Source of the DNA: Ruegeria sp. Ofav3-42
GTDB lineage: Bacteria; Pseudomonadota; Alphaproteobacteria; Rhodobacterales; Rhodobacteraceae
DNA: 64,000 nt
Reading direction: 5' to 3'
Assembly: GCF_022347725.1 (NCBI RefSeq)
Contig: NZ_JAKRGB010000014.1
Coordinates: 62,001 to 126,000 of the forward strand
This document shows, piece after piece, positions 1 through 64,000 of the stretch. The position numbers and the translations under genes are program-made. Position 1 is the first letter of the stretch; each line of letters starts with the position of its first letter. Below the pieces are notes generated by a model that saw nothing but the letters and a program-made list of their open reading frames with translations, searched no databases and was not told the origin of the DNA.

Positions 1-117
1 GGCAGACAAAGCGCAATGACATCGGTTGGTATCCTCTCTCACTTGGATGAAAGGGGGATGAACGCGGGTCATTGCAGGAATGTGACGGTTTGTTTGCAGT
101 TTTGTGACAAACCGAAT

Positions 118-143
118 GGCCCCGGCGCGCTTGCGCCAGGGCC
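118..143 (-). terminator. Hairpin downstream of gabD
   Basis: GGCCC and GGCGC pair with GCGCC and GGGCC around a 4-nt loop with one C·A mismatch. It lies just past the stop of the minus-strand aldehyde dehydrogenase gene. The T-run expected on the minus strand is weak, so this may be a stabilising 3' hairpin rather than a full intrinsic terminator. Confidence 0.5.
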
Positions 144-151
144 TTGTTGGA

Positions 152-1627
152 TCAGACCGACAGGCAGACGTATTTCATCTCAAGATAATCTTCCATGCCG
201 TGGTGGCTGCCTTCGCGACCAAGGCCGGACTGCTTGACACCGCCAAACGGACCAAGCTCGGTCGAGATAATGCCCGTGTTCACACCGACGATGCCGTATT
301 CCAGCGCCTCAGCCACTTTGTAGACGCGGCTGAGGTCCTTGGCGTAGAAGTAAGAGGCCAGACCAAAGATTGTGTCGTTGGCCATTGCGATTACGTCATC
401 TTCGTCCTCGAACTTGAACAGCGGGGCCAGCGGGCCGAATGTCTCGTCCTGCGCAACCATCATGTCCTGCGTCACGCCGGTCACGATGGTCGGCTGGAAG
501 AAGGTGCCACCCAGATCGTGCGGCAGACCGCCGGTCAGAACCGCGCCGCCCTTGTCGGTGACGTCCTTGATGTGTTCCTCGACCTTGGCGACTGCTTCTT
601 CGTTGATCAGTGGGCCGGTGGTTGTGCCTTCGGCAAGGCCGTCGCCGATTTTCAACGCTTCGACCGCCGCTTTCAGTTTGGCCGCGAATTCGTCGTAAAC
701 GCCGGCCTGCACATAGATCCGGTTGGCGCAGACGCAGGTCTGGCCGTTATTGCGGAACTTGCACATCATCGCGCCTTCGACGGCCGCATCCAGATCGGCA
801 TCGTCAAACACAATGAACGGAGCGTTGCCGCCAAGTTCCATCGAGCATTTCATAACCTGATCTGCAGCCTGTTTCAGCAGGATGCGACCCACTTCGGTCG
901 AGCCGGTAAAGGTCAGTTTGCGCACGCCGGGGTTTTCGCAGAATTCCTTGCCGATCTCGCTGGAACTGGAGGATGGCAGAACGTTGAACACACCCGCAGG
1001 GATGCCGGCCTGTTCAGCCAGAACGCCCATGACCAACGCAGACAGCGGGGTCTCTTTGGCTGGGCGGGCGACAAATGCACAACCGGCAGCCAACGCCGGG
1101 GCCGCCTTGCGGGTGATCATCGCATTCGGGAAGTTCCAGGGCGTGATCGAGGCCGCAACGCCGATCGGCTGTTTCAGCACCATGATCCGCTTGTCGCGCT
1201 GGTGGCCGGGGATCGTCTCACCATAAACACGCTTGGCCTCTTCGCCGAAGAATTCGATGAAGGACGCGCCATAGCCGATCTCACCAACGGCTTCAGCCAG
1301 AGGTTTGCCTTGCTCGGCGGTCAGGATTTTGCCCAGATCCTCGGCGTTTTCCATCATCAGGTCGTACCAGCGGCGCAGGATCACGGCGCGCTCTTTGCCG
1401 GTCAGCTTGGCCCATTCCTTTTGCGCCGCTTCGGCCTGCGCAATCGCACCGGCGACCTGTGCGCGGCTCAGATCCGCGACTTCGGCTACAACGTCACCGC
1501 GTGCCGGGTTTGTTACGGCAAAGGTGCCATTGTCGCCATCGACCCACTGACCGCCGATATAGGCTTTGGTCACCAGCAGATCGGGGTTTTTAAGAATGGA
1601 TTTCAGGTCGGTTGTCGCGTCCAGCAT
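152..1627 (-). CDS. gabD: Succinate-semialdehyde dehydrogenase, NAD(P)-dependent
   Basis: 491 aa, the usual length for a GabD-type aldehyde dehydrogenase. It oxidises succinate semialdehyde to succinate, the last step of the GABA shunt, in the cytosol. The substrate-site segment ITPWNFP lies near residues 161–167, the general-base glutamate in MELGG is E264, and the catalytic cysteine in NNGQTC is C298. The lysine commonly seen in the KPA motif is Arg188 here (ARPAKETP). The ATG at 1627 has a GGAGG ribosome-binding site about 9 nt upstream. No gabT or GABA permease lies alongside in the window. The family is firm; the exact semialdehyde preferred (succinate or glutarate) cannot be told from sequence. 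Confidence 0.9.
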   Translation of the reverse strand: MLDATTDLKSILKNPDLLVTKAYIGGQWVDGDNGTFAVTNPARGDVVAEVADLSRAQVAGAIAQAEAAQKEWAKLTGKERAVILRRWYDLMMENAEDLGKILTAEQGKPLAEAVGEIGYGASFIEFFGEEAKRVYGETIPGHQRDKRIMVLKQPIGVAASITPWNFPNAMITRKAAPALAAGCAFVARPAKETPLSALVMGVLAEQAGIPAGVFNVLPSSSSSEIGKEFCENPGVRKLTFTGSTEVGRILLKQAADQVMKCSMELGGNAPFIVFDDADLDAAVEGAMMCKFRNNGQTCVCANRIYVQAGVYDEFAAKLKAAVEALKIGDGLAEGTTTGPLINEEAVAKVEEHIKDVTDKGGAVLTGGLPHDLGGTFFQPTIVTGVTQDMMVAQDETFGPLAPLFKFEDEDDVIAMANDTIFGLASYFYAKDLSRVYKVAEALEYGIVGVNTGIISTELGPFGGVKQSGLGREGSHHGMEDYLEMKYVCLSV

Positions 1628-1911
1628 AGGTCAGCCTCCGGCAGTAAAAATTTGTTAGCACTCAAACAGGTGCCCTCCGGATTGTCTATGGCCACCCGTG
1701 CGGTCAGATCAATCCAGTTTTCGTATGGTAAACGTGACGTTTTTTGCCTACCGCGCGCATTCATGCGATCTACGGCGTAAGTGTCAAGCCGCCTATCTTT
1801 TTTCTCCGGAGTTTGCCAAAGTCCTGCTGGTATTTGATGCCCAAGGGGATGTAAATCATCGTAACATTCCCTATCTTATTGGGTGCATAAGTAAAAAAAG
1901 GGATAGGACAG

Positions 1912-2991
1912 ATGTCGAACCAGCAGTTTGACGCGTTGATTCAGGAAACGCAGCAAAAAGTGCGCGAAAGCCAGTCGCAGATTGAAGGTTTGACCTCGCG
2001 GATCGAGGCCGCGCGCGCCAAGATTGGCACGAATGAGGCGGATATCGACATCGAAAACGCAACGCTTGAGGATGTGCACGCCCATACCGAGGCGATGAAC
2101 GCGAACATCGCCGAGTTGATCATGGGTCTGGACGACGTCACCAACGCGTTTTCCAAGGATTTCGACGAAATGCGCTCGAAAACCGGGTGGGAGTCGTTTG
2201 TGGGCATCTTCGCCAAGGCTAAATCCGAGTCGATGCGGCAGGAGCGGATGCGCACCGCCAATATCGACGACAAGCTGCAGGACCTGATTGCCAAGTCGGA
2301 TGTGATCGTGAAGCTGCTGGAAGGCCAGCTGTCGGTGCTGGAAGAGCAGCGCGTGAAGGTCGAGGAGAACCTGACCGGCACGCTGGACGACCGCGAGGCC
2401 ACCGTGGCCGAGTTGGAGGCGCTGCGCGCCGAGATTCAGGGTATGGACCCGACGATCATCACGCTGGAAAACAAGATCAGCGTCGAACAGGACGCCGCCG
2501 CGCGGACCCAGTTGGAGACGGAACTGGCCGAGCTGAATAAGCAATACAACGCCAAGGTTCAGGAAGAGCAGGTCAAACTGGCCAAGTCCCAGACGCTGGA
2601 GCGCTATATCGAAAAAGGCAAAACCTGGGTCGATTCACTGCAGAACCAGGCGGCGACGCAGATGGTGCTGATCAACAAGCTGCAGACAGATACGCAGCAG
2701 CGCGTGGTGCTGTATGACGCCCTGACCAAATCGCTGAAAACCGCGCAGCAGCAGGACGTGGCCCACCGCATCAACGAGATCGGTGTGCAGACCGACCAAG
2801 AGGCGCAGACGGCGATGGCCGCCATCGGCACCGCGACCAACCAGAAAATGGCCGACATGCTTGAGGCGCATGAGGACCACATGGTCTTTGCCCGCGACGT
2901 GCTGGAGAAAAAGGCCAAGGCGGATGAACGCTTTGCCCGGCGGTTTGCCTCGATTGTCGAGAAGCATGATAAGAATTTGTATGGGGGGTGA
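1912..2991 (+). CDS. Long coiled-coil protein, first gene of the AAA+ cluster
   Basis: 359 aa, almost entirely charged and helical with heptad-like stretches. There is no signal peptide and no membrane segment, so it is probably cytosolic. It starts at an ATG preceded by GGGATAGGACAG. The overall build, a soluble helical rod of about 360 aa, loosely resembles TelA/toxic-anion-resistance proteins (a late LERYIEKG-type segment near residue 230), but I cannot establish homology by eye. It heads an eight-gene same-strand run that includes an AAA+ ATPase (4524–6458), which suggests a scaffold or partner role in that machine. Function is not known. Confidence 0.75.
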   Translation: MSNQQFDALIQETQQKVRESQSQIEGLTSRIEAARAKIGTNEADIDIENATLEDVHAHTEAMNANIAELIMGLDDVTNAFSKDFDEMRSKTGWESFVGIFAKAKSESMRQERMRTANIDDKLQDLIAKSDVIVKLLEGQLSVLEEQRVKVEENLTGTLDDREATVAELEALRAEIQGMDPTIITLENKISVEQDAAARTQLETELAELNKQYNAKVQEEQVKLAKSQTLERYIEKGKTWVDSLQNQAATQMVLINKLQTDTQQRVVLYDALTKSLKTAQQQDVAHRINEIGVQTDQEAQTAMAAIGTATNQKMADMLEAHEDHMVFARDVLEKKAKADERFARRFASIVEKHDKNLYGG

Positions 2992-3012
2992 GGTAGAGGG
3001 TCGGAAGCCGAT

Positions 3013-3390
3013 ATGAAAACGACTACTCTATTGCTCGCAACGGTCTTGTCACTGACCGGACTAACCTGCTTGATTATTGGTTTCGCGACTTACCAATCTG
3101 CGGGAACAGTCAATTGGCAGCTCATTCAGATCGTATCTGCCATCGGGCTAGCAATGCCAATTTTAGCATGGCTTTGGGTTTGGATGTTCAATGTGTTCTT
3201 GCCATTGTTTCTGTGGGTTTTCTGGAAGTATCTAAGTCTGTTTGAGTGGATACTAGGGATCAAACTCGGAACTTGGTTCGGCAAACAAATCCTTGGCGAT
3301 CCTATGGCTAAGCACAGCGAAAGAGGGAAATGGCCTTTTTTGCATCGTGAAGTAGCGCAAGCTTTGGAACGCGAAAGAGCTTATGACTGA
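3013..3390 (+). CDS. Small AT-rich membrane protein of unknown function
   Basis: 125 aa. A hydrophobic N-terminal segment (about residues 5–27) is followed by a second (40–58) and a third aromatic-rich segment (60–80); the C-terminal 45 residues are charged and probably cytosolic. Base composition is visibly lower in GC than the genes on either side, and codon choice differs (TTA, ATT, AGT common). The gene sits exactly between the coiled-coil gene and the 372-aa gene and overlaps the latter by 8 nt. It looks like a later insertion into a conserved GC-rich operon. I recognise no family. Confidence 0.65.
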   Translation: MKTTTLLLATVLSLTGLTCLIIGFATYQSAGTVNWQLIQIVSAIGLAMPILAWLWVWMFNVFLPLFLWVFWKYLSLFEWILGIKLGTWFGKQILGDPMAKHSERGKWPFLHREVAQALERERAYD

Positions 3391-4501
3391 CCCCACCCAA
3401 GACCATGTCGGCCTGACCGACACTTTCGCCTCGCGCCGGTATTTCCGCAAATTCGAGGTGATCACCGTCCACCTCCTGCGCGTAGCCGCAACGATGGAGG
3501 CCGAAGGCGCGATCTCAAAACAAGAGGTGCGGATCGTGTCGCGTTACCTCTCGGGGCTGCTCTACACCTTCCGCGCGCTGTCCATGAAATACCTGCTGGT
3601 CGGGCGCGATACGGGGCGGTTCTTTGGCAGCCTCGCCATGGACAAGCGCGACAGCGGGTTTCCGGTGGCGGCCGAGTTGCTGACCATGGCCAATGACGCG
3701 CAGCAGGCGCAGGTGCATCTGGCGAACATGCCCTCCGAGGACGACCTGAAAACCGATATGGTGCGTACGATCATTGGTGATCAGGAAATCCCCACCAAGC
3801 TGCAGTTCGCACTGTCACAAAGGCTCTATTACGAGGAATTGCTGAAAGGCCAACTGTTCTGGGCCCGCAATGATCCCGAATGCCACTGGATCGGGAATGA
3901 GGGCGAGCGGCGCAAGTTCATGATCCACTGGGCAGTCTATGACAGCCAGATCAACCTGCCGGTCATCTACCTGATGCAGCTTGAGGACAGCGGCAAGACA
4001 GCCCTGCCCAAAGACCAGCGCCGCTGGCCCGAGGTGCAGGCGCATCTGATGGCGCAGTCTCTGGGCGGGCTGAAACTGGTGACGATTGCCAAGGGCTTCG
4101 ATCAGGATTTTGACGATCTGCACCCCAAACACCTGCGCCGTATCCATGTGGGGCCGATGTATTCCTCGGCCTATACCGAACAGTCCGGCCCCCTGCGGCA
4201 GGTGCTGGAGGACGCGCAAGCGCCCGAAGGTCAGGACTGGGCCCTGGCCTGGACCACCGAAGAGCTGGAAAGCGAAGAAGTTATCGAAGAGCGCGCCGGG
4301 TGGTTTTCTACCGTTGAACGCGAGGTCTTCGCGCTCGACCCGTTCGGCGGGCAGGGGGCCGAAACCGGGGCCACGCGCACCCAACGGTCTATCATCCTGC
4401 CCCAGCGCCCGTTTCAGGTGCTGGCCGAGCGCAACCCGCCAGGTTTTGCCGATGTACGCAAGTTCGTCGTCAGCAAGACCGGACAGGTGTTGAGATATTG
4501 A
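3383..4501 (+). CDS. Conserved hypothetical protein of the AAA+ cluster
   Basis: 372 aa, soluble, with no signal peptide or membrane segment. The N-terminal third is helical and rich in Arg and Leu. A middle stretch is rich in Trp, His and Tyr (around residues 150–200). The C-terminus has an acidic patch with repeated Glu (about 290–305). The start ATG lies inside the end of the preceding gene, and the AAA+ ATPase begins 22 nt downstream, so translation of the three is probably linked. GC-rich codon use matches the ATPase and the 445-aa protein, marking it as a core member of the cluster. I do not recognise a characterised family. Confidence 0.75.
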   Translation: MTDPTQDHVGLTDTFASRRYFRKFEVITVHLLRVAATMEAEGAISKQEVRIVSRYLSGLLYTFRALSMKYLLVGRDTGRFFGSLAMDKRDSGFPVAAELLTMANDAQQAQVHLANMPSEDDLKTDMVRTIIGDQEIPTKLQFALSQRLYYEELLKGQLFWARNDPECHWIGNEGERRKFMIHWAVYDSQINLPVIYLMQLEDSGKTALPKDQRRWPEVQAHLMAQSLGGLKLVTIAKGFDQDFDDLHPKHLRRIHVGPMYSSAYTEQSGPLRQVLEDAQAPEGQDWALAWTTEELESEEVIEERAGWFSTVEREVFALDPFGGQGAETGATRTQRSIILPQRPFQVLAERNPPGFADVRKFVVSKTGQVLRY

Positions 4502-4523
4502 AGACAGCAAAGGCGATTTTGAA

Positions 4524-6458
4524 ATGAGTTTGACGTCAGATCAGATGGAATTGCGCGAAGACGACATTCGCAAGCATTATCCGGCGGCGACCGCCTTGCT
4601 GAACGGGTTCGAACACGCGCCGCGGATTGCCAAGGCGGTTGAGGCCGCCGTTGAACGGTCTCCGGGCGTGTCCACGGGCCGAAGGTTTCGGTCGACAACG
4701 CCGGGGTTGGTGACACGGCGCACGTTACGAGCAGATGGGGTGCATCTGGTCGAACGGATAGAAGCCTCGGATGATGGCGATGCGCTGGTGTCACCGCCGC
4801 AGGCCACCACGCAGCAGGCCATTCGCCGCGCCGTTGCCATCGCTCTGGCCGTGGCCGAGGCCTACGCGGAACAAACCCCGCTGGCTGATCTGAAACGCGC
4901 GAACCTGGCAGGCGACTTGCCCGCCGCCCGCAAGACCGAATTCTCGGAACTGCTGACGGCCGAGGCGCTGATCACGTCGCACACCTTCGGCAATGCGCTG
5001 GCCTATCTGATGTCCTCGCATCTGGGTGAAACCACCGCCGATATTGGTGAGATCGAAGAGGTCCTAACCGACAACGGCCAACTCGCCCTGCACGGCGCGC
5101 TGTGGGAGCTGGATCAGACGCTGGCCAAACACGCGCCCGACGATGCTCATCTGATCGCTGCGACCAGCGCCTATGCCGAACAACTGATGGAAAAGGCCGC
5201 GCTGCGCGCGCAGTCAGCAGGCCATCTGGCCCCGTTCCAGAACGCCGCATGGCACATCGAGGCTGATGATCTGACGATCCGGGGGTTCGAACCGGCCTCC
5301 AAGGCCAAATCCACCACCCTCACCATGACGTTCAAGAAACCGAACGAGGTTGTCGGCAACCATATCGCCAAGTATCAGGCGATGAAGCTGGCCAAGATGG
5401 TCATGGCCTATGACTTCGACCGCCGCCTGAACCCGTTTGCCGAACTCGGCGGGTTCATCTTTACCTTTATGGGGGATGGCAAACCGGGCACCGGCAAGAC
5501 CACCCTGATCCAGATGATGGCCGGGCTGATCAACGACTATTGCCAGAACGCGGGCTATCCGTTCCGCTATCAGAACCTGAGCACCGACAATATTGACAGC
5601 TATCAGGGCAAATCCGGCCAGAACGCCAAAGCCTTTATCAACGCGATCATCGACCCCTCGGTCATCGGCTTCGGCACCATCGACGATATCGACCAACTGG
5701 CGGGCAAACGCGGCGACCGGCAGTCGTCGGCTGGACAGCTGGAAATCACTGCCGTTCTGATGGAGAGCTTTGCGGGTGCCAACACCGTCGTCCGCGGCAA
5801 CTGCACGTTTGGCATGTTCTCGAACTACCCCGAGAATGTGGACGACGCCCTGCGCCAGCGGGCGGGCGCGCGGTTCCTGGTGGACGGGCCGCAGACGCGC
5901 GAGGATTACATCGACATCCTGCACCTGCTGATGGGCCGCAACCACGACATCCCGCTGGGCCAGCACGAAGCCTACGCCGCGCAGGAAATCAAAAAGGCCG
6001 TCGCCGCCAGTTTTGAAAGCCACTCCCGCCCGCACGAGGACGCTTTGCTGCAGGTCTATGACCGGGTCTCCGGCGAGATTGGCCAGATGGACACGATCGC
6101 CAAACTGGGCACCTACCTCAAGGCGATCCAGCAGGCGGATGAGCGGTTCACCGGCCGCGCGATCAAGAACATCACCGACGCGGTCAAGGTCCGCGCGATG
6201 GATTTCGAACTGCCCGACGAGTGGATGGAAAACCCCGACCTGTTCCTGTTCCGCGACTACGATACAAAGAAAGCGATGATCGAAGACCTGCGCCAGCCGA
6301 TCACGGTCGAGATGGTGATGCAAGAGATCAATCGCTACGCCGACAGCGAGTTCCGCTATGCCGACAAGAGCGACGAGGTCGCCATCGAGAACGCGGTGCG
6401 TGAGATGGGCCGGATGGAAGAGGCCAAGCGGCGGTATCTGGAGGGGAAGAATGCGTAA
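4524..6458 (+). CDS. AAA+ ATPase, core of an uncharacterised cluster
   Basis: 644 aa. Residues 1 to about 260 are a helical N-terminal region I cannot assign. The AAA+ module follows: Walker A GKPGTGKT at 319–326, Walker B with IDDID at 386–390, a sensor-1-like Asn at 434 (FSNYPEN), and arginine-finger candidates R444/R446 in RQRAGAR. The last 190 residues are helical and Glu/Arg-rich, like an AAA+ lid plus extension. Such proteins use ATP to remodel a protein partner, usually as a hexamer. Neighbours are membrane and coiled-coil proteins, so the substrate may be an envelope-associated complex (inference). No protease, nuclease or VWA domain is visible. Confidence 0.8.
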   Translation: MSLTSDQMELREDDIRKHYPAATALLNGFEHAPRIAKAVEAAVERSPGVSTGRRFRSTTPGLVTRRTLRADGVHLVERIEASDDGDALVSPPQATTQQAIRRAVAIALAVAEAYAEQTPLADLKRANLAGDLPAARKTEFSELLTAEALITSHTFGNALAYLMSSHLGETTADIGEIEEVLTDNGQLALHGALWELDQTLAKHAPDDAHLIAATSAYAEQLMEKAALRAQSAGHLAPFQNAAWHIEADDLTIRGFEPASKAKSTTLTMTFKKPNEVVGNHIAKYQAMKLAKMVMAYDFDRRLNPFAELGGFIFTFMGDGKPGTGKTTLIQMMAGLINDYCQNAGYPFRYQNLSTDNIDSYQGKSGQNAKAFINAIIDPSVIGFGTIDDIDQLAGKRGDRQSSAGQLEITAVLMESFAGANTVVRGNCTFGMFSNYPENVDDALRQRAGARFLVDGPQTREDYIDILHLLMGRNHDIPLGQHEAYAAQEIKKAVAASFESHSRPHEDALLQVYDRVSGEIGQMDTIAKLGTYLKAIQQADERFTGRAIKNITDAVKVRAMDFELPDEWMENPDLFLFRDYDTKKAMIEDLRQPITVEMVMQEINRYADSEFRYADKSDEVAIENAVREMGRMEEAKRRYLEGKNA

Positions 6459-7332
6459 CGCAATAGCCGCCATTATTTCAGTGCTTTGTTTGCCCAGACC
6501 GTTCAAAAAATGGCCTCTGGAAACGAGATTCAAGTATTCTCAAAGACTATGGAGAAACCTCGATCCGACCGTTAGGTTTGCGATCTGGGTAACCGTCAGC
6601 TTTCTTGTTTTAATCTTTCTCTTTTCGTTCGCACCGGGTTGCGCTCAAGAAGCGACCTGTACCGGATCGAAATACACATATTTCTGGTCAGCTCGACCCA
6701 ACGAAATTGGTGACACTTTGGCGGGTATTTCTGGGTCAATTGCCTTTTTTTGGTTGATTGTGACAGTAGTACTTCAAGGAAAACAACTCTCTGCTCAACG
6801 AAAGGAGCTTGTGCTAAACAGAATCGAAATGAGGGAGCAAAGTAAAGCTACTCAGGAAATGGCTGAATCGCAAAGCGCCCAAGTTCGCCTCTTAGTAGGT
6901 CAACAAGAAGTCGTAGATCAGGCAGCAGTACTACTAGGTGTGAAGCGTCGTCTTGAGCATTTAAACACTGAGACAATTACTTACTTCGCTCACCCGAAGG
7001 ATTCTCCCCATGCCCATATAGAAGGCAGAATTGTTCCAAGGGGAAAGTATGAAACAGAACTAGAGTTTTTCTTAGACCTAAATGAGTGCCTCGAGGAAAC
7101 GATTGCGCGTCTAAATGAAGATCGCTTGGATCTAGAACTCAGCATCCGAAAAGGTTTTTTCAACCAAAAGGCCGATTTGCAAGAAATACGCTATTACTTG
7201 GATGGCCTGCCGGAAAACTACGACAGGTTAACGCTGGCTGGGAAAATGTACCTGAGTGATTTGAAAATATACCGCTCAACGGCGCTATTAAGGGAGATAA
7301 CAACGCGGGTTTACGAGGAAAGTAACGGTTAG
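6451..7332 (+). CDS. AT-rich membrane protein with coiled-coil and soluble C-terminal region
   Basis: 293 aa from the ATG at 6451, which overlaps the end of the ATPase gene by 8 nt; an in-frame upstream start would lie deep inside the ATPase gene and is unlikely. A first transmembrane helix spans about residues 43–62 and a second about 95–110, followed directly by a Gln/Glu-rich coiled coil (about 112–160) and a soluble helical region. The arrangement GDTLAG, TM helix, coil is common in poorly described membrane proteins of phages and genomic islands. GC content is clearly lower than in the flanking genes, so it may be foreign cargo inserted in the operon. Confidence 0.7.
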   Translation: MRNAIAAIISVLCLPRPFKKWPLETRFKYSQRLWRNLDPTVRFAIWVTVSFLVLIFLFSFAPGCAQEATCTGSKYTYFWSARPNEIGDTLAGISGSIAFFWLIVTVVLQGKQLSAQRKELVLNRIEMREQSKATQEMAESQSAQVRLLVGQQEVVDQAAVLLGVKRRLEHLNTETITYFAHPKDSPHAHIEGRIVPRGKYETELEFFLDLNECLEETIARLNEDRLDLELSIRKGFFNQKADLQEIRYYLDGLPENYDRLTLAGKMYLSDLKIYRSTALLREITTRVYEESNG

Positions 7333-7334
7333 TC

Positions 7335-8672
7335 ATGATCCGCCTCATCGAAAAAGGCCTGATGTTCGGCAACCTCGTCCACATTTCCAGCCCGGCTCTG
7401 GTCGAGCGGTATAACCGCGCGCTGCAGCATCTGGCGGGCAAGACCACGGCGCTGACGGATTTCCATGTCGATATCTCGGGCTATTCGCCGGAGGTGGGGA
7501 TTGAGCTGGAGGACGAACTTTATCTCAACCCCAACGGGGTCAACCGGCAGTTCATCCTGCTGACGACCGAGCAGAAACGCGCGCCTTTGCTGAACGTTAA
7601 GTTCTCGACCTCGCGCGATATCCTGCGCGAATTCATCGAGATGAACGAGGCGCAGCTGTTTGCCCTGACCGCCACTGATGCGGTGGCCGGAGAGCTGGTG
7701 AACTCGGTCATCAAACTCACCACGCCGCGCGACCTGCTGAACCTACGCAAGATCGAGATTGAGGCCGACACCGCGGGCGGCACCCTGCGCAAAGCTCAGC
7801 AACTTGCGAGCATGGTCGAACAGTTCAAAACCAAAGAGGACGCCTGGTTCGACGATGTGCTGATCGCCAGGATGATCGAAACAGCCAAAGAAACCGGCGA
7901 CGTCACGCGCAACCCCGTCCGTCTTCGCCACACCGCATTCGAGCAGCGCAATTTCTGGACGGCGCATTTCGGCGGGCTGTACCTGTTCCCGGATCTGGAT
8001 CACCCGGCAGCGATCTGTATGGGCGAAAAGCCAGGCGACATGCCCATCAAATACGTTTTTGATCCTTCCCAGCGGAACCAGATCGCAAAGTTCCTTGGGC
8101 TTAACGATTTGGTCGAAACGATCATCGAGGCGCGCGGTGTCAACTCCGCCGCGATTCTGCAACAGAAGATGGACTTCCTGACCATCGACGCTGCGGCGGA
8201 TGCGGGCGTGGATCTGACAGGGCAGGATCGTGGCGACATGCGGCGGTTGGCCCGCAATCACGCGGATCGCCTGCCCGAAGCCTATCACGGGCTGGCGCAA
8301 CTGTTGCGCTGGGCGAAGGATGGTGGCCCGTGGCCGCGCATCACCTCGGATCACCCGGCCTATTTCTATACCCTGCGGGCAACCAACACGCCGAACCGCG
8401 ATCTGGTGAACATGTTGCTGGCCGAACTGGCGCCGCTGGACCCGCGTCAGATGTTCATTTGCCACAAGGAGCTGTTCTACCGCACCTATGCGACCTGGCC
8501 GGAAACCAAAAAAGCCTATGTTGCCGAGTTCCTTGCGCGAGAGTATCAGGTGGACAAGGCAGGCGCTCGGGCCGCGCTGTTCGGGCATGAGCCCGACATG
8601 AGCGGCAATGACCGGGTCAGCGATGAGGTTATCGCGCGCGTTGGTCCCTGGGGCGCAGTAGGGAGAAGTTAA
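7335..8672 (+). CDS. Conserved hypothetical protein, possibly DUF6638 family
   Basis: 445 aa, soluble and acidic, with no signal peptide. The N-terminus (MFGNLVHISSP, then a segment on polynomial-like strands) and the whole length recall a Rhodobacterales family I believe is catalogued as DUF6638; the name is from memory and unverified. It starts 2 nt after the preceding AT-rich gene, but its GC-rich codon use matches the ATPase and the 372-aa protein. It probably followed the ATPase directly before the 6451–7332 gene arrived. The next gene starts at the base after its stop codon, so co-translation is likely. Function is unknown. Confidence 0.75.
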   Translation: MIRLIEKGLMFGNLVHISSPALVERYNRALQHLAGKTTALTDFHVDISGYSPEVGIELEDELYLNPNGVNRQFILLTTEQKRAPLLNVKFSTSRDILREFIEMNEAQLFALTATDAVAGELVNSVIKLTTPRDLLNLRKIEIEADTAGGTLRKAQQLASMVEQFKTKEDAWFDDVLIARMIETAKETGDVTRNPVRLRHTAFEQRNFWTAHFGGLYLFPDLDHPAAICMGEKPGDMPIKYVFDPSQRNQIAKFLGLNDLVETIIEARGVNSAAILQQKMDFLTIDAAADAGVDLTGQDRGDMRRLARNHADRLPEAYHGLAQLLRWAKDGGPWPRITSDHPAYFYTLRATNTPNRDLVNMLLAELAPLDPRQMFICHKELFYRTYATWPETKKAYVAEFLAREYQVDKAGARAALFGHEPDMSGNDRVSDEVIARVGPWGAVGRS

Positions 8673-8939
8673 ATGTTGGTCGCACTCCGCTTTCTGATCC
8701 CGTTGCTGATCGTGCTGACGGTTTTGTATGTGGGCGTATCAATCTATTCCCGCTGGGTACGGCGCGGTAAACTGATCGCACATTGGGAGAAAAAGGGCAT
8801 GACCGGCGACCGGGACGCCTTTGTTCAGCGCGGGCTGAAAAAATACGATGGATCGTTTCGCCGCAAACTGATCCTGGGGATTTATGTCGTGCCGCTGGGC
8901 CTGATTGCGATCCTGATTTATGTTTCGAATTTCATGTGA
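8673..8939 (+). CDS. Small two-helix membrane protein
   Basis: 88 aa. The first hydrophobic helix is at about residues 5–25 and the second at about 68–85, with a basic, Arg/Lys-rich loop of about 40 residues between them that is probably cytosolic. The start codon directly abuts the stop of the 445-aa gene and the next gene follows after 11 nt. GC-rich codon use fits the core of the cluster, unlike the two AT-rich membrane genes. No characterised family is recognised. Confidence 0.7.
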   Translation: MLVALRFLIPLLIVLTVLYVGVSIYSRWVRRGKLIAHWEKKGMTGDRDAFVQRGLKKYDGSFRRKLILGIYVVPLGLIAILIYVSNFM

Positions 8940-8950
8940 GGGTTGCGCTG

Positions 8951-9595
8951 ATGCGTTACGTCAAATGGGCCATCATCATCTTGTTCTGGGGCACGATAGC
9001 GGCGGTGTTGAACTACACCTTGCCGCAACATGACGTGGTCCGGATCTCGGACACTTATGAAAAACGGATCGACCCCGGTGAGAACAGCATCTTCTGGTCG
9101 GTGCATGATGTCGGCAGCGATCCGACCACGCCAAACCGCGATGTGTTCTTCATTCAGACCCGCAAGACCAACGGCAAGGTCATGGTCTACCGGAACGAGG
9201 ATACAGGTTGGGGCTGGCCGCCCTATTTCAAGCTGAACTCCTCAAACCTACAGGCCGAAGCGGCGGATCTGAAGTCCACGACAGAGGCGCCCCGCTGGGT
9301 GGTTGTACGCCACTACGGCTGGCGCAGCGAGTTCCTGTCGATCTTCCCGAATGCTGTGAAAATCTGGCAGGTGGACAGCCCGGATGTCCGTATCATCCCG
9401 TGGTTTAACATCATTTTCCTGACTATTTTCTTCGCTCTGGTTTGGGCCATTTGGGTGCGTTGGCGCCGATTTCGCGAGGCGCGTATCGATCCAATGATGG
9501 AGAATGTGGAGGACGGCCTCTATGCCGCCGGCGACGCCATCGAAGAGCAGGGTGGAAAGTTCAGGAAATGGCTGAACAGCTGGAAGTCAAAGTGA
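8951..9595 (+). CDS. DUF1523-family membrane protein
   Basis: 214 aa from the ATG at 8951; a longer upstream reading would run through the preceding gene in another frame. There is an N-terminal membrane helix (residues 5–24), a periplasmic domain containing the conserved stretch YRNEDTGWGWPPYFK, a second helix near 150–170, and a charged cytosolic tail. These features and the order match DUF1523, a family common in Rhodobacterales with no known function. It closes the eight-gene run that starts at 1912 and faces the flagellar flgI gene, whose stop is 47 nt away. A role as membrane anchor or sensor of the AAA+ cluster is inferred from position only. Confidence 0.8.
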   Translation: MRYVKWAIIILFWGTIAAVLNYTLPQHDVVRISDTYEKRIDPGENSIFWSVHDVGSDPTTPNRDVFFIQTRKTNGKVMVYRNEDTGWGWPPYFKLNSSNLQAEAADLKSTTEAPRWVVVRHYGWRSEFLSIFPNAVKIWQVDSPDVRIIPWFNIIFLTIFFALVWAIWVRWRRFREARIDPMMENVEDGLYAAGDAIEEQGGKFRKWLNSWKSK

Positions 9596-9642
9596 CGAAT
9601 GTTGGGACCCGCCTGTCCCAGCTATGACATTTGACCGCCAGA

Positions 9643-10737
9643 TCACCTGACGACAAACTCGGCATGCAATGCCCCGGCGGCTTTGATGCTTTTCAGAATA
9701 TCGATCATGTCGCGGGGGGACACGCCAAGTGCGTTCAGGCCAGCCACAACCTCGGACAGAGTTGTGGCTTCGGGGATTTCGGCAAGACCGGTGCCCTCTT
9801 CCTCTTCTATGCCCGCTATTGTTCTGGGCACGACAACGGTTTCCCCGCGTGCAAACGGGTTGGGCTGAACCGCAATCGGTGCTTCTTCGACCGTCAGGGT
9901 CAGGTTGCCTTGTGAAACCGCAACACGGGAAATCCGAACCTCCTGCCCCATGACGATTGTGCCAGAACGTTGATCAACCACGACGCGGGCCTTGGTTTCG
10001 GGTTCGACAAGAATGTTCTCTATCCGCCCCAGAGCGTGGGCTGTGGAAATCGCCTCGGTTGCAGCGATATTCAACTCCACCGTTCCGGAATCGCGCATGA
10101 TGGCCACGGCGCGATTGAACTCAGAGTTGATTGCAGTCTCAATCCGGCCTGCGGTTGTGAAATCGGGCTCCCTCAGCGCCAAACGCATCTGGGTCAGAGT
10201 CGAAAGGTCAAAGTCAATCTCACGCTCGACGCGCGCGCCGGAGGGGATCACGCCGGAAGTTGGGACCCCCTGCACGACTGAGGCTGCCTCACCTTCTGCA
10301 ACGGCGCCACCAGCCAGCACTGTGCCCTGAGCGACTGCATAAATCTGACCATCTGCGGCGTTCAGAGGCGTCATGATCAGTGTTCCACCCAGCAGGCTTT
10401 TGGAATCACCGATGGCCGAAACGGTGACGTCAATCTGGCCCCCGACCCGAGAAAACGGCGGCAGACTGGCTGTGACCAATACGGCTGCCACGTTTTTGGG
10501 GCGGAAATCCTCACCGTTTACGTTGACACCCAACCGTTCCAGGATGTTTGACATGATCTCTTCGGTAAAGGGCGAGTTTCTGAGCCCGTCACCCGTTCCG
10601 TTCAACCCGACGACAAGGCCATAACCGACCAGATCGTTGCCACGCACCCCGTCGAAATCCACCAGATCTTTCAACCGGATCGCACCGCCAGAGGCCAAGC
10701 CGGGAAGCAGCAAGAGCAGAAAAACAAGAACCCTCAT
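9643..10737 (-). CDS. flgI: Flagellar P-ring protein FlgI
   Basis: 364 aa with a Sec signal peptide at the N-terminus (hydrophobic core LVFLLLLLPGLASG). FlgI forms the periplasmic P ring around the distal rod in the peptidoglycan layer. The family signature RLKDLVDFDGVRGNDLVGYG begins near residue 22, and the C-terminus ends in the usual long helix after LNALGVSPRDMI. It is the last gene of the minus-strand run motB-flgE-flgK-flgL-flgI and overlaps the end of flgL by 4 nt. Length is normal for the family. Confidence 0.96.
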   Translation of the reverse strand: MRVLVFLLLLLPGLASGGAIRLKDLVDFDGVRGNDLVGYGLVVGLNGTGDGLRNSPFTEEIMSNILERLGVNVNGEDFRPKNVAAVLVTASLPPFSRVGGQIDVTVSAIGDSKSLLGGTLIMTPLNAADGQIYAVAQGTVLAGGAVAEGEAASVVQGVPTSGVIPSGARVEREIDFDLSTLTQMRLALREPDFTTAGRIETAINSEFNRAVAIMRDSGTVELNIAATEAISTAHALGRIENILVEPETKARVVVDQRSGTIVMGQEVRISRVAVSQGNLTLTVEEAPIAVQPNPFARGETVVVPRTIAGIEEEEGTGLAEIPEATTLSEVVAGLNALGVSPRDMIDILKSIKAAGALHAEFVVR

Positions 10738-11744
10738 CTCAGGAAGTTCACCAGCGAAAGGTTCGCGTTGCGAACGGTTACAGAGTACAGACTTTCCAGT
10801 TGGAACTGGACCGTTTTCAGCTGCGTGGCTGTTTCGTAGGGGTCTGCCGCGACCAGAGTATTCCGACTGCTTTGCAGACTTGTACGTGCTGCAGTGTTTC
10901 GCGTTTCAGCCTGCTCAATCCGCGCCTCGGTCGCGCCGACATCCGCCCTTAGCTTCACCAGTTGATCCTTTGCGTTGACCAGATCGACGCCGAGTTGTTT
11001 GAACAATGCCGTTCGCTGCTCGGTCGGGACATTCAGACCGCTGTCCGAGACGACCGCTGCGACCGCTATATCCCTCAGTGCGGCTTTGATGGCCGGATCG
11101 GTTGCGGTTACGGGAATCGAGACGCTTTCGTTCTCGGAAACCTGCATGGGCGCCAAAGTCGTGTCGGAACCCTGATAGATCACCGCATCAAATCCGGCGG
11201 GATCATTGAACCAGTCCTCGGCTCTTTGCCTGATATCCGCTACCGTGGTCGCCCCGGTCAGTTCCGTCTTGAGCGCGTTGATCAGGTCGTCTGAGGATGG
11301 CAGCGGCGAGACGTCGGTTGCGGTGCCGGAATACAGGCTGCGCCCACCGGCGCGGGTGTTCAGCGCCGACATGATCGAATCCAGTTCGTTTCTGGCCTGA
11401 ACCGATGCGTTTTCGTGGGTCACGGCCTGGTTCGACGTTCCAAAGGACAGCAGCGACGAGGTGACATTCTCGACGGACCCGGCAACCGTGTTCAAGCTTA
11501 ACTGCATTGCATCGGTGAACAGCCCGGCTTCGGCCGTTGACACTTTGAACGCATCCAATCTGGAAAGGCTGCGATCCAGATCCAGAAGGTGAGAGTAGTC
11601 GCCGTCCAGGTGACCGGACAGATCCTGAACCCTTCCCGACGACAATTCGTAAGAGAGCGTTTCGATCTGATTTTTGATTTCGGTCGACCGGGTGCGCAAG
11701 GTCAACCCTCGGGCCAGATCACCAATGGAAGTCAGATTCATCAT
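10734..11744 (-). CDS. flgL: Flagellar hook-filament junction protein FlgL
   Basis: 336 aa. N- and C-terminal helical ends resemble flagellin (N-terminal IGDLARGLTLRTRSTEIKNQ region; C-terminal LQLESLYSVT-like helix ending NLSLVNFLR), as expected of HAP3, which joins hook and filament after export by the flagellar type III system. Length is close to typical. The ATG overlaps the last base of the flgK stop and its own stop overlaps flgI, so translation is coupled through the operon. Confidence 0.88.
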   Translation of the reverse strand: MMNLTSIGDLARGLTLRTRSTEIKNQIETLSYELSSGRVQDLSGHLDGDYSHLLDLDRSLSRLDAFKVSTAEAGLFTDAMQLSLNTVAGSVENVTSSLLSFGTSNQAVTHENASVQARNELDSIMSALNTRAGGRSLYSGTATDVSPLPSSDDLINALKTELTGATTVADIRQRAEDWFNDPAGFDAVIYQGSDTTLAPMQVSENESVSIPVTATDPAIKAALRDIAVAAVVSDSGLNVPTEQRTALFKQLGVDLVNAKDQLVKLRADVGATEARIEQAETRNTAARTSLQSSRNTLVAADPYETATQLKTVQFQLESLYSVTVRNANLSLVNFLR

Positions 11745-13195
11745 TACAACCTCAGAAGAGTGTCCATCATCTCGTCCACTGTCGAGATGAGCCGTGCATT
11801 TGCGGCATAGGTTTTTTCGATCTGCATTAGGTTTTGCAGTTCGGTGTCTGTATCGACGCCGTGTTCGGCTTCGATCTTGGCCATTTCTAGTTGCGAGTTT
11901 TTCGCGAAAGTCATGCGCCCTTCGGCGGCGTGGGCATTTGCCCCTGCCTTTGACAACATCGCCTCGGCAATTTCTGCGGCGCGCATATTGCCGGTGCCAT
12001 ACAGGCCGCCTGATACAGGGCGCGCATCACTGAGCACCGATCCAAACGCCCCGAGCTGTGTCGCATCACCCGGATCTCCTGGTGTGGCCGCGCCCAAACC
12101 TGCACGCAGTTTCCAGCTGTTTCCACCGGCATCGGGATCGACCACCACATTCAGGCTGATGCGCGAAGCCAACCCGGTCACACTGGCCGCATTGAAACGA
12201 TTGCCATCGTCAGTGAAGAGGCCAGGGTCAGTCACCGCTGTCGTCGGGTCCAGACCAGCGGTTTCGAACCGTTCGATCAGATCACGGGCGGCCGTATCCA
12301 AATGAACCTGTGCCTCAATCGCCAGCTCATCGCGAATTTCGAACTGAGCCGCCAGCGCACCGCCCCGGATTTGCGCCGTGTCGCCACTTGTGCGTACTGG
12401 TTGACCATTCATTTCCAGACCCGAAAGCAGGTTGTTCGCAACCGTCATGTGCGACTTGGTTTCGCCTGTCGTCGTGAAGTCGAACAGTGCGGCCGCCCTT
12501 TCCAGAAGGATCAGCCCACCATCGGAATACAGGGACACGCGATCATTATCCCGGGCCACAACGTTCACCGGGATCAGTTCGTTTACCTGGTCGATCAGAA
12601 TCTGACGCTGATCCAGCAAGGCGTTGACGTCACCGCCTGAGTTTTTGATGCTGGGGATTTTGTTGTTCAGAACTTCGATATCCTGCAAACTCTGGTTTAG
12701 GCGGTTGACCTGATTGCCGATGCTCCTGTCGGCATCCGACCGGGCCTGACGCAATCCTTCGGACGCCGAGTTCAGACTATCCGCCAGATCGCGCGCGGCG
12801 CGCGCAGCCTGATCCAGCCGCACTTTCGAGTCGGGCAGACTTGCGGCCGTGGTCAGGCTGTTTTCAAAAGCAGTCAATCGCGCGGCAAACGACTTAGGAT
12901 CGTCAACGGACCCCACAGCCTTTTCGAAACGGGTGTGGAAATCTGCTATCGCGTTTGCGCTTGCCAGATTTGCGTCGGAATCGCGTCGATTGGCGGTCAG
13001 AACCGGATCCTGATGGCGCGTGACACCGGCGGTGCGCACTCCGTTGCCAGAAATCGGGCTGGTCGCCAGTTCAAGCGAACGGCGCGCGTAGCCCGGCGTC
13101 AATGCGTTTGCAATGTTGCCCGAGACAACGGCGGCCCCGCGGCTTGCGGCGGTCAGACCACCTAACGCGTTGTTCAATGCTGTCGTCATGTTCAT
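11744..13195 (-). CDS. flgK: Flagellar hook-associated protein FlgK
   Basis: 483 aa, in the short range for FlgK but usual in Rhodobacterales. The N-terminal rod/hook-type segment (ALNNALGGLTAASRG, then NIANALTPGYARRS) and the C-terminal heptad helix (QNLMQIEKTYAANARLISTVDEM) are the export and polymerisation ends shared by axial proteins. HAP1 is placed between the hook and FlgL. Start ATG at 13195 has an AAAGGACCT-like ribosome-binding site. It lies between flgE (33 nt upstream) and flgL (overlap of one base). Confidence 0.92.
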   Translation of the reverse strand: MNMTTALNNALGGLTAASRGAAVVSGNIANALTPGYARRSLELATSPISGNGVRTAGVTRHQDPVLTANRRDSDANLASANAIADFHTRFEKAVGSVDDPKSFAARLTAFENSLTTAASLPDSKVRLDQAARAARDLADSLNSASEGLRQARSDADRSIGNQVNRLNQSLQDIEVLNNKIPSIKNSGGDVNALLDQRQILIDQVNELIPVNVVARDNDRVSLYSDGGLILLERAAALFDFTTTGETKSHMTVANNLLSGLEMNGQPVRTSGDTAQIRGGALAAQFEIRDELAIEAQVHLDTAARDLIERFETAGLDPTTAVTDPGLFTDDGNRFNAASVTGLASRISLNVVVDPDAGGNSWKLRAGLGAATPGDPGDATQLGAFGSVLSDARPVSGGLYGTGNMRAAEIAEAMLSKAGANAHAAEGRMTFAKNSQLEMAKIEAEHGVDTDTELQNLMQIEKTYAANARLISTVDEMMDTLLRL

Positions 13196-13228
13196 CGGAC
13201 AGGTCCTTTCGTTAGCTCAAAGCCAGGA

Positions 13229-14524
13229 TCAGCGTTTGATGTTTGTGGTTTCCTGCAGCATTTCATCAACTGTTTGGATCACTTTGGCGCTGGACGAAAA
13301 GGCGCGCTGCGTCTGGATCATCGAGGTTAGTTCGGTCGCCACATCGGTCGTGGATTCCTCGCGCGCAAAGGCGATCAGATCGCCGGTTGGTCCTTCGCCC
13401 GCGTTCCACAGAAAGAACGTGCCACTATCGCGCGAGGGTGCGTAGGTCTGGTTGTCCAGCGCCTTCAGACCGTTCGGGTTGGGAACATCGACAAGGGGAA
13501 TCTGATACACGCGTCGGCTGACACCGCTGTCGTATTGCGCATAGACGTATCCTTTCTCATCCACCTTGACGCCGGTCATCGTTGCAACCGGCGCCCCGTC
13601 GCGCGTGATCGACACCGGAGCAAAGGTATCTGACAGTTGGGTAATCCCGGCCTTGTCGCCGATCTGGCCGATATTGATCTCCATCGGGCCGCCATCAACG
13701 TTCACGACAAAGCTGCCGTTTGCGGGATCGTAAGCCCCGCCTGAAATGGCAGTGACGCTGGCCAGAGTGCCACCGGCCGTACGGCTGTCAGTGAAGGTCA
13801 GCCGATATTCTCCGATCACGGCGCCGCCCGATGCGGAATCCCGTAGCGTCATGGTCCATTCATTGCTTGACCCGGTGGCCGGAACCGTTGGCACAAGCTC
13901 GATATTAACGGACTCGGATTTGCCGAGGTTGTCGAAATACTCGACCGACAGGGGCTGCGTGTCGCCCGGAGCGCCTGCATCCGTCGCCGTTGCAGGCAGG
14001 TTCATGCGCAGATTCATACTGGTGGTCGGCGATCCGGTCAGTTGATTCACGCTAAGCTTGACAGGCTCAAGCGCTGCGGGCGTATCCCTTGGTACGGTGG
14101 GGATCGACCCGTCCGGTCCCGCGGGCCAGCCCAGCAGGACGAGCCCTGATTGCGTGACCAGATGCCCCTGCTCATTGGTGCGGAACGAGCCGGTTGTGGT
14201 CAGCAACATCTCGTTCGAATTTGATGCAATCTGAGAACTGGGCCGTACCGGCAGCAGGCCGCGCCCGCGCACCGCAAGGTCGGTCGAGTTGCTTGTCGTC
14301 ACCAACGACCCACGTTGATCGATCATGCGCTGGCTAGTGGTTCTGACGCCGCCCGCCGAGTAGCTGCCACCCTGACCGGATGTGACCATCGAATGAAAAT
14401 CGGTCTCGACCCGCTTGTAGCCAAAGGTGGACGAATTGGCGATGTTGTCGGAGATGGTCGCCAGCCGGTTGGCATTGGCCTTCAACGCGGCCACACCAGC
14501 ATTCAGCGAAGAGGAAATTGTCAT
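13229..14524 (-). CDS. flgE: Flagellar hook protein FlgE
   Basis: 431 aa from the ATG at 14524, chosen because AGAAGGG lies just upstream and the product then starts MTISSSLNAG, as FlgE does; an upstream in-frame start would add 12 unrelated residues. The N-terminal DNIANSSTFGYKRVE segment and the C-terminal SMIQTQRAFSSSAKVIQTVDEM helix are the conserved axial-protein ends; the variable middle forms the hook surface. A near-consensus CtrA half-site pair is found about 55–69 nt upstream. It is followed by flgK, flgL and flgI. Confidence 0.93.
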   Translation of the reverse strand: MTISSSLNAGVAALKANANRLATISDNIANSSTFGYKRVETDFHSMVTSGQGGSYSAGGVRTTSQRMIDQRGSLVTTSNSTDLAVRGRGLLPVRPSSQIASNSNEMLLTTTGSFRTNEQGHLVTQSGLVLLGWPAGPDGSIPTVPRDTPAALEPVKLSVNQLTGSPTTSMNLRMNLPATATDAGAPGDTQPLSVEYFDNLGKSESVNIELVPTVPATGSSNEWTMTLRDSASGGAVIGEYRLTFTDSRTAGGTLASVTAISGGAYDPANGSFVVNVDGGPMEINIGQIGDKAGITQLSDTFAPVSITRDGAPVATMTGVKVDEKGYVYAQYDSGVSRRVYQIPLVDVPNPNGLKALDNQTYAPSRDSGTFFLWNAGEGPTGDLIAFAREESTTDVATELTSMIQTQRAFSSSAKVIQTVDEMLQETTNIKR

Positions 14525-14578
14525 TGGTACGCCCTTCTGTTGCGTCAAATCTTGATGCAACAGCTAACGTGCTTGCCC

Positions 14579-14593
14579 TTAACAGCACGCTAA
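14579..14593 (-). promoter_or_regulatory. Near-consensus CtrA-like site upstream of flgE
   Basis: TTAA, seven bases, then CTAA, so seven of the eight motif bases fit TTAA-N7-TTAA. It lies 55–69 nt upstream of the flgE start, at a distance similar to the perfect site before motB. CtrA control of flagellar genes is established in alphaproteobacteria; binding here is inferred. Confidence 0.4.
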
Positions 14594-14622
14594 CAGGTAA
14601 AATGCGTTCTATCCATTTGGTC

Positions 14623-15462
14623 TCAGGGGTTTCGCAAGAAGATGATCTCGATCCGGTTGTTGCGAACCGCCATCGGGTTTTCGACAGACAGTTCCCGATC
14701 CGCATGCCCCGTGACCCGATCCAGCCTTTGGGCCGTTACACCCTTGTCCTGCAACATCTGGCGAATGGTCTGCGCGCGCGCTGTCGACAGGTCCCAGGCC
14801 GGGTTGTGGACCAAAACCACCGGCGACGCGCGGACATGGCCCTCAACCGCGATTGCGTTTTTCACCAGATCCGAAGACCGAGCGACCAGTAAAGTCAGGG
14901 CACGCATGATGTTTGTCGGATTGTCGGTGCCCGATTCGAAAAGAGGCTGATCTTCCGTGTCGAACAGCTCAACCACCAGGCCTTCGTCAGTGACGCGCGT
15001 GACGATGTGTTTCAGGACCTTGTCCGACACCATGCTTTCACCTGTGCGCCCTAGAAGTGCGGCTTCGAGCGTGGAGAAGTCTTCGGAACTCTCTTTCCCA
15101 CCGCCGTCCATGTTCACACCGACCGAGCCGCGCGCTTCGCGGGCAACTGTTGGACTTTTCTGGCTGGCACCCGAACCGTCCATAACCATGGTCTTCTCCG
15201 AAAACATGTTGTTGCCACCAAAGGCTCCGTCGCCGCCACCCGATACCGGGTTCACGGGGATTGTTGGCGAGAAATAATCTGCCAGCCCTTTGCGTTGTTT
15301 TTCCGTCGTTGCATTCAGCAGCCACATCAACATGAAGAACGCCATCATGGCCGTGACAAAGTCGGCATATGCGACTTTCCACGCGCCACCGTGGTGACCA
15401 TCGCCACCGGACACACGTTTCTTCTTGATGATGATTGGCGCCGCATTGGATTGCGCACCCAT
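14623..15462 (-). CDS. motB: Flagellar stator protein MotB
   Basis: 279 aa from the ATG at 15462, which has a strong AAGGTGGTGGAG immediately upstream; the more distant in-frame start at 15489 has no such site. A basic N-terminus is followed by GGAWKVAYADFVTAMMAFFMLMWLL (single TM helix; the proton-binding Asp is in YADFVT) and a periplasmic OmpA-like peptidoglycan-binding domain with the VEGHVRA and GHADRELSVENPMAVRNNR-type motifs. MotB anchors the stator to peptidoglycan. motA is not in the window. Confidence 0.93.
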   Translation of the reverse strand: MGAQSNAAPIIIKKKRVSGGDGHHGGAWKVAYADFVTAMMAFFMLMWLLNATTEKQRKGLADYFSPTIPVNPVSGGGDGAFGGNNMFSEKTMVMDGSGASQKSPTVAREARGSVGVNMDGGGKESSEDFSTLEAALLGRTGESMVSDKVLKHIVTRVTDEGLVVELFDTEDQPLFESGTDNPTNIMRALTLLVARSSDLVKNAIAVEGHVRASPVVLVHNPAWDLSTARAQTIRQMLQDKGVTAQRLDRVTGHADRELSVENPMAVRNNRIEIIFLRNP

Positions 15463-15508
15463 CTCCACCACCTTTTTATCACCCGCCACCGGGGTAGCAG
15501 TGCAGGTC

Positions 15509-15523
15509 TTAAGGTGGGCTTAA
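15509..15523 (-). promoter_or_regulatory. CtrA-type site TTAA-N7-TTAA upstream of motB
   Basis: A perfect TTAA, seven bases (ggtgggc), TTAA lies in the 84-nt gap between the fliI stop and the motB start, 47–61 nt upstream of motB. A third TTAA follows at 15527–15530. The motif matches the consensus of the CtrA response regulator that drives flagellar operons in alphaproteobacteria. Likely promoter control of motB-flgE-flgK-flgL-flgI. Confidence 0.6.
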
Positions 15524-15546
15524 CACTTAAAACTGTCCGGAATTCC

Positions 15547-16884
15547 CTAATGTGCCAGCGCGGTGCCCGCCCGCCGAAGAATCAATCGCAGGCGATTAAA
15601 GCTGTTCTTGACGCCATCCGTTTCGGGTTTCGCGAAAAAGGCGTCCAGCTCATCATGCACACGTACTGCCTGATCCAGAAGGGGATCAGCGCCCTCCGAG
15701 TAAAGCCCGGCCTTGATCATCACTTCGGACTGTTCATAGCTGCCAACCAACCTGCGGGCTTCCGAGATCATCTGATTTTCCTCTGGCGATGCCGCGCCGG
15801 GAAGGCTGCGCGAGACGGAACGGCTGAGGTCGATGGCCGGAAACCGGCCACGCTCGGCAATGTCGCGACTCAGCACGATGTGACCGTCCAATACACCGCG
15901 CAGGATATCCGCGATGGGCTCGTCCATATCGGACCCGGCGACCAGCACGCTAAATACAGCTGTGATGTCGCTCTGTTCCGCCGTTCCCGGGCCAGCCCGC
16001 TCGCACAGGCCGGCGATCAGGGGGGTGACCGAGGGCGGAAACCCCCGCAGCGAGGGTTGTTCGCCCATCGCAACGGCGATTTCACGGTGCGCTTCAGCAA
16101 AACGCGTTACCGAGTCGGCCAGAAACAGGACATTCAGCCCCTGATCACGCAGATATTCCGCCACGGACATCGCCGACCATGCGCAGCGCCTGCGAGCCAA
16201 TGCGGATTGATCCGAAGTTGCGGCCACGACCACAGACCGCTTCATTCCTTCGGCCCCAAGCGCATGCTCGACAAACTCGTTCACTTCGCGCCCGCGTTCG
16301 CCCACTAACGCCACGACAACCGCGTCCGCTTGCATCGATTTCGCCAGCGTCGCCAGCAAAGTGGACTTGCCAACGCCGGAACCGGCAAACAGACCAACAC
16401 GCTGACCCTGAACAACAGGCAGCATAGTGTTGAGCATCGCGAGCCCGGTTTCCATCCGCGCGCCCAGCGGCTTGCGCGCGACCGCGGAGGGCGGGGCTCG
16501 CATGATGTCCTGCTCCTGAGTGCCCGACAACAATGGCTTTCCGTCCAGCGGTTTGCCGAACGGGTCGACCACACGGCCGAGCCAGTGCATTCCAGGTGCA
16601 AAGGCGGGTGTCTGGTTCAGAATCACCCGGTCGCCCAGGCAAACACCATCCGGTGCCGCAGCAGGCAACATGTGAATCAGATCCGATTCGACATGCAAAA
16701 CTTCGCCCGCCAGATCGGGCGCATTGCGTCGGCGCAAAGTCAGGTGGTCACCGATCCGGGCATGTTGTTGCAGGCCTTCGATTTCTATGACCCCGCGCGC
16801 GACGCTGACGACGCGCCCCATGTGGCGCACAGCAGACAACCGGCCGAATTCATGTTTCAGAAGTATCGGGTCGAGATCGGACAT
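15547..16884 (-). CDS. fliI: Flagellum-specific ATPase FliI
   Basis: 445 aa, normal length. It is related to the F1-ATPase beta subunit. The N-terminal beta-barrel is followed by Walker A GLFAGSGVGKST near residue 164–175, Walker B around VLFLADSVTRFAE (about 255), and the family signature LPGAASPEENQ near 365. It energises delivery of export substrates at the base of the flagellum with FliH and FliJ. It is divergent from flgB with an 86-nt gap; the partner gene fliH is not in the window. Confidence 0.95.
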   Translation of the reverse strand: MSDLDPILLKHEFGRLSAVRHMGRVVSVARGVIEIEGLQQHARIGDHLTLRRRNAPDLAGEVLHVESDLIHMLPAAAPDGVCLGDRVILNQTPAFAPGMHWLGRVVDPFGKPLDGKPLLSGTQEQDIMRAPPSAVARKPLGARMETGLAMLNTMLPVVQGQRVGLFAGSGVGKSTLLATLAKSMQADAVVVALVGERGREVNEFVEHALGAEGMKRSVVVAATSDQSALARRRCAWSAMSVAEYLRDQGLNVLFLADSVTRFAEAHREIAVAMGEQPSLRGFPPSVTPLIAGLCERAGPGTAEQSDITAVFSVLVAGSDMDEPIADILRGVLDGHIVLSRDIAERGRFPAIDLSRSVSRSLPGAASPEENQMISEARRLVGSYEQSEVMIKAGLYSEGADPLLDQAVRVHDELDAFFAKPETDGVKNSFNRLRLILRRAGTALAH

Positions 16885-16932
16885 CGTGGGTTCTCCAACG
16901 GTTTCTGAAAACGGTTTCTAAAGGAATCGGGG

Positions 16933-16947
16933 TTAAGCCTTGATTGA
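16933..16947 (+). promoter_or_regulatory. Near-consensus CtrA-like site between fliI and flgB
   Basis: TTAA, seven bases, TTGA: one mismatch to TTAA-N7-TTAA. It lies in the short divergent gap, 24–38 nt before flgB, so it could serve flgB directly and fliI on the other strand. Position in a flagellar divergent promoter supports it; the mismatch weakens it. Confidence 0.35.
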
Positions 16948-16970
16948 AATTGATCGAGGGAGAAGCCCCG

Positions 16971-17357
16971 ATGTTCTATGACCTGAACGTCTTTAAGACC
17001 GCGTACGCAATGGCAACCCACGCCGGGCAACGACAGGCAGTGATTGCGCGCAACATGGCCAATGCGGATACGCCGGGCTACCAGCCCAGCGATATTGAGG
17101 CCTTTCAGAGAGCATTCGAAAACTCTGGTCGTGAGGTCGAAATGACCTCGACGCGACAAGGTCATCTTCACGGCACTGGCGGCCACAAGCCTTGGGCCGA
17201 GTTCAAGGCTGCGCCGTCCGGTGATCCGAACGGCAATGGTGTCTCGGTCGAGGAAGAGATGCTCAAGGCTGTCGAGGTCAAGCGTCAGCATGACCGCGCC
17301 CTGGCGATTTACAAATCCTCCATGAACATCCTGCGCAGCAGTCTCGGTCGGGCATAA
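16971..17357 (+). CDS. flgB: Flagellar proximal rod protein FlgB
   Basis: 128 aa from the ATG at 16971, preceded by GAGGGAGAAG; the upstream in-frame start would add nine residues that do not belong to FlgB. The NMANADTPGYQ motif near residue 27 is the rod-protein signature. FlgB is the innermost rod subunit, exported through the type III gate and stacked on FliE and the MS ring. It begins the plus-strand run flgB-flgC-fliE-fliQ-flgF-flgG-flgA-flgH-fliL. Confidence 0.93.
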   Translation: MFYDLNVFKTAYAMATHAGQRQAVIARNMANADTPGYQPSDIEAFQRAFENSGREVEMTSTRQGHLHGTGGHKPWAEFKAAPSGDPNGNGVSVEEEMLKAVEVKRQHDRALAIYKSSMNILRSSLGRA

Positions 17358-17369
17358 GGAGGTCGAAGA

Positions 17370-17756
17370 ATGAGCGATTTTTCCCATTCCCTTACCGCGT
17401 CGGCCAGCGGGCTGCGTGCGCAGGCGGCGCGGTTGCGCCATGTGTCCGAGAACATCTCGAACGCGGACACGCCGGGTTATCGCCGCAAGACGGTCCCATT
17501 TGAGGCCATCAACAAGGATGGCAAAGAAATGGTGCAGGCCGGGCGGGTCAAGCTGGATCGACGCACGCTGTCGCGGATTTATGACCCGAGCCACCCGCTG
17601 GCCGATGGCACCGGTCATTACCGCGGCTCGAACGTCGATCTGATGATCGAGATTGCCGATGCCCGCGAGGCGCAGCGCAGCTACGAAGCCAACCTCAAAA
17701 TGTTCGACCAAACACGACAGATGTCGTCGAGCCTGATGGACCTTCTCAGAAAATAA
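17370..17756 (+). CDS. flgC: Flagellar proximal rod protein FlgC
   Basis: 128 aa. N-terminal AASGLRAQAARLRHVSENISNADTPGYRRKT-type segment is the axial rod signature, and the C-terminus ends with the REAQRSYEANLKMFDQ heptad helix typical of FlgC. A ribosome-binding AAGGAGG lies just ahead of the ATG. It lies 12 nt after flgB and 11 nt before fliE, in the usual gene order. Confidence 0.95.
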   Translation: MSDFSHSLTASASGLRAQAARLRHVSENISNADTPGYRRKTVPFEAINKDGKEMVQAGRVKLDRRTLSRIYDPSHPLADGTGHYRGSNVDLMIEIADAREAQRSYEANLKMFDQTRQMSSSLMDLLRK

Positions 17757-17767
17757 AGGACACCAGT

Positions 17768-18058
17768 ATGGATATCCGAGCCCTCAATGCAGCCCAAAGT
17801 TATGCTGGCGCGCGCCCTGCAACGCAAGCTGATCCGGAACACTCCGGAATGGCACAAGGCTTGCGGGCGAGTTTTCAGGATTTTGCCGCGACTCTGAAAC
17901 AGTCCGAACAAATGTCACAAGCCGCGATGACTGGCCAAGCTGATCCGCACGCTCTGGTACAGGCGCTGGCACAGACCGAACTGGCTGTGGAAACGGCGGT
18001 AATCGTACGCAACAAAGTCGTCGAGGCCTATCAGGAAATTCTGCGGATGCCGGTCTGA
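17768..18058 (+). CDS. fliE: Flagellar hook-basal body complex protein FliE
   Basis: 96 aa. The small helical protein sits between the MS ring and the rod. The C-terminal half (VQALAQTELAVETAVIVRNK then VVEAYQEILRMPV) is the conserved FliE segment; the N-terminus varies in the family. It lies between flgC and fliQ, the usual place. The start codon follows AAAGGACACC. Confidence 0.92.
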   Translation: MDIRALNAAQSYAGARPATQADPEHSGMAQGLRASFQDFAATLKQSEQMSQAAMTGQADPHALVQALAQTELAVETAVIVRNKVVEAYQEILRMPV

Positions 18059-18062
18059 CGCC

Positions 18063-18335
18063 ATGTTCAGCGAAGGTCTCTTCTATGACACCGTGCGTCA
18101 GGCGCTGTGGGTCGCGGTGATCACCTCGGTCCCAATCCTCGCAGTGGCACTGGTTTCCGGCCTGATCGTTGGCCTGTTTCAGGCACTGACCTCGGTGCAG
18201 GAAATGACGCTGACCTTCGTGCCCAAACTGATCGCCATCGTCATCGTGTTCTGGATTTCGATGGGGTTCATGACCCAGACGCTGGTCACGTTTTTCACAG
18301 GAACACTCATCCCTTTGATCGCAGGAGGTCGCTGA
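18063..18335 (+). CDS. fliQ: Flagellar export gate protein FliQ
   Basis: 90 aa with two hydrophobic helices (about residues 14–40 and 50–75) and the conserved FQALTSVQEMTLTFVPK stretch between them. FliQ is a small integral subunit of the FliPQR export gate in the inner membrane. The ATG is 4 nt past the fliE stop, and its stop overlaps the flgF start by one base (TGATG). fliR lies in the opposite-strand group at 23038; fliP is not in the window. Confidence 0.95.
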   Translation: MFSEGLFYDTVRQALWVAVITSVPILAVALVSGLIVGLFQALTSVQEMTLTFVPKLIAIVIVFWISMGFMTQTLVTFFTGTLIPLIAGGR

Positions 18336-19045
18336 TGGATACCGCCTATGTCACCCTGTCCCGGCAGTCGGGTCTGATGAACGAAATGCGGCTGGTGGCG
18401 AACAATATTGCCAATGCCAACACCACCGGCTACCGCGCGCAGGGGCTGGTGTTTTCGGAATTCGTCCGGGACATGCCGGGCAACCCGTCCCTCTCCATGA
18501 GCCGGGCAGAGGTGCGCAATACCTCGCTGCAGCAAGGTGTTCTGACCGAAACTGGTGGACAGTTTGATTTTGCCATCGAGGGCGATGGGTTTTTCATGGT
18601 CGAAACCCCGGCGGGCAACCGCCTGACCCGGGCGGGAGCCTTCTCGCCCAGCGCGGATGGCGATCTGGTGACCATGGGCGGGCACCGTGTCCTTGATAGC
18701 AATGGTGCACCCGTCTTTATCCCACCGGACGCGGCGTCAATTGATGTTGGCAGCGACGGCACGCTGAGTGTCGACGGACAGTTGTTAGGCCAGATCGGTG
18801 TTTATCGCGTGGCCGATGCCAAAACACTGGTGCGTGAAGGCAGCACGCAGTTTCGGGCTGAGGGCGACATTGAACCTGTCGAAGAACCCGTGGTCGTTCA
18901 CCGATTTCTCGAAGGGTCGAACGTGAATGCCATCGCGCAGGTTTCACGGCTGGTTGAGATCCAGCGCGCCTACGAGTTGGGTCAGAGCTTTCTGGATTCC
19001 GAACACGAACGCATGCGCGGCGCGCTCAAGGCGCTGGTGCGCTGA
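18335..19045 (+). CDS. flgF: Flagellar distal rod protein FlgF
   Basis: 236 aa from the ATG at 18335 (GCAGGAGGTCGCTG just upstream). Longer in-frame readings would run through fliQ in the wrong frame. N-terminal NNIANANTTGYRAQG and C-terminal LVEIQRAYELGQSFLD helices are the axial-protein ends; the middle IEGDGFFMVETPAGNRLTRAG is the conserved FlgE/F/G core. FlgF is a distal rod subunit. It precedes flgG by 21 nt. Confidence 0.93.
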   Translation: MDTAYVTLSRQSGLMNEMRLVANNIANANTTGYRAQGLVFSEFVRDMPGNPSLSMSRAEVRNTSLQQGVLTETGGQFDFAIEGDGFFMVETPAGNRLTRAGAFSPSADGDLVTMGGHRVLDSNGAPVFIPPDAASIDVGSDGTLSVDGQLLGQIGVYRVADAKTLVREGSTQFRAEGDIEPVEEPVVVHRFLEGSNVNAIAQVSRLVEIQRAYELGQSFLDSEHERMRGALKALVR

Positions 19046-19066
19046 TTTGCATAAGGAGATTTTGAT

Positions 19067-19852
19067 ATGCGGGCTTTGAAAATTGCGGCTACAGGCATGA
19101 CGGCGCAGCAAATGCGGGTCGAGACGATCTCGAACAACCTGGCGAATATGAACACGACCGGGTTTAACGCGCGGCGGGCAGAGTTTGCGGATCTGCACTA
19201 TCAGCAGGTGGCGCGCGCAGGGGCAGTGAACGCCAATGACGGAACGGTTCTGCCAACCGGTATCCAGCTTGGGCTGGGCGTCCGCCCGGCAGCGGTGACT
19301 GTGCAACTATCGCAGGGCGCGCTCTCGGCTACCGGCAGTGATCTGGACGTCGCGATCGAAGGGCGCGGGTATCTGGAAGTGACGCTGCCCAACGGCCAGT
19401 CCGGCTATACGCGCGACGGCAGCCTGAAGCGATCCGCCGAGGGGTTAATTGTAACCTCAGACGGGTTTGCCGTCGCCCCCGAGATCACCATTCCCGACGA
19501 CGCGCGGTCGATTTCAATCAATGCCTCAGGTGAAGTTTACGCCTATTTCGATGACGCGCCGGAAGGCCAATTGTTGGGTGAGTTCACACTGGCCAGTTTT
19601 TCCAACGCCAAAGGGCTCGAAGCAATTGGCAGCAACCTGTTCAAGGAAACCGAGGCCTCGGGCGCCCCCGTGGTCGGCGCGCCGGGAGAGGACGGGATGG
19701 GCACACTGCGGCAGGGATATCTCGAGGACAGCTCGGTTGATGCCGTGCGCGAGGTAACCGAACTGATCGAGGCGCAGCGCGGGTATGAAATGAATGCCAA
19801 GGTCATATCAGCCGTCGATCAGATGATGGGCGCAACAACGCAGGTGCGCTGA
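19067..19852 (+). CDS. flgG: Flagellar distal rod protein FlgG
   Basis: 261 aa, the standard length. N-terminal MRALKIAATGMTAQQMRVE and the NNLANMNTTGFNARRAEF signature; the core YLEVTLPNGQSGYTRDGS; C-terminal LIEAQRGYEMNAKVISAVDQM. FlgG forms the distal rod that crosses the P and L rings. ATAAGGAG lies ahead of the ATG, and the stop overlaps the flgA start (TGATG). Confidence 0.97.
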   Translation: MRALKIAATGMTAQQMRVETISNNLANMNTTGFNARRAEFADLHYQQVARAGAVNANDGTVLPTGIQLGLGVRPAAVTVQLSQGALSATGSDLDVAIEGRGYLEVTLPNGQSGYTRDGSLKRSAEGLIVTSDGFAVAPEITIPDDARSISINASGEVYAYFDDAPEGQLLGEFTLASFSNAKGLEAIGSNLFKETEASGAPVVGAPGEDGMGTLRQGYLEDSSVDAVREVTELIEAQRGYEMNAKVISAVDQMMGATTQVR

Positions 19853-20268
19853 TGCGGGTTTTCTACGTCATTCTGGCCCTGACGGCACCTATATCCACTC
19901 AGGCTGAAATCGTTGTTTCGAAACGCACCATTCGGGCCAAAGAGATCATCTCGGCTGCGGATCTGCAAACCAAGGATCAGGTCGTGCCCTACGCGGTGTC
20001 CAATCCGGAATTCCTGATCGGGCAGGAAGCGCGCATAGCGCTGTATCCGGGGCGTCCCATTCGTGAGGGCGATGTCGGCCCGCCGGCAATTGTGGATCGC
20101 AACGACCTTGTCGTGTTGGTCTTTGACCGCAGCCCGTTGTCCATCACGGCAGAGGGTCGCGCGCTGGGGCGTGGCGCGGCCGGGGACCGCATCCGTGTCA
20201 TGAATCTTTCGTCCCGCACGACCGTTACCGGTTTCATACGCTCCGACGGCCAGATCGAGGTAAAATGA
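19852..20268 (+). CDS. flgA: Flagellar P-ring assembly chaperone FlgA
   Basis: 138 aa with a Sec signal peptide (about residues 1–18). It carries a SAF-type domain (RTIRAKEIISAADLQTKD and PGRPIREGDVGPP) and the C-terminal RTTVTGFIRSDGQIEV strand pair seen in FlgA. FlgA is a periplasmic chaperone for the P-ring subunit FlgI. It is short, lacking the N-terminal extra domain of enteric FlgA, as is common in alphaproteobacteria. The end overlaps flgH by 4 nt. Confidence 0.9.
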   Translation: MRVFYVILALTAPISTQAEIVVSKRTIRAKEIISAADLQTKDQVVPYAVSNPEFLIGQEARIALYPGRPIREGDVGPPAIVDRNDLVVLVFDRSPLSITAEGRALGRGAAGDRIRVMNLSSRTTVTGFIRSDGQIEVK

Positions 20269-20999
20269 TGTCAGCACTTTCGAAATCTCTGTTGATTGCC
20301 GCCTTGGCCGTTTCGGGCTGTGGTCGGATGGATCATCTCGGAAAACCGCCAAGCTTTACGCCGAACGAGGAATCTCCGGAACATGTGGCGATGCTCTGGC
20401 CGGGGCTGCCGCTGCATACCCAGCCTCAGCGCAACGTCGACAGATCCTCGCTTTGGAGCGGCGGCCAACAGTCCTTGCTGGGCGATCAGCGGGCGATCAA
20501 GAAGGGTGATATCCTGACGGTCGTGATTGAGCTGGATGAAAAGGCCGAAATTTCAAACGACACCAACCGATCCCGCAGCGGATCAGAAAGCCTTGAGGTG
20601 CCAGGGCTATTTGGTTTGCCGCAGCGCGCGGCGGAGAAGTTGCCGGATGGTGCATCTCTGGACGAAGCCGTGTCGATTGATTCCGCATCGACCAGCAAGG
20701 GCAAGGGGTCGGTGAAGCGGAAAGAAAAGCTGACATTGCGGGTTGCCGCAACTGTGATTGATGTGCTGCCGAACGGTGTGCTTTCGATCTCGGGTTCGCA
20801 GGAACTGCGGGTCAATTTTGAACTCCGCGAGCTTTTGGTCGCTGGTTATGTGCGCCCACAGGATATCTCGCGCCAGAATGAGATCACCTACGACAAGATT
20901 GCTTCGGCGCGTGTGTCATACGGCGGCCGTGGGCAGATCACCGATGTTCAACAGCCCCGATATGGGCAGCAAATCCTGGATTCAGTTTTGCCGTTCTGA
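20265..20999 (+). CDS. flgH: Flagellar L-ring lipoprotein FlgH
   Basis: 244 aa. The N-terminus has a lipoprotein signal with lipobox AVSGC (Cys near residue 19). The family signatures SLWSGGQQSLLGDQRA and KKGDILTVVIE follow, and the C-terminus ends DVQQPRYGQQILDSVLPF. FlgH forms the L ring in the outer membrane. Two adjacent ATG codons (20265 and 20268) are possible starts; both overlap the flgA stop. Confidence 0.95.
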   Translation: MMSALSKSLLIAALAVSGCGRMDHLGKPPSFTPNEESPEHVAMLWPGLPLHTQPQRNVDRSSLWSGGQQSLLGDQRAIKKGDILTVVIELDEKAEISNDTNRSRSGSESLEVPGLFGLPQRAAEKLPDGASLDEAVSIDSASTSKGKGSVKRKEKLTLRVAATVIDVLPNGVLSISGSQELRVNFELRELLVAGYVRPQDISRQNEITYDKIASARVSYGGRGQITDVQQPRYGQQILDSVLPF

Positions 21000-21008
21000 G
21001 GTGTAACC

Positions 21009-21539
21009 ATGATAAAGAAACTGATCCCGTTTATCTTTCTGTTGCTGGGCCTTGGAGGTGGAATCGCGACGGGCCTCATCCTGGCCCCTTCCGCGAAAGA
21101 AGCAGAAGCTGGCGACAAAACGACCTCGGACCCCAAAGGAAAAAAATCCGAGGAAAAAGCCTCCAAATCTGAGCCCCTAAAAGCTGGTAAGGGGGATAAA
21201 AAGGAAGGATCGGGCGCGTATGAGTATCTGAAGCTGACAAAGCAATTCGTGATTCCGGTCGTGGAATCGGACCGAATTGCCGCCCTGGTCACCATGTCCC
21301 TCAGCCTTGAGGTCACACCGGGAATGACCGAGTCACTCTACGCCGTCGAGCCCAAGTTGCGGGACCGTTTTCTGCAGGTGTTGTTCGACCACGCCAATAC
21401 TGGCGGGTTTGACGGCAACTTCACCCAATCCGATAATCTTGACGTACTCCGCAAGGCTCTGTTGGGCGAGGCCCGCAAGGACTTGGGCGACGACGTTTCA
21501 AAGGTTCTGATTATGAGTGTCAGCCGTCAGGATACCTGA
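21009..21539 (+). CDS. fliL: FliL-family flagellar basal body-associated protein
   Basis: 176 aa. An N-terminal membrane helix (about residues 5–26) is followed by a Lys/Glu/Ser-rich linker (35–72) and a periplasmic FliL domain (YLKLTKQFVIPVV through the C-terminal helices). FliL supports the stator–rotor interaction near the MS ring. It is the last gene of the plus-strand run and converges on the fliJ-like gene 33 nt away. Rhodobacterales can carry a second FliL elsewhere, so this may be the paralog; naming is by domain. Confidence 0.8.
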   Translation: MIKKLIPFIFLLLGLGGGIATGLILAPSAKEAEAGDKTTSDPKGKKSEEKASKSEPLKAGKGDKKEGSGAYEYLKLTKQFVIPVVESDRIAALVTMSLSLEVTPGMTESLYAVEPKLRDRFLQVLFDHANTGGFDGNFTQSDNLDVLRKALLGEARKDLGDDVSKVLIMSVSRQDT

Positions 21540-21572
21540 CGCATTGAACGGTTTGCTTCGCGCTGGTCTTGC

Positions 21573-21956
21573 TTAGATTTTTGGACCGTTACCAATCCCA
21601 GGTCGTCGCGCCGCTTTACTTTTTTCAACCAGGCTTGCCACGGCCTGCTTGCGCCCGAATGCGATGCGCAAATCTTCCAGGGCCGCCAGTTTTTGCGCCC
21701 GAAGGCGGGCGAGTTGGACGTTCAACTGCCGTCGGGCCGCAGATTCCCAACCGTTCCAGAGTACATCCGTGCCAGTGACACGATACCCTTCGGCGAGATC
21801 GATCTCTTGCCGAGACTGTTGCACCTGTGCGTCGAGACAGGCCAACTGGTGTTGAACACGCGCCTCGGCGTCCAGAACTGGGCACAGGGACTGGTATTCC
21901 CGCTGAAACGCGGCTTCGGTGACCTTTTCCAGATCCGATATCTGTTTGCACTTCAT
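21573..21956 (-). CDS. FliJ-like coiled-coil protein
   Basis: 127 aa, fully helical and rich in Gln, Arg, Glu and Ala, without membrane segments. The ATG at 21956 overlaps the flhB stop (TGATG), which argues for that start over the TTG one codon earlier. Size, composition and place next to the export-gate genes fit FliJ, the soluble coiled-coil stalk that works with FliI and FlhA. Sequence signatures in FliJ are weak, so the identity is inferred from context. Confidence 0.65.
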   Translation of the reverse strand: MKCKQISDLEKVTEAAFQREYQSLCPVLDAEARVQHQLACLDAQVQQSRQEIDLAEGYRVTGTDVLWNGWESAARRQLNVQLARLRAQKLAALEDLRIAFGRKQAVASLVEKSKAARRPGIGNGPKI

Positions 21957-23041
21957 CAAATTTTCTCCTTCGCCCGTTTGCGCATCGCCTCTGCGAACCG
22001 GATCGCCGCTGCCACGGGGCGGTAATGCTCTTCTGAAATCTCCTGACCGATTTCTACAGTTGCGTGCAGCGCGCGCGCCGTCGGCGGGTCCGAGTGGATC
22101 GGAACCCCCGCCTGTCCTGCGGTCTCACGAATTGCCGCAGCAACTTCATCCACCCCCTTGGCGACGCAGACCGGCGCAGATCCGGCTGTTCTGGACCACT
22201 TCAAGGCGACGGCAAAATGGGTTGGATTTACTATGACCACGTCAGCCTGTGGCACATCCGTCATCATCTGATTGGTCGCAATTTCCTGTGCACGTTGGCG
22301 ACGCTGCTGTTTCACATGCGGGTCGCCCTCGGCATCTTTTGTCTCATCCTGAATTTCTTTGCGCGACATGCGGTTCTTGCGCATGTGTTCGGCGTATTGC
22401 CAAACGTAATCGACCACGCCGATGGCCAGCGCGACCGCAATGACGATGAAAAAAAAGCGAAACAGAAGGTTCATCATCAGCATGACCGAAGACCGCGCCG
22501 GTGCGGCGCTGGCGGAGAGTATTTCGCTGAGGTTGGCGCGCAGGAACAGGCCAAGACAGGTACAGTAAATCACCAGCTTTGAGAAACTTTTCGCGAACTC
22601 AAACAAGCCGCTGCGCCCGAACTTGTTCTTGGCGTTGGACGGGATCGAAATGCGCGACAATTTGGGCTGCAGTTTGCTGGGCGCGAAAACAAGCGCGCGC
22701 TGCGCAATGAGGCTGAGCAGAACGGCTGCGGCGGGCAGAGCAAACAGGATGGAAGCAGACGTTAAGGCCGACCGGAGCATCCCGCCCACAGGGCCGGACG
22801 CCGGGCCAGTGGTTAGCAACCGGGCGAACTCATCCGACTGATCGATGAAAACGACAAACATGGACCCCATGCGCTGTACTGCGAACTGACCTGCTGCCAG
22901 CAGCGCGATCAGCAGCCCGACGTAAGCTGCGACAACCGAAAGGTCGTTTGACTTGGCGACCTCGCCTTTTTTCCGCGCTTTCTGAAGCTTTTGCGGCGTG
23001 GGCTCAAAAGACTTGTCACTGTCATCGTCCTGCCCGCTCAT
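21956..23041 (-). CDS. flhB: Flagellar export switch protein FlhB
   Basis: 361 aa. The N-terminal EPTPQKLQKARKKGEVAKS signature is followed by four membrane helices (about 30–50, 85–110, 140–160, 180–210) and a cytosolic domain holding the autocleavage motif NPTH (near residue 267) in DVVIVNPTHFAVALKW. Self-cleavage there switches export from rod/hook to filament substrates. The start overlaps the fliR stop by 4 nt, and the stop overlaps the fliJ-like gene. Confidence 0.96.
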   Translation of the reverse strand: MSGQDDDSDKSFEPTPQKLQKARKKGEVAKSNDLSVVAAYVGLLIALLAAGQFAVQRMGSMFVVFIDQSDEFARLLTTGPASGPVGGMLRSALTSASILFALPAAAVLLSLIAQRALVFAPSKLQPKLSRISIPSNAKNKFGRSGLFEFAKSFSKLVIYCTCLGLFLRANLSEILSASAAPARSSVMLMMNLLFRFFFIVIAVALAIGVVDYVWQYAEHMRKNRMSRKEIQDETKDAEGDPHVKQQRRQRAQEIATNQMMTDVPQADVVIVNPTHFAVALKWSRTAGSAPVCVAKGVDEVAAAIRETAGQAGVPIHSDPPTARALHATVEIGQEISEEHYRPVAAAIRFAEAMRKRAKEKI

Positions 23042-23811
23042 CTGGTGGCCTCAAGCGGATTCAGGAAGAAGGCGAACAATGCGTCGGACCACACCGACAG
23101 GATCAAAGGCGCACCGGCAAAAAGCAGAAACAGACCGGCGAAGGTGATCGCCGGGGCACCGACAAAGGCCACCATCAGCTGAGGCATCGCCCGGTTGATG
23201 ACCCCAAGCGCAAGATTGTAGATCAGCGATGCGATGACGAAGGGCATGGCGAGGCCGAAGGCCAGACTGAAACTGCGCGCGATTTGGTGCGCGCCCCATT
23301 GCGACAAATCCGGTGCCTGCGCGGCAACGCCCATTGGAAACAAGGTGTAACTGTGGATCAGAAACTGGGCGACCCGGATGTGCAGGCCCAGCAAAACGGC
23401 AAGTGCAAGACCTGCAAGGGTCAACAAATACCCCATCGCCGGGACTGGGTCGGCCGCTGCGCCGCCGAGGATTTGCGACAGGGACGTTGACTGCGCTGCA
23501 ATGGAACCCGCTGTTTGCAATGCCAGCACAAACAGGCGCAGCCCCATGCCAAGTGCGATTCCGACCAGAACCTCGGTTCCGATCATACGAACCAAGGCCA
23601 GAAACGCGGGATCAGAGTTGGGGGCCTGGACGGCGGGCGTGATCACGAGGGTGAACGCGACAGCAATTCCAAGTTTCACCCGGGCTGGAATGCTGCGTTC
23701 CCCGAATGCGGGCAATAGGGACACCATGGCCGACACGCGTAGGAAAACAGCAAAAACATGCCACAAACCGTCCCCGAGCTGCGGCAGCAAGGCGGGGGAC
23801 AGGCCGATCAC
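23038..23811 (-). CDS. fliR: Flagellar export gate protein FliR
   Basis: 257 aa with six hydrophobic helices, normal for FliR, an inner-membrane subunit of the FliPQR gate. Conserved features include the RVSAMVSLLPAFGERSIP-like N-terminal stretch and a late ALGVINRAMPQLMVAFVG segment. It overlaps flhA by 4 nt at its start and flhB by 4 nt at its end, so the three are translationally coupled. Confidence 0.93.
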   Translation of the reverse strand: MIGLSPALLPQLGDGLWHVFAVFLRVSAMVSLLPAFGERSIPARVKLGIAVAFTLVITPAVQAPNSDPAFLALVRMIGTEVLVGIALGMGLRLFVLALQTAGSIAAQSTSLSQILGGAAADPVPAMGYLLTLAGLALAVLLGLHIRVAQFLIHSYTLFPMGVAAQAPDLSQWGAHQIARSFSLAFGLAMPFVIASLIYNLALGVINRAMPQLMVAFVGAPAITFAGLFLLFAGAPLILSVWSDALFAFFLNPLEATR

Positions 23812-25895
23812 GCGGGCACCGTTCCAACCAGCGCGGGGCGTGCCTCTAACCCTATTTCCTCGAAGGACAGAACGGGGTTCGACACGCCCCGTGCCTGCAT
23901 GATCGTGCGCAGCAGTCGGCGCCGGCGCGTCGACGTCACGACGGCTGGGAACAGCCCGTGATCGGCGGATTGGGTCACAGAGTCAACGACACCATCCGCA
24001 AGTTTGTTGAACAGGTTCGGCGGCAGCGCGACATCCAGACCAGCGCCGGGCGCGTCGATCTGATATGAGGCAAAGGTTTCCTCCCACTCGGGCGCAAGCT
24101 GGATCAAGGGGATGGACCCATCGCCGCGTTTCATATCGGCGACAAGCTGGAATCCCAGCTTTTGCCGGACCAGTTCGCAAATCCCCTCGGGTTGGGTTGT
24201 TGTCAGGCGCGCTTCGGCCACGCTTTCCAGGATCAGAGCCATGTTGCGGATCGAGACTTTTTCCTCGAGCAACAGGCGCAGCACGGAATGTAGAGTGTCG
24301 ATCGGAACCTTGTCGGGGATCAACTCATCCAGCAGTTTGCGGTTGGCTTCGGCCCGGGCGGGATCGCTGAGTCGGGTCATCTCGGACAGCAGGCGGCGCA
24401 GAGATTTCAGCGTCAGAAGCCGGGCGAAGTTCTGCTTTATTATCTCCAGCAGATGCGTCGCCAATATCTCCGGCGGTGACACAATCGTTGCCCCGCTCAG
24501 CACCGCGGCCTCCTGATCCTTTGGCAGAATCCAACGGGCGGGCGCACCATAGACTGGTTCGGTCACGTCATTGCCTTCGGGCAGCAAATCATGGCCATCC
24601 TGAACCAGCGCAAGCACCAGATCGGGGTTCAGCACACCGCGCGCCTGTTCGACGCCCTGCACCTTAATCACATAGGTTCCCAGTGGCAGTTCCGCGCGGT
24701 CGGTCAGGCGTATGTCTGGCAGGATGAGACCAAAGCTTGAGGCCACATAGGTCCGCATATTCGCAATCCGCGCATCCAGCCCGGTGCCGGGGTTGAGGAC
24801 CATGCTAACCAGGTCCGGGGCGAATTCCAGATGAACATCATCCAGATCCAGAATGTCTCCGATTGCCTGGGAAACAGGGGCTTCATTTTCGGGTGTTGAG
24901 GTCTGTTCAGCTTCGGTCTCGGCCTTTTGTTTCCGATGCACAGCGTAAGCCGAGTAACCCAGAACACCCGCACCAAGGATAAAAGGCAGAAATGGCAGAC
25001 CGGGCACCAGTGCAAACAGCACCATCAATACCGCTACCGTTCCCAGAGCAGCCGGGTGCCGGCCCAGTTGGGAGAAAATTGCGTTGTCCGTTGCGCCCTG
25101 CGTCCCGCCTCGCGCCAACAAAAGCGCCGAGGCGATCGAGATGATCACGGCCGGAATCTGCGACACCAGCCCGTCGCCGACGGTCAGGATGGCATAGGTC
25201 TCAAAGGCCGAAGAAACGGGCATACCGTGCACGATCACGCCCATGATCAAGCCCATCACAAGGTTCAGCAGCGTGATCAGCAGCCCGGCAACCGCATCGC
25301 CTTTGACGAATTTCGACGCACCGTCGAGTGATCCGAAAAACGTCGTTTCCTGCTGTTCGCGTTCGCGCCGTTCCTTGGCCTGCTGGTGGTCGATGGCCCC
25401 GGCGGACATGTCGCTGTCGATGGCCAGCTGTTTGCCGGGCATGCCATCAAGCGCAAAGCGCGCGCCAACCTCGGCCATGCGCGCGGCGCCTTTGGTGATG
25501 ACCATGAAGTTCACGATCAGCAAAACTCCAAACACGACCAGCCCTAGAAAGATGCTGCCGCCCATGACGAAATTCGCGAACCCTTCGATCACGTCGCCTG
25601 CGGCGTTGGGGCCGGTGTGTCCCTGACCGATGATCAGCTTTGTTGAGGACACGTTCAGAGACAGCCGCAACATCAGCGAGGCCAGCAGGATCGTCGGGAA
25701 GGACGAAAAATCGAGCGGACGTTCGATGAACAGGGTCAGCGTGAAGATCAGGATTGCCAGTGCGAATGAGGCCGACAAGCCAACATCCAGTACCCAGGCG
25801 GGCATCGGCAGGATCATCATCACGATGACCGTCATCAGGGCCAGCGCCAACAGCACGGTCGGAGAGAACAGGGAACGGGCGTCGATCTTTGGCAC
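23808..25895 (-). CDS. flhA: Flagellar export protein FlhA
   Basis: 695 aa, full length. The N-terminal half has about eight membrane helices with the FHIPEP-family cytosolic loop (ARFALDGMPGKQLAIDSDMSAG region, about residues 145–165), and the C-terminal half is the large cytosolic ring domain that receives chaperone–substrate complexes. FlhA forms the nonameric export ring. It is 12 nt downstream of the lytic transglycosylase gene. Confidence 0.97.
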   Translation of the reverse strand: MPKIDARSLFSPTVLLALALMTVIVMMILPMPAWVLDVGLSASFALAILIFTLTLFIERPLDFSSFPTILLASLMLRLSLNVSSTKLIIGQGHTGPNAAGDVIEGFANFVMGGSIFLGLVVFGVLLIVNFMVITKGAARMAEVGARFALDGMPGKQLAIDSDMSAGAIDHQQAKERREREQQETTFFGSLDGASKFVKGDAVAGLLITLLNLVMGLIMGVIVHGMPVSSAFETYAILTVGDGLVSQIPAVIISIASALLLARGGTQGATDNAIFSQLGRHPAALGTVAVLMVLFALVPGLPFLPFILGAGVLGYSAYAVHRKQKAETEAEQTSTPENEAPVSQAIGDILDLDDVHLEFAPDLVSMVLNPGTGLDARIANMRTYVASSFGLILPDIRLTDRAELPLGTYVIKVQGVEQARGVLNPDLVLALVQDGHDLLPEGNDVTEPVYGAPARWILPKDQEAAVLSGATIVSPPEILATHLLEIIKQNFARLLTLKSLRRLLSEMTRLSDPARAEANRKLLDELIPDKVPIDTLHSVLRLLLEEKVSIRNMALILESVAEARLTTTQPEGICELVRQKLGFQLVADMKRGDGSIPLIQLAPEWEETFASYQIDAPGAGLDVALPPNLFNKLADGVVDSVTQSADHGLFPAVVTSTRRRRLLRTIMQARGVSNPVLSFEEIGLEARPALVGTVPA

Positions 25896-25907
25896 GCAAG
25901 GGGGCTC

Positions 25908-26594
25908 CTAGTTGAATGAGATAAAGGCGGTGGAGGGACCGGCCACTGGCACAAGAGAGCCCATCGCGCCGTTACTGCCGGGCGTTTGCGGCGGGATCAG
26001 CGGGCTTGCGGCACCAGTGAAAGGATCACGCCCGGCCAATGCGGTTGGGGTTTGGTGGTCCAGCCGCGCCAAAATGGTTTTAAACCGCCCCATATAGGCG
26101 TTTGCCAGAGCAGGCGTACGCGAGTGATACGCACCGGCGGCGGCGGGCCATGACCCCAATTCCGTATACAGCTTTTTCAGGAACCGCGCCGCGTATGTGG
26201 CATTTTCATCAGGGTTGAACATGGCGTCAATTGAACGGAACGCCTTGCCATGCCAGCGGTAATTGATCTGAAAACAGCCAACATCAAAGCTGCGTTTGCC
26301 TGCTTTGAAGATGTTGAACACATAGGACTTCGCTTCGAATTCCGAGGCGAACCAAAAGCCCTTGCCTTCGACATTGATCGTCCAGGGCCAGGGCTGCAGC
26401 GCACCGTCCACCGTGCGGCCTGTTTCAACACGGGTGATTGCTCGCATCACATCCAGCGGCACGCCTTCTGACCGGGCCGCGCGCTGGGCGGCTTGGTCGC
26501 ACACGCTGGCTACTCGTGCATCGGACATGGCGAAACCCTGTTGCGCAATCAACAACGCTGCCAGGGTCAGTCCTAAGATCGTTCGATTTGGCAT
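25908..26594 (-). CDS. SltF-like flagellar lytic transglycosylase
   Basis: 228 aa. A Sec signal peptide (about 1–22) precedes an SLT-type domain: catalytic glutamate in RAITRVETGR (near residue 57), then FDVGCFQINYRWHG and AAGAYHSRTP. The C-terminal 45 residues are Pro/Gly-rich. It cuts peptidoglycan to open a gap for the rod. Rhodobacter sphaeroides uses a separate transglycosylase, SltF, because its FlgJ lacks the muramidase domain; this gene, placed directly ahead of flhA, is a likely counterpart. Confidence 0.85.
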   Translation of the reverse strand: MPNRTILGLTLAALLIAQQGFAMSDARVASVCDQAAQRAARSEGVPLDVMRAITRVETGRTVDGALQPWPWTINVEGKGFWFASEFEAKSYVFNIFKAGKRSFDVGCFQINYRWHGKAFRSIDAMFNPDENATYAARFLKKLYTELGSWPAAAGAYHSRTPALANAYMGRFKTILARLDHQTPTALAGRDPFTGAASPLIPPQTPGSNGAMGSLVPVAGPSTAFISFN

Positions 26595-26667
26595 TCTGCC
26601 GGTCCGGGATTCTGATCAGTCCGGGCCAAGCTAGCCGCGCCAAGGTTTACAGAGGGTTATTGCCGGT

Positions 26668-27096
26668 TCAGTTTCGGTCGATCCGGCGGCCGAAGACGAC
26701 GCTGGTATTTGTGCGCAGTACGCCGGGTATTTTGGCCAAATCGTCGACCAGAATGTCCAGATCCTCGATCCTCGGGGCTTCGGCGGACAAGAGCAGGTCG
26801 AACTCGCCATTGATGGACAGGCAAAGTTTGACCTCGGGGTAAGCCTCCAGCCGCTTGATGATGCGTGTCGTCTCTTTCTGTTGAACCTCCAGCAGGACAA
26901 CGACCTGAACGCGTGGGGCATCTTCGGGGGCGTTCAGAATCACCGAATATCCGGCAATCGCGCCACGTTCTTCCATCCGTTGAATACGTTCATGCACGGT
27001 GGTCCGGGCCACGCCCAGCTTTGCCGCGATCTTGGTCGTGGACTCGCGGGCGTTATGTTGCAGGGCCGAAATGATGCGGCGGTCGAGCTGATCCAT
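26668..27096 (-). CDS. Lrp/AsnC-family transcriptional regulator
   Basis: 142 aa. An N-terminal winged helix (LDRRIISALQHNARESTTKIAAKLGVARTTVHERIQRME) is followed by a RAM effector domain with the typical strand–helix pattern. Such proteins bind DNA as oligomers and respond to amino acids. Start MDQLDRR is preceded by a purine-rich site. It sits between an MFS gene and the flagellar transglycosylase, neither an obvious target, so what it controls is unknown. Confidence 0.9.
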   Translation of the reverse strand: MDQLDRRIISALQHNARESTTKIAAKLGVARTTVHERIQRMEERGAIAGYSVILNAPEDAPRVQVVVLLEVQQKETTRIIKRLEAYPEVKLCLSINGEFDLLLSAEAPRIEDLDILVDDLAKIPGVLRTNTSVVFGRRIDRN

Positions 27097-27130
27097 GAGG
27101 TCAAGGTGTAGTGCAAAGCCCTCGGGAAGC

Positions 27131-28363
27131 TCAAGGTTTGTCAGTGTGTTCGTCCGGCACGGTTTTCTGCGTAGAGCGCGGCCAAGTCAGGGGCGCAACG
27201 CCAATCCCCAAAAGGGCTGCGACAGTCATCCAGGTCAATGCCAGCTCGGTGCCCTGCGTCGTCATGAGCCACCCGGCCAGCGGGTACAGCACCAACCAGC
27301 AGGCATGGGACAGGGTAAATTGGGCTGCAAAAACCGCGGGTCGGTCCTCGGGGCGGGCTGTGCGCGTCAGCAAACGACCGGAAGGTGTCAGGGTGGCCGA
27401 ATAACCGAACCCCGCGCCGGCCCATAATATTGCGAGCCCCCACAAGGTCATCGGGATAGTGGCGAACAACCCCGCCGCAAGTGCCATCGTAACCGTCCCG
27501 AACGTCGCGCCGGCCAGCATAACGCTTCGGTCTTCGAAACTGTTCAGAAGTGATGGCAAGGCAAAGGCCGCCAGCATCGACCCACCTCCGTACCCGGCCA
27601 GAGCAACAGCCACAGCGCTTTCCGACAATCCAAGATCGGCGCGAACGATGACGACGGTGTTGACGATAACCATCGAGCTGATCGCAGCAGCCGTCCAACT
27701 AAGGGCCAACAGTCCTCGAAGACGTTTTGTAACCAGATAAATTCGGATGCCGCGCGTTGTCCGGTCGTAGATTCCCCTTCGCTCTGTCGGCTTGGGTGAT
27801 GGCAGGGCCACCGACACCACCAGAAGTGCCGACGCCGCAAAGCCTAGGCTCGTTCCCCAGAACAGGCTGTCAAAGCTTATAAACACCAGAAGCGCTGCAG
27901 CGAGAGCAGGGCTGATCAAGCTTTCCAGATCATAGGCCAGCCGCGACAGGGACAATGCTTTGGTGTAGTCCTGTTCATCCGTCAGAACATCCGGAATCGT
28001 TGCCTGAAAGGCCGGCGTGAAACCGGCAGAGGCCGATTGCAGAACGAAGATCAGCACATAAATCTGCCAGACTTCGGTCACGAATGGCAGGCAAACGGCA
28101 ACCGCCGCCCGCACGAGGTCCAGAACGACCAGCATTTTGCGCCGATCCAACCGCTCGGCAAACGCCGCCGCCAGCGGGGCGATGACCACATAGGCCACCA
28201 TCTTGATGGTCAGGGCCGTTCCCAGAACCATCCCCGCCGCGTCACCGGCCAGATCAAACGCAAGCAATCCCAATGCAACCGTAGCCAGCCCGGTTCCTGT
28301 AAGGGCAACGACTTGCGCTGCCAGCAAATGGCGATAGACGCGGTTCTTCAGGACGCTCAGCAT
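27131..28363 (-). CDS. MFS exporter next to a metal sensor (possible nickel/copper efflux)
   Basis: 410 aa with about twelve membrane helices and the MFS loop-2/3 motif AERLDRRKMLVVLD near residue 65. It starts 3 nt after the CsoR/RcnR-family repressor gene, so the two form one operon. That pairing is typical of metal efflux: InrS controls the MFS nickel exporter NrsD in cyanobacteria, and NreB-type MFS proteins confer nickel resistance. There is no His-rich tail, which some NreB/NrsD proteins have. Substrate is inferred from context only; drug or sugar efflux is not excluded. Confidence 0.75.
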   Translation of the reverse strand: MLSVLKNRVYRHLLAAQVVALTGTGLATVALGLLAFDLAGDAAGMVLGTALTIKMVAYVVIAPLAAAFAERLDRRKMLVVLDLVRAAVAVCLPFVTEVWQIYVLIFVLQSASAGFTPAFQATIPDVLTDEQDYTKALSLSRLAYDLESLISPALAAALLVFISFDSLFWGTSLGFAASALLVVSVALPSPKPTERRGIYDRTTRGIRIYLVTKRLRGLLALSWTAAAISSMVIVNTVVIVRADLGLSESAVAVALAGYGGGSMLAAFALPSLLNSFEDRSVMLAGATFGTVTMALAAGLFATIPMTLWGLAILWAGAGFGYSATLTPSGRLLTRTARPEDRPAVFAAQFTLSHACWLVLYPLAGWLMTTQGTELALTWMTVAALLGIGVAPLTWPRSTQKTVPDEHTDKP

Positions 28364-28366
28364 CGG

Positions 28367-28630
28367 TCACAGGTACTTCGTGATGGCTTTGAAATCGTCC
28401 ACGTCTGGCTCATTGTTGTCGTCCGCTGGCGACAGGCAGTGATCGATATGGTCATGTATCAAGACCCGTTTGGCGTTGGTGATCGCCTTTTCCACGGCGA
28501 AAAGCTGCTGCGCTGTGTCGGTGCAGGGTGCCTGGTCCTCAAGCATGGCGATGACCTTGGCCAGATGCCCGTGCGCTCTTTTGAGGCGCGCCGTGATCTG
28601 TGGGTGGGATGCATGTTTGTGTTGTGTCAT
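28367..28630 (-). CDS. CsoR/RcnR-family metal-sensing repressor
   Basis: 87 aa, all helical, standard size. The family metal-site positions read Cys36, His61 and Cys65, with a possible fourth ligand His4 at the N-terminus. Cys-His-Cys is the copper triad of CsoR; adding an N-terminal His gives the set used by the nickel sensor InrS. FrmR-type formaldehyde sensors lack the last Cys. These proteins repress by binding a GC-tract operator, and one lies just upstream (28641–28659). The operon continues into the MFS exporter. Confidence 0.88.
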   Translation of the reverse strand: MTQHKHASHPQITARLKRAHGHLAKVIAMLEDQAPCTDTAQQLFAVEKAITNAKRVLIHDHIDHCLSPADDNNEPDVDDFKAITKYL

Positions 28631-28640
28631 GTCATATCCC

Positions 28641-28659
28641 TATCCCCCCCATGGGGATA
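28641..28659 (-). promoter_or_regulatory. Putative operator of the CsoR/RcnR-type repressor
   Basis: TATCCCC, five bases, GGGGATA: a perfect 7-bp inverted repeat with a C/G tract across the centre. It ends 11 nt upstream of the repressor start. A run of G/C flanked by AT inverted arms is the usual operator form for CsoR, RcnR and InrS. Self-repression of the sensor–MFS operon is the simplest reading. Confidence 0.65.
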
Positions 28660-28763
28660 AAATCAACGTGAATTGTATCGTCATGTCGCAAACGCATTGA
28701 TGCCGTTGAGTTTGCGGGCCAAACCCCCTATCTCGAAGGCGATACCGACAAAGGACAAGCCTC

Positions 28764-29378
28764 GTGGCGAACCATCTCTATAAAAACGACCTGCCGGACG
28801 GGTTGGATCTGGGCCCTGTTGTGGCCATTGACTGTGAAACCATGGGTCTGAACCCGCATCGCGATCGGCTCTGCGTGATCCAGATGTCTGGCGGTGACGG
28901 TAACAGCCATATCGTTCAGGTGGAAAAAGGGCAGACCGAGGCTCCGAACCTGTGCGCCATGCTGGAAAACCCTGACGTGCTGAAGCTGTTCCACTTTGGC
29001 AGGTTCGACATTGCCGCGATGTATCATGCGTTTGGTGCGCTGGCCGCCCCGGTCTATTGCACCAAGATCGCAAGCCGCCTGGTGCGTACTTATACCGATC
29101 GCCACGGGCTGAAGAACCTGTGTCAGGAGCTGATCGGCGTCGATATCTCAAAGCAGCAACAGATGAGCGACTGGGGCGCAGAGACCCTGACCGACGCCCA
29201 ACTGGATTACGCAGCCTCTGACGTTCTGTACCTGCACCAGCTACGGGATGCGCTGGACGGGCGTCTAGCCCGTGAAGGCCGCACCGAGATGGCGCAGGCC
29301 TGTTTTGACTTCCTGCCGATGCGTGCGAAACTGGATCTCGCCGGTTGGCCCGAAACGGATATCTTTGCGCACTCATGA
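28764..29378 (+). CDS. rnd: Ribonuclease D, short form
   Basis: 204 aa, starting at GTG (28764) with AAAGGA about 8 nt upstream. It has the DEDD 3'-5' exonuclease domain: Exo I AIDCETMGL near residue 22, Exo II FHFGRFDI near 77, and Exo III with DYAASDVLYLHQL near 150. The C-terminal HRDC domains of enteric RNase D (about 375 aa) are missing, as is common in alphaproteobacteria. It trims stable RNA 3' ends. The stop overlaps the start of kdsD (ATGA). Confidence 0.85.
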   Translation: MANHLYKNDLPDGLDLGPVVAIDCETMGLNPHRDRLCVIQMSGGDGNSHIVQVEKGQTEAPNLCAMLENPDVLKLFHFGRFDIAAMYHAFGALAAPVYCTKIASRLVRTYTDRHGLKNLCQELIGVDISKQQQMSDWGAETLTDAQLDYAASDVLYLHQLRDALDGRLAREGRTEMAQACFDFLPMRAKLDLAGWPETDIFAHS

Positions 29379-30337
29379 CCGATACCGAAGCATTCCTGAG
29401 AACCGCCCGACAGGTCGTCACCGATGAAGCCCGCGCGCTGGACGTTCTGGCCGAAAGCCTGGACGAACACTTTGCCGAGGCCGTTCAGTTGATCCTGCAG
29501 GCACCGGGCCGCATCATCATCAGTGGTATCGGCAAGTCTGGCCATATCGGCCACAAGATCGCGGCCACTCTGGCCAGTACCGGAACGCCTGCGTATTTCG
29601 TTCACCCGGCCGAGGCCAGTCACGGTGATCTGGGCATGGTGTCGAAGGGCGATGTGGTTCTGGCCATTTCCAATTCGGGCGAAGCGCCGGAGCTGGCCAA
29701 TCTTCTGGCTTTCACCCGCAGGTTCAGCATTCCGCTGATCGGGCTGTCCAGCAAGCCGGAAAGCACGTTGATGAAACAGGCGGATGTTCACCTGCTGATC
29801 CCTTCGATGGGCGAGGCCTGTGGTTTTGGCATGGTACCGTCGATTTCTACTACCCTGACGCTGGCTATGGGCGATGCGCTGGCAATTGCGCTGATGAAGT
29901 ACCGTGATTTCCAACCCGAGGACTTCCGCGCTTTCCATCCCGGCGGCAAGCTGGGTGCGCAGCTTTCCACGGTGCGTGATCTGATGCACTCCGATCTACC
30001 GCTGGTGCCCGTTGGAACCCCGATGAGCGAGGCGCTGCTGGTCATGAGCCGGAAAAGTTTTGGCGTCGTCGGTGTAACCGATGAAACCGGCCGTCTGGTG
30101 GGGATCGTAACGGACGGCGACTTGCGCCGGAACATGGATGGGCTTCTGGACAAAACGGCCAAGGAGGTCATGACCACCGACCCGCTGACCATTGCCCCGA
30201 ACGCAATGGCGGAAGAGGCAGTGGCGATTATGAACGATCGCAAGATCACCTCGCTGTTCGTGGTCGATCCCGAGACGCAGGGCCCGGCCGAAGGGCTGTT
30301 GCACATCCACGACTGCCTGCGCGTCGGGCTGGGTTAG
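29375..30337 (+). CDS. kdsD: D-arabinose 5-phosphate isomerase
   Basis: 320 aa from the ATG at 29375, which overlaps the rnd stop; a longer in-frame reading would duplicate the rnd tail. A SIS domain (SGIGKSGHIGHKIAATLASTG near residue 50, SNSGEAPEL near 100) is followed by two CBS domains (about 200–320). The enzyme makes arabinose 5-phosphate from ribulose 5-phosphate, the first committed step to Kdo for lipopolysaccharide. Its position ahead of lptC-lptA-lptB fits KdsD well; KpsF and GutQ are close paralogs. Confidence 0.93.
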   Translation: MTDTEAFLRTARQVVTDEARALDVLAESLDEHFAEAVQLILQAPGRIIISGIGKSGHIGHKIAATLASTGTPAYFVHPAEASHGDLGMVSKGDVVLAISNSGEAPELANLLAFTRRFSIPLIGLSSKPESTLMKQADVHLLIPSMGEACGFGMVPSISTTLTLAMGDALAIALMKYRDFQPEDFRAFHPGGKLGAQLSTVRDLMHSDLPLVPVGTPMSEALLVMSRKSFGVVGVTDETGRLVGIVTDGDLRRNMDGLLDKTAKEVMTTDPLTIAPNAMAEEAVAIMNDRKITSLFVVDPETQGPAEGLLHIHDCLRVGLG

Positions 30338-30352
30338 GCGGAGGGCGATCCT

Positions 30353-30952
30353 GTGGACAGTCACTCACGCATGGTGCAATTCTTCAAGGTGCTGCTGCCG
30401 CTGGTGGCCATCGCGATGCTGTCTACCGTGTTCCTTCTGTCGCGCAGTATCGAAACCAACGTGAGCGTTCCTTTTACGCAGAAGGACATCGATGAACGGC
30501 TGGCCGATCAGATCGTGACGCAGCCCGACTACCGCGGCACCACCCGAAAGGGCGAAGACGTTCAGATCGAAGCCACCAGGGCCACCCAGGGTACCGGGGG
30601 CGAAGCGCCCACCGCCGCCGAGTTTCGCGGCCGTCTGGGCCTGTTGAGCGGCGGCGTGATTACGCTGGATTCCAACTCGGGAATGATCCGTCCCGACAAG
30701 AATACGGCTACCTTTGTAGGTGATGTGGTTATAACAACAACGGACGGTATCGTCGTTACGACCGATCTGTTGAACACTGCGCTGGACGAAATTCGTGGTG
30801 ACACGCCAGGTCAGGTCGACGGAACCGGTATTATCGGTGATTTTACTGCGGGCAAAATGACATTTGGAACGGAAAAAAAAGACGGTCCGGTCCATATTAT
30901 TTTTACAGACGGCGTGAAGTTGGTGTATGAGCCACAAAAAGCAGAAAGATAA
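30353..30952 (+). CDS. lptC: LPS export bitopic membrane protein LptC
   Basis: 199 aa, starting at GTG (30353) after GGAGGGCGA. A single N-terminal membrane helix (about residues 10–30) leads to a periplasmic beta-jellyroll with repeating strands (for instance NTATFVGDVVITTTDGIVVTT). LptC sits on the LptBFG transporter and passes LPS to LptA. It is weakly conserved at sequence level; the identity rests on topology plus the lptA-lptB genes that follow. Confidence 0.85.
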   Translation: MDSHSRMVQFFKVLLPLVAIAMLSTVFLLSRSIETNVSVPFTQKDIDERLADQIVTQPDYRGTTRKGEDVQIEATRATQGTGGEAPTAAEFRGRLGLLSGGVITLDSNSGMIRPDKNTATFVGDVVITTTDGIVVTTDLLNTALDEIRGDTPGQVDGTGIIGDFTAGKMTFGTEKKDGPVHIIFTDGVKLVYEPQKAER

Positions 30953-30955
30953 CCT

Positions 30956-31447
30956 GTGTTCTATTTTCGTTTAGCCCTTGTAAGCTGTGCTCTGGTAACC
31001 GGTGCGATCTCTGCGTCCGCGCAAGAAACACAGGTCGCGTTCGGCTCAGCGAATGCTGATCCCAGCCTGCCGGTCGAGGTGACGTCGGAAAAGCTGAACG
31101 TAAATCAGGAAGATGGCTCGGCCGAGTTTCTGGGCAACGTGATCGTGATTCAGGGCGAAATGCGCCTGACCGCGGAACGCGTGCTTGTCATCTACAACGA
31201 AGAACGTTCGGGCATTGAGCGGATGGAAGCGACCGAGGACGTCGTCCTGGTTAGCCCTCCGGATGCGGCCGAAGGTGATTGGGCGGAATACACCATCGAC
31301 TCGGGCGAGATCGTCATGAAGGGTAACGTTCTGCTGTTGCAGGGGCCAAGCACGATCGCTGGCGACCAGATGAACGCCAACCTGACCACGGGTAAAGCGA
31401 CGATGACGGGCAACGTAAAGACCATCCTGCAACAGGGGGCCAACTGA
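30956..31447 (+). CDS. lptA: LPS periplasmic bridge protein LptA
   Basis: 163 aa with a signal peptide (about 1–22) and an OstA-type beta-jellyroll (SEKLNVNQEDGSAEFLGNVIVIQG, then repeated strands). LptA polymerises to bridge inner and outer membranes for LPS. It starts at GTG (30956), 4 nt after lptC, and its stop overlaps the lptB ATG. The order kdsD-lptC-lptA-lptB is the usual one. Confidence 0.9.
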   Translation: MFYFRLALVSCALVTGAISASAQETQVAFGSANADPSLPVEVTSEKLNVNQEDGSAEFLGNVIVIQGEMRLTAERVLVIYNEERSGIERMEATEDVVLVSPPDAAEGDWAEYTIDSGEIVMKGNVLLLQGPSTIAGDQMNANLTTGKATMTGNVKTILQQGAN

Positions 31448-32205
31448 TGGCCCAGCCAGATCTGACTGTGGCTGAAGGCGCCTCCGGCCTCAAAATCGAA
31501 AAACTCCGCAAGTCTTATCGCAAAAAGACGGTGATCCGCGACGTGTCAATGACGCTGGACCGGTCTGAAGTGGTTGCGCTTTTGGGTCCGAACGGGTCCG
31601 GCAAAACCACCACCTTCTATTCCGTCGCAGGTCTGGTGTTCCCCGAGGCGGGCACTGTCACGATTGACGGGCAGACCGTCACGACATTGCCGATGTATCG
31701 CCGGGCGCGTTTGGGGATCGGGTATCTGCCGCAGGAGATGTCAATTTTTCGCGGCATGAGTGTCGAGGACAACATCGCCGCCGTTCTGGACATAACGGTC
31801 AGCCACGCCCATCGCAGGAAAGAGCGGCTCGAGGAACTGCTGTCCGATTTCTCGATCGAGCACCTGCGCCGCGCACCTGCGCTGGCTCTGTCGGGTGGTG
31901 AACGCCGTCGGGTCGAAATTGCGCGCTGTCTGGCGGCCGACCCGAAGTATTTGCTGCTGGATGAACCGTTTGCAGGGGTCGACCCGATCAGCGTTGGTGA
32001 TATCCGCCATCTGGTCGCAGATCTGAAAAAGCGCGGAATCGGTGTTCTGATCACGGACCACAACGTCCGGGAAACGCTGGAAATTGTCGATCGCGCCTAT
32101 ATCCTGCACGACGGACAGGTCCTGATGTCCGGAACGCCTGACGAAGTGGTCGAAAACGAAAACGTTCGCCGCGTCTATCTGGGCGAAAATTTCCGTATTT
32201 CATAG
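31447..32205 (+). CDS. lptB: LPS export ABC transporter ATPase LptB
   Basis: 252 aa. Walker A GPNGSGKTT near residue 45, Q-loop in YLPQEMSIF, ABC signature LSGGERRRVEIAR near 146, Walker B YLLLDEPFAGVD near 170, and H-loop in ITDHNVRET. It powers extraction of LPS from the inner membrane together with LptFG. A C-terminal YLGENFRI motif, typical of LptB, ends the protein. In many proteobacteria rpoN follows; here a 253-nt gap leads straight to hpf. Confidence 0.96.
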   Translation: MAQPDLTVAEGASGLKIEKLRKSYRKKTVIRDVSMTLDRSEVVALLGPNGSGKTTTFYSVAGLVFPEAGTVTIDGQTVTTLPMYRRARLGIGYLPQEMSIFRGMSVEDNIAAVLDITVSHAHRRKERLEELLSDFSIEHLRRAPALALSGGERRRVEIARCLAADPKYLLLDEPFAGVDPISVGDIRHLVADLKKRGIGVLITDHNVRETLEIVDRAYILHDGQVLMSGTPDEVVENENVRRVYLGENFRIS

Positions 32206-32312
32206 GTTTGCGCAGATTTGCGCCGAGTGCATGGCGGAAATCACGTATATACACGCCTGTTTTGATTGACTCTTCCGTCGTCTCTTGCCTCAATTGGCAC
32301 ATGGCATTTCTT

Positions 32313-32357
32313 CGGTTCCCGTCTGGATCACGACGCCCCTTCCTGGAAGGGGAACCG
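32313..32357 (+). promoter_or_regulatory. Two overlapping hairpins in the hpf leader
   Basis: CCCCTTCC (32336–32343) pairs with GGAAGGGG (32345–32352). CGGTTCCC (32313–32320) pairs instead with GGGAACCG (32350–32357). Both use the GGG at 32350–32352, so only one full stem can form at a time. The site lies about 100 nt ahead of the hpf start. This could be a leader switch, or the first stem may simply end lptB transcripts; there is no T-run after it. Confidence 0.35.
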
Positions 32358-32458
32358 GTGCGGCTACCGCAGGATATGCCGATATCCCCCACCCGATAAA
32401 AACAAGTGCGTCGCGTTACGTGACGTCAGAAATGGGTGTGAATTGTGAAGGAGATCAC

Positions 32459-33022
32459 ATGCGTTACCAAATCAGCGGAAAACAGATCGACATCGGTGCG
32501 GCACTGCAGACTCACGTGCAGACCGAACTGGGCGAGGTCGTGGGCAAATATGCCCAACGTCCTACGGATGCCAACGTCGTCTTTTCCCGTTCAGCGCATG
32601 AATATGTATGCGAAACAACAGTGCATCTTTCCACTGGCCTGACGGCTCAGGCCAAGGCACACGCAACCGAAATTTACGCGGCGTTTGAGGGATGCTGCGA
32701 TAAGATGGAAACACAACTGCGCCGGTATAAACGTCGCCTGAAAGACCACCACAAGGATCGGTCTGAGCCTGTTGAACTCTTCGGGGCGTCGTCTTATATC
32801 CTCGCTTCTGACGAATCGGCAACGGCTGACGAACCCGACACGCTGCAGCCCATGATTGTGGCTGAGATGGAAACCAAGATCCCATCGCTGAGTGTTGGCG
32901 AAGCCGTAATGCAGATGGAACTTGCCGGCGCCCCGGTGCTGGTGTTCCGGAATGAGAACAAGGACGGATTGAATGTCGTGTACCGTCGCGAGGACGGGAA
33001 TATTGGCTGGATCGATCCGTAA
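32459..33022 (+). CDS. hpf: Ribosome hibernation promoting factor, long form
   Basis: 187 aa from the ATG at 32459, which has AAGGAG 6–7 nt upstream; readings from farther upstream lack such a site. The N-terminal S30AE domain (MRYQISGKQIDIG through about residue 105) binds the decoding site, and the C-terminal domain (about 130–187, ending YRREDGNIGWIDP) dimerises ribosomes into 100S particles. This is the long HPF form. It is followed by ptsN after 60 nt. Confidence 0.92.
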   Translation: MRYQISGKQIDIGAALQTHVQTELGEVVGKYAQRPTDANVVFSRSAHEYVCETTVHLSTGLTAQAKAHATEIYAAFEGCCDKMETQLRRYKRRLKDHHKDRSEPVELFGASSYILASDESATADEPDTLQPMIVAEMETKIPSLSVGEAVMQMELAGAPVLVFRNENKDGLNVVYRREDGNIGWIDP

Positions 33023-33082
33023 CAGGCAAGAGTAGCAAGGCACGCCCCTGCTTTGGCGGGGGCATCGCCGTGGAGCGTGATC

Positions 33083-33547
33083 ATGGAGCTTTCGAGCATT
33101 CTAAAGCCCGAAGCAGTACGTGTATTGTCCGCCGCTTCTAGTAAGAAGCGGCTGTTTCAGGAAATCGGCGATGTTGCGGCCGGTACCTTGGGTATGGATG
33201 CGCAGGCAATCGTCGATTGTTTGCTGGAACGTGAAAGCCTGGGTCCAACCGGCGTTGGGCATGGCGTGGCATTACCGCACGCCCGGCTGACTGATCTCGA
33301 GTCCGTTGCTGGTGTGTTTGTCATGCTCGAAAAGCCGATTGATTTTGGATCGGTAGACCGGCAGCCCGTTGATATTGCATTTGCGCTTTTCGCGCCGGAA
33401 GAGGCGGGCGTGGATCACCTCAAGGCCCTGGCGCTGGTATCCCGGACGCTGCGCGACACATCCGTGTGCACAAAGCTGCGTGCCAATCCCGATCCGGTCA
33501 AGCTCTATGCAATTCTGACTGAGGCGCAGTCCATGCAGGCTGCCTGA
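33083..33547 (+). CDS. ptsN: PTS nitrogen regulatory IIA protein
   Basis: 154 aa from the ATG at 33083, preceded by TGGAGCG. EIIA-Ntr fold with the phosphorylatable histidine in GVGHGVALPHARL (His near residue 66–72). It takes phosphate from the PtsP–NPr chain and adjusts nitrogen, potassium and carbon functions by protein contacts. The hpf-ptsN pair is a common arrangement. A strong terminator lies 16 nt after the stop. Confidence 0.93.
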   Translation: MELSSILKPEAVRVLSAASSKKRLFQEIGDVAAGTLGMDAQAIVDCLLERESLGPTGVGHGVALPHARLTDLESVAGVFVMLEKPIDFGSVDRQPVDIAFALFAPEEAGVDHLKALALVSRTLRDTSVCTKLRANPDPVKLYAILTEAQSMQAA

Positions 33548-33562
33548 CGTATCGAACACAAC

Positions 33563-33595
33563 AAAAAAAGCCCCCGAGTTTCGGGGGCTTTTTTT
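33563..33595. terminator. Bidirectional intrinsic terminator after ptsN
   Basis: AGCCCCCGA pairs with TCGGGGGCT around a 3-nt loop, with an A-run before and a T-run after. It serves ptsN on the plus strand and, read the other way, the convergent CAP-domain gene ending at 33614. Confidence 0.93.
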
Positions 33596-33613
33596 GTTTG
33601 AAGTGGTCTGTAG

Positions 33614-34129
33614 TTAACCACCTGTGCCCATTTCCAGCGTCCACCAGATTTTCCCGCCGTTTTCCTGATGCCAGGCAAAGCCCATCTGTGAGGCTTTGGG
33701 GTCCAAGATTACGGCGCGGGGGCCGGGTTCCTGCATCCAGGCGGCCAAAGTCTCGGTTTCGGTCTCATAGGTTTCTGAAATCGCTTCGCCAAGGAAGGTC
33801 CCGTAGTAACCCACGCGCTGTGCGCGGTCCAATGGTGACGATCCGTCCGAGCCAAAATGCCAGGGGCGGTTTTGCCGTGCCATGTCCTTGGAGTGTGTTG
33901 CCGCGGCGGCGTTCAGTTGAGAATTCAATTGCACTGCCTGCAATCCCTGCGCCTGGCGCAGCGCATTTACGGAATCCAGCATGCGGAACTGCAGTTTTTC
34001 CGGGTTGCCACGAATCTTGTAGACCGTCGGCAGCGGACGGCCATCCGACCCGTATGTCGGAGTACTGCTTGGGGTACATGCAGCCAGCGCAACAAAGCAA
34101 AGGAGCAATAAAGAAAATATACGCGTCAT
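33614..34129 (-). CDS. CAP-domain (SCP/PR1-like) lipoprotein
   Basis: 171 aa from the ATG at 34129, chosen because a lipoprotein signal with lipobox ALAAC (Cys near 18) then starts at residue 1; upstream in-frame starts would bury it. The CAP domain shows LDSVNALRQAQGLQAV, HSKDMA, and a late WMQEPGPRAVILDPKASQMGFAW segment; the first of the two usual metal-site histidines is in ATHSKDMA. Bacterial CAP proteins are exported and mostly uncharacterised. It converges on ptsN. Confidence 0.85.
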   Translation of the reverse strand: MTRIFSLLLLCFVALAACTPSSTPTYGSDGRPLPTVYKIRGNPEKLQFRMLDSVNALRQAQGLQAVQLNSQLNAAAATHSKDMARQNRPWHFGSDGSSPLDRAQRVGYYGTFLGEAISETYETETETLAAWMQEPGPRAVILDPKASQMGFAWHQENGGKIWWTLEMGTGG

Positions 34130-34298
34130 GATCGACCTGATTATTGTGTCGACATACGGCATAGCGCGCGATGCAGGCTTGGGCAAACCTGCAATGGCTG
34201 ATTCTCGCATGAATCTGCCGGTTTGATTTGCGATTGAAGCATTCTGGCAATAAAATGCATGAAAATTTCAAGACAGCTTTAGCAAAGGACCGCTCGTG

Positions 34299-34898
34299 AT
34301 GGTCAAGAAAACCATTCCCTCGTCAAGTCGCCGCGGATTTCTGGCTGGTGCCTCTGCCTTGCTGGCGTCGCCAGCGATCGCACAGTACATCCCCGGAGAC
34401 CCGCTGCGCCCCGCGCCCGAACCCGAGCCAGAGGTGCGCCGCAATGTGTCGGGGTTCAGAGCGCTCGACTGGCAGCCTTACTTTTCGAACACAAGAAATG
34501 GGGCCATTCTGGTCGATACGGTGTCGCGGGCGCTGCATTATTGGTCTGACGACCAATCGGTTTACAAACTCTATCCTTCTTCAGTTCCACTGACCGAAGA
34601 GTTGACACGCCGCGGCCGCACCAGCGTCATCCGCAAGGTCGAGGGCCCAAGCTGGTCCCCCACGCCGTCGATGAAGAAGCGAAATCCCGAATGGCCGGAC
34701 TATATTCCGCCGGGTCCGGATAACCCATTGGGAACACACGCTTTGTACCTCAGCTGGAAATATTATCGCATTCACGGAACGCACGATACGCGCAAAATCG
34801 GGCGCCGTTCGTCAAATGGATGTATCGGTCTGTTTAACGAGGACATTGCCGAACTGTTCTCAATGGCGAAGGTCGGCACGCAAGTGTTGCTAATTTGA
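34299..34898 (+). CDS. L,D-transpeptidase (YkuD domain), Tat-exported
   Basis: 199 aa. A twin-arginine signal (SSRRGFLAGASALLASPAIAQ region, residues about 8–28) is followed by a YkuD domain with the catalytic motif HGTHDTRKIGRRSSNGCIGLF; the nucleophile is Cys near residue 176. Such enzymes make 3-3 peptidoglycan crosslinks or attach proteins to peptidoglycan. A GTG three bases upstream (34296) is an alternative start; the ATG has AAAGGA 9 nt ahead. Confidence 0.92.
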   Translation: MVKKTIPSSSRRGFLAGASALLASPAIAQYIPGDPLRPAPEPEPEVRRNVSGFRALDWQPYFSNTRNGAILVDTVSRALHYWSDDQSVYKLYPSSVPLTEELTRRGRTSVIRKVEGPSWSPTPSMKKRNPEWPDYIPPGPDNPLGTHALYLSWKYYRIHGTHDTRKIGRRSSNGCIGLFNEDIAELFSMAKVGTQVLLI

Positions 34899-35037
34899 CG
34901 ACATTTCCGCGCACGAACCCGCTTGCGGTTTAAGTTCCAATTGCATTCCAGCCGGATAGCTGATTAGAAAAAACCACGAGGTAAGTCTTGAGTGTGCGGT
35001 TTCGCTATATGGAATCGTGCAAATTCTGGAGGTTAAT

Positions 35038-35220
35038 ATGAAGAAACTCGTTCTCGCCGCTGCACTGACTGCTGCTGCTTCGACCGCATATGCTGGCAAC
35101 CTGGAAGAGCCGGTTGTTGAAGCACCGGTTGTTGTTGAGGAAACTCAGGGTACGTCGCAGGGCATCATCCTGCCGCTGATCCTGCTGGTCGTCGTTGCCG
35201 CAGCTGTTGCAGCAAGCTAA
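35038..35220 (+). CDS. Small exported protein with C-terminal hydrophobic helix
   Basis: 60 aa with GGAGG just before the ATG. Signal peptide 1–19 (cleavage after AYA), a short Glu/Val/Pro-rich stretch (about 20–40), then a hydrophobic C-terminal helix (about 42–58). It has its own 5' gap of 139 nt and a strong terminator, so it is probably a single-gene transcript and abundant. I have seen small proteins like this near hemH in Rhodobacterales, but no function is known. Confidence 0.75.
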   Translation: MKKLVLAAALTAAASTAYAGNLEEPVVEAPVVVEETQGTSQGIILPLILLVVVAAAVAAS

Positions 35221-35242
35221 TTTGACGAGCACTATCTAGAGA

Positions 35243-35273
35243 AAAGGCGGTGGATCGCTCCACCGCCTTTTTT
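35243..35273. terminator. Bidirectional intrinsic terminator
   Basis: GGCGGTGGA (35246–35254) pairs with TCCACCGCC (35259–35267) around TCGC, with A's before and T's after. It lies between the convergent 60-aa gene and hemH and can serve both. Confidence 0.93.
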
Positions 35274-35295
35274 CATGTCCGGATGATCGGACCGG

Positions 35296-36345
35296 TCAAT
35301 CCAACCAGCCGCGCAGATTGTCCTGAATCACTTTGCCCAGCGCTGCGATGTGCGAATCATCGTCATTGAGGCAAGGGGTGTAGGTGAAGGTTTCGCCGCC
35401 CGCTCCCTCGAAGCTTTCCTTGATCTCTTCGTTGATCTCTTCCAGCGTTTCGATGCAATCGGCGGAAAACGCCGGTGCGATGACGGCGATGTTTTTCTTT
35501 CCCTGCCGCGCCAGATCAGCCACGTGATCGACCGTATACGGTTTCAGCCATTCCTCGGGCCCGAATCGCGACTGGAAGGTCGAGACCAGCTGCTCGTCTG
35601 ACCACCCCAGCCGTTCTTTCAACAGCCGGGTCGTCTTTGCGCATTGGCAGTGATAAGGGTCGCCCTGCTGCAGGTACCGCTCAGGCATACCGTGATAGGA
35701 GCAGACCAGAATGTCCGGTTTGGTTTCCATCTCAGCATAGGCTTTTTCAACAGATCCCGCCAAAGCGTCGATATAGGCGGGTTCGTCGAAATAGGCGGGC
35801 ACGGTGCGGGCGGCCGGTTGCCAGGCTTCCTCCATCAGCGCGCGAAAGAACTGATCGTTTGCCGTGGCGGTCGTTGCGCCCGCGTATTGTGGATAGAGCG
35901 GAAAGAATAGAATGCGGTCGCAGCCCGCAGCCACCATCTCGCGCACTTTGGATTTGGTCGATGGATTGCCGTAGCGCATGCAGAAATCAACCATCACCTG
36001 ATCGCCATAGCGTTCCTTCATAGCGTCCCGCAGCTTTGCCGTCTGATCCTTGGTGATCGTCATCAGCGGGCTTTCGCCCTTGTCGTGGTTCCAGATCGAT
36101 TTGTACGCCTCGCCTGAGCTGAACGGGCGTTTCGTCAGGATGATTCCCTGCAGGATCGGCTGCCATTTCCACTTGGGATAGTCGATCACGCGCTGATCCG
36201 ACAGGAACTCGTTCAGGTAGCGGCGCATCGGCCAATAGCTGTAGTCATCCGGCGTGCCGAGATTGGCCAGCAGAATGCCGACGCGGCCCATTTTGACCTT
36301 GGGGTGGTCGGCGGGGGCATGATCGGGGCGAGTGGCGTCAAACAT
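35296..36345 (-). CDS. hemH: Ferrochelatase
   Basis: 349 aa from the ATG at 36345 (AGGAAG ahead of it); the longer in-frame reading adds residues unlike any ferrochelatase. It inserts Fe(II) into protoporphyrin IX, the last step of heme synthesis. Signatures: GILLANLGTPD near residue 21, the SYHGMPERY motif with the metal-site histidine near 212, and the late FSADCIETLEEI with its conserved Glu. C-terminal domain has CLNDDDSHI. Confidence 0.95.
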   Translation of the reverse strand: MFDATRPDHAPADHPKVKMGRVGILLANLGTPDDYSYWPMRRYLNEFLSDQRVIDYPKWKWQPILQGIILTKRPFSSGEAYKSIWNHDKGESPLMTITKDQTAKLRDAMKERYGDQVMVDFCMRYGNPSTKSKVREMVAAGCDRILFFPLYPQYAGATTATANDQFFRALMEEAWQPAARTVPAYFDEPAYIDALAGSVEKAYAEMETKPDILVCSYHGMPERYLQQGDPYHCQCAKTTRLLKERLGWSDEQLVSTFQSRFGPEEWLKPYTVDHVADLARQGKKNIAVIAPAFSADCIETLEEINEEIKESFEGAGGETFTYTPCLNDDDSHIAALGKVIQDNLRGWLD

Positions 36346-36401
36346 TTGATGCTTCCTGAGATTTCTCTGTTCCGGCTGAGATAACCGGAATTGTCCATTC
36401 G

Positions 36402-37232
36402 TCAATTGGACAGTTTGCCTTCTTTTGTCCCCAGCGCGTCGGCAAGACGCGCCTGAGCTGATCCGGGACGCAACGGTTTTTGCTGGCTGTCGTCCGGAGA
36501 CCAACCCGTCAGGCAGATCAGTTCGAAAGTCGCTGCCAGACGCCCCTGAGGCGTCGTGAAATGGTCTGCGTATACTTGCTGTGCCCGGGCGAAGATTTGC
36601 CGCCGTGTGGGGTGCTTCATGCGTCCTGAGAGGCTATTGGTCTCTCCCATCGCACGCAAATCATGCATTAAGTGGATCAAATCGCGGTATTCCGCCGTCA
36701 GACGAGCGGAATCCGCCACTGGCAGGGCAAGACCCGCTCTTTGCAGCAATCCCCCCAGATCTCGCAGCTCGGCCATGGGAGCGATGCGGGGGCTGAGGCC
36801 GCCGGACACCTCGACTTCGGCTTGCCCCACGGCCGCGCGCAGCTCGTGCAGGGTTTCGCCGCCCAGACATACCGCCAGTAGCAAGCCATCGGGCCGCAGC
36901 GCACGGTGGCACTGAATCAGTTGCCCGACGGGATCGTTGGCCCAGTGTAGGGCCATGGCATGGATCACCAGATCATGCGCGCCCGGGGTCAGGGCCAGCA
37001 CGTCGTCATCCGCGACGACCTCGGCATCGGGTAGCACATCGCGCCAGATATGCGCAAACGGGGTCACGATCGCAGGAGCCGTAAAGGTTTTGTTAACCAT
37101 GGAGAGCCGATCCTCCACCTCGTCAACGGCGGCGCGGTGCAGGAACAGAGCGTCGTCCTGCGCGCGGGCGCGGTGCCGGGCAAGCGTCGGGCGATCAAAC
37201 AATGAGGGTGCGTTGGACTCAGGCAGTTTCAT
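36402..37232 (-). CDS. Degenerate SAM-methyltransferase-like protein (NDUFAF5/BioC-like)
   Basis: 276 aa from the ATG at 37232. The overall plan (LFDRPTLARHRARA at the start; later DLVIHAMALHWANDPVGQLIQCHRALRPDGLLLAVCLGGETLHELR) matches the NDUFAF5/BioC-type methyltransferase family. The glycine-rich motif I that binds SAM is not visible where expected (around residue 45); SMVNKTF is found there instead. It may therefore be inactive as a methyltransferase or use a changed pocket. It diverges from comF with only 16 nt between start codons. Confidence 0.8.
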   Translation of the reverse strand: MKLPESNAPSLFDRPTLARHRARAQDDALFLHRAAVDEVEDRLSMVNKTFTAPAIVTPFAHIWRDVLPDAEVVADDDVLALTPGAHDLVIHAMALHWANDPVGQLIQCHRALRPDGLLLAVCLGGETLHELRAAVGQAEVEVSGGLSPRIAPMAELRDLGGLLQRAGLALPVADSARLTAEYRDLIHLMHDLRAMGETNSLSGRMKHPTRRQIFARAQQVYADHFTTPQGRLAATFELICLTGWSPDDSQQKPLRPGSAQARLADALGTKEGKLSN

Positions 37233-37248
37233 AGGGCGCAACTATCGC

Positions 37249-37977
37249 ATGTGGCAGCGAATTCAAACCGCTGTCGAGCTGATCTACCCGCCGCGCTGTC
37301 TGGGATGCGGGGATCTGACCGAATCGGATTTCGGTCTCTGCGGCAAGTGTTGGCGGGATACACCTTTTATTGGCGGGGTCGTCTGCGAAAGCTGCGGCGT
37401 GCCCTTGCCAGGAGCTGCGGACGGACATCGGATCGAGTGCGACGATTGCATGGCCGCGCCGCGCCCGTGGCGGGATGGACGGTCGGCCCTGTTGTACGAC
37501 GGCAAGGCGCGGACGCTGATATTGGCGCTAAAACACGGTGACAGGCCCGAACTGGCCCGCCCCGCCGCGCGCTGGATGGCGCGGGCCGGACAAGAGTTGT
37601 TCCGGGAGGGCATGCTGATCGCGCCGGTGCCGCTGCACTGGTCCCGGTTGTTGAAACGCCGATACAACCAATCGGCCTTGCTGGCGCAGCATTTGGGGAA
37701 AGAGGCTGGGCTTGAGGTGTGCCCGGACCTTTTACTTCGCCTGGTGCGGACGCCGGTTCTGGACGGCAAGACCGCGGCTGAGCGGGTAGAGACTCTTGAG
37801 AATGCGATTGTCGCCCATCCAAAGCGGCGACATCGGATGCAGGGGCGGGATGTTCTTCTGGTCGACGACGTAATGACCTCAGGCGCGACTTTGGCGGCTT
37901 GTACGCGTGTCTGCCTTGCATCCGGGGCAAATCATATTTTCGTGTTGACCCTAGCGCGCGTTGCCAAGGATGCCTAA
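37249..37977 (+). CDS. comF: ComF-family phosphoribosyltransferase-like protein
   Basis: 242 aa from the ATG at 37249; upstream in-frame readings overlap the divergent methyltransferase gene. N-terminal double zinc-finger region with CLGCGD, CGKCW, CESCG and CDDC pairs (about residues 15–72), then a type I phosphoribosyltransferase domain with VLLVDDVMTSGATL near 200. In competent bacteria ComF assists ssDNA uptake; here the role is unproven. It is followed 37 nt later by glutaredoxin. Confidence 0.9.
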   Translation: MWQRIQTAVELIYPPRCLGCGDLTESDFGLCGKCWRDTPFIGGVVCESCGVPLPGAADGHRIECDDCMAAPRPWRDGRSALLYDGKARTLILALKHGDRPELARPAARWMARAGQELFREGMLIAPVPLHWSRLLKRRYNQSALLAQHLGKEAGLEVCPDLLLRLVRTPVLDGKTAAERVETLENAIVAHPKRRHRMQGRDVLLVDDVMTSGATLAACTRVCLASGANHIFVLTLARVAKDA

Positions 37978-38014
37978 TTCGCCCAAGATTATGCGAAACG
38001 CGAAGGTACGGAAT

Positions 38015-38272
38015 ATGAAACCGGTAGAAATCTACACCTCGCCGCTGTGCGGCTTTTGTCATGCGGCCAAACGACTGCTGAAGCAGAAGGGCGTCGAATT
38101 TCAGGAAGTGGACGTTCTGATGCACCCCAAGCGCAAGCCCGAGATGATCCAGCGCGCCGGTGGCAAACGAACCGTTCCACAGATCTTTATCGGCACGCAG
38201 CATGTGGGCGGCTGTGATGACCTGTATGAGCTGGAGCGCCAGGGCAAGCTGGACGGCCTGCTCGCGGCCTGA
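38015..38272 (+). CDS. grxC: Glutaredoxin 3
   Basis: 85 aa from the ATG at 38015, giving the normal length for GrxC. Active site CGFC at about residues 11–14, cis-Pro in TVPQIFI, and GGCDDLYEL at the glutathione-binding end. It reduces disulfides and glutathionylated proteins. The stop overlaps the start of the nitrilase-type gene, a common pairing in alphaproteobacteria. Confidence 0.95.
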   Translation: MKPVEIYTSPLCGFCHAAKRLLKQKGVEFQEVDVLMHPKRKPEMIQRAGGKRTVPQIFIGTQHVGGCDDLYELERQGKLDGLLAA

Positions 38273-39102
38273 TGAAAACCGCGCTGCTGCAGATCACCTC
38301 GTCGGACGATCCGGTCGAAAATCTGAACACGGTTCGGAGGATGATGGCCGAGGCCGCCTCGGAGGGTGCGCAGTTCATTCTGACGCCAGAGGTGACGAAC
38401 TGCGTGTCCACCAGCACCACGCGGCAGCGCGAAGTCCTGCAGCACGAAGAAGACGACCAGACGTTGGCGGGCCTGCGGGATCAGTCCGCCGCGCTGGGCA
38501 TATGGTTGCTGATCGGGTCGCTTGCGATCAAGACCCATGACGCGGATGGTCGCTTTGCCAACCGATCCTTCATGATCGATCCGCAGGGGCAGATCGTGGC
38601 GCGGTATGACAAGATCCACATGTTCGACGTGCAGGTCACCGAATCCGAGACCTTCCGCGAATCGAAAAACTATCGCTCCGGCGACAAGGCTGTGATTGCC
38701 GACACCGATTTCGGCAAAGTCGGCATGACGGTCTGCTATGACGTCAGGTTCCCGCACCTCTATTCTGCCTTGGCCCAAGCCGGAGCGCGCATCCTGACGG
38801 TCCCGTCAGCCTTTTCGCCGGTCACGGGTGCGGCGCATTGGGAATCCCTGCTGCGGTCGCGCGCGATTGAGAACGGCTGCTGGGTCCTGGCGCCGGCGCA
38901 AACCGGCGAACATCCAAAAACCCGAGGAAGAACACGCTATACCTACGGCCACAGCATGGTTGTGGCCCCGTGGGGGGAGGTCGTCATCGACGCAGGGACC
39001 GATCCGGGCATTCACTTTTTCGATTTGGATGATAGTTCTGTGACAGAGGCGCGCAGTCGCGTGCCCTCACTGACTCACGTGCGGCCCTTCGACGGGCCCT
39101 GA
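38272..39102 (+). CDS. Nitrilase-family amidase (Nit1/Nit2-like)
   Basis: 276 aa. Carbon–nitrogen hydrolase fold with a Glu-Lys-Cys triad: Glu in LTPEVTN (near 42), Lys in YDKIHMFD (near 119), Cys in GMTVCYDVRFP (near 153). Length and the close grxC neighbour suggest a deaminated glutathione or omega-amidase that repairs side products of glutathione metabolism. Exact substrate cannot be fixed from sequence. Confidence 0.9.
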   Translation: MKTALLQITSSDDPVENLNTVRRMMAEAASEGAQFILTPEVTNCVSTSTTRQREVLQHEEDDQTLAGLRDQSAALGIWLLIGSLAIKTHDADGRFANRSFMIDPQGQIVARYDKIHMFDVQVTESETFRESKNYRSGDKAVIADTDFGKVGMTVCYDVRFPHLYSALAQAGARILTVPSAFSPVTGAAHWESLLRSRAIENGCWVLAPAQTGEHPKTRGRTRYTYGHSMVVAPWGEVVIDAGTDPGIHFFDLDDSSVTEARSRVPSLTHVRPFDGP

Positions 39103-39116
39103 CCCAGAACCGGACT

Positions 39117-39557
39117 ATGACAGACGACACCAATGCCCTCGCGGTTACGCTGTTCAGCGAGATTTTGACCGCAGACCAGCTATTGCGCAACCGGCTGAGC
39201 CGGGTGCTGCCCAAGGGCATGGAAATATCGCACTTCTCGGTGCTGAACCATCTGGTGTTCGTCGGGGATGAACGCAGCCCGGCACAACTGGCCAATACGT
39301 TCCATGTGACCCGAGGCGCGATGACCAACACCCTGGCCAAGCTGGAATGGGCCGGATACATCCACATCCGCCCCGATTGGGACGACGCCCGCCGCAAAAT
39401 GGTGGCGATCAGCCCGGCTGGCCGGAGGGCGCGGGATCAGGCGATCTCCTCCATCGCGCCGCTGATCAATCAGGTGGTCGGAGAGCTTGGGCTGGAGCGG
39501 GTCCGCAGCACCTTGCCCGTGCTGCGGGATTTGCGGTTGCAGTTGGAGGGGGAGTAG
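39117..39557 (+). CDS. MarR-family transcriptional regulator
   Basis: 146 aa. Helical dimer ends flank a winged helix (PAQLANTFHVTRGAMTNTLAKLEWAGYIHIRPDWDDARRKMVAIS: recognition helix near residues 60–75, wing near 80–95). It is 14 nt after the nitrilase-type gene and probably co-transcribed. Ligand and targets are not evident. Confidence 0.9.
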   Translation: MTDDTNALAVTLFSEILTADQLLRNRLSRVLPKGMEISHFSVLNHLVFVGDERSPAQLANTFHVTRGAMTNTLAKLEWAGYIHIRPDWDDARRKMVAISPAGRRARDQAISSIAPLINQVVGELGLERVRSTLPVLRDLRLQLEGE

Positions 39558-39597
39558 GACGTGACTGCGGGGCGCTTACACAGGAAATTGACATTAG

Positions 39598-40287
39598 ATG
39601 ACGGATGAAATTTGGATTTCCGACATAACCGTTGAACTTGACGTACAGAGGCCATTTCACGCGCTTGTTCCTGACGATTTTCCTGAAGAACCAAGTGAGC
39701 GATTCAAGGCCTTCAGGTGGCAGCCAGGATCAGGCTATCACTCCAATCTGGCGCGTTGGCAGGGGCTCGGCACACCGCTGGAGCAGCAGGATATCTTGCC
39801 GAATTTCTTTCAGAGTGTGGCGCCTGAGGATCATGATTTTGAACCATATTACGGTAAATATTCTCCTGTCATTGATCTGGCTGGTATTCTGGCGGTTCGA
39901 TCAGATGTAGCCGATGTCCTCAAGAAATTCGACTTGGGGCAAGGAGGGCTTTATCCGGTCAACCTGTTTAAAAAAGACAAGATCACACCGATTGAACAGA
40001 ACTACTCGATCCTTTGGATCGCAAATAAACCCGGCACGCTAAACATCGAAGAGTCAAAAGGTCTTCGACGAGCTCGGCCCGATCGGGATGATTTATTCCG
40101 GCTTCCTGAATGGAAGGATGCCAAGCCCGGGGATGTGGTCTGCAACGCGGATGCTGCTTCCGGGATCGACATTTGGCGTGACCCCAGTGTGCCACGTCGT
40201 GTTTTTCTGAATGAGCGTCTCAAACACGCGTTGGACGAAGCTGGTTTTGCATCAGCGTTTTACCTTCACCGTTTGGCTGTCAAATAG
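39598..40287 (+). CDS. Imm11/DUF1629-like immunity protein, no toxin nearby
   Basis: 229 aa, soluble, single domain. The C-terminal stretch (GIDIWRDPSVPRRVFLNERL, then KHALDEAGFASAF) resembles the end of Imm11 (DUF1629) proteins, immunity partners of polymorphic toxins, where a DIW-x-Asp, a vFlSerl-like strand–helix and a final G-x-x-F motif recur. Base composition is lower in GC than its neighbours. No toxin, Rhs, contact-dependent or type VI gene lies beside it. The assignment is by pattern memory and moderate. Confidence 0.6.
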   Translation: MTDEIWISDITVELDVQRPFHALVPDDFPEEPSERFKAFRWQPGSGYHSNLARWQGLGTPLEQQDILPNFFQSVAPEDHDFEPYYGKYSPVIDLAGILAVRSDVADVLKKFDLGQGGLYPVNLFKKDKITPIEQNYSILWIANKPGTLNIEESKGLRRARPDRDDLFRLPEWKDAKPGDVVCNADAASGIDIWRDPSVPRRVFLNERLKHALDEAGFASAFYLHRLAVK

Positions 40288-40308
40288 GCAATTTTATGAT
40301 GGGTGCAG

Positions 40309-41064
40309 TTACCCATCACACCCCGGCTTCACACTCGCCGTCACATAATTCACGCTCAGGTCCCGGTCCGAGATCGACCAGTTCCACAGGATCGGGTTGA
40401 ACACGAACCCCTTGCGGTCCACCGGGTTCAGCCCGGCGTGACGCAGCAGGTCAAACAGCTCATCCGGGGTGATGAACTTGTTCCATTCATGCGTGCCGCG
40501 CGGCAGCCAGCGCATGACGACTTCGGCCCCGAAGATGGCCATCGCATAGGATTTCGGGTTGCGGTTGATGGTGGAACAGATCAGCAAACCGCCCGGTTTC
40601 AGCAACTGCTGCGACGCTGTCAAGAAACCCAACGGATCGGCCACATGCTCGACCACTTCCATGTTCAGCACCACGTCGAACTGTTCGCCTGCGGCGGCCA
40701 TGTCCTCGGCGGTGGTGTGGCGGTAGTCGATGTCCAGCCCCGATTGTTCGGCGTGGATGCGCGCGACGGGCAGGTTGCCCTCGGCGGCGTCGGCTCCGAC
40801 CACTGTGGCCCCAAGGCGGGCCATCGGTTCGCTCAGCAGCCCGCCGCCGCAGCCGATATCCAACAGGCGCAGGCCTTCGAACGGCTTTGCGGCCTTCAAA
40901 TCGCGATCAAATTCGCCCGCGATCTGCTGTGTGATATAATCCAGCCGACAGGGGTTGAGCATGTGCAGCGGTTTGAATTTTCCATGCGGGTCCCACCATT
41001 CCGCAGCCATCGCTTCGAATTTTGCGATCTCGGAAGGGTCAACCGTGTTCGGATGCGCTTGCAT
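40309..41064 (-). CDS. ubiG: Ubiquinone biosynthesis O-methyltransferase
   Basis: 251 aa. SAM motif I in [14 protein letters not shown] near residue 70, and the UbiG-type N-terminus [29 protein letters not shown]. It methylates the ring hydroxyls in two steps of ubiquinone synthesis. Length is normal. It diverges from the proline iminopeptidase gene with a 48-nt gap. ubiB and ubiE are also in the window at 58–61 kb. Confidence 0.95.
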
Positions 41065-41112
41065 TCCTGTCTCCGTATGCTCTTTTACGCTTAAGGACTA
41101 TATAGGGCCATA

Positions 41113-42090
41113 ATGGACAAGTACCCGGACCAAAAGCGCGCAGTTCAATATCTGTACCCGCCGATCGACCCTTTCGATCAGCGCATGGTCGATGTGGGCG
41201 ACGGACACCGTATTTATATGGAGCAATGCGGCAATCCCAACGGTGTTCCCGTGGTGATTCTGCACGGTGGGCCGGGCGGAGGCTGCAGCCCCGCTATGCG
41301 GCGTTATTTCGATCCGAACGTCTATCGCGTGATTCTGTTTGATCAGCGCGGATGTGGGCGATCGCGCCCGCATGCCTCGGTCACGGACAACACCACATGG
41401 CATCTGGTGGCCGATATCGAACGGCTGCGGACCCTGCTGGATATCGAAGACTGGACCGTTTTCGGCGGCAGTTGGGGCGCGACTCTGGCGTTGGTCTATG
41501 CTCAATCTCACCCGGACCGGGTGAACAGGTTGGTGCTGCGGGGCGTGTTTCTTGCGACGCAGGCCGAGCTGGACTGGTTCTACGGAGGTGGCGCAGGCAA
41601 GTTCTGGCCGGAACAGTGGGCCAAGTTCACCGCGCTGCTGTCCGAAAATGAGCTGGGTGATACCATCAGCGCTTACAATAAGCGTCTGTTCTCGGGTGAT
41701 CGCGCCACGGAGATCCTGTATGCGCGGGCCTGGTCAAGCTGGGAGAACGCGCTGGCCTCGATCCATTCGCACGGCGCGACCGGTGAAAGTCCGGGTGAAT
41801 ATGCCCGCGCCTTTGCGCGACTTGAGAATCACTATTTCATCAACAAGGCGTTTCTGAAATGGGATGGCCAGATCCTGGATCAGATGGACAGGATTGCGCA
41901 TATTCCCGGCCACATCGTGCAGGGGCGATATGACATGATCTGCCCGCCGCAGGCCGCATGGAGCCTGGCCGAGCGCTGGCCGAATGCCGAGTTGAAGATG
42001 GTCCGTCAGGCTGGCCATGCCCTGTCCGAACCCGGAATCAGCGCTGAACTTGTCCGCATCATGGACCGTGTGGTAGAGGGCGCATCATGA
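41113..42090 (+). CDS. pip: Proline iminopeptidase
   Basis: 325 aa, alpha/beta-hydrolase of peptidase family S33. Oxyanion-hole HGGPGGG near residue 52, DQRGCGRSRPH near 77, nucleophile elbow GGSWGATLA (Ser near 118), and catalytic His in QAGHALSEPG near the C-terminus. It removes N-terminal proline from peptides in the cytosol. The end overlaps the next gene by 4 nt. Confidence 0.95.
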   Translation: MDKYPDQKRAVQYLYPPIDPFDQRMVDVGDGHRIYMEQCGNPNGVPVVILHGGPGGGCSPAMRRYFDPNVYRVILFDQRGCGRSRPHASVTDNTTWHLVADIERLRTLLDIEDWTVFGGSWGATLALVYAQSHPDRVNRLVLRGVFLATQAELDWFYGGGAGKFWPEQWAKFTALLSENELGDTISAYNKRLFSGDRATEILYARAWSSWENALASIHSHGATGESPGEYARAFARLENHYFINKAFLKWDGQILDQMDRIAHIPGHIVQGRYDMICPPQAAWSLAERWPNAELKMVRQAGHALSEPGISAELVRIMDRVVEGAS

Positions 42091-42908
42091 CCCGGATCGA
42101 CCGCCGAGCTTTGTTTGCATCTGGTGCCGCCGCTGCCCTGCTGGCCGCAACGGGCGCTTCGTTGGCGGATACGCCCAAGGTCGGCGGATCCCTGCGTCTG
42201 GCGGTGCCACGCGATGACAGCCTAGAGCAGGTCGCCCGCGGAGCCGTGTTCGATACACTCACCGAAATTGCGCCCGACGGAACCCTTCGGGGTGAGCTTG
42301 CAACCGGTTGGCAAACTGATGCGAAGGCCCGTGTCTGGACCTTTGATCTGCGCGAAAACGCTCTGTTCCACGACGGTGCCCCTCTGGATGTACTGGATGT
42401 AATGACGGTGCTGGGTGATGTCGGGCGGGTCGAAGCACTGGCTGACAACCGTGTGCGACTGGAGTTGGTCGAAGCCAATCCGGGTCTGCCGTTCCTGCTG
42501 GCCGACAGCCGATTTGTCATTACCCGCGACGGGCAGGGAGTGACGCCGTTGCAGCATGCTAATGGTACAGGATGCTATCGCGTCGAGCGCGCGGAAGACG
42601 ATCGCCACTTCCTTGGGCGTCGGATCGCAGGTCACTACAAGGACGGTTCAGCAGGCTGGGCTGAAACGTTGGAGATCATCGTGATTCCCGACGCGCGCGT
42701 CCGCGCCGAAGCATTGCGTGAAGGTTACGTGGATATCGCGGCGCTGCCGCAGGGGCAGGAGCTGAGCAGTCAACGCGGATTGCGCTTTTTCCCAAGCGAA
42801 ACGGACATGGCGCTGGCTGTTGCCGGGCATGTCGGCATGCCGCGTCAGGTCGGAACGAATCGACCCCTGGACGATGGGCGAATCGCTGAACGATGGTGGT
42901 TGATTTAA
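42087..42908 (+). CDS. Short Tat-exported protein resembling the N-half of a peptide-binding SBP
   Basis: 273 aa. A Tat signal (DRRALFASGAAAALLAATGASLA, about residues 5–27) is followed by GGSLRLAVPRD and ARVWTFDLRENALFHDGAPLDVLDV, which match the start of family-5 extracellular solute-binding proteins. Those are usually about 500 aa, so roughly the second half is absent. There is no frameshift or in-frame stop to explain it, and no ABC permease nearby. It overlaps pip by 4 nt. It may be a natural short form with a new role or an old truncation. Confidence 0.75.
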   Translation: MTRIDRRALFASGAAAALLAATGASLADTPKVGGSLRLAVPRDDSLEQVARGAVFDTLTEIAPDGTLRGELATGWQTDAKARVWTFDLRENALFHDGAPLDVLDVMTVLGDVGRVEALADNRVRLELVEANPGLPFLLADSRFVITRDGQGVTPLQHANGTGCYRVERAEDDRHFLGRRIAGHYKDGSAGWAETLEIIVIPDARVRAEALREGYVDIAALPQGQELSSQRGLRFFPSETDMALAVAGHVGMPRQVGTNRPLDDGRIAERWWLI

Positions 42909-43001
42909 CTGCCGACGACTCGCCTGACTTCTATTTTGTGCAAATATTTGCTATTGTCTATGCATCATTGGCTTAATTGTTTCGCGAATGGGAGAAGTCC
43001 C

Positions 43002-43919
43002 ATGAAAGTCGAAGTCTTAAAGAACATAACAATTATCGTTTTATCGGGCGTTCTTGCCTATGTCGCTCTGTTTGCCTTGGAAACGGGCAAAGACGTGACG
43101 GTAAAAGTCAGCAAAGACGGCACAATCGTCTTCGACGCCCGCGATGGGCAGTCGCTGACCCAACTACTGGACATCGGGTTTGAAGCCGTCGAACCGACCC
43201 CGGATGACGATGCCGACAGTATCGCTCAAAAGACCTCGGATATGCGGGCTCTGACGCGAACTTTGCGGTCGCACGGCTACTATGCGTTGGACGATACGGC
43301 ATTGGCAGACCAGATTCGCGTTCTCGACAAAGATCACCCTTTGTCGGTCCGGCTTCGCGACGTGCTTTATGATCTGGAAGGTCCGTTCTCTCTGCCCGGA
43401 ACTTTGCGCGGGGCCGATTCCCGGATGTGGCAAGCCATTGCCGATCTGTATGACGGGCTAAAGGCCGAACCTCATGATGACAGTCAGCTGTTTGCGACGC
43501 TCTACACCAACTTCATCGAGCAAGAGACGGTATTCAGCCCGTTCAAGCACGAAGTGAAGGCCGAAGGCGTATTGCTGCCTCAGACGGATGGGAACGGCAA
43601 ACCGATGGTTTTCACCTGTCCGGACAGTTTTTTGAAACAGGGGATCACTGTTCTGGTCAAATCGGCAGGTGGTTCATCCAACATCATGCGCCAGTTCCGG
43701 TTGAACCAAAACGCGGTCTTCCACTCCTGCGCCGCCCGGACTCCGTTTGAGTTTCTTTCGGGGTCGGAAATGAAGCTGGGGTTGAACCGCGCCGCCTTCG
43801 ATCAGCTGTTTCCTCCCAGGTTGGCGCGGTCCGAGCAATTGTTGGGTCGGGGAACATTGTCCGTGATCATCTACCCGCGTAACACGCAACCGGCGCTTTT
43901 TGCGTCATCGGCGGAATAG
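43002..43919 (+). CDS. Unknown membrane-anchored protein
   Basis: 305 aa from the ATG at 43002 (GGGAGAAG upstream; the longer in-frame reading has no such site). An N-terminal membrane helix (about residues 9–26) is followed by a mostly acidic soluble region, presumably periplasmic. A pair of cysteines in VFTCPDS (about 207) and HSCAAR (about 246) could form a disulfide. I recognise no family. It is followed 9 nt later by a small exported protein, probably in one transcript. Confidence 0.7.
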   Translation: MKVEVLKNITIIVLSGVLAYVALFALETGKDVTVKVSKDGTIVFDARDGQSLTQLLDIGFEAVEPTPDDDADSIAQKTSDMRALTRTLRSHGYYALDDTALADQIRVLDKDHPLSVRLRDVLYDLEGPFSLPGTLRGADSRMWQAIADLYDGLKAEPHDDSQLFATLYTNFIEQETVFSPFKHEVKAEGVLLPQTDGNGKPMVFTCPDSFLKQGITVLVKSAGGSSNIMRQFRLNQNAVFHSCAARTPFEFLSGSEMKLGLNRAAFDQLFPPRLARSEQLLGRGTLSVIIYPRNTQPALFASSAE

Positions 43920-43928
43920 GAGCTTGGA

Positions 43929-44099
43929 ATGAAAGGATTCGTTGTTCTGGCCGCCGCCATCTCAGTGTTAACTGTCGCCCTGACCGGTGCCGCAACGGCC
44001 CAGAACAGGCAATGCATTTTTGATGGCGAAGTTTACGAAGACGGGGCTCGTGTTGGTCCGTATGTCTGTGACGATGGCGAGTGGATAATCTCGGAATGA
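43929..44099 (+). CDS. Small exported Cys-pair protein, 56 aa
   Basis: 56 aa, read directly from the sequence; it falls below usual ORF length cut-offs. TAGGAGCTTGGA precedes the ATG. Signal peptide at about 1–24 (cleavage after ATA). The mature part, about 31 residues, has two cysteines spaced 19 apart (QCIFDGEVYEDGARVG then YVCDDGEW), which may form a disulfide; the pattern recalls DUF1496-type small periplasmic proteins. The gene follows the 305-aa protein by 9 nt and is probably co-expressed. Confidence 0.65.
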   Translation: MKGFVVLAAAISVLTVALTGAATAQNRQCIFDGEVYEDGARVGPYVCDDGEWIISE

Positions 44100-44213
44100 T
44101 ATTGTGATTGCCAATGCGGGCGCTGTGGGCTTGCAATCTCGTATTGGCACGGCTATATGGCCGTTAACAGCGGCGTGTCGGGCTACGGTCCGGGGCACCA
44201 CCGGAAAAGATCG

Positions 44214-44236
44214 ACGGGCCGCGCGCCCGTTTTTTT
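44214..44236 (+). terminator. Intrinsic terminator upstream of rimP
   Basis: ACGGGC pairs with GCCCGT around CGCGC, followed by seven T's. It lies 28 nt ahead of the rimP start, so it either ends the 43002–44099 transcript or acts as an attenuator of the rimP operon. Confidence 0.75.
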
Positions 44237-44263
44237 GTGCCCGGTTGAAGGGTAGAGAACCAG

Positions 44264-44854
44264 ATGACAAACGACCTGATAGCCAAAGCAGCCATTGATC
44301 GGCGACTGGCCGAGATCATCACCCCCGTGATCGAGGATCTGGGGTACGAACTCGTCCGCATCCGCCTGATGAGCGGCAAACTGACCACGCTGCAAATCAT
44401 GGCTGACAAGCCCGATGGCGGCATCGAAGTGGATGATTGTGCCGAAATCTCGAACGCGGTCAGCGCCACGCTGGACGTCGAGGACCCGATCCTTGATGCC
44501 TATACGCTTGAGGTATCGAGCCCCGGTATCGACCGCCCCCTGACCCGCCTCAAGGACTTCGAGACCTTCGAGGGGTATGAGGCCAAGATCGAGACCGCTG
44601 AACTGATCGATGGCCGCCGCCGATTCAAAGGCGAACTGGCCGGGATCGAGGGTGATGAGGTTTTGATCAACATCCCTGAAGGGGATGAGACAATTACCAT
44701 TGGCCTGCAATTCGACTGGCTGAGTGACGCCAAGCTGGTTCTGACCGACGACCTGATCAAGGAAATGCTGCGCCAACGCAAAGATGCGGGTGCTCTGAAC
44801 GAAAACGCCTTCGACGAGATTGAGACCGAAGGGTCCGAAGAGGAGACGAACTGA
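44264..44854 (+). CDS. rimP: Ribosome maturation factor RimP
   Basis: 196 aa. N-terminal domain with [20 protein letters not shown], then [20 protein letters not shown] and the conserved [12 protein letters not shown] near residue 88. It assists 30S subunit maturation. The C-terminus is acidic. The stop overlaps the nusA start (TGATG). The operon order rimP-nusA-ylxR-infB is standard. Confidence 0.96.
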
Positions 44855-46473
44855 TGGCAATTACCTCAGCCAACCAGCTGGAGCTTTTGCAAACCGCCGA
44901 GGCCGTGGCCCGCGAAAAGATGATCGACCCCGGTCTGGTCGTCGAAGCGATGGAGGAATCGCTCGCCCGTGCTGCCAAGAGCCGCTATGGCGCCGAGATG
45001 GACATCCGTGTTTCGATCGACCGCAAGACCGGCAAGGCGACCTTTACCCGCGTCCGCACCGTGGTCGAGGATGAAGAGCTGGAAAACTACCAGGCTGAGA
45101 TGACCGTCGAGCAGGCGAAGCAATACATGGAATCGCCCGAAGTTGGTGATGTCTTCGTGGAAGAAGTTCCGCCGGTTGAAATGGGCCGTATCGCGGCACA
45201 GTCGGCCAAACAGGTGATTCTGCAGAAGGTCCGTGAGGCAGAGCGTGATCGTCAGTACGAGGAATTCAAGGATCGCGCAGGCACTATCATCAATGGTGCT
45301 GTTAAGCGCGAGGAATTCGGCAACGTCATCATCGATCTGGGTGGGGCTGAGGCCGTTCTGCGCCGCAATGACAAGATCGGCCGCGAAAGCTATCGCCCGA
45401 ATGACCGCGTGCGTGCTTACATCAAGGAAGTCCGCCGCGAAGTACGTGGCCACCAGATATTCCTGTCGCGCACCGCACCGGAATTCATGGCTGAGCTGTT
45501 CAAGATGGAAGTGCCGGAAATTTATGATGGCATCATCGAAGTCAAAGCCGTCGCCCGTGACCCCGGTTCGCGCGCCAAAATTGCCGTGATCTCGTATGAT
45601 GGTTCGATCGACCCCGTGGGTGCCTGCGTTGGTATGCGCGGCAGCCGCGTACAGGCCGTTGTGAACGAACTGCAGGGCGAAAAGATCGATATCATCCCGT
45701 GGAACGAAGATCAGCCGACCTTCCTGGTGAACGCGCTGCAGCCCGCCGAGGTTTCCAAGGTGGTTCTGGACGAAGAAGCCGGCAAGATCGAAGTTGTGGT
45801 TCCGGAAGAGCAACTTTCACTGGCCATCGGCCGCCGCGGTCAGAACGTGCGTCTGGCCAGCCAGCTGACCGGTCTGGACATCGACATCATGACCGAAGCC
45901 GAAGAATCGGCGCGTCGTCAGAAGGAATTCGAAGCTCGCACCAAACTGTTCATGGACAGCCTGGATCTGGACGAATTCTTCGCGCAGTTGCTGGTCGCGG
46001 AAGGGTTCACTAACCTCGAAGAGGTTGCCTATGTCGAGATCGACGAACTTCTGGTCATCGACGGTGTAGACGAAGGCACCGCGCAAGAACTGCAAACTCG
46101 TGCGCGCGAGTTCCTGGAAGCGCAAGCCAAGGCTGCGCTGGAAAGCGCCCGCGCGCTGGGTGCCGAGGACAGCCTTATTGAATTTGAAGGTCTGACACCC
46201 CAGATGGTTGAGGCACTGGCCAAGGATGATGTGAAGACTCTGGAAGACTTCGCCACCTGCGCCGACTGGGAACTGGCCGGTGGTTGGACCACGGTCGACG
46301 GCCAGCGAATCAAGGATGACGGTGTACTCGAACCATTCGGCGTTTCGCTGGAAGAAGCGCAGGATCTTGTCATGACCGCCCGTGTCATGCTGGGCTGGGT
46401 CGATCCGGCTGAGCTGGAACAGGCCGAAGAAGACGTTGACGGCGAAGTAACTGAAGAGGAGGCCGAGGCCTGA
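44854..46473 (+). CDS. nusA: Transcription termination/antitermination factor NusA
   Basis: 539 aa. Domains in order: N-terminal RNA polymerase-binding domain (1–125), S1 (about 130–200), KH1 and KH2 (about 200–345, with [21 protein letters not shown] and [15 protein letters not shown]), then two C-terminal helix-hairpin-helix acidic repeats (about 360–520). NusA controls pausing, termination and antitermination. Length is normal for alphaproteobacteria. Confidence 0.97.
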
Positions 46474-46495
46474 ACTCAGGCCTCGGGTGTCGCGA

Positions 46496-47119
46496 ATGGG
46501 TCGCGGTGGCGTCCATAAGGATCGGTCCGAAGGACCTGAACGCAAGTGCATCGCCACGGGCGAGGTTCAACCTAAATTTGGGTTGATCCGCTTTGTGACG
46601 GGACCGGACGGTCAGGTCTTTCCGGATGTCGCGGCGAAACTGCCGGGACGTGGTGTCTATGTTGCTGCGGATCGCAGCGCCTTGGACAAGGCCGTTGGTA
46701 AGAAGCTGTTTGCGCGTGGTTTTAAGGCGCAAGTGAGCGTGCCAAAGGATCTGGCGGATGAAGTGGAACGTCAGGTTGCGCGCCGTGTGATCGAGTTGCT
46801 GAGCCTTGCGCGCAAGTCCGGTGACGCGGTCGCAGGATATGAAAAGGTCAAGACGTGGCTGGACCGGGAAGAGGCCCAGGTGCTGATTCAGGCCATCGAT
46901 GGATCGGGGCGCGGCAAGTCGAAACTCAGCACGCCGCACTTCGGAAAATACATCGGTTGGCTGACTGCGGACGAGTTAGGACAGGCATTTGGGCGCCAAA
47001 CCGTGATTCATGCGGCGCTGGCCTCTGGCGGACTCGCCAAACGTGTTGTAGAGGAAGCGCAGCGCCTGCGTGGCTTGCGCGAAACGGATGACGGCGGCAG
47101 GGGCCGCACGGAAGGGTAA
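46496..47119 (+). CDS. YlxR (DUF448) fused to an L7Ae-like RNA-binding domain
   Basis: 207 aa from the ATG at 46496. The N-terminal YlxR domain has [20 protein letters not shown] and [17 protein letters not shown] (about 14–70), and the C-terminal region (about 95–200; [20 protein letters not shown]) matches L7Ae/YlxQ-type proteins. In Firmicutes the two are separate neighbours (ylxR, ylxQ) between nusA and infB; here they are one protein, the usual alphaproteobacterial form. It binds RNA or RNase P-related targets by family analogy. Confidence 0.9.
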
Positions 47120-47127
47120 AAAGCTTT

Positions 47128-49602
47128 ATGAGCGATAATGACGGCAAAAAGACATTGGGTCTTCGTGGCGGGGCACGCCCCGGAAATGTGAAACAGAGTT
47201 TCAGCCACGGACGCACCAAGAATGTCGTGGTGGAAACCAAACGCAAACGCGTGGTGGTTCCCAAGCCGGGCGCCGGCAAACCGGGTGGCGGTGCTACGCC
47301 CTCGGGTGATCCGTCGCGTCGCCCTGCGGGTATCTCTGACGCCGAAATGGCGCGCCGGATGAAAGCGTTGCAGGCCGCCAAGGCCCGCGAGGCCGAAGAG
47401 GCTGCCGCACGCGAAGCTGCGGAAAAGGCGCGTGAAGAAGAACGCGCCCGCCGCCGTGCAGAGCAAGAGGCCAAGGAGCGCGAACAGCGTGAGGCCGAAG
47501 AACGTGCGCGTGCCAAGGCCGAAGAGGAAGAGCGCAAGCGCAAAGAGGCGGAAGAAGCCGCCAAACGCGCTGCTGCAGCGCCTGCACCGGAAGAGCCCAA
47601 AGCGGCCCGCACCCCGGCGAGCAAACCTGCACCTGCTGCGGCCCCGCGCAAGCAGGATCGTGAACGCGAACAGCGTGGTCGTGGCAAAGGTCGTGACGAC
47701 AACCGTCGTTCGGGCAAGCTGACACTGGGTCAGGCCACCGGTGGCGAAGGCAACCGTCAGCGCTCGATGGCGTCGATGAAGCGCAAGCAGGAACGCGCGC
47801 GTCAAAAAGCCATGGGCGGCCCGGTCGAGCGGGAAAAGGTGATCCGCGACGTTCAGTTGCCCGAAGCTATCATGGTTTCGGAACTGGCCAACCGTATGGC
47901 CGAGCGTGTTGCTGACGTTGTGAAATCGCTGATGCAGATGGGCATGATGGTTACGCAAAACCAGACCATTGACGCAGACACCGCCGAGCTGATCATCGAA
48001 GAATTTGGCCACAAGGTGACACGCGTCTCTGATTCGGACGTCGAAGATGTCATCAATGAAGCCGAAGACAAAGAAGAAGACCTGAAACCGCGCCCGCCGG
48101 TCATCACCATCATGGGTCACGTTGACCACGGTAAGACCTCGCTGCTGGATGCGATCCGCGATGCGCGTGTTGTGGCAGGTGAGGCTGGGGGCATCACCCA
48201 GCATATCGGCGCCTATCAGGTGAAAACCGATGGCGGTACCACGCTGACCTTCCTGGACACGCCGGGCCACGCGGCCTTTACGTCTATGCGTTCGCGCGGT
48301 GCTCAGGTCACGGATATCGTGGTTCTGGTTGTTGCAGCGGATGACGCTGTGATGCCGCAGACGATCGAGGCGATCAACCACGCGAAAGCGGCCGAAGTGC
48401 CGATGATTGTGGCGATCAACAAGGTCGACAAGCCTGATGCGAACCCGGACAAGGTGCGCACCGATCTGCTGCAGCACGAAGTGATTGTCGAGAAAATGTC
48501 GGGTGAGGTTCAGGACGTCGAAGTGTCTGCCATCACCGGTCAGGGTTTGGACGAGTTGCTGGAAGCCATTGCGCTGCAGGCCGAGATTCTGGAACTGAAG
48601 GCAAACCCGAACCGTGCGGCGCAAGGTGCCGTGATCGAAGCGCAGTTGGACGTGGGCCGTGGTCCTGTGGCTACCGTTCTGGTTCAGAACGGCACGCTGC
48701 ATCAGGGCGACATCTTCGTTGTGGGTGAGCAGTACGGTAAGGTTCGTGCGCTGATCAACGACAAGGGTGAACGCGTCAAGGAAGCTGGCCCCTCGGTTCC
48801 TGTCGAGGTTCTGGGTCTGAACGGCACGCCCGAAGCGGGCGATGTTCTGAACGTGACCGAGACCGAAGCGCAGGCCCGCGAGATCGCGGAATACCGCGAG
48901 CAGGCCGCCAAGGACAAACGCGCCGCCGCTGGCGCCGCTACCACCCTTGAGCAGCTGATGCAGAAGGCCAAGGAAGACGAAAACGTCACCGAGTTGCCGA
49001 TTCTGATGAAAGCGGACGTACAGGGTTCGGCCGAAGCCATCGTTCAGGCGATGGAAAAGATCGGCAACGACGAAGTGCGCGTACGCGTTCTGCACTCGGG
49101 CGTTGGCGCGATTACCGAGACGGATGTCGGCCTGGCCGAAGCCTCGGGCGCACCGATCTTTGGCTTTAACGTTCGTGCCAATGCCTCGGCGCGGAATACG
49201 GCGAACCAGAAGGGTGTTGAGATCCGCTATTACTCGGTGATCTATGACCTCGTGGACGACGTGAAAGCGGCTGCTTCCGGCCTGCTGAGCGCCGAGATCC
49301 GCGAGAAGTTCATCGGTTACGCCGAGATCCGCGAAGTCTTCAAGGTCACCGGTGTTGGCAAGGTTGCCGGCTGTCTGGTCACCGAAGGTGTTGCCCGCCG
49401 CTCCGCAGGCGTCCGCCTGCTGCGCGACAACGTGGTGATCCACGAAGGCACGCTGAAAACGCTGAAACGCTTCAAGGACGAAGTGTCCGAGGTTCAGTCG
49501 GGTCAGGAATGCGGTATGGCGTTCGAGAACTACGACGATATCCGCGCAGGCGACGTGATCGAAATCTTCGAGCGCGAAGAAGTCACCCGCACGCTGGACT
49601 GA
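47128..49602 (+). CDS. infB: Translation initiation factor IF-2
   Basis: 824 aa. A long charged Ala/Glu/Arg-rich N-terminal region (about 65–170) is followed by the IF2 N domain, the G domain (GHVDHGKTS near residue 330, DTPGHAAF near 375, NKVDKPDA near 430), domain II, domain III (about 605–690) and the fMet-tRNA-binding C2 domain. It brings initiator tRNA to the 30S subunit. It is the last gene of the operon; a strong terminator follows. Confidence 0.98.
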
Positions 49603-49623
49603 TCTGGTTCTGCACAGAAATAG

Positions 49624-49657
49624 AAAACAGCGGCTCACTTTGGCCGCTGTTTTTTTT
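49624..49657 (+). terminator. Intrinsic terminator after infB
   Basis: CAGCGGC (49628–49634) pairs with GCCGCTG (49643–49649), extended by AAAA/TTTT, with a long T-run. It closes the rimP-nusA-ylxR-infB operon. The rest of the gap up to 49834 shows no gene I can support. Confidence 0.93.
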
Positions 49658-49834
49658 GGGAAGGTCGCAAGGCTTTGATCGTATGTGTGAGATTTTTTGT
49701 CTCCAGTCAGAACCGCGCGACTTACAATCCTGTCCCAAAAACGAGATGAGTCTGGCTTGATGTCGGCTATACGGACAAAGCAGCCAACGCTTTGGCTATC
49801 CAATGGAAGCTCAATTTGGAGATTGGAAGGGTAA

Positions 49835-50719
49835 TTACTGTAGTCTCGAAAGGAACGCGACGATAGCCCACCGAGTATCGCGGTCTTCTACCCTTATGTC
49901 ATCCCCACTCTTTGCCATGGTATTTCCAGGTATTGCCATTCTGGGATCGGCAATGAAAGCATCCAGCCTCGCGATGTCCCAATCACCATCAACCGATTTC
50001 ATTGCCTTTGAATAGGTGAACCCTTCGATTCTCGCGACTGGGCCGCCCAGCACACCCCATAGCGGCGGACCATGGTGCACTTCACCCTGCTTCAGGGAAT
50101 GGCAAAGCGTACACTGTTCGACAGCTTCACGGGCAACGTCATCGCCTATGACTGCAAGATCTGTTTCGGTCGGGGGGTAGGGCGGTGTCCAATTCGATGC
50201 GTCCCGAAGCACGTTTGCAGTTTCGATGTGCTCACGCTTGACCGCCAGATGTAATGCGGGTTCACCGTATTTCGTACGAACATCCGGATCCGCGCCGTGG
50301 TCAATCAGGATAAGCACGATATCCGTAGCGCCAGCATGGGCCGCCGCGTGCATTGGAGCGTGTTTCTCTTTTCCACCGGCGAGCTCTAAGTCGGCGCCGT
50401 TGTTCAGCAATAATTCGACTATTTCCGCGTGTTTTCTACCTGCAGCAATTATCAGTGGGGTGCCAAGAAGAGAGGAAGCATTCGGATCAGCACCGCGTTC
50501 CAGCAAAACACGCACCGCGTCAATTTGGCCAGCCATGCAGGCAAAATGAATTGGCTGTATAGCCCCGTCTCCGCTCACGGGTGCTCCATCCTCTAAAAGC
50601 GAAATAAGCCGGTCAATGTCACCGGATCGGGCCGCATCAGCTACTTCGTCTGCGGACACCTGACTACTCGGAAAGATAAGAAAAGCCAAAAGCGCCAGAG
50701 AACAAACAAGAGGTTTCAT
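49835..50719 (-). CDS. Periplasmic ankyrin-repeat protein fused to cytochrome c
   Basis: 294 aa from the ATG at 50719 (AAGGAGGG upstream). A Sec signal peptide (about 1–24) is followed by four to five ankyrin repeats (about 25–175; for example LLGTPLIIAAGRKHAEIVELLLNNGAD) and a class I cytochrome c domain: heme motif CTLCH at 203–207, GPPLWGVLG after it, and a distal-ligand candidate Met268 in PGNTM. The heme would be attached in the periplasm. The pairing suggests electron transfer to a partner held by the ankyrin part (inference). No oxidase or dehydrogenase gene is adjacent; an IS110 element is. Confidence 0.88.
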   Translation of the reverse strand: MKPLVCSLALLAFLIFPSSQVSADEVADAARSGDIDRLISLLEDGAPVSGDGAIQPIHFACMAGQIDAVRVLLERGADPNASSLLGTPLIIAAGRKHAEIVELLLNNGADLELAGGKEKHAPMHAAAHAGATDIVLILIDHGADPDVRTKYGEPALHLAVKREHIETANVLRDASNWTPPYPPTETDLAVIGDDVAREAVEQCTLCHSLKQGEVHHGPPLWGVLGGPVARIEGFTYSKAMKSVDGDWDIARLDAFIADPRMAIPGNTMAKSGDDIRVEDRDTRWAIVAFLSRLQ

Positions 50720-50784
50720 CAAACTTTCCCTCCTTGTGTCGGGTCTTGCCGGATCTACTATATCACAGGCGTAACCTTTTTAGG

Positions 50785-50796
50785 TGTCCGCTAATG
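50785..50796 (+). repeat. Left copy of a 12-bp direct repeat flanking the IS110 element
   Basis: TGTCCGCTAATG, also present at 52025–52036 in the same orientation. It marks the likely left edge of the element, 65 nt ahead of the transposase start. Confidence 0.65.
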
Positions 50797-50860
50797 GGAT
50801 GAACCGGCTGCTCCCTCGGTTGGGTTAATCTGAAATGATTTACCCGTAGCAGAAGGAGAA

Positions 50861-51926
50861 ATGGCGATGAGTGTGAAAAAGGTAGAAGACCTGCCCAGAC
50901 TGGTAGTTATCGGCGTCGACATCGGCAAGGATGTCTTTCATTTGTTGGGTTTCGATGATGACGGCCATTTGGTGCTGCGCCAGAAGATCAAGCGATTTGC
51001 GTTGGTGGAGATCTATGACGCGCTGTGCGGTCGGGATGGAAGCCTGCCTCAGCGCGCACTTTGTGAGCCGAACACTACGCAGCTTGGGGTTTGAGCCATG
51101 GATCTTCCCGGCGATTTACGTGAGGCTCTTCATCAAAGGTCAGAAGAACGACTTTAATGATGCAGAAGCGATTGCTGAGGCGGCGCTTCGCCCGAACCTG
51201 AAGACCGTTGCGGAGAAGAGCCAGGATCAATTGGACCGGCAGGCGCTACACCGGGTGCGGTCGCGCCTGATGTCCCGTCGCACGGCAACGATCAATCAGA
51301 TCCGGGCCTTTCTGATCGAACAGGGCATTACGGTGCGCAATGGGCTGAACGCTTTGAAGAGCTCGTTTCCGACGAACCTTGAAGAGCGTCAGGATGAGAT
51401 GTCGTCTCGCATGCGTGTCTTGTTGAACGGTCTGTACGGCGACTGGCTGTGGCTGGACGAACGGATCGACACCATCTCAAGGGAGATCGAAGAAATCAGC
51501 CGAACAGAAGAGAACTGCGCCAACGCCATGACCATTCCCGGTATTGGCCTGCTGATCTCGACAGCCATGGTTGCAGCAATCGGTCAGGGCGAGGCGTTCG
51601 ACAGAGGACGCGATTTCACCACCTGGATCGGCCTTATCCCCCGGCAATATTGCACCGGCGGGCGAACGGTGCTTGGACGCATCTCAAAGCGGGGCAGCCG
51701 ATACTTGCGCATGTTGTTTGTTCAGGCCGCCAACGTGGTTCTGATGCGCCCCCATCACTGGCCTAGCTTCAGTTTCGGCGACTGGCTGGCGCAGGCTGCG
51801 ACACGGATGCATCGAAGCAAGCTGGCTATCGCTCTGGCCATTAAACTTGCACGCATCGCTTGGAGCGTGCTGAGGCACGGGAGGCTATTCGATGTATCAA
51901 GAGATGAGGTCATGGCCGGCATTTAG
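50861..51926 (+). pseudogene. IS110-family transposase with a frameshift
   Basis: The first frame (50861 onward) carries IGVDIGKDVFHLLGFDDDG, the start of the DEDD domain. The reading continues in another frame as AVGMEAC and QKNDFNDAEAIAEAALRPN, then a C-terminal Tnp_20 domain (TIPGIGLLISTAM; GRISKRGSRYLRMLFVQAA). The switch falls near 51020–51035, just before GMEAC. Family members have a short LPPC-like stretch there, so a two-base loss is the simplest explanation. Without frameshifting the transposase is inactive. The rest of the gene is intact, so the damage is recent, or a sequencing error. Confidence 0.85.
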
Positions 51927-51933
51927 ACACCGC

Positions 51934-52158
51934 TTATGACCCGAAGGAGTTTGCGAACGAGAAACAGCATGGAACGGAAACCACACGCCCCCAGAGTCTG
52001 AGAGCCCTGATGGCCATCACGGCCTGTCCGCTAATGAGACCAAGGTGCGCGCGTAACCCCAAAATGGCCACGGCCATCGCGCCGACCCAAAGGCCGAATA
52101 CATACCAGCGACTTCCGAGAACGCGCAAAACCTCACTTGCGAACAGCAGCCGGTTCAT
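51934..52158 (-). pseudogene. Small membrane ORF apparently split by the IS110 element
   Basis: Reading on the minus strand from the ATG at 52158 gives a 44-residue start with a hydrophobic helix (about residues 17–36) up to the repeat; beyond it the frame runs into IS sequence to 51934. If the IS and one copy of the repeat are removed, the frame joins to the left flank and stops after seven more codons, giving a 51-residue protein. That is suggestive of an insertion into a small gene but may be chance. The 344-nt gap 51927–52270 otherwise holds the IS right end and the hairpin at 52166–52194. Confidence 0.35.
52025..52036 (+). repeat. Right copy of the 12-bp direct repeat
   Basis: TGTCCGCTAATG, identical to 50785–50796. 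It marks the likely right edge of the IS110 element. Confidence 0.65.
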
Positions 52159-52165
52159 ACATCTG

Positions 52166-52194
52166 GGCTCGAACCGGTCATTCGAGGTTCGGCC
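52166..52194. other. Hairpin in the gap upstream of the small ORF
   Basis: GGCTCGAACC can pair with GGTTCGGCC with one bulged T around a 10-nt loop. No T-run follows on either strand. It might be a terminator remnant or an insertion hot-spot hairpin; function is unknown. Confidence 0.3.
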
Positions 52195-52270
52195 TTAAAA
52201 GTGCTGTCTGAAATTGTTGTTTTGGTTTGCGAAGTAAAGGCCAAACCTGCCTAACGCCCAATACCTCTGA

Positions 52271-53101
52271 CTACCGAGATACGGGCAGAAACGTTCCGGA
52301 ATGCATGATGATATCGAAATGATGCATACCCCGTTTCAGATCGAAACTGACCGAATGACCACCCTTGCGCAGCAACTCGGCATAATCCCGGCTTTGACGA
52401 ACGAATTCTGGCGTGTCCCGCTTGGCCACTGTCACGTGATAGCGTGGGCCAGGGGCGGGCAGGTGCAGGATCGGGGACAGATCGTGCACTTCGACCGGGG
52501 TCAGTTGGAGCGGGTCGTTTACCGAGGTCAGGCTGATCGGTTCCAGATCGTAAATACCGCTTATCAGGATCACATCGCGCACGCGTAAACCTGCGCGGGC
52601 CAGAGCGTCGGCCGAGGTCGCCATGACCATCGCCGCCAAATGGGCCCCGGCGCTGTGTCCTGACAGTGTGACGCGGGACGGGTCGAAGCCCAGATCCGGC
52701 GCGTGCGCCGCCAACCACAGCAAGGCGTCGCGACATTCCTCGATCATGTCACTAATCCGCGCCTCCGGCGCCAGCGTGTAATTGAGGGTCGCAAAGGACT
52801 GTTCGGCCTCAATCAGTGCCGGGGCCATCATCGCCGATTCACGCTGACTTAGAGCCTGCCAATAGCCGCCGTGAATAAAAACATGCAGCGGCGCGCCTGT
52901 ACCTTTTGCGGGAAAGAAATCCAGCACCTGAGCCGTACCGTCACCGTAGGAGACGTTCCCGATCACCTCCATCTGCGCCCGATGTTGCGCGCTGAGCGCA
53001 GCGTAGCTGTCAAGATAGGGCGTCAGGTCGCCGCCGATCATAGAACTGGGCGCGTATTCCTGTTCCAGCTCGTCCTGAGAAAATCCACGATACAACATCA
53101 T
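52271..53101 (-). CDS. Alpha/beta-hydrolase, KynB-like arylformamidase
   Basis: 276 aa. The HGGYW oxyanion motif at 77–81 is the arylformamidase hallmark; the nucleophile is Ser150 in LSGHSAG and a catalytic His lies near the C-terminus (MHHFD). It starts right at the stop of the tryptophan dioxygenase gene, so N-formylkynurenine hydrolysis to kynurenine is the natural role. The alpha/beta-hydrolase type differs from the metal-dependent bacterial KynB fold. A second ATG three bases in (53098) is possible. Confidence 0.85.
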   Translation of the reverse strand: MMLYRGFSQDELEQEYAPSSMIGGDLTPYLDSYAALSAQHRAQMEVIGNVSYGDGTAQVLDFFPAKGTGAPLHVFIHGGYWQALSQRESAMMAPALIEAEQSFATLNYTLAPEARISDMIEECRDALLWLAAHAPDLGFDPSRVTLSGHSAGAHLAAMVMATSADALARAGLRVRDVILISGIYDLEPISLTSVNDPLQLTPVEVHDLSPILHLPAPGPRYHVTVAKRDTPEFVRQSRDYAELLRKGGHSVSFDLKRGMHHFDIIMHSGTFLPVSR

Positions 53102-53986
53102 CTACTCCTGCCCGGAATACATCAATTCGGTACGTACATCGTAAAGATCATGGAAGAACCGCAGATCCAGGGCTTTGCGCAGAAAGGACACGCCGCTGGA
53201 GCCGCCCGTACCGGGTTGATTCCCGATCACCCGTTCCACCGCCGTGACGTGGTCGAAACGCCACCGCTGGAACAGTGATTCCACATCCATCAATTTTTCG
53301 GCCAATGCGTATAGATCCCAGTATTTTTCAGTGTTGCAAAATACCTGAACCCAGATTCTCACGACACGCGGGTCGCCTGAATAGGGCTGCGCATAATCCC
53401 GGTCCAAAAGATCCTGCGGTACGTCAAACCCCTGCCGCGCCAGCATGTGGAGAACCTCGTCATACAACGAGGGCTTGGTCAGTGCGGCGTTCAGCATCTC
53501 CATGACCTCTGGGTCATGTTCGTGCACTTTCAGGGTCGAGGCGTCCTTGTTGCCCAGAATGAACTCGATCTGCCGGTAACCATAGCTTTGAAAGCCAGAG
53601 GAACTGCCCAAGGCCTGCCGGAAGGTCATGTAATCGGCAGGGGTCATGGTCAGCAAAGTCTCCCACGCCGTGATCAACTGTCGCTGAATTGCCTTGATCC
53701 GGTCGAGGTTTTTCATCGCCGGGCCAAACTCATCCTGTTGCAGGAAACGGCGCACTTCGACCAGTTGGTGGTGCATCAGTTTCAACCACAGCTCGCTGAC
53801 CTGATGGATGATGATGAACAGCATCTCATCCGGTTGAGCCGGGTCCTGAAAGGTCTTTTGCAGGTTCAGCAGGGTCTTGAGCTGAAGGAAATCGCCATAG
53901 CTGTTGCGATGGGCTTCTGCGAAATCGGTAACCAGCGAGTCCTCGATCCCGCGCTTCAGAAACCGGTCTTCTTTTTTGTCACCCAT
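53102..53986 (-). CDS. kynA: Tryptophan 2,3-dioxygenase
   Basis: 294 aa from the ATG at 53986, which has GGAGGAG 5–6 nt upstream; the TTG at 53998 is less likely. Helical heme enzyme with the signatures DEMLFIIIHQVSELWLKLM and GSSSGFQSYGYRQIEF; the proximal heme His lies near 250 in RFDHVTAVERVIG, and the late GTGGSSGVSFLRKAL loop is typical. It opens the tryptophan ring to N-formylkynurenine. The hydrolase gene follows directly, forming a two-step unit. Confidence 0.95.
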   Translation of the reverse strand: MGDKKEDRFLKRGIEDSLVTDFAEAHRNSYGDFLQLKTLLNLQKTFQDPAQPDEMLFIIIHQVSELWLKLMHHQLVEVRRFLQQDEFGPAMKNLDRIKAIQRQLITAWETLLTMTPADYMTFRQALGSSSGFQSYGYRQIEFILGNKDASTLKVHEHDPEVMEMLNAALTKPSLYDEVLHMLARQGFDVPQDLLDRDYAQPYSGDPRVVRIWVQVFCNTEKYWDLYALAEKLMDVESLFQRWRFDHVTAVERVIGNQPGTGGSSGVSFLRKALDLRFFHDLYDVRTELMYSGQE

Positions 53987-54048
53987 GTGCTCCTCCAACG
54001 CCTGAGTTCACCCCTGTTTAGGGGCTGAACTCGCGTAGTTCCAGAGCG

Positions 54049-55092
54049 TCAGGTCCAGTCCAGGACGACCTTGCCGGATTGGCCCGATTTCATCGCAGAA
54101 AACCCGTCGGCGAAATCATCGACACCAAACCGGTGCGTGATCACGCGACTGACATCCAGACCGTTCTGCAGCATGGCGATCATCTTGTACCAGGTCTCAA
54201 ACATCTCACGCCCGTAAACGCCCTTGATGGTGATGGCCTTGAACACGATGCGGGACCAATCGACCGGAGATTTTCCCGGTGGGATGCCCAACAGGGCTAT
54301 CTTTCCACCCATCACCAGGGCCTCGACCATCTGGTCCAGCGCGATTTGCGAGCCGGACATCTCAAGGCCAACGTCAAAGCCTTCTTTCATGCCCAGTTCC
54401 GCGATCACGTCCTGCAGATCTTCTTTGCTGACATCGACCGTTCGTACCGTTGGCACCACATGTTCGGCCAGTGTCAGGCGGTCGGGATTGATATCCGTGA
54501 TCACCACGTGCCGCGCCCCTGCATGGCGCGCAACTGCGGCGGCCATGATCCCGATAGGGCCTGCGCCGGTGATCAGAACGTCTTCGCCCAGCAGATCAAA
54601 GCTGAGCGCGGTGTGAACGGCGTTGCCCAACGGGTCGAGGATCGCGCCGATCTCATCAGGTACATCCTCCGGCAGGGGTACCACGTTGAAGGCGGGCAGC
54701 TTCAGATATTGGGCAAAGGCCCCCTGTTCATTCACGCCAATCCCGCGGGTGCCCGGATCGAGGTGGAACTTCCCGGCCCGGCTCTGGCGGCTATCGGTTG
54801 TGATCAGGTGCCCTTCGCCAGAACAGCGCTGGCCGATCTCAAGACCGCTCACGTTGCGGCCGATCTCTACAATCTCACCCGCGAACTCGTGGCCGGTGAT
54901 CATTGGGATCGGCACCGTGGCTGCGGCCCAGTCATCCCAGTTCCAGATATGAATATCCGTCCCGCAGATGCCGGTTTTGTTGACGCGGATCAGAACCTCG
55001 TCCGCGTTGATTTCAGGCACTGGGGCCTGAACCATCCACAGACCTTCCTCGGGCTTGGACTTTTCCAGGGCTTTCATTGTGTTGGGTCGCAT
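54049..55092 (-). CDS. tdh: L-threonine 3-dehydrogenase
   Basis: 347 aa. Zinc-dependent medium-chain dehydrogenase: catalytic zinc site Cys in [16 protein letters not shown] near residue 42 and [12 protein letters not shown] near 68, and the Rossmann motif [18 protein letters not shown] near 174. It oxidises L-threonine to 2-amino-3-ketobutyrate. The ATG overlaps the kbl stop, so it is the second gene of the kbl-tdh operon. Confidence 0.95.
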
Positions 55093-56276
55093 CAGATTAC
55101 TCCCAATTCCTTGCCGACCTTACCAAAGGCCGCCAGTGCACGGTCCAATTCATCCTTTGTTAGAGCCGCATTCATCTGCGTTCTGATCCGTGCTTGCCCG
55201 CGCGGGACGACCGGGAAAAAGAAGCCAGACACATAGACGCCGTCGTCAAACAACCGCGATGCCATCTCTTGGGCCAGCGTTGCTTCTCCCAGCATGACCG
55301 GGATGATCGGATGCTCGCCGGGCAGCAGATCGAAGCCCAGCTTCTCAAGCCCCGCGCGCCAGTATTTGGCGTTGCCGAACAGTTGGGCGCGCAGCATGTC
55401 GCCCTCTTCGACTAGGCGGATCGCCTCCAAACCGGCTGCGACGATGGACGGTGGCAGCGAATTTGAGAACAGATAGGGCCGCGCCCGCTGCCGTAGCAGA
55501 TCAATCACTGGCTGCGGCCCAGCGATGTAACCGCCGATTGCCCCGCCAAGTGCTTTGCCCAAGGTTCCTGTCAGAATGTCCACGTCGACGCCGAAATGAT
55601 CCGGCGTGCCCGCACCCTTAGGCCCCATAAAGCCAGTGGCGTGGCAGTCATCGACCATGACGATGGCATCGTACTTGTCGGCCAGCTCGCGGATTTTCGG
55701 CAAGTTCGCCAGGTAGCCATCCATCGAGAAAACTCCGTCTGTGGCGATCATGATGTGCCGCGCGCCATCCTCGCGCGCCTGCTTCAGCCAGGCTTCGAGG
55801 TCACTCATGTCATTATTCAGATAGCGATAGCGCTTGGCCTTGCACAATCGCACGCCGTCGATGATCGAGGCGTGGTTCAGGCTGTCCGAGATGATGGCGT
55901 CTTCAGGCCCTAATAAAGGCTCAAACAGCCCTCCATTGGCATCAAAGCACGCTGCAAACAGGATCGAGTCGTCCTTGTTCAGGAACTTTGCCAGCTTCTG
56001 CTCAAGCTCACGGTGAATGTCCTGCGTGCCGCAGATGAACCGGACCGAGGCCATACCGAACCCCTTGGGATCCATCGCGCCTTTGGCGGCGTCGATCAGC
56101 GCAGGGTGATCAGCAAGACCCAGATAGTTGTTGGCGCACAGGTTGATCACCTGTTTGTCGCCCACCGTAATCTCACCGCCCTGAGGCGAGGTGATCATTC
56201 GTTCGCGTTTATACAGACCCTCGGATTCGATCTGCGCGAGGGTGTCCGTGATGTGGGACAGGAATGCATCAGCCAT
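55092..56276 (-). CDS. kbl: 2-Amino-3-ketobutyrate CoA ligase (glycine C-acetyltransferase)
   Basis: 394 aa from the ATG at 56276 (GGAGA ahead), the normal size for Kbl; the longer in-frame reading adds 18 unrelated residues. PLP enzyme of the alpha-oxoamine synthase family: [10 protein letters not shown] near 52, [17 protein letters not shown] with the PLP-binding Asp near 205–215, and the PLP lysine in [15 protein letters not shown] near 243. It splits 2-amino-3-ketobutyrate with CoA into glycine and acetyl-CoA. A palindromic operator lies 46–66 nt upstream. Confidence 0.95.
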
Positions 56277-56320
56277 GGCGGTCTCCGTTTGTCTGAGTCG
56301 CATATCTAACATAACGGACA

Positions 56321-56342
56321 TAATTCCCAAATGGGGGAATTA
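56321..56342 (-). promoter_or_regulatory. Palindromic operator upstream of kbl-tdh
   Basis: TAATTCCC, six bases, GGGAATTA: a perfect 8-bp inverted repeat 45–66 nt upstream of the kbl start, in the gap after the XRE–cupin regulator gene. The obvious candidate binder is that regulator. Dyad spacing fits a dimeric helix-turn-helix protein. Confidence 0.65.
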
Positions 56343-56386
56343 CAATATACGAGAAAAAAATCCGTGAAGGCGGATTCTTGCCGGGA

Positions 56387-56950
56387 TCAGGCGTTTTTGA
56401 CGATCAGGAAGACCCGCGCAGGTCCATTGGCGACGATCGAATGCGCGACATCCGCCGCATAGCGTGCGGTGTCACCCTTCTGCAGATCACTGCTGGCCGA
56501 GCCCGAGGTCACGCGAACAGCGCCTTCCAGCACAGTCAGTTGCTCCCTTGCTCCACGCGCATGGGGCTGGCTGTTCAGGGCACCATCGTTGTCAAACTCG
56601 ATGTCGTAGACTTCGTGACCCCCCGCCTCTTCGGGTGGTGACAGAATGCGAATCCGGCAGTTCTGGCCCATGTTGTCGATGCTGGGCACTTCGGATTTCC
56701 TGAGGACTTCGATCTGGTCCGCGCTGTTCGCTTCTTCCAGCAGGCCTGCGAAATCCACCTGCAAGGCACGGGTCAGGTTCCACAGGGTCGAAATCGTCGG
56801 GCTGCTTTCGCCTCGTTCGATTTGGCTGACCATGGATCGGGACACACCGCTGAGATTTGCCACGGCTTCAAGCGACAGGCCCTTGGCCCGACGTGCCTCT
56901 TTCAGGCGAGCGGGCAGGCGGGTCAGGATATCGTCTGGATTTTCCGTCAT
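56387..56950 (-). CDS. XRE-family regulator with C-terminal cupin domain
   Basis: 187 aa. Helix-turn-helix at about residues 14–65 (RRAKGLSLEAVANLSGVSRSMVSQIERGESSPT) and a cupin effector domain at about 110–185. Such regulators sense small metabolites and often control amino-acid or amine use. It lies 110 nt upstream of kbl on the same strand, with a palindrome in between, so control of threonine degradation is likely but inferred. It diverges from the thiolase gene. Confidence 0.9.
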   Translation of the reverse strand: MTENPDDILTRLPARLKEARRAKGLSLEAVANLSGVSRSMVSQIERGESSPTISTLWNLTRALQVDFAGLLEEANSADQIEVLRKSEVPSIDNMGQNCRIRILSPPEEAGGHEVYDIEFDNDGALNSQPHARGAREQLTVLEGAVRVTSGSASSDLQKGDTARYAADVAHSIVANGPARVFLIVKNA

Positions 56951-57068
56951 GACGGAATCTCATGCGCTTTTGACCTGCGGATGTCAATTCTGCTTGTGAC
57001 GGTACGTTCCATGGGACAGCCTGATGCCGCAGATGCATAGTTCCGCCAAATCCCAGAGGAGTAGAGAC

Positions 57069-58244
57069 ATGAAAGACATCGTGATTCTTGATGGTGCCCG
57101 CACCGCGATTGGTACTTTTGGCGGGGCGTTAGCCTCAACCGCACCGATTGATCTTGCAACCGTCGTGACCGAGGCGGCGATGGAGAAGTCCGGGGTCGAG
57201 GCGGCCCAGATAGGGAACGTGGTGTTCGGACATGTCATCAACACCGAACCGCGCGATATGTATCTGTCGCGTGCCGCCGCAAAGCAGGCGGGCATTCCGA
57301 ACGAAACTCCTGCCATGAACGTGAACCGCCTGTGCGGGTCGGGGGCGCAGGCGATTGTATCCGCGGTGCAGTCGTTGATGCTGGGCGATGCAGAGTTCGC
57401 TGTGGCTGGCGGTGCGGAAAGCATGTCGCGCAGCCCCTACATAGTCCCTCAGGCGCGCTGGGGTGCCAAAATGGGCGATGTCACGTCGCTGGACATGATG
57501 CTGGGCGCGCTGAACTGCCCCTTTGGCACCGGCCATATGGGGGTGACGGCTGAAAACGTGGCGGACGAACACCAGGTCACCCGCGAACAGATGGACGAGT
57601 TTGCCTTGACCAGCCAGACCCGCGCGGCGGCGGCTATCGAGTCGGGCTATTTCGAAAGCCAGATCGCTCCGGTGCAGGTCAAGGTAAAGCGCGACATGGT
57701 CGATTTCATGGTCGACGAGCATCCCAAACAGACCTCGGTTGAGGCGCTGGCCGGATTGCGCCCCGCGTTCAAGAAGGACGGGCGCGTGACTGCCGGTAAT
57801 GCATCAGGCATCAACGACGGTGCCGCTGCTATGGTTCTGGCCACTGAAGAAGCTGCTGAGAAAGCGGGTCTGAAACCCAAGGCGCGTATTCTGGGTTATG
57901 GCCACGCAGGTGTCCGCCCCGAGGTCATGGGAATCGGACCGGTGCCTGCCGTGCAAAACCTGATGGCGCGCACTGGCTTGTCGGTAGACGACTTTGACGT
58001 GATTGAAAGCAACGAAGCTTTCGCGTCGCAGGCGCTGGCTGTGAACAAAGAATTGGGTCTGGATGCTGCCAAGGTGAACCCGAACGGTGGCGCGATCGCT
58101 TTGGGTCATCCGGTCGGAGCGACGGGCGCGATCATTACGCTGAAGGCGCTGTATGAACTTGAGCGTATCGGCGGATCCAAAGGTCTGGTCACCATGTGCA
58201 TCGGTGGTGGACAGGGTATTGCCATCGCGTTCGAGCGTCTTTGA
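57069..58244 (+). CDS. Acetyl-CoA C-acyltransferase (thiolase)
   Basis: 391 aa from the ATG at 57069 (AGAGGAG upstream). Thiolase signatures: N-terminal nucleophile Cys in NRLCGSGAQAI near 89, His in IALGHPVGATGA near 349, and Cys in CIGGGQGIAI near 379. Length and sequence fit a biosynthetic/degradative thiolase of the PhaA/AtoB/BktB type; no phaB is adjacent, so the pathway (beta-oxidation, polyhydroxyalkanoate or ketone use) is open. It diverges from the XRE–cupin gene. Confidence 0.93.
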   Translation: MKDIVILDGARTAIGTFGGALASTAPIDLATVVTEAAMEKSGVEAAQIGNVVFGHVINTEPRDMYLSRAAAKQAGIPNETPAMNVNRLCGSGAQAIVSAVQSLMLGDAEFAVAGGAESMSRSPYIVPQARWGAKMGDVTSLDMMLGALNCPFGTGHMGVTAENVADEHQVTREQMDEFALTSQTRAAAAIESGYFESQIAPVQVKVKRDMVDFMVDEHPKQTSVEALAGLRPAFKKDGRVTAGNASGINDGAAAMVLATEEAAEKAGLKPKARILGYGHAGVRPEVMGIGPVPAVQNLMARTGLSVDDFDVIESNEAFASQALAVNKELGLDAAKVNPNGGAIALGHPVGATGAIITLKALYELERIGGSKGLVTMCIGGGQGIAIAFERL

Positions 58245-58257
58245 TCCCAACCGGAGC

Positions 58258-58276
58258 GGGGGGCTGTCTGCCCCCC
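58258..58276. terminator. GC hairpin between the thiolase and ubiB genes
   Basis: GGGGGGC pairs with GCCCCCC around TGTCT, 14 nt after the thiolase stop and ahead of the convergent ubiB stop. A following T-run is lacking, so termination strength is uncertain. Confidence 0.5.
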
Positions 58277-58340
58277 ATCACGCCTTAGGCGCGATTCCCC
58301 CCGAAGGTATTTTTGGCCAGATGAAGCAAGCAGGCGCGTG

Positions 58341-59870
58341 TCAGCTGAGCGCGGTAATCAGGATGACCAGCGCGGCGCCAGCGGCTGCACCGATGGCTGC
58401 AGGTACAAGTTTCGATGAAAGACCTGCGTTTTGGGATGCGTTGGATTGCGTTTGGGCGATCAATGCGTTCTCGACCAAAGTCGGCAAGCGGGGGCCAAAG
58501 CGCGCCAATACCATGGCCGTTTTGCCAAAGTCTCGCAAAGCTGCGCGGGGGCCGATGGATTGCTTAATGTAATCCTCGACAACCGGACGGGCGACTTCCC
58601 AGATATTGATGTGCGAATCCAGTGACCGCGCGACACCTTCGACAACCACCATCGTGCGCTGTAGCAGGATCAGCTCGGTCCGGGTTTCCATGCCAAACCG
58701 TTCCGTTACTTCGAACAGGTAGTTCAGCAGGCGGCCCATCGAGATGTGTGTGGCATCCATACCGAAGATCGGCTCTCCGACCGCGCGCAGGGCGCGGGCG
58801 AACTCATCGACGTCCTGATTTGCTGGAACGTAGCCAGCTTCGAAATGGACCTCGGCCACGCGTTTATAGTCACGGCGGATAAAGCCAAAGAGGATCTCGG
58901 CATAGACCCGGCGGGTGTATTCATCGATATGGCCCATGATGCCATAGTCGTAGGCGATGATGTCACCATTGGCTGCGACCTTCAGGTTGCCCTGATGCAT
59001 GTCAGCGTGAAAGAAGCCGTCGCGCAGGGCGTGCAGCAGGAACAGGCGCAACACGCGTTCCGCGAGATCGCGGCGGTCGTGCCCGGCGGCGTCCAGAGCC
59101 TCGTTTTCGCCCAGCGGAATACCATCGGCCCAGCTGAGCGTCATCACGCGGCGAGCCGAAAGGGACCAGACTACGGGCGGAAGCCAGAACCCGGCATCGT
59201 CCTTGGTGTTGGCCGCATATTCCGAAGCGGCGGCGCTTTCCAGGCGCAGATCCAACTCTCCGCGCACGACCCCGTCAAAATGCTCGATCACTTCCATCGG
59301 TCGCAGGCGGCGTGCACCGGGGGCGAACAATTGCACGATGCGGGCGGCGAAATAGAACGCGTCCACATCCTTGCGAAAGGCGCGCTCGATTCCCGGGCGC
59401 AGGACCTTGACGGCCACGTCCTCGCCGGTGCTGACCAGCTTGGCTTTGTGGACCTGAGCAATCGAGGCCGCAGCGATGGGGTCACTGAACTCGCTGAACA
59501 TCTCGGTAACCGGCTGGCCCAGTTCCTTTTCCACCTCTGCCATGGCCTCAGCCCGAGAGAAGGGCGGCAGCTTGTCCTGCAACACGCGCAGCTGTTCGGC
59601 CAGTTCATTGCCGACCACATCGGGACGGGTTGAGAGCACCTGACCAAACTTGATATAGGCAGGCCCCAGCGCCGTCAGTGCCCGTGTGGCGGGCGGCATG
59701 TCGGGATCGCCTTTGTAACCAAGCCATTGGAACGGCTTGCCCAAGGCATGTGCCAGGAAACGTATCGCGCGCGGGGCCTCGAACGCGTCCAGCACCACGT
59801 TCATGGCGCCTGTGCGCTCGAGAGTGGCGCCTGTCCGGACCAGGCGGATGATGTTGTGTGGGCCGCGCAT
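58341..59870 (-). CDS. ubiB: Ubiquinone biosynthesis kinase-like protein UbiB
   Basis: 509 aa. ABC1/ADCK family: N-terminal KxGQ motif in YIKFGQVLSTRPD near residue 75, the Ala-rich nucleotide loop in AAASIAQVHKA near 115, VKVLRPG near 155, and the catalytic stretch HADMHQGNLKV near 290. C-terminal hydrophobic helix about 485–507. It supports ubiquinone synthesis as an ATPase of the Ubi complex. The start overlaps the ubiE stop. Confidence 0.95.
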   Translation of the reverse strand: MRGPHNIIRLVRTGATLERTGAMNVVLDAFEAPRAIRFLAHALGKPFQWLGYKGDPDMPPATRALTALGPAYIKFGQVLSTRPDVVGNELAEQLRVLQDKLPPFSRAEAMAEVEKELGQPVTEMFSEFSDPIAAASIAQVHKAKLVSTGEDVAVKVLRPGIERAFRKDVDAFYFAARIVQLFAPGARRLRPMEVIEHFDGVVRGELDLRLESAAASEYAANTKDDAGFWLPPVVWSLSARRVMTLSWADGIPLGENEALDAAGHDRRDLAERVLRLFLLHALRDGFFHADMHQGNLKVAANGDIIAYDYGIMGHIDEYTRRVYAEILFGFIRRDYKRVAEVHFEAGYVPANQDVDEFARALRAVGEPIFGMDATHISMGRLLNYLFEVTERFGMETRTELILLQRTMVVVEGVARSLDSHINIWEVARPVVEDYIKQSIGPRAALRDFGKTAMVLARFGPRLPTLVENALIAQTQSNASQNAGLSSKLVPAAIGAAAGAALVILITALS

Positions 59871-60622
59871 CAGATCTTCCAGCCGGAATGCAGCGCAGCG
59901 ATGCCCATGCTCAGGTTGCGGTACTTGGCGTTTTCAAAACCTGCGGCCCGCACCATTCCCAAGAAGGTTTCCTGATCCGGGAACTTACGGATCGATTCGA
60001 CAAGATACTGATAGCTGTCATAGTCATTGGCGATCAGCTTGCCCATGCGCGGGATGACGTTGAAGCTGTAAAGGTCATAGAGCTTTTGCAGCCCGTCATT
60101 GGGCAGCTGGCTGAATTCCAGCACCATCAGGCGGCCGCCGGGTTTCAGGACTCGGAATGCCTCATTCAGCGCCTCTTGCGGGCGGGTCACGTTCCGGATG
60201 CCGAATGAGATCGTGTAGACGTCAAAGGTGTTGTCGTCGAAGGGCAGCGACATGGCATCACCCACCACCCAGTTCAGGCTGTCGGCCATCTGGTCGGCCT
60301 CGGCGCGTTGGCGACCTTCGACCAGCATGGGTTCGGTCAGATCCAGCACGGTGGCATGGCCATAGCCCGCGCGCTTCAGGAACCGGAACGAGATATCGCC
60401 AGTGCCACCCGCGACATCCAGCAGGCGCTGGCCGGGACGGGGTGCAAGCCAGTCCATCATCGCGTCTTTCCAGACCCGGTGGATGCCCATCGACATGACA
60501 TCGTTCATCACGTCGTATTTCGAGGCGACCGAGTTGAATACGCCCTGCACGCGCCCGGCCTTTTCAGCCTCGCGGACGGTTTCAAACCCGAAATGAGTGG
60601 TCTTGTCGCTGTTGTCGGACAT
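59870..60622 (-). CDS. ubiE: Ubiquinone/menaquinone C-methyltransferase UbiE
   Basis: 250 aa. SAM motif I in [13 protein letters not shown] near residue 67, the family block [24 protein letters not shown] near 30, and [23 protein letters not shown] near 145. It methylates the ring carbon in ubiquinone synthesis. The ubiE-ubiB pair is one transcription unit divergent from mutM. Confidence 0.97.
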
Positions 60623-60708
60623 TTGCCTTGCCGTTTGTCGAATTTCGCCTCTGTTATAGGGCTCTGGAACCGGGGCACAATGCGGCCCTTTGAATTAGGA
60701 GCCCTCTA

Positions 60709-61560
60709 ATGCCCGAATTGCCCGAGGTCGAGACAGTAAGACGCGGCCTGAGCCCAGCGATGGAAGGCGTGGTGATCGAGCGCGCGGATGTGAACCGGCC
60801 CGATTTGAGGTGGCCGTTCCCCGAGCGGATGGCTGAAAGGCTCACAGGGCAGACGGTACAGCGCTTGCGTCGGCGGTCGAAGTACATTCTTGCCGATCTC
60901 AGCAGCGGTGAGACATTGCTGATACACCTCGGAATGTCCGGCCGGATGACTGTGTCCGGCGACCCACTGGGGCAATTCGTGCACGAACATCCGATGCCTG
61001 AGAAGCACGACCACGTGGTGTTTCACATGGCAAATGGCGCGCGGGTCACTTTCAATGACCCGCGGCGGTTCGGTGCGATGGACTTGTTGCAGACAGCAAC
61101 TGCAGAAGATCACAAACTGTTGTCCGTTCTTGGGCCAGAGCCTTTGGGCAATGATTTTCACGAGCAACACCTGATCGATGCGTTTCGCGGAAAAAACACT
61201 CCGGTCAAATCTGCACTGTTGGATCAGGGAATCGTTGCCGGTTTGGGCAATATCTACGTCTGCGAGGCGCTTTATCGCGGCCGAGTGTCGCCACGTCGCA
61301 AAGCTGGGCAGATTTCTTCGACACGGGTTGCTGCGCTTGTTCCGATCATCCGGAGGGTGTTGCAAGACGCCATCGAAGCGGGCGGGTCTTCGCTGCGCGA
61401 TTTCCGCCAAGCCGATGGAGAACTTGGATATTTTCAACACATCTTTGACGTCTATGGCCGCGAGAACGAACCCTGCAGAACCGAAGGCTGTGGTGCTCTG
61501 ATCAAAAGAATCACCCAGTCCGGTCGCTCATCCTTCTATTGTGCGCAATGCCAAAGATAA
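60709..61560 (+). CDS. mutM: Formamidopyrimidine-DNA glycosylase
   Basis: 283 aa. Begins [14 protein letters not shown] with the catalytic Pro2 and Glu3; a lysine in [10 protein letters not shown] is near 60. C-terminal zinc finger with cysteines in [11 protein letters not shown] and FYCAQC near residues 250–280. It removes 8-oxoguanine from DNA. Adjacent ubiE (divergent, 86 nt) is the usual alphaproteobacterial arrangement near dnaA. Confidence 0.96.
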
Positions 61561-61626
61561 CTTGATCCAGCGAATTCGCGTGATAAGGAATCGTACCTGA
61601 ACGGAACAACCGGAAGCTTTCACCTC

Positions 61627-62403
61627 ATGGCTTTTGAGACGATCATCGTCGAAATCGAAGACCACGTCGCACTTATCAAGCTCGACAGACCCGATGCGCT
61701 GAATGCGCTGAACTCACAGCTGGCTCAGGAACTGTGCACCGCATTAGAAGATGCGGATAGCAATGACAAAGTGCGCTGCATTGTCATTACCGGTTCGGAC
61801 AAGGCGTTCGCGGCAGGTGCGGACATCAAGGAAATGTCCGAAATGAGCTTTGTGGATGTCTACAGCTCGAACCTCTTTGGCTCTCTGAACGACCGTGTCT
61901 GCGCGATCCGGAAGCCGATCATCGCGGCTGTTGCAGGCTATGCGCTGGGCGGTGGCTGCGAATTGGCCATGCTGTGCGACTTCATCATTGCTGCGGATAC
62001 CGCCAAGTTCGGCCAGCCCGAGATCAACCTTGGGGTTATTGCGGGGCTGGGCGGCAGCCAGCGTTTGACGCGGTTTGTCGGAAAGTCCAAATCCATGGAC
62101 ATGAACCTGACCGGTCGCTTCATGGATGCCGAAGAGGCGGAGCGCGCAGGGCTGGTCAGCCGGGTCGTTCCCGCCAAGAAGCTGATGGATGAGGCGATGG
62201 GTGCGGCCCAGAAGATCGCCGAGAAATCCCAGTTGACTGCCATGGCGGCGAAAGAGGCGGTGAACCGCAGTTATGAACTGCCGCTGAGCGAAGGTATGTT
62301 GTTCGAGCGCCGCGTCTTCCACTCGATGTTCGCGACCGAGGACCAGAAGGAAGGCATGGCCGCGTTCCTGGAAAAACGCGCGGCGCAATTTCGCGACAAG
62401 TAA
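61627..62403 (+). CDS. Enoyl-CoA hydratase
   Basis: 258 aa, crotonase family. AGADIKEM near residue 66 gives one oxyanion-hole element, and Glu residues near 114 and 134 ([31 protein letters not shown]) are the catalytic pair. It hydrates trans-2-enoyl-CoA in beta-oxidation. It is a single gene with a terminator after it; its location before rpsT and dnaA is common in roseobacters. Confidence 0.94.
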
Positions 62404-62427
62404 TCGGCGCCCTAAACAAATCGGAAC

Positions 62428-62451
62428 AGGCGGGTCTTTGCCCGCCTTTTT
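62428..62451 (+). terminator. Intrinsic terminator after the enoyl-CoA hydratase gene
   Basis: AGGCGGG pairs with CCCGCCT around TCTTTG, followed by a T-run. Confidence 0.9.
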
Positions 62452-62635
62452 CATACCTGCCATGCGCATCTGAAGAATCAGCTTGGCAAACCCCGCCAAC
62501 TTGGATAGTAAGCGCCGCTATACATGCGCGTGCGGCCCGCTTGGCCCGACTCACACTCGTGATTTCTGATCCGGTGCGGATATTCCGTGGCGCGCAACCC
62601 TTGATAACGTACCGAACCAAAGGTCAGAGACACAG

Positions 62636-62899
62636 ATGGCAAATTCGCCCCAGGCTAAAAAACGCGCTCGTCAGAACGAGAAGCGCTTCGCAATCAACAA
62701 AGCACGTCGTTCGCGCATCCGCACCTACCTGCGTAAAGTAGAAGAAGCGATCGCATCCGGCGACAAAGATGCTGCAACCGCAGCTCTGCGCGCAGCTCAG
62801 CCAGAACTGATGCGCGGCGTCACCAAAGGCGTTTTCCACAAGAACACTGCGTCGCGCAAAATGTCGCGTCTGTCGGCTCGTGTGAAAGCACTGGGCTAA
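62636..62899 (+). CDS. rpsT: 30S ribosomal protein S20
   Basis: 87 aa, standard length. Starts [17 protein letters not shown] and is Lys/Arg/Ala-rich throughout, all helical. S20 binds 16S rRNA near the base of the body. It is a single gene with its own terminator. Codons are strongly biased, as expected for a highly expressed gene. Confidence 0.98.
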
Positions 62900-62906
62900 G
62901 GCCCCA

Positions 62907-62925
62907 AGTTGACCATAGGTCAACT
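62907..62925. promoter_or_regulatory. Perfect palindrome just after rpsT
   Basis: AGTTGACC, three bases, GGTCAACT: an 8-bp perfect inverted repeat 8 nt after the rpsT stop, ahead of the terminator hairpin. As RNA it is a short hairpin without a T-run; as DNA it has the look of a dimeric regulator site. Role unknown. Confidence 0.45.
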
Positions 62926-62946
62926 ATCCATAGCTCTATTGTCATA

Positions 62947-62978
62947 AAAGCGTCACAATTCGTGGCGCTTTTTTTTTG
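62947..62978 (+). terminator. Intrinsic terminator after rpsT
   Basis: AAAGCGTCAC pairs with GTGGCGCTTT (one G·T pair) around a 5-nt loop, followed by a T-run. It closes the rpsT transcript. Confidence 0.92.
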
Positions 62979-63329
62979 CTGTTGCCTGAATGCCGCGCCT
63001 TCACAAATCTGAGAGATTCTTTCGGCCAAAGACCCGAGTCAACATCAGAGTTTCATTGCCGGGAACCGCAGCCTCTTGTTACCACTGATACAGCGATTCA
63101 CTCGCTTGGGGGGACAGGCTGTTCCAGCGACCGAACTGACGGGCATCAGGAAGGTCAGGGACGAATGTTGGCAACTGGACGAATTTAGTTTGCTGATCTG
63201 CTATGGTCTTTGGGCAACCAAGGAACCAAGCCCTGTCGAAAATGAGATGCGACGCGCAACCCTGGTTCAGGGGCGTTCCTGATATGGAATGCCGACGATC
63301 TTGGCAGTGCGGGCATTCGATAACAAACC

Positions 63330-63352
63330 CGCCAAACTTTTGCGGTTTGGCG
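63330..63352 (+). promoter_or_regulatory. Hairpin in the dnaA leader
   Basis: CGCCAAAC pairs with GTTTGGCG around a 7-nt loop, about 98 nt upstream of the dnaA start. The 550-nt gap 62900–63449 holds the palindrome, the rpsT terminator and this hairpin; I see no gene and no consensus DnaA box (TTATCCACA) in it. It could be a dnaA leader element or an operator. Confidence 0.4.
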
Positions 63353-63449
63353 ATGGATATCCCTATGCATGTGACTGCTCAAACCGGGGGACCGGAACAT
63401 AGTAATAAGGCCGACAGGCCAATAAAGAATGGGATGCGTGAGGCGCTTA

Positions 63450-64000
63450 ATGACACAAGAGAAATGGGGACTACTACGTAACAAGTTGCTCAAGGCGATC
63501 GGCAAGAATAACTACACCACCTGGATCGAACCTCTTGAGTTTCAAGAGTTGCAGGATGGCGTAGCTGTCTTCTCGGTGCCAACCAATTTCATGGGCAACT
63601 ATGTTAGTCAGAACTTTGCGGATCTCATCCTGTACGAGATGAACACCGCAGGGGAATCGGTGCAGCGCTTGGCCTTTCGCGTCGCCGCCAACTCACCGGC
63701 GCGCCCGAAGGCCGAAGCCGCGCCCGAGCCAACAGTGACGCCAGAAGCACCCGCCGCTCCGCAGGTCGATTCTGCCAATGATGCGCTGGAATCCCTGCAA
63801 GCGGCACCGTTGGACGCACGCTTCACCTTTGACAGCTTTGTTGTCGGCAAGCCCAACGAACTTGCCCATGCCGCTGCGCGTCGCGTATCGGAAGGTGGTC
63901 CTGTGACCTTCAACCCGCTGGTCCTATACGGCGGTGTTGGTCTGGGTAAAACGCACCTGATGCATGCGATCGCCTGGGAGTTGAAAACCAAGCGCCCTGA
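63450..64000 (+). CDS. dnaA: Chromosomal replication initiator DnaA (5' part, runs off the window)
   Basis: The first 183 codons, open to the right edge, so no stop is visible. Start ATG at 63450 with a TGAGG site ahead. Domain I ([31 protein letters not shown]) is followed by a Pro/Ala-rich linker (about 75–115) and the start of the AAA+ domain [22 protein letters not shown] near 125 and Walker [11 protein letters not shown] near 160. DnaA opens oriC at the start of replication. Linker length is usual for Rhodobacterales. Confidence 0.96.

Follow-up and report, generated by a model that had tools for sequence, protein, structure and literature searches.

An AAA+ core operon conserved in Ruegeria and its relatives and carrying two cassette slots

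The eight genes at positions 1912-9595 of the window (the whole stretch analysed, 64,000 nucleotides of Ruegeria sp. Ofav3-42) comprise the six genes of an AAA+ core operon that is conserved in marine bacteria and, in two cassette slots within it, the cargo genes B and E (the second and fifth). Here it is proposed that the core is the sensor or remodelling machine of a conflict system and controls the effectors carried in two exchangeable slots, a reading that is plausible and stands a little short of an even chance. The core consists of A, C, D and F, joined in Rhodobacteraceae by the membrane partners G and H. The AAA+ ATPase D would act with the coiled-coil protein A and with C and F to control the effectors supplied by the slots: small proteins with several hydrophobic segments would disrupt the membrane, and proteins of Mrr, HNH, DUF559, PIN and HEPN/AbiJ types would cut nucleic acid. 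The cassettes would be replaced by homologous recombination within the flanking core genes, and the system would be of an anti-phage, abortive-infection-like type, with phages as the presumed opponent.

All eight co-directional ORFs of the original prediction were confirmed in place on the forward strand. The operon starts with A (1912..2991), a 359-aa coiled-coil core subunit with 72-96% identity in 20/20 relatives, followed by slot 1 at the A/C junction (2992..3382), which in this strain holds B (3013..3390, 125 aa) as its cargo. The core continues with C (3383..4501), a 372-aa subunit which is 45-97% identical among relatives, and the 644-aa AAA+ ATPase D (4524..6458). Slot 2 (6459..7334), at the D/F junction, holds as cargo E (6451..7332), a 293-aa protein with a PNE(I/V)GDTLAG motif, and precedes F (7335..8672), the 445-aa DUF6638 core subunit. 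The last two genes encode the 88-aa membrane protein G (8673..8939), found in Rhodobacteraceae loci, and the 214-aa DUF1523 membrane protein H (8951..9595). The start of H was re-read as ATG 8951 instead of TTG 8783, and the start of E is most likely ATG 6451, overlapping the stop codon of D (6456-6458), and not 6358. With these corrections the predicted packing at 22 nt or less still holds, with spacings of 21 nt for A-B, 22 nt for C-D, 2 nt for E-F, 0 nt for F-G and 11 nt for G-H, and overlaps of 8 nt for both B-C and D-E. As had been expected, several membrane proteins are encoded: counting on plain hydropathy gave two hydrophobic segments in each of B, E, G and H and none in A, C, D and F, placing the membrane parts of the locus in G and H and in much of the cargo. 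The earlier suggestion of a machine working at the envelope is neither borne out nor contradicted by these results. The neighbours of the operon in the window are aldehyde dehydrogenase and flagellar genes, not defence genes.

The slots are recognised by their turnover. Among 19 close loci of the Ruegeria group, the core is alignable in 17.9-18 of the 18 others, while both slot positions are unalignable in nearly all of these loci (slot 1 of the window is alignable in a mean of 0.1 and slot 2 in 0.02 of 18). Cargo is common to slot 1 in 11 and to slot 2 in 15 of the 171 locus pairs, and to both slots in 0. The cassette junctions are the stop and start codons of A and C for slot 1 and of D and F for slot 2, and a spacing of at least 150 nt separates A from C in 67/112 and D from F in 96/110 loci, against 12/114 for C-D and 2/100 for F-G. 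Each slot has one, sometimes two or three, genes, and many hold a single gene. The GC content of the slot is below that of the D gene of the same locus in 84/99 cases for slot 2 and 65/77 for slot 1. Empty slots (<150 nt) were found in 45/112 loci for slot 1 and 14/110 for slot 2, and also in Vibrio, where the gaps are 64 and 48 nt, so the core persists without cargo.

The expectation that the genes co-occur in the same order stood for A, C, D, F, G and H, which keep one order in 20/20 neighbourhoods examined, and failed for B and E; these two serve as exchangeable cargo that most relatives lack or have replaced, so that the cluster is not the single eight-gene machine that had been suggested. 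The core order is also kept in 70/70 complete loci among 80 named loci, and among 398 genomes of the phylum, 26 carry D and F together and none carries one without the other. The A-C-D-F core is present in other families, in another class (genome G407) and in Vibrio, and extends to Sinorhizobium, Halomonas and Vibrio megaplasmids. In Vibrio the identity is 40% for A, 29% for C and 39.8% over 97% for D, and in S. meliloti 43% for A and 31% for C. At three loci F lies elsewhere in the genome; in one of these, the MAG locus L119, A and C do not adjoin D. G was found in 72/80 named loci and H also in L061 and L077; neither was detected in four loci of family f160 (L078-L081), and no annotation of either adjoins the core of S. 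meliloti or Vibrio. In the Ruegeria group the dN/dS is about 0.03 for the core, with 0.034 for A, and 0.23 for G (17 loci). Purifying selection on the core is strong, whereas its cargo is replaced between close strains.

Such a low dN/dS would also be expected of a housekeeping function, and an alternative is that the core serves as an ordinary AAA+ machine, for the envelope or for stress, and that its slots are just a permissive landing site for hitch-hiking genes, translationally coupled behind A and D and unrelated to the work of the core. The empty slots of Vibrio and many Rhodobacteraceae agree with this, as do the mixed, mostly unnamed cargo and the neighbours of the core elsewhere, namely a DUF2333 gene adjoining it in S. 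meliloti and PspA/IM30 and YiaAB genes near it in L077. However, insertion is concentrated at A-C and D-F over C-D and F-G, slot 1 carries mostly small membrane proteins, and the core is patchy, being present in 37/80 genomes of the family, unlike a housekeeping gene. The landing site is regarded as possible, though rather unlikely.

The route of exchange suggested for the conflict system was examined at four-fold sites, third-position identity being rejected since amino-acid conservation enters it. In the Ruegeria group the four-fold-site identity changes from 5' to 3' from 0.55 to 0.76 in A, from 0.80 to 0.58 in C, from 0.58 to 0.82 in D and from 0.88 to 0.53 in F, that is, it rises towards the slots. 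Across 45 windows of 40 codons this identity falls with distance from the slot (rank correlation -0.70); once amino-acid conservation is allowed for, the value is -0.69, which was reached in 0/5000 shuffles. In A alone, amino-acid conservation follows four-fold identity (0.92) as well as slot distance does (-0.75). The control genes are flat, with 0.31-0.50 in FlgI, FlgL and FlgK and 0.47-0.66 in the aldehyde dehydrogenase (18, 17, 17 and 14 loci, respectively). The slot-facing end of the gene has the higher identity in 25/28 gene-by-group comparisons, which are not independent of one another; the three exceptions are A in Tateyamaria and the Sulfitobacter group and, with a tie at two decimals, F in Loktanella/Yoonia. 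Clear in the Ruegeria group, the gradient is weaker elsewhere, the slot-facing end exceeding the middle of the gene in 17/28 comparisons. Pairwise identities at different gene ends correlate poorly throughout, including across the slot-free C-D junction (-0.3 to 0.18), and do not single out the slots. The rise of four-fold identity towards the slots, not seen in the flagellar neighbours, suggests that cassettes are swapped by homologous recombination.

The cargo inventory from 115 loci includes 46 kept families in slot 1 and 49 in slot 2, with a hydrophobic segment in 45/46 and 37/49 of them, respectively. These ORFs were taken by longest-ORF tiling, a codon-usage gene caller having been rejected because it truncated AT-rich cargo, and the segments come from the hydropathy count, not from a trained predictor. 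The omission of clusters judged on inspection to be wrong-frame or doubtful (9/55 in slot 1 and 14/63 in slot 2) may inflate the membrane share, which is at least 45/55 and 37/63 when they are counted as non-membrane. Slot 1 has mostly small membrane proteins, and slot 2 membrane proteins together with Mrr, HNH, DUF559, AbiJ-NTD4 and PIN types, having matches to Mrr_cat (1.7e-32), DUF559 (7.6e-33), PIN_10 (1.1e-15), AbiJ_NTD4 (8.4e-9) and HNH (0.0012). The Mrr protein of L116 also matches the PADLOC models mREase_IV (1.7e-30) and PDC-S02 (5e-33), and the three DUF559 proteins all come from the f160 loci L078-L080, not from Rhodobacteraceae. Most cargo is without a named domain, with 21 Pfam families over 80 proteins, 18 of these families being matched by a single protein and some not defence-like (thioredoxin, DUF998); among NCBIfam models, ProA (8.7e-6) and Hhe (4.4e-6) are matched by one protein each.

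Membrane and nuclease cargo, together with strain-level polymorphism among close Ruegeria, would also suit a polymorphic competition system, in which strain-specific toxin cassettes, membrane-active or nuclease, are exported, activated or silenced by the AAA+ core between kin strains. This seems improbable, as no constant delivery gene or signal was noticed at the loci, many slots have a single gene, and no paired immunity gene is evident, the slots varying independently with no locus pair sharing both.

CBASS with TRIP13/HORMA and Lamassu are modular anti-phage systems with exchangeable effectors, and the locus resembles them in having a conserved ATPase-containing core with variable membrane or nuclease effectors. 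Unlike them, it has two separate slots in one operon and a core that persists without cargo, and their own proteins are absent beyond weak matches. In PADLOC-DB 2.0.0, A, C, D, F, G and H match no named system's models strongly; the best matches are LmuB for A (0.0047) and NsnC (0.0039), which are coiled-coil or generic AAA similarities, TRIP13 for D (7.8e-6, 23.5 bits), which may be of this generic AAA kind, and AbiZ (0.025, over 19 residues of G). This agrees with the earlier view that the ATPase has no assigned function. A CBASS with TRIP13/HORMA was not recovered: at E 1 none of the eight proteins was matched by a CD-NTase or HORMA model. Defence genes are also known from hotspots and as cargo embedded in BREX/Hma-type loci (guilt-by-embedding), where variable defence-type genes likewise occupy a set position among conserved ones; here, in contrast, cassettes of one to three ORFs are fitted to stop and start codons within an AAA+ operon that is uncharacterised and not itself a known defence system. 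Phrase searches of the literature found no description of such a slot-bearing AAA+ system. A bolder form of the conflict-system proposal, put forward tentatively, is a widespread anti-phage platform in which A, C, the IDDID-type AAA+ protein and DUF6638 would sense infection and work with effectors in two recombination-driven slots, small membrane proteins in one and membrane proteins or nucleases in the other, which would make the slots a natural library of effectors yet to be characterised.

If the conflict-system proposal is true, one conserved operon flags dozens of uncharacterised cargo families as candidate effectors, which could be found simply from the D-F and A-C intervals; it would also give a function for DUF6638 and a context for DUF1523, and would show how a conserved operon can exchange a short gene although no recombinase gene was noticed next to it. 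Even under the landing-site alternative, two high-turnover operon junctions would be a clean system for the study of cassette movement.

The predicted AAA+ assignment of D is sustained by a classical AAA domain (PF00004, 1.3e-11, 45.5 bits against a cut-off of 21.2) and by its motifs. The Walker A motif GDGKPGTGKTT (317-327) is invariant at all positions but K320 in 21 aligned sequences, as are the sensor-1 N434 and the arginine candidates R444/R446/R450, and across 115 loci the patterns are kept in 114 for Walker A, 115 for sensor 1 and 113 for the arginine. Walker B usually reads IDEID; in D it is IDDID (386-390), with FGT[IV]DD[IV]D in 115/115 loci, the usual glutamate being aspartate in all of them. 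No relative of D was found in the viral contigs searched. Its closest solved sequences, an i-AAA protease ATPase domain (4.7e-4) and Fidgetin-like 1 (0.0094), and the PspA/IM30 gene that follows the operon in L077, are consistent with another alternative, a membrane-remodelling pair in which A polymerises on membranes, the Vps4/FtsH-like D disassembles it, and the cargo would be membrane targets or adaptors. However, at E 1 A has no match to the Pfam models of PspA and TelA, nor a significant one to TelA by profile comparison, and the nuclease cargo is left unexplained, making this pair very improbable.

TelA (PF05816) proteins are, like A, long coiled coils beside hypothetical proteins, and the C-terminal half of A looked alike, but the hhalign comparison of 10 TelA and 15 A sequences was insignificant (probability 6.6, E 0.0055, along a near full-length low-confidence path), worse input giving 0.6 and 0.2; the identification was not adopted. 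A separate, true TelA is encoded in the same genome (5.8e-109). Co-occurrence was also dropped: TelA was found in 15/80 genomes of the phylum, including all six core carriers of that draw, and no link is claimed because TelA is present in 72/80 genomes of the family against 37 for the core.

The remaining family assignments were upheld, with F covering positions 1-439 of 439 of the DUF6638 profile (PF20343, 7e-228, 757 bits against a cut-off of 27) and H matching DUF1523 (PF07509, 1.9e-72, 242.8 bits against 23). Both families are names without function, and no paper on DUF6638 was found in the literature search. A, B, C, E and G have no Pfam family above its cut-off, in keeping with the predicted lack of assigned function, and none of the eight proteins matches an NCBIfam model above cut-off. 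The predicted model of C has helices at 14-154 and a beta-rich part at 166-371 (mean pLDDT 88.8), residues 174-336 of which were assessed for a structural match to tunnelling-fold (T-fold) proteins; profiles of C and F gave nothing significant against solved-structure sequences. SMc02733, possibly a gene of this operon, is listed in one published study among ChvI-bound fragments (PMC3687685).

B is a singleton family, with no homologue in the 20 neighbourhoods or the 80 named loci, and E belongs to a family of 14 members among the slot-2 proteins. Read from 6451, the window's E is 19-29% identical to the other 12 aligned members; the high-identity homologues in several loci were largely an artefact of the 6358 start, which overlaps D out of frame. 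Four cargo proteins searched in plasmids gave 0, 1, 4 and 0 records. In two genomes lacking D the E-type domain was partially matched amid ordinary genes, and E was found in three phage records, the longer ORF matching phrog_9267 at 1e-6.

The eight genes of the cluster, here A to H, lie in one direction on the + strand (1912-9595), with the starts of E and H corrected to 6451 and 8951, respectively. In Pfam, the 644-aa protein D (4524-6458) is a classical AAA protein, F (445 aa) is DUF6638 and H is DUF1523, the last two as the original prediction had proposed. The Walker B motif of AAA proteins usually carries a catalytic glutamate; in D this motif (residues 386-390) reads IDDID instead of IDEID in all 115 loci compared, which places an aspartate at the usual catalytic position. 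No match naming a function was found for A, B, C, E or G in Pfam, NCBIfam, PADLOC or PHROGs.

Within the family, 37 of the 80 genomes searched carry D, and 20 neighbourhoods were retrieved from these 37. The eight genes had been proposed as one system; co-occurrence holds for A, C, D, F, G and H, which are complete and in a single order in 20/20 neighbourhoods, but not for B, which has a homologue in none of them. Among the best 80 of 454 confirmed named loci, D is present in 80, C in 79, A in 77, F and H in 73 each and G in 72, and the 70 loci with all six genes are ordered alike (70/70). The absences correspond to short contigs or contig ends, one locus lacking G (L149), and three whose F is at another place in the genome. 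In these three, F was located apart from D (pairs L120/L193, L129/L195 and L119/L196). G and H accompany it in L193 and L196 and were not found in L195. In L120, F-G-H follows flgI co-directionally, on the contig that carries D and about 0.48 Mb away from it, indicating that a rearrangement broke the D-F interval. A and C likewise do not adjoin D in L119, a MAG. In another locus (L179), C and D are split by a 5,584-nt insertion with a GC of 0.69, carrying a 1,125-aa ORF.

Two intervals of this conserved order are variable cassette slots: slot 1 between A and C, occupied by B in the window, and slot 2 between D and F, occupied by E. Their length ranges from overlap to 780 nt (A-C) and from overlap to 2,382 nt (D-F), and intervals of 150 nt or more occur in 67/112 and 96/110 loci, respectively, against 2/100 for F-G and 12/114 for C-D. 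Turnover of the slots is evident in the Ruegeria group, comprising 19 close loci including the window (D with 95-99% amino-acid and 87-91% nucleotide identity to the window), all of which have both slots filled. The six genes of the conserved order align to the window in 17.9-18 of the other 18 loci, slot 1 in a mean of 0.1 and slot 2 in a mean of 0.02. The 19 loci hold 15 cargo families in slot 2 and 14 in slot 1; of 171 locus pairs, 15 have the same family in slot 2, 11 in slot 1 and none in both. In most of them, the dissimilar sequence starts at the D stop codon and stops at the F start codon, and is bounded likewise by the A stop and C start; cargo and core genes frequently overlap at their start and stop codons, and in a few pairs a short piece at the slot edge is common to both loci. 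The slots are mostly poorer in GC than D of the strain concerned (84/99 cases for slot 2, 65/77 for slot 1).

Identity at four-fold degenerate sites in the Ruegeria group is high beside the slots and drops with distance. In 50-codon windows read 5' to 3', it rises from 0.52 to 0.80 in A and from ~0.55 to 0.82 in D, and falls from 0.80 to 0.55 in C and from 0.88 to ~0.5 in F. The rank correlation with slot distance is -0.70 (45 windows), and -0.69 when controlling for amino-acid conservation in 58-63 more distant loci (0/5000 shuffles); distance and conservation run in opposite directions in C and are inseparable in A. The flagellar neighbours are flat (FlgI 0.34-0.40, FlgL 0.33-0.50, FlgK 0.31-0.43), and ALDH (0.47-0.66) has no clear trend. 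Across seven groups, the slot-facing gene end is higher in 25/28 comparisons (means of 0.62 at the slot-facing end, 0.58 in the middle and 0.49 at the far end). The gradient is weaker outside the Ruegeria group, and when pairwise identities were correlated from one gene end to another, the slots did not stand out. With a reach of hundreds of codons, the gradient is no effect of ribosome binding or of the junctions; it is interpreted as the result of repeated homologous recombination, which would swap the cassettes and homogenise the flanking core.

The dN/dS values against the window are 0.034 for A, 0.033 for C, 0.036 for D and 0.080 for F (18 loci each), 0.23 for G (17 loci) and 0.11 for H (13 loci). 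G and H (8673-9595) also diverge much faster, with median dS of 1.3 and 2.0 versus ~0.5 for A, C and D.

Cargo ORFs were defined by longest-ORF tiling, giving 126 proteins in 63 clusters for slot 2 and 74 proteins in 55 clusters for slot 1; after dropping 14 and 9 clusters by eye, 49 families (108 proteins) and 46 families (65 proteins) were kept, of which 37/49 and 45/46 have a hydrophobic segment. The Pfam scan of slot 2 (80/126 proteins) gave 21 families at E <=0.01, including DUF559, Mrr_cat/Mrr_N, PIN_10, AbiJ_NTD4, DUF433, HNH and HEPN-type models, as well as thioredoxin and weak, probably chance, matches. For slot 1 (46/74 proteins), nine mainly weak families were found, the top being DUF4279 (4.3e-11), and PADLOC gave a single weak 2TM effector match. 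Six of ten cargo proteins scanned one by one had no PADLOC match; of the other four, an Mrr protein (L116) strongly matched type IV restriction and candidate models, while the proteins of L132, L153 and L150 matched HNH-type models, a DrmA segment and, weakly, Csx1/Csm6-type models, respectively. The NCBIfam anti-phage names Hhe (4.4e-6) and ProA (8.7e-6) were each assigned to a single protein. In the window, E is a membrane protein with a PNE(I/V)GDTLAG motif, its family occurring in 5/59 family genomes searched (two of the five being partial matches without D), and no homologue of B was found. The locus may function in conflict or defence. Alternatively, the core may be an ordinary AAA+ machine and the slots permissive sites for cargo unrelated to its work; the empty slots in Vibrio and other loci, the ordinary flanking genes and the mostly nameless cargo speak for this explanation.

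Beyond the family, protein C was found in 5/289 genomes of the class. D and DUF6638 each occur in 26/398 genomes of the phylum, the same 26, neither ever alone and always within ~1.1 kb; one of these genomes (G407) belongs to another class. D was also found in 1/43 genomes of the order of genome G289 and in 10 plasmid records, large replicons typed as non-mobilizable, from Sinorhizobium, Shinella, Rhizobium and Vibrio; no viral contig encoding D was found. Halomonas sp. ALS9 (L181) has all six genes A, C, D, F, G and H. Vibrio parahaemolyticus has the order A, C, D, DUF6638 with 28-40% identity to the window proteins, a layout shared by V. vulnificus according to annotation, and Sinorhizobium meliloti has A, C, D, an annotated endonuclease, an insertion sequence, F and DUF2333. 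From these and other layouts, A-C-D-F is the core common to everything examined, with G and H as its partners in Rhodobacteraceae.

The S. meliloti DUF2333 protein (L187:13340-14563) starts 3 nt after F, at the Rhodobacteraceae G/H position. DUF1523 was also found in loci L061 and L077; in the latter (genome G603), a PspA/IM30 gene (2.3e-25) and a YiaAB gene (1.4e-15) lie beyond it on the same strand (3099-4115), with an ORF of opposite orientation in between. In the genome of the window, the region L062:8448-12900 on contig C33 holds a true TelA gene, followed by ORFs that by eye look like lipoprotein-type, SPFH-type and zinc-ribbon proteins.
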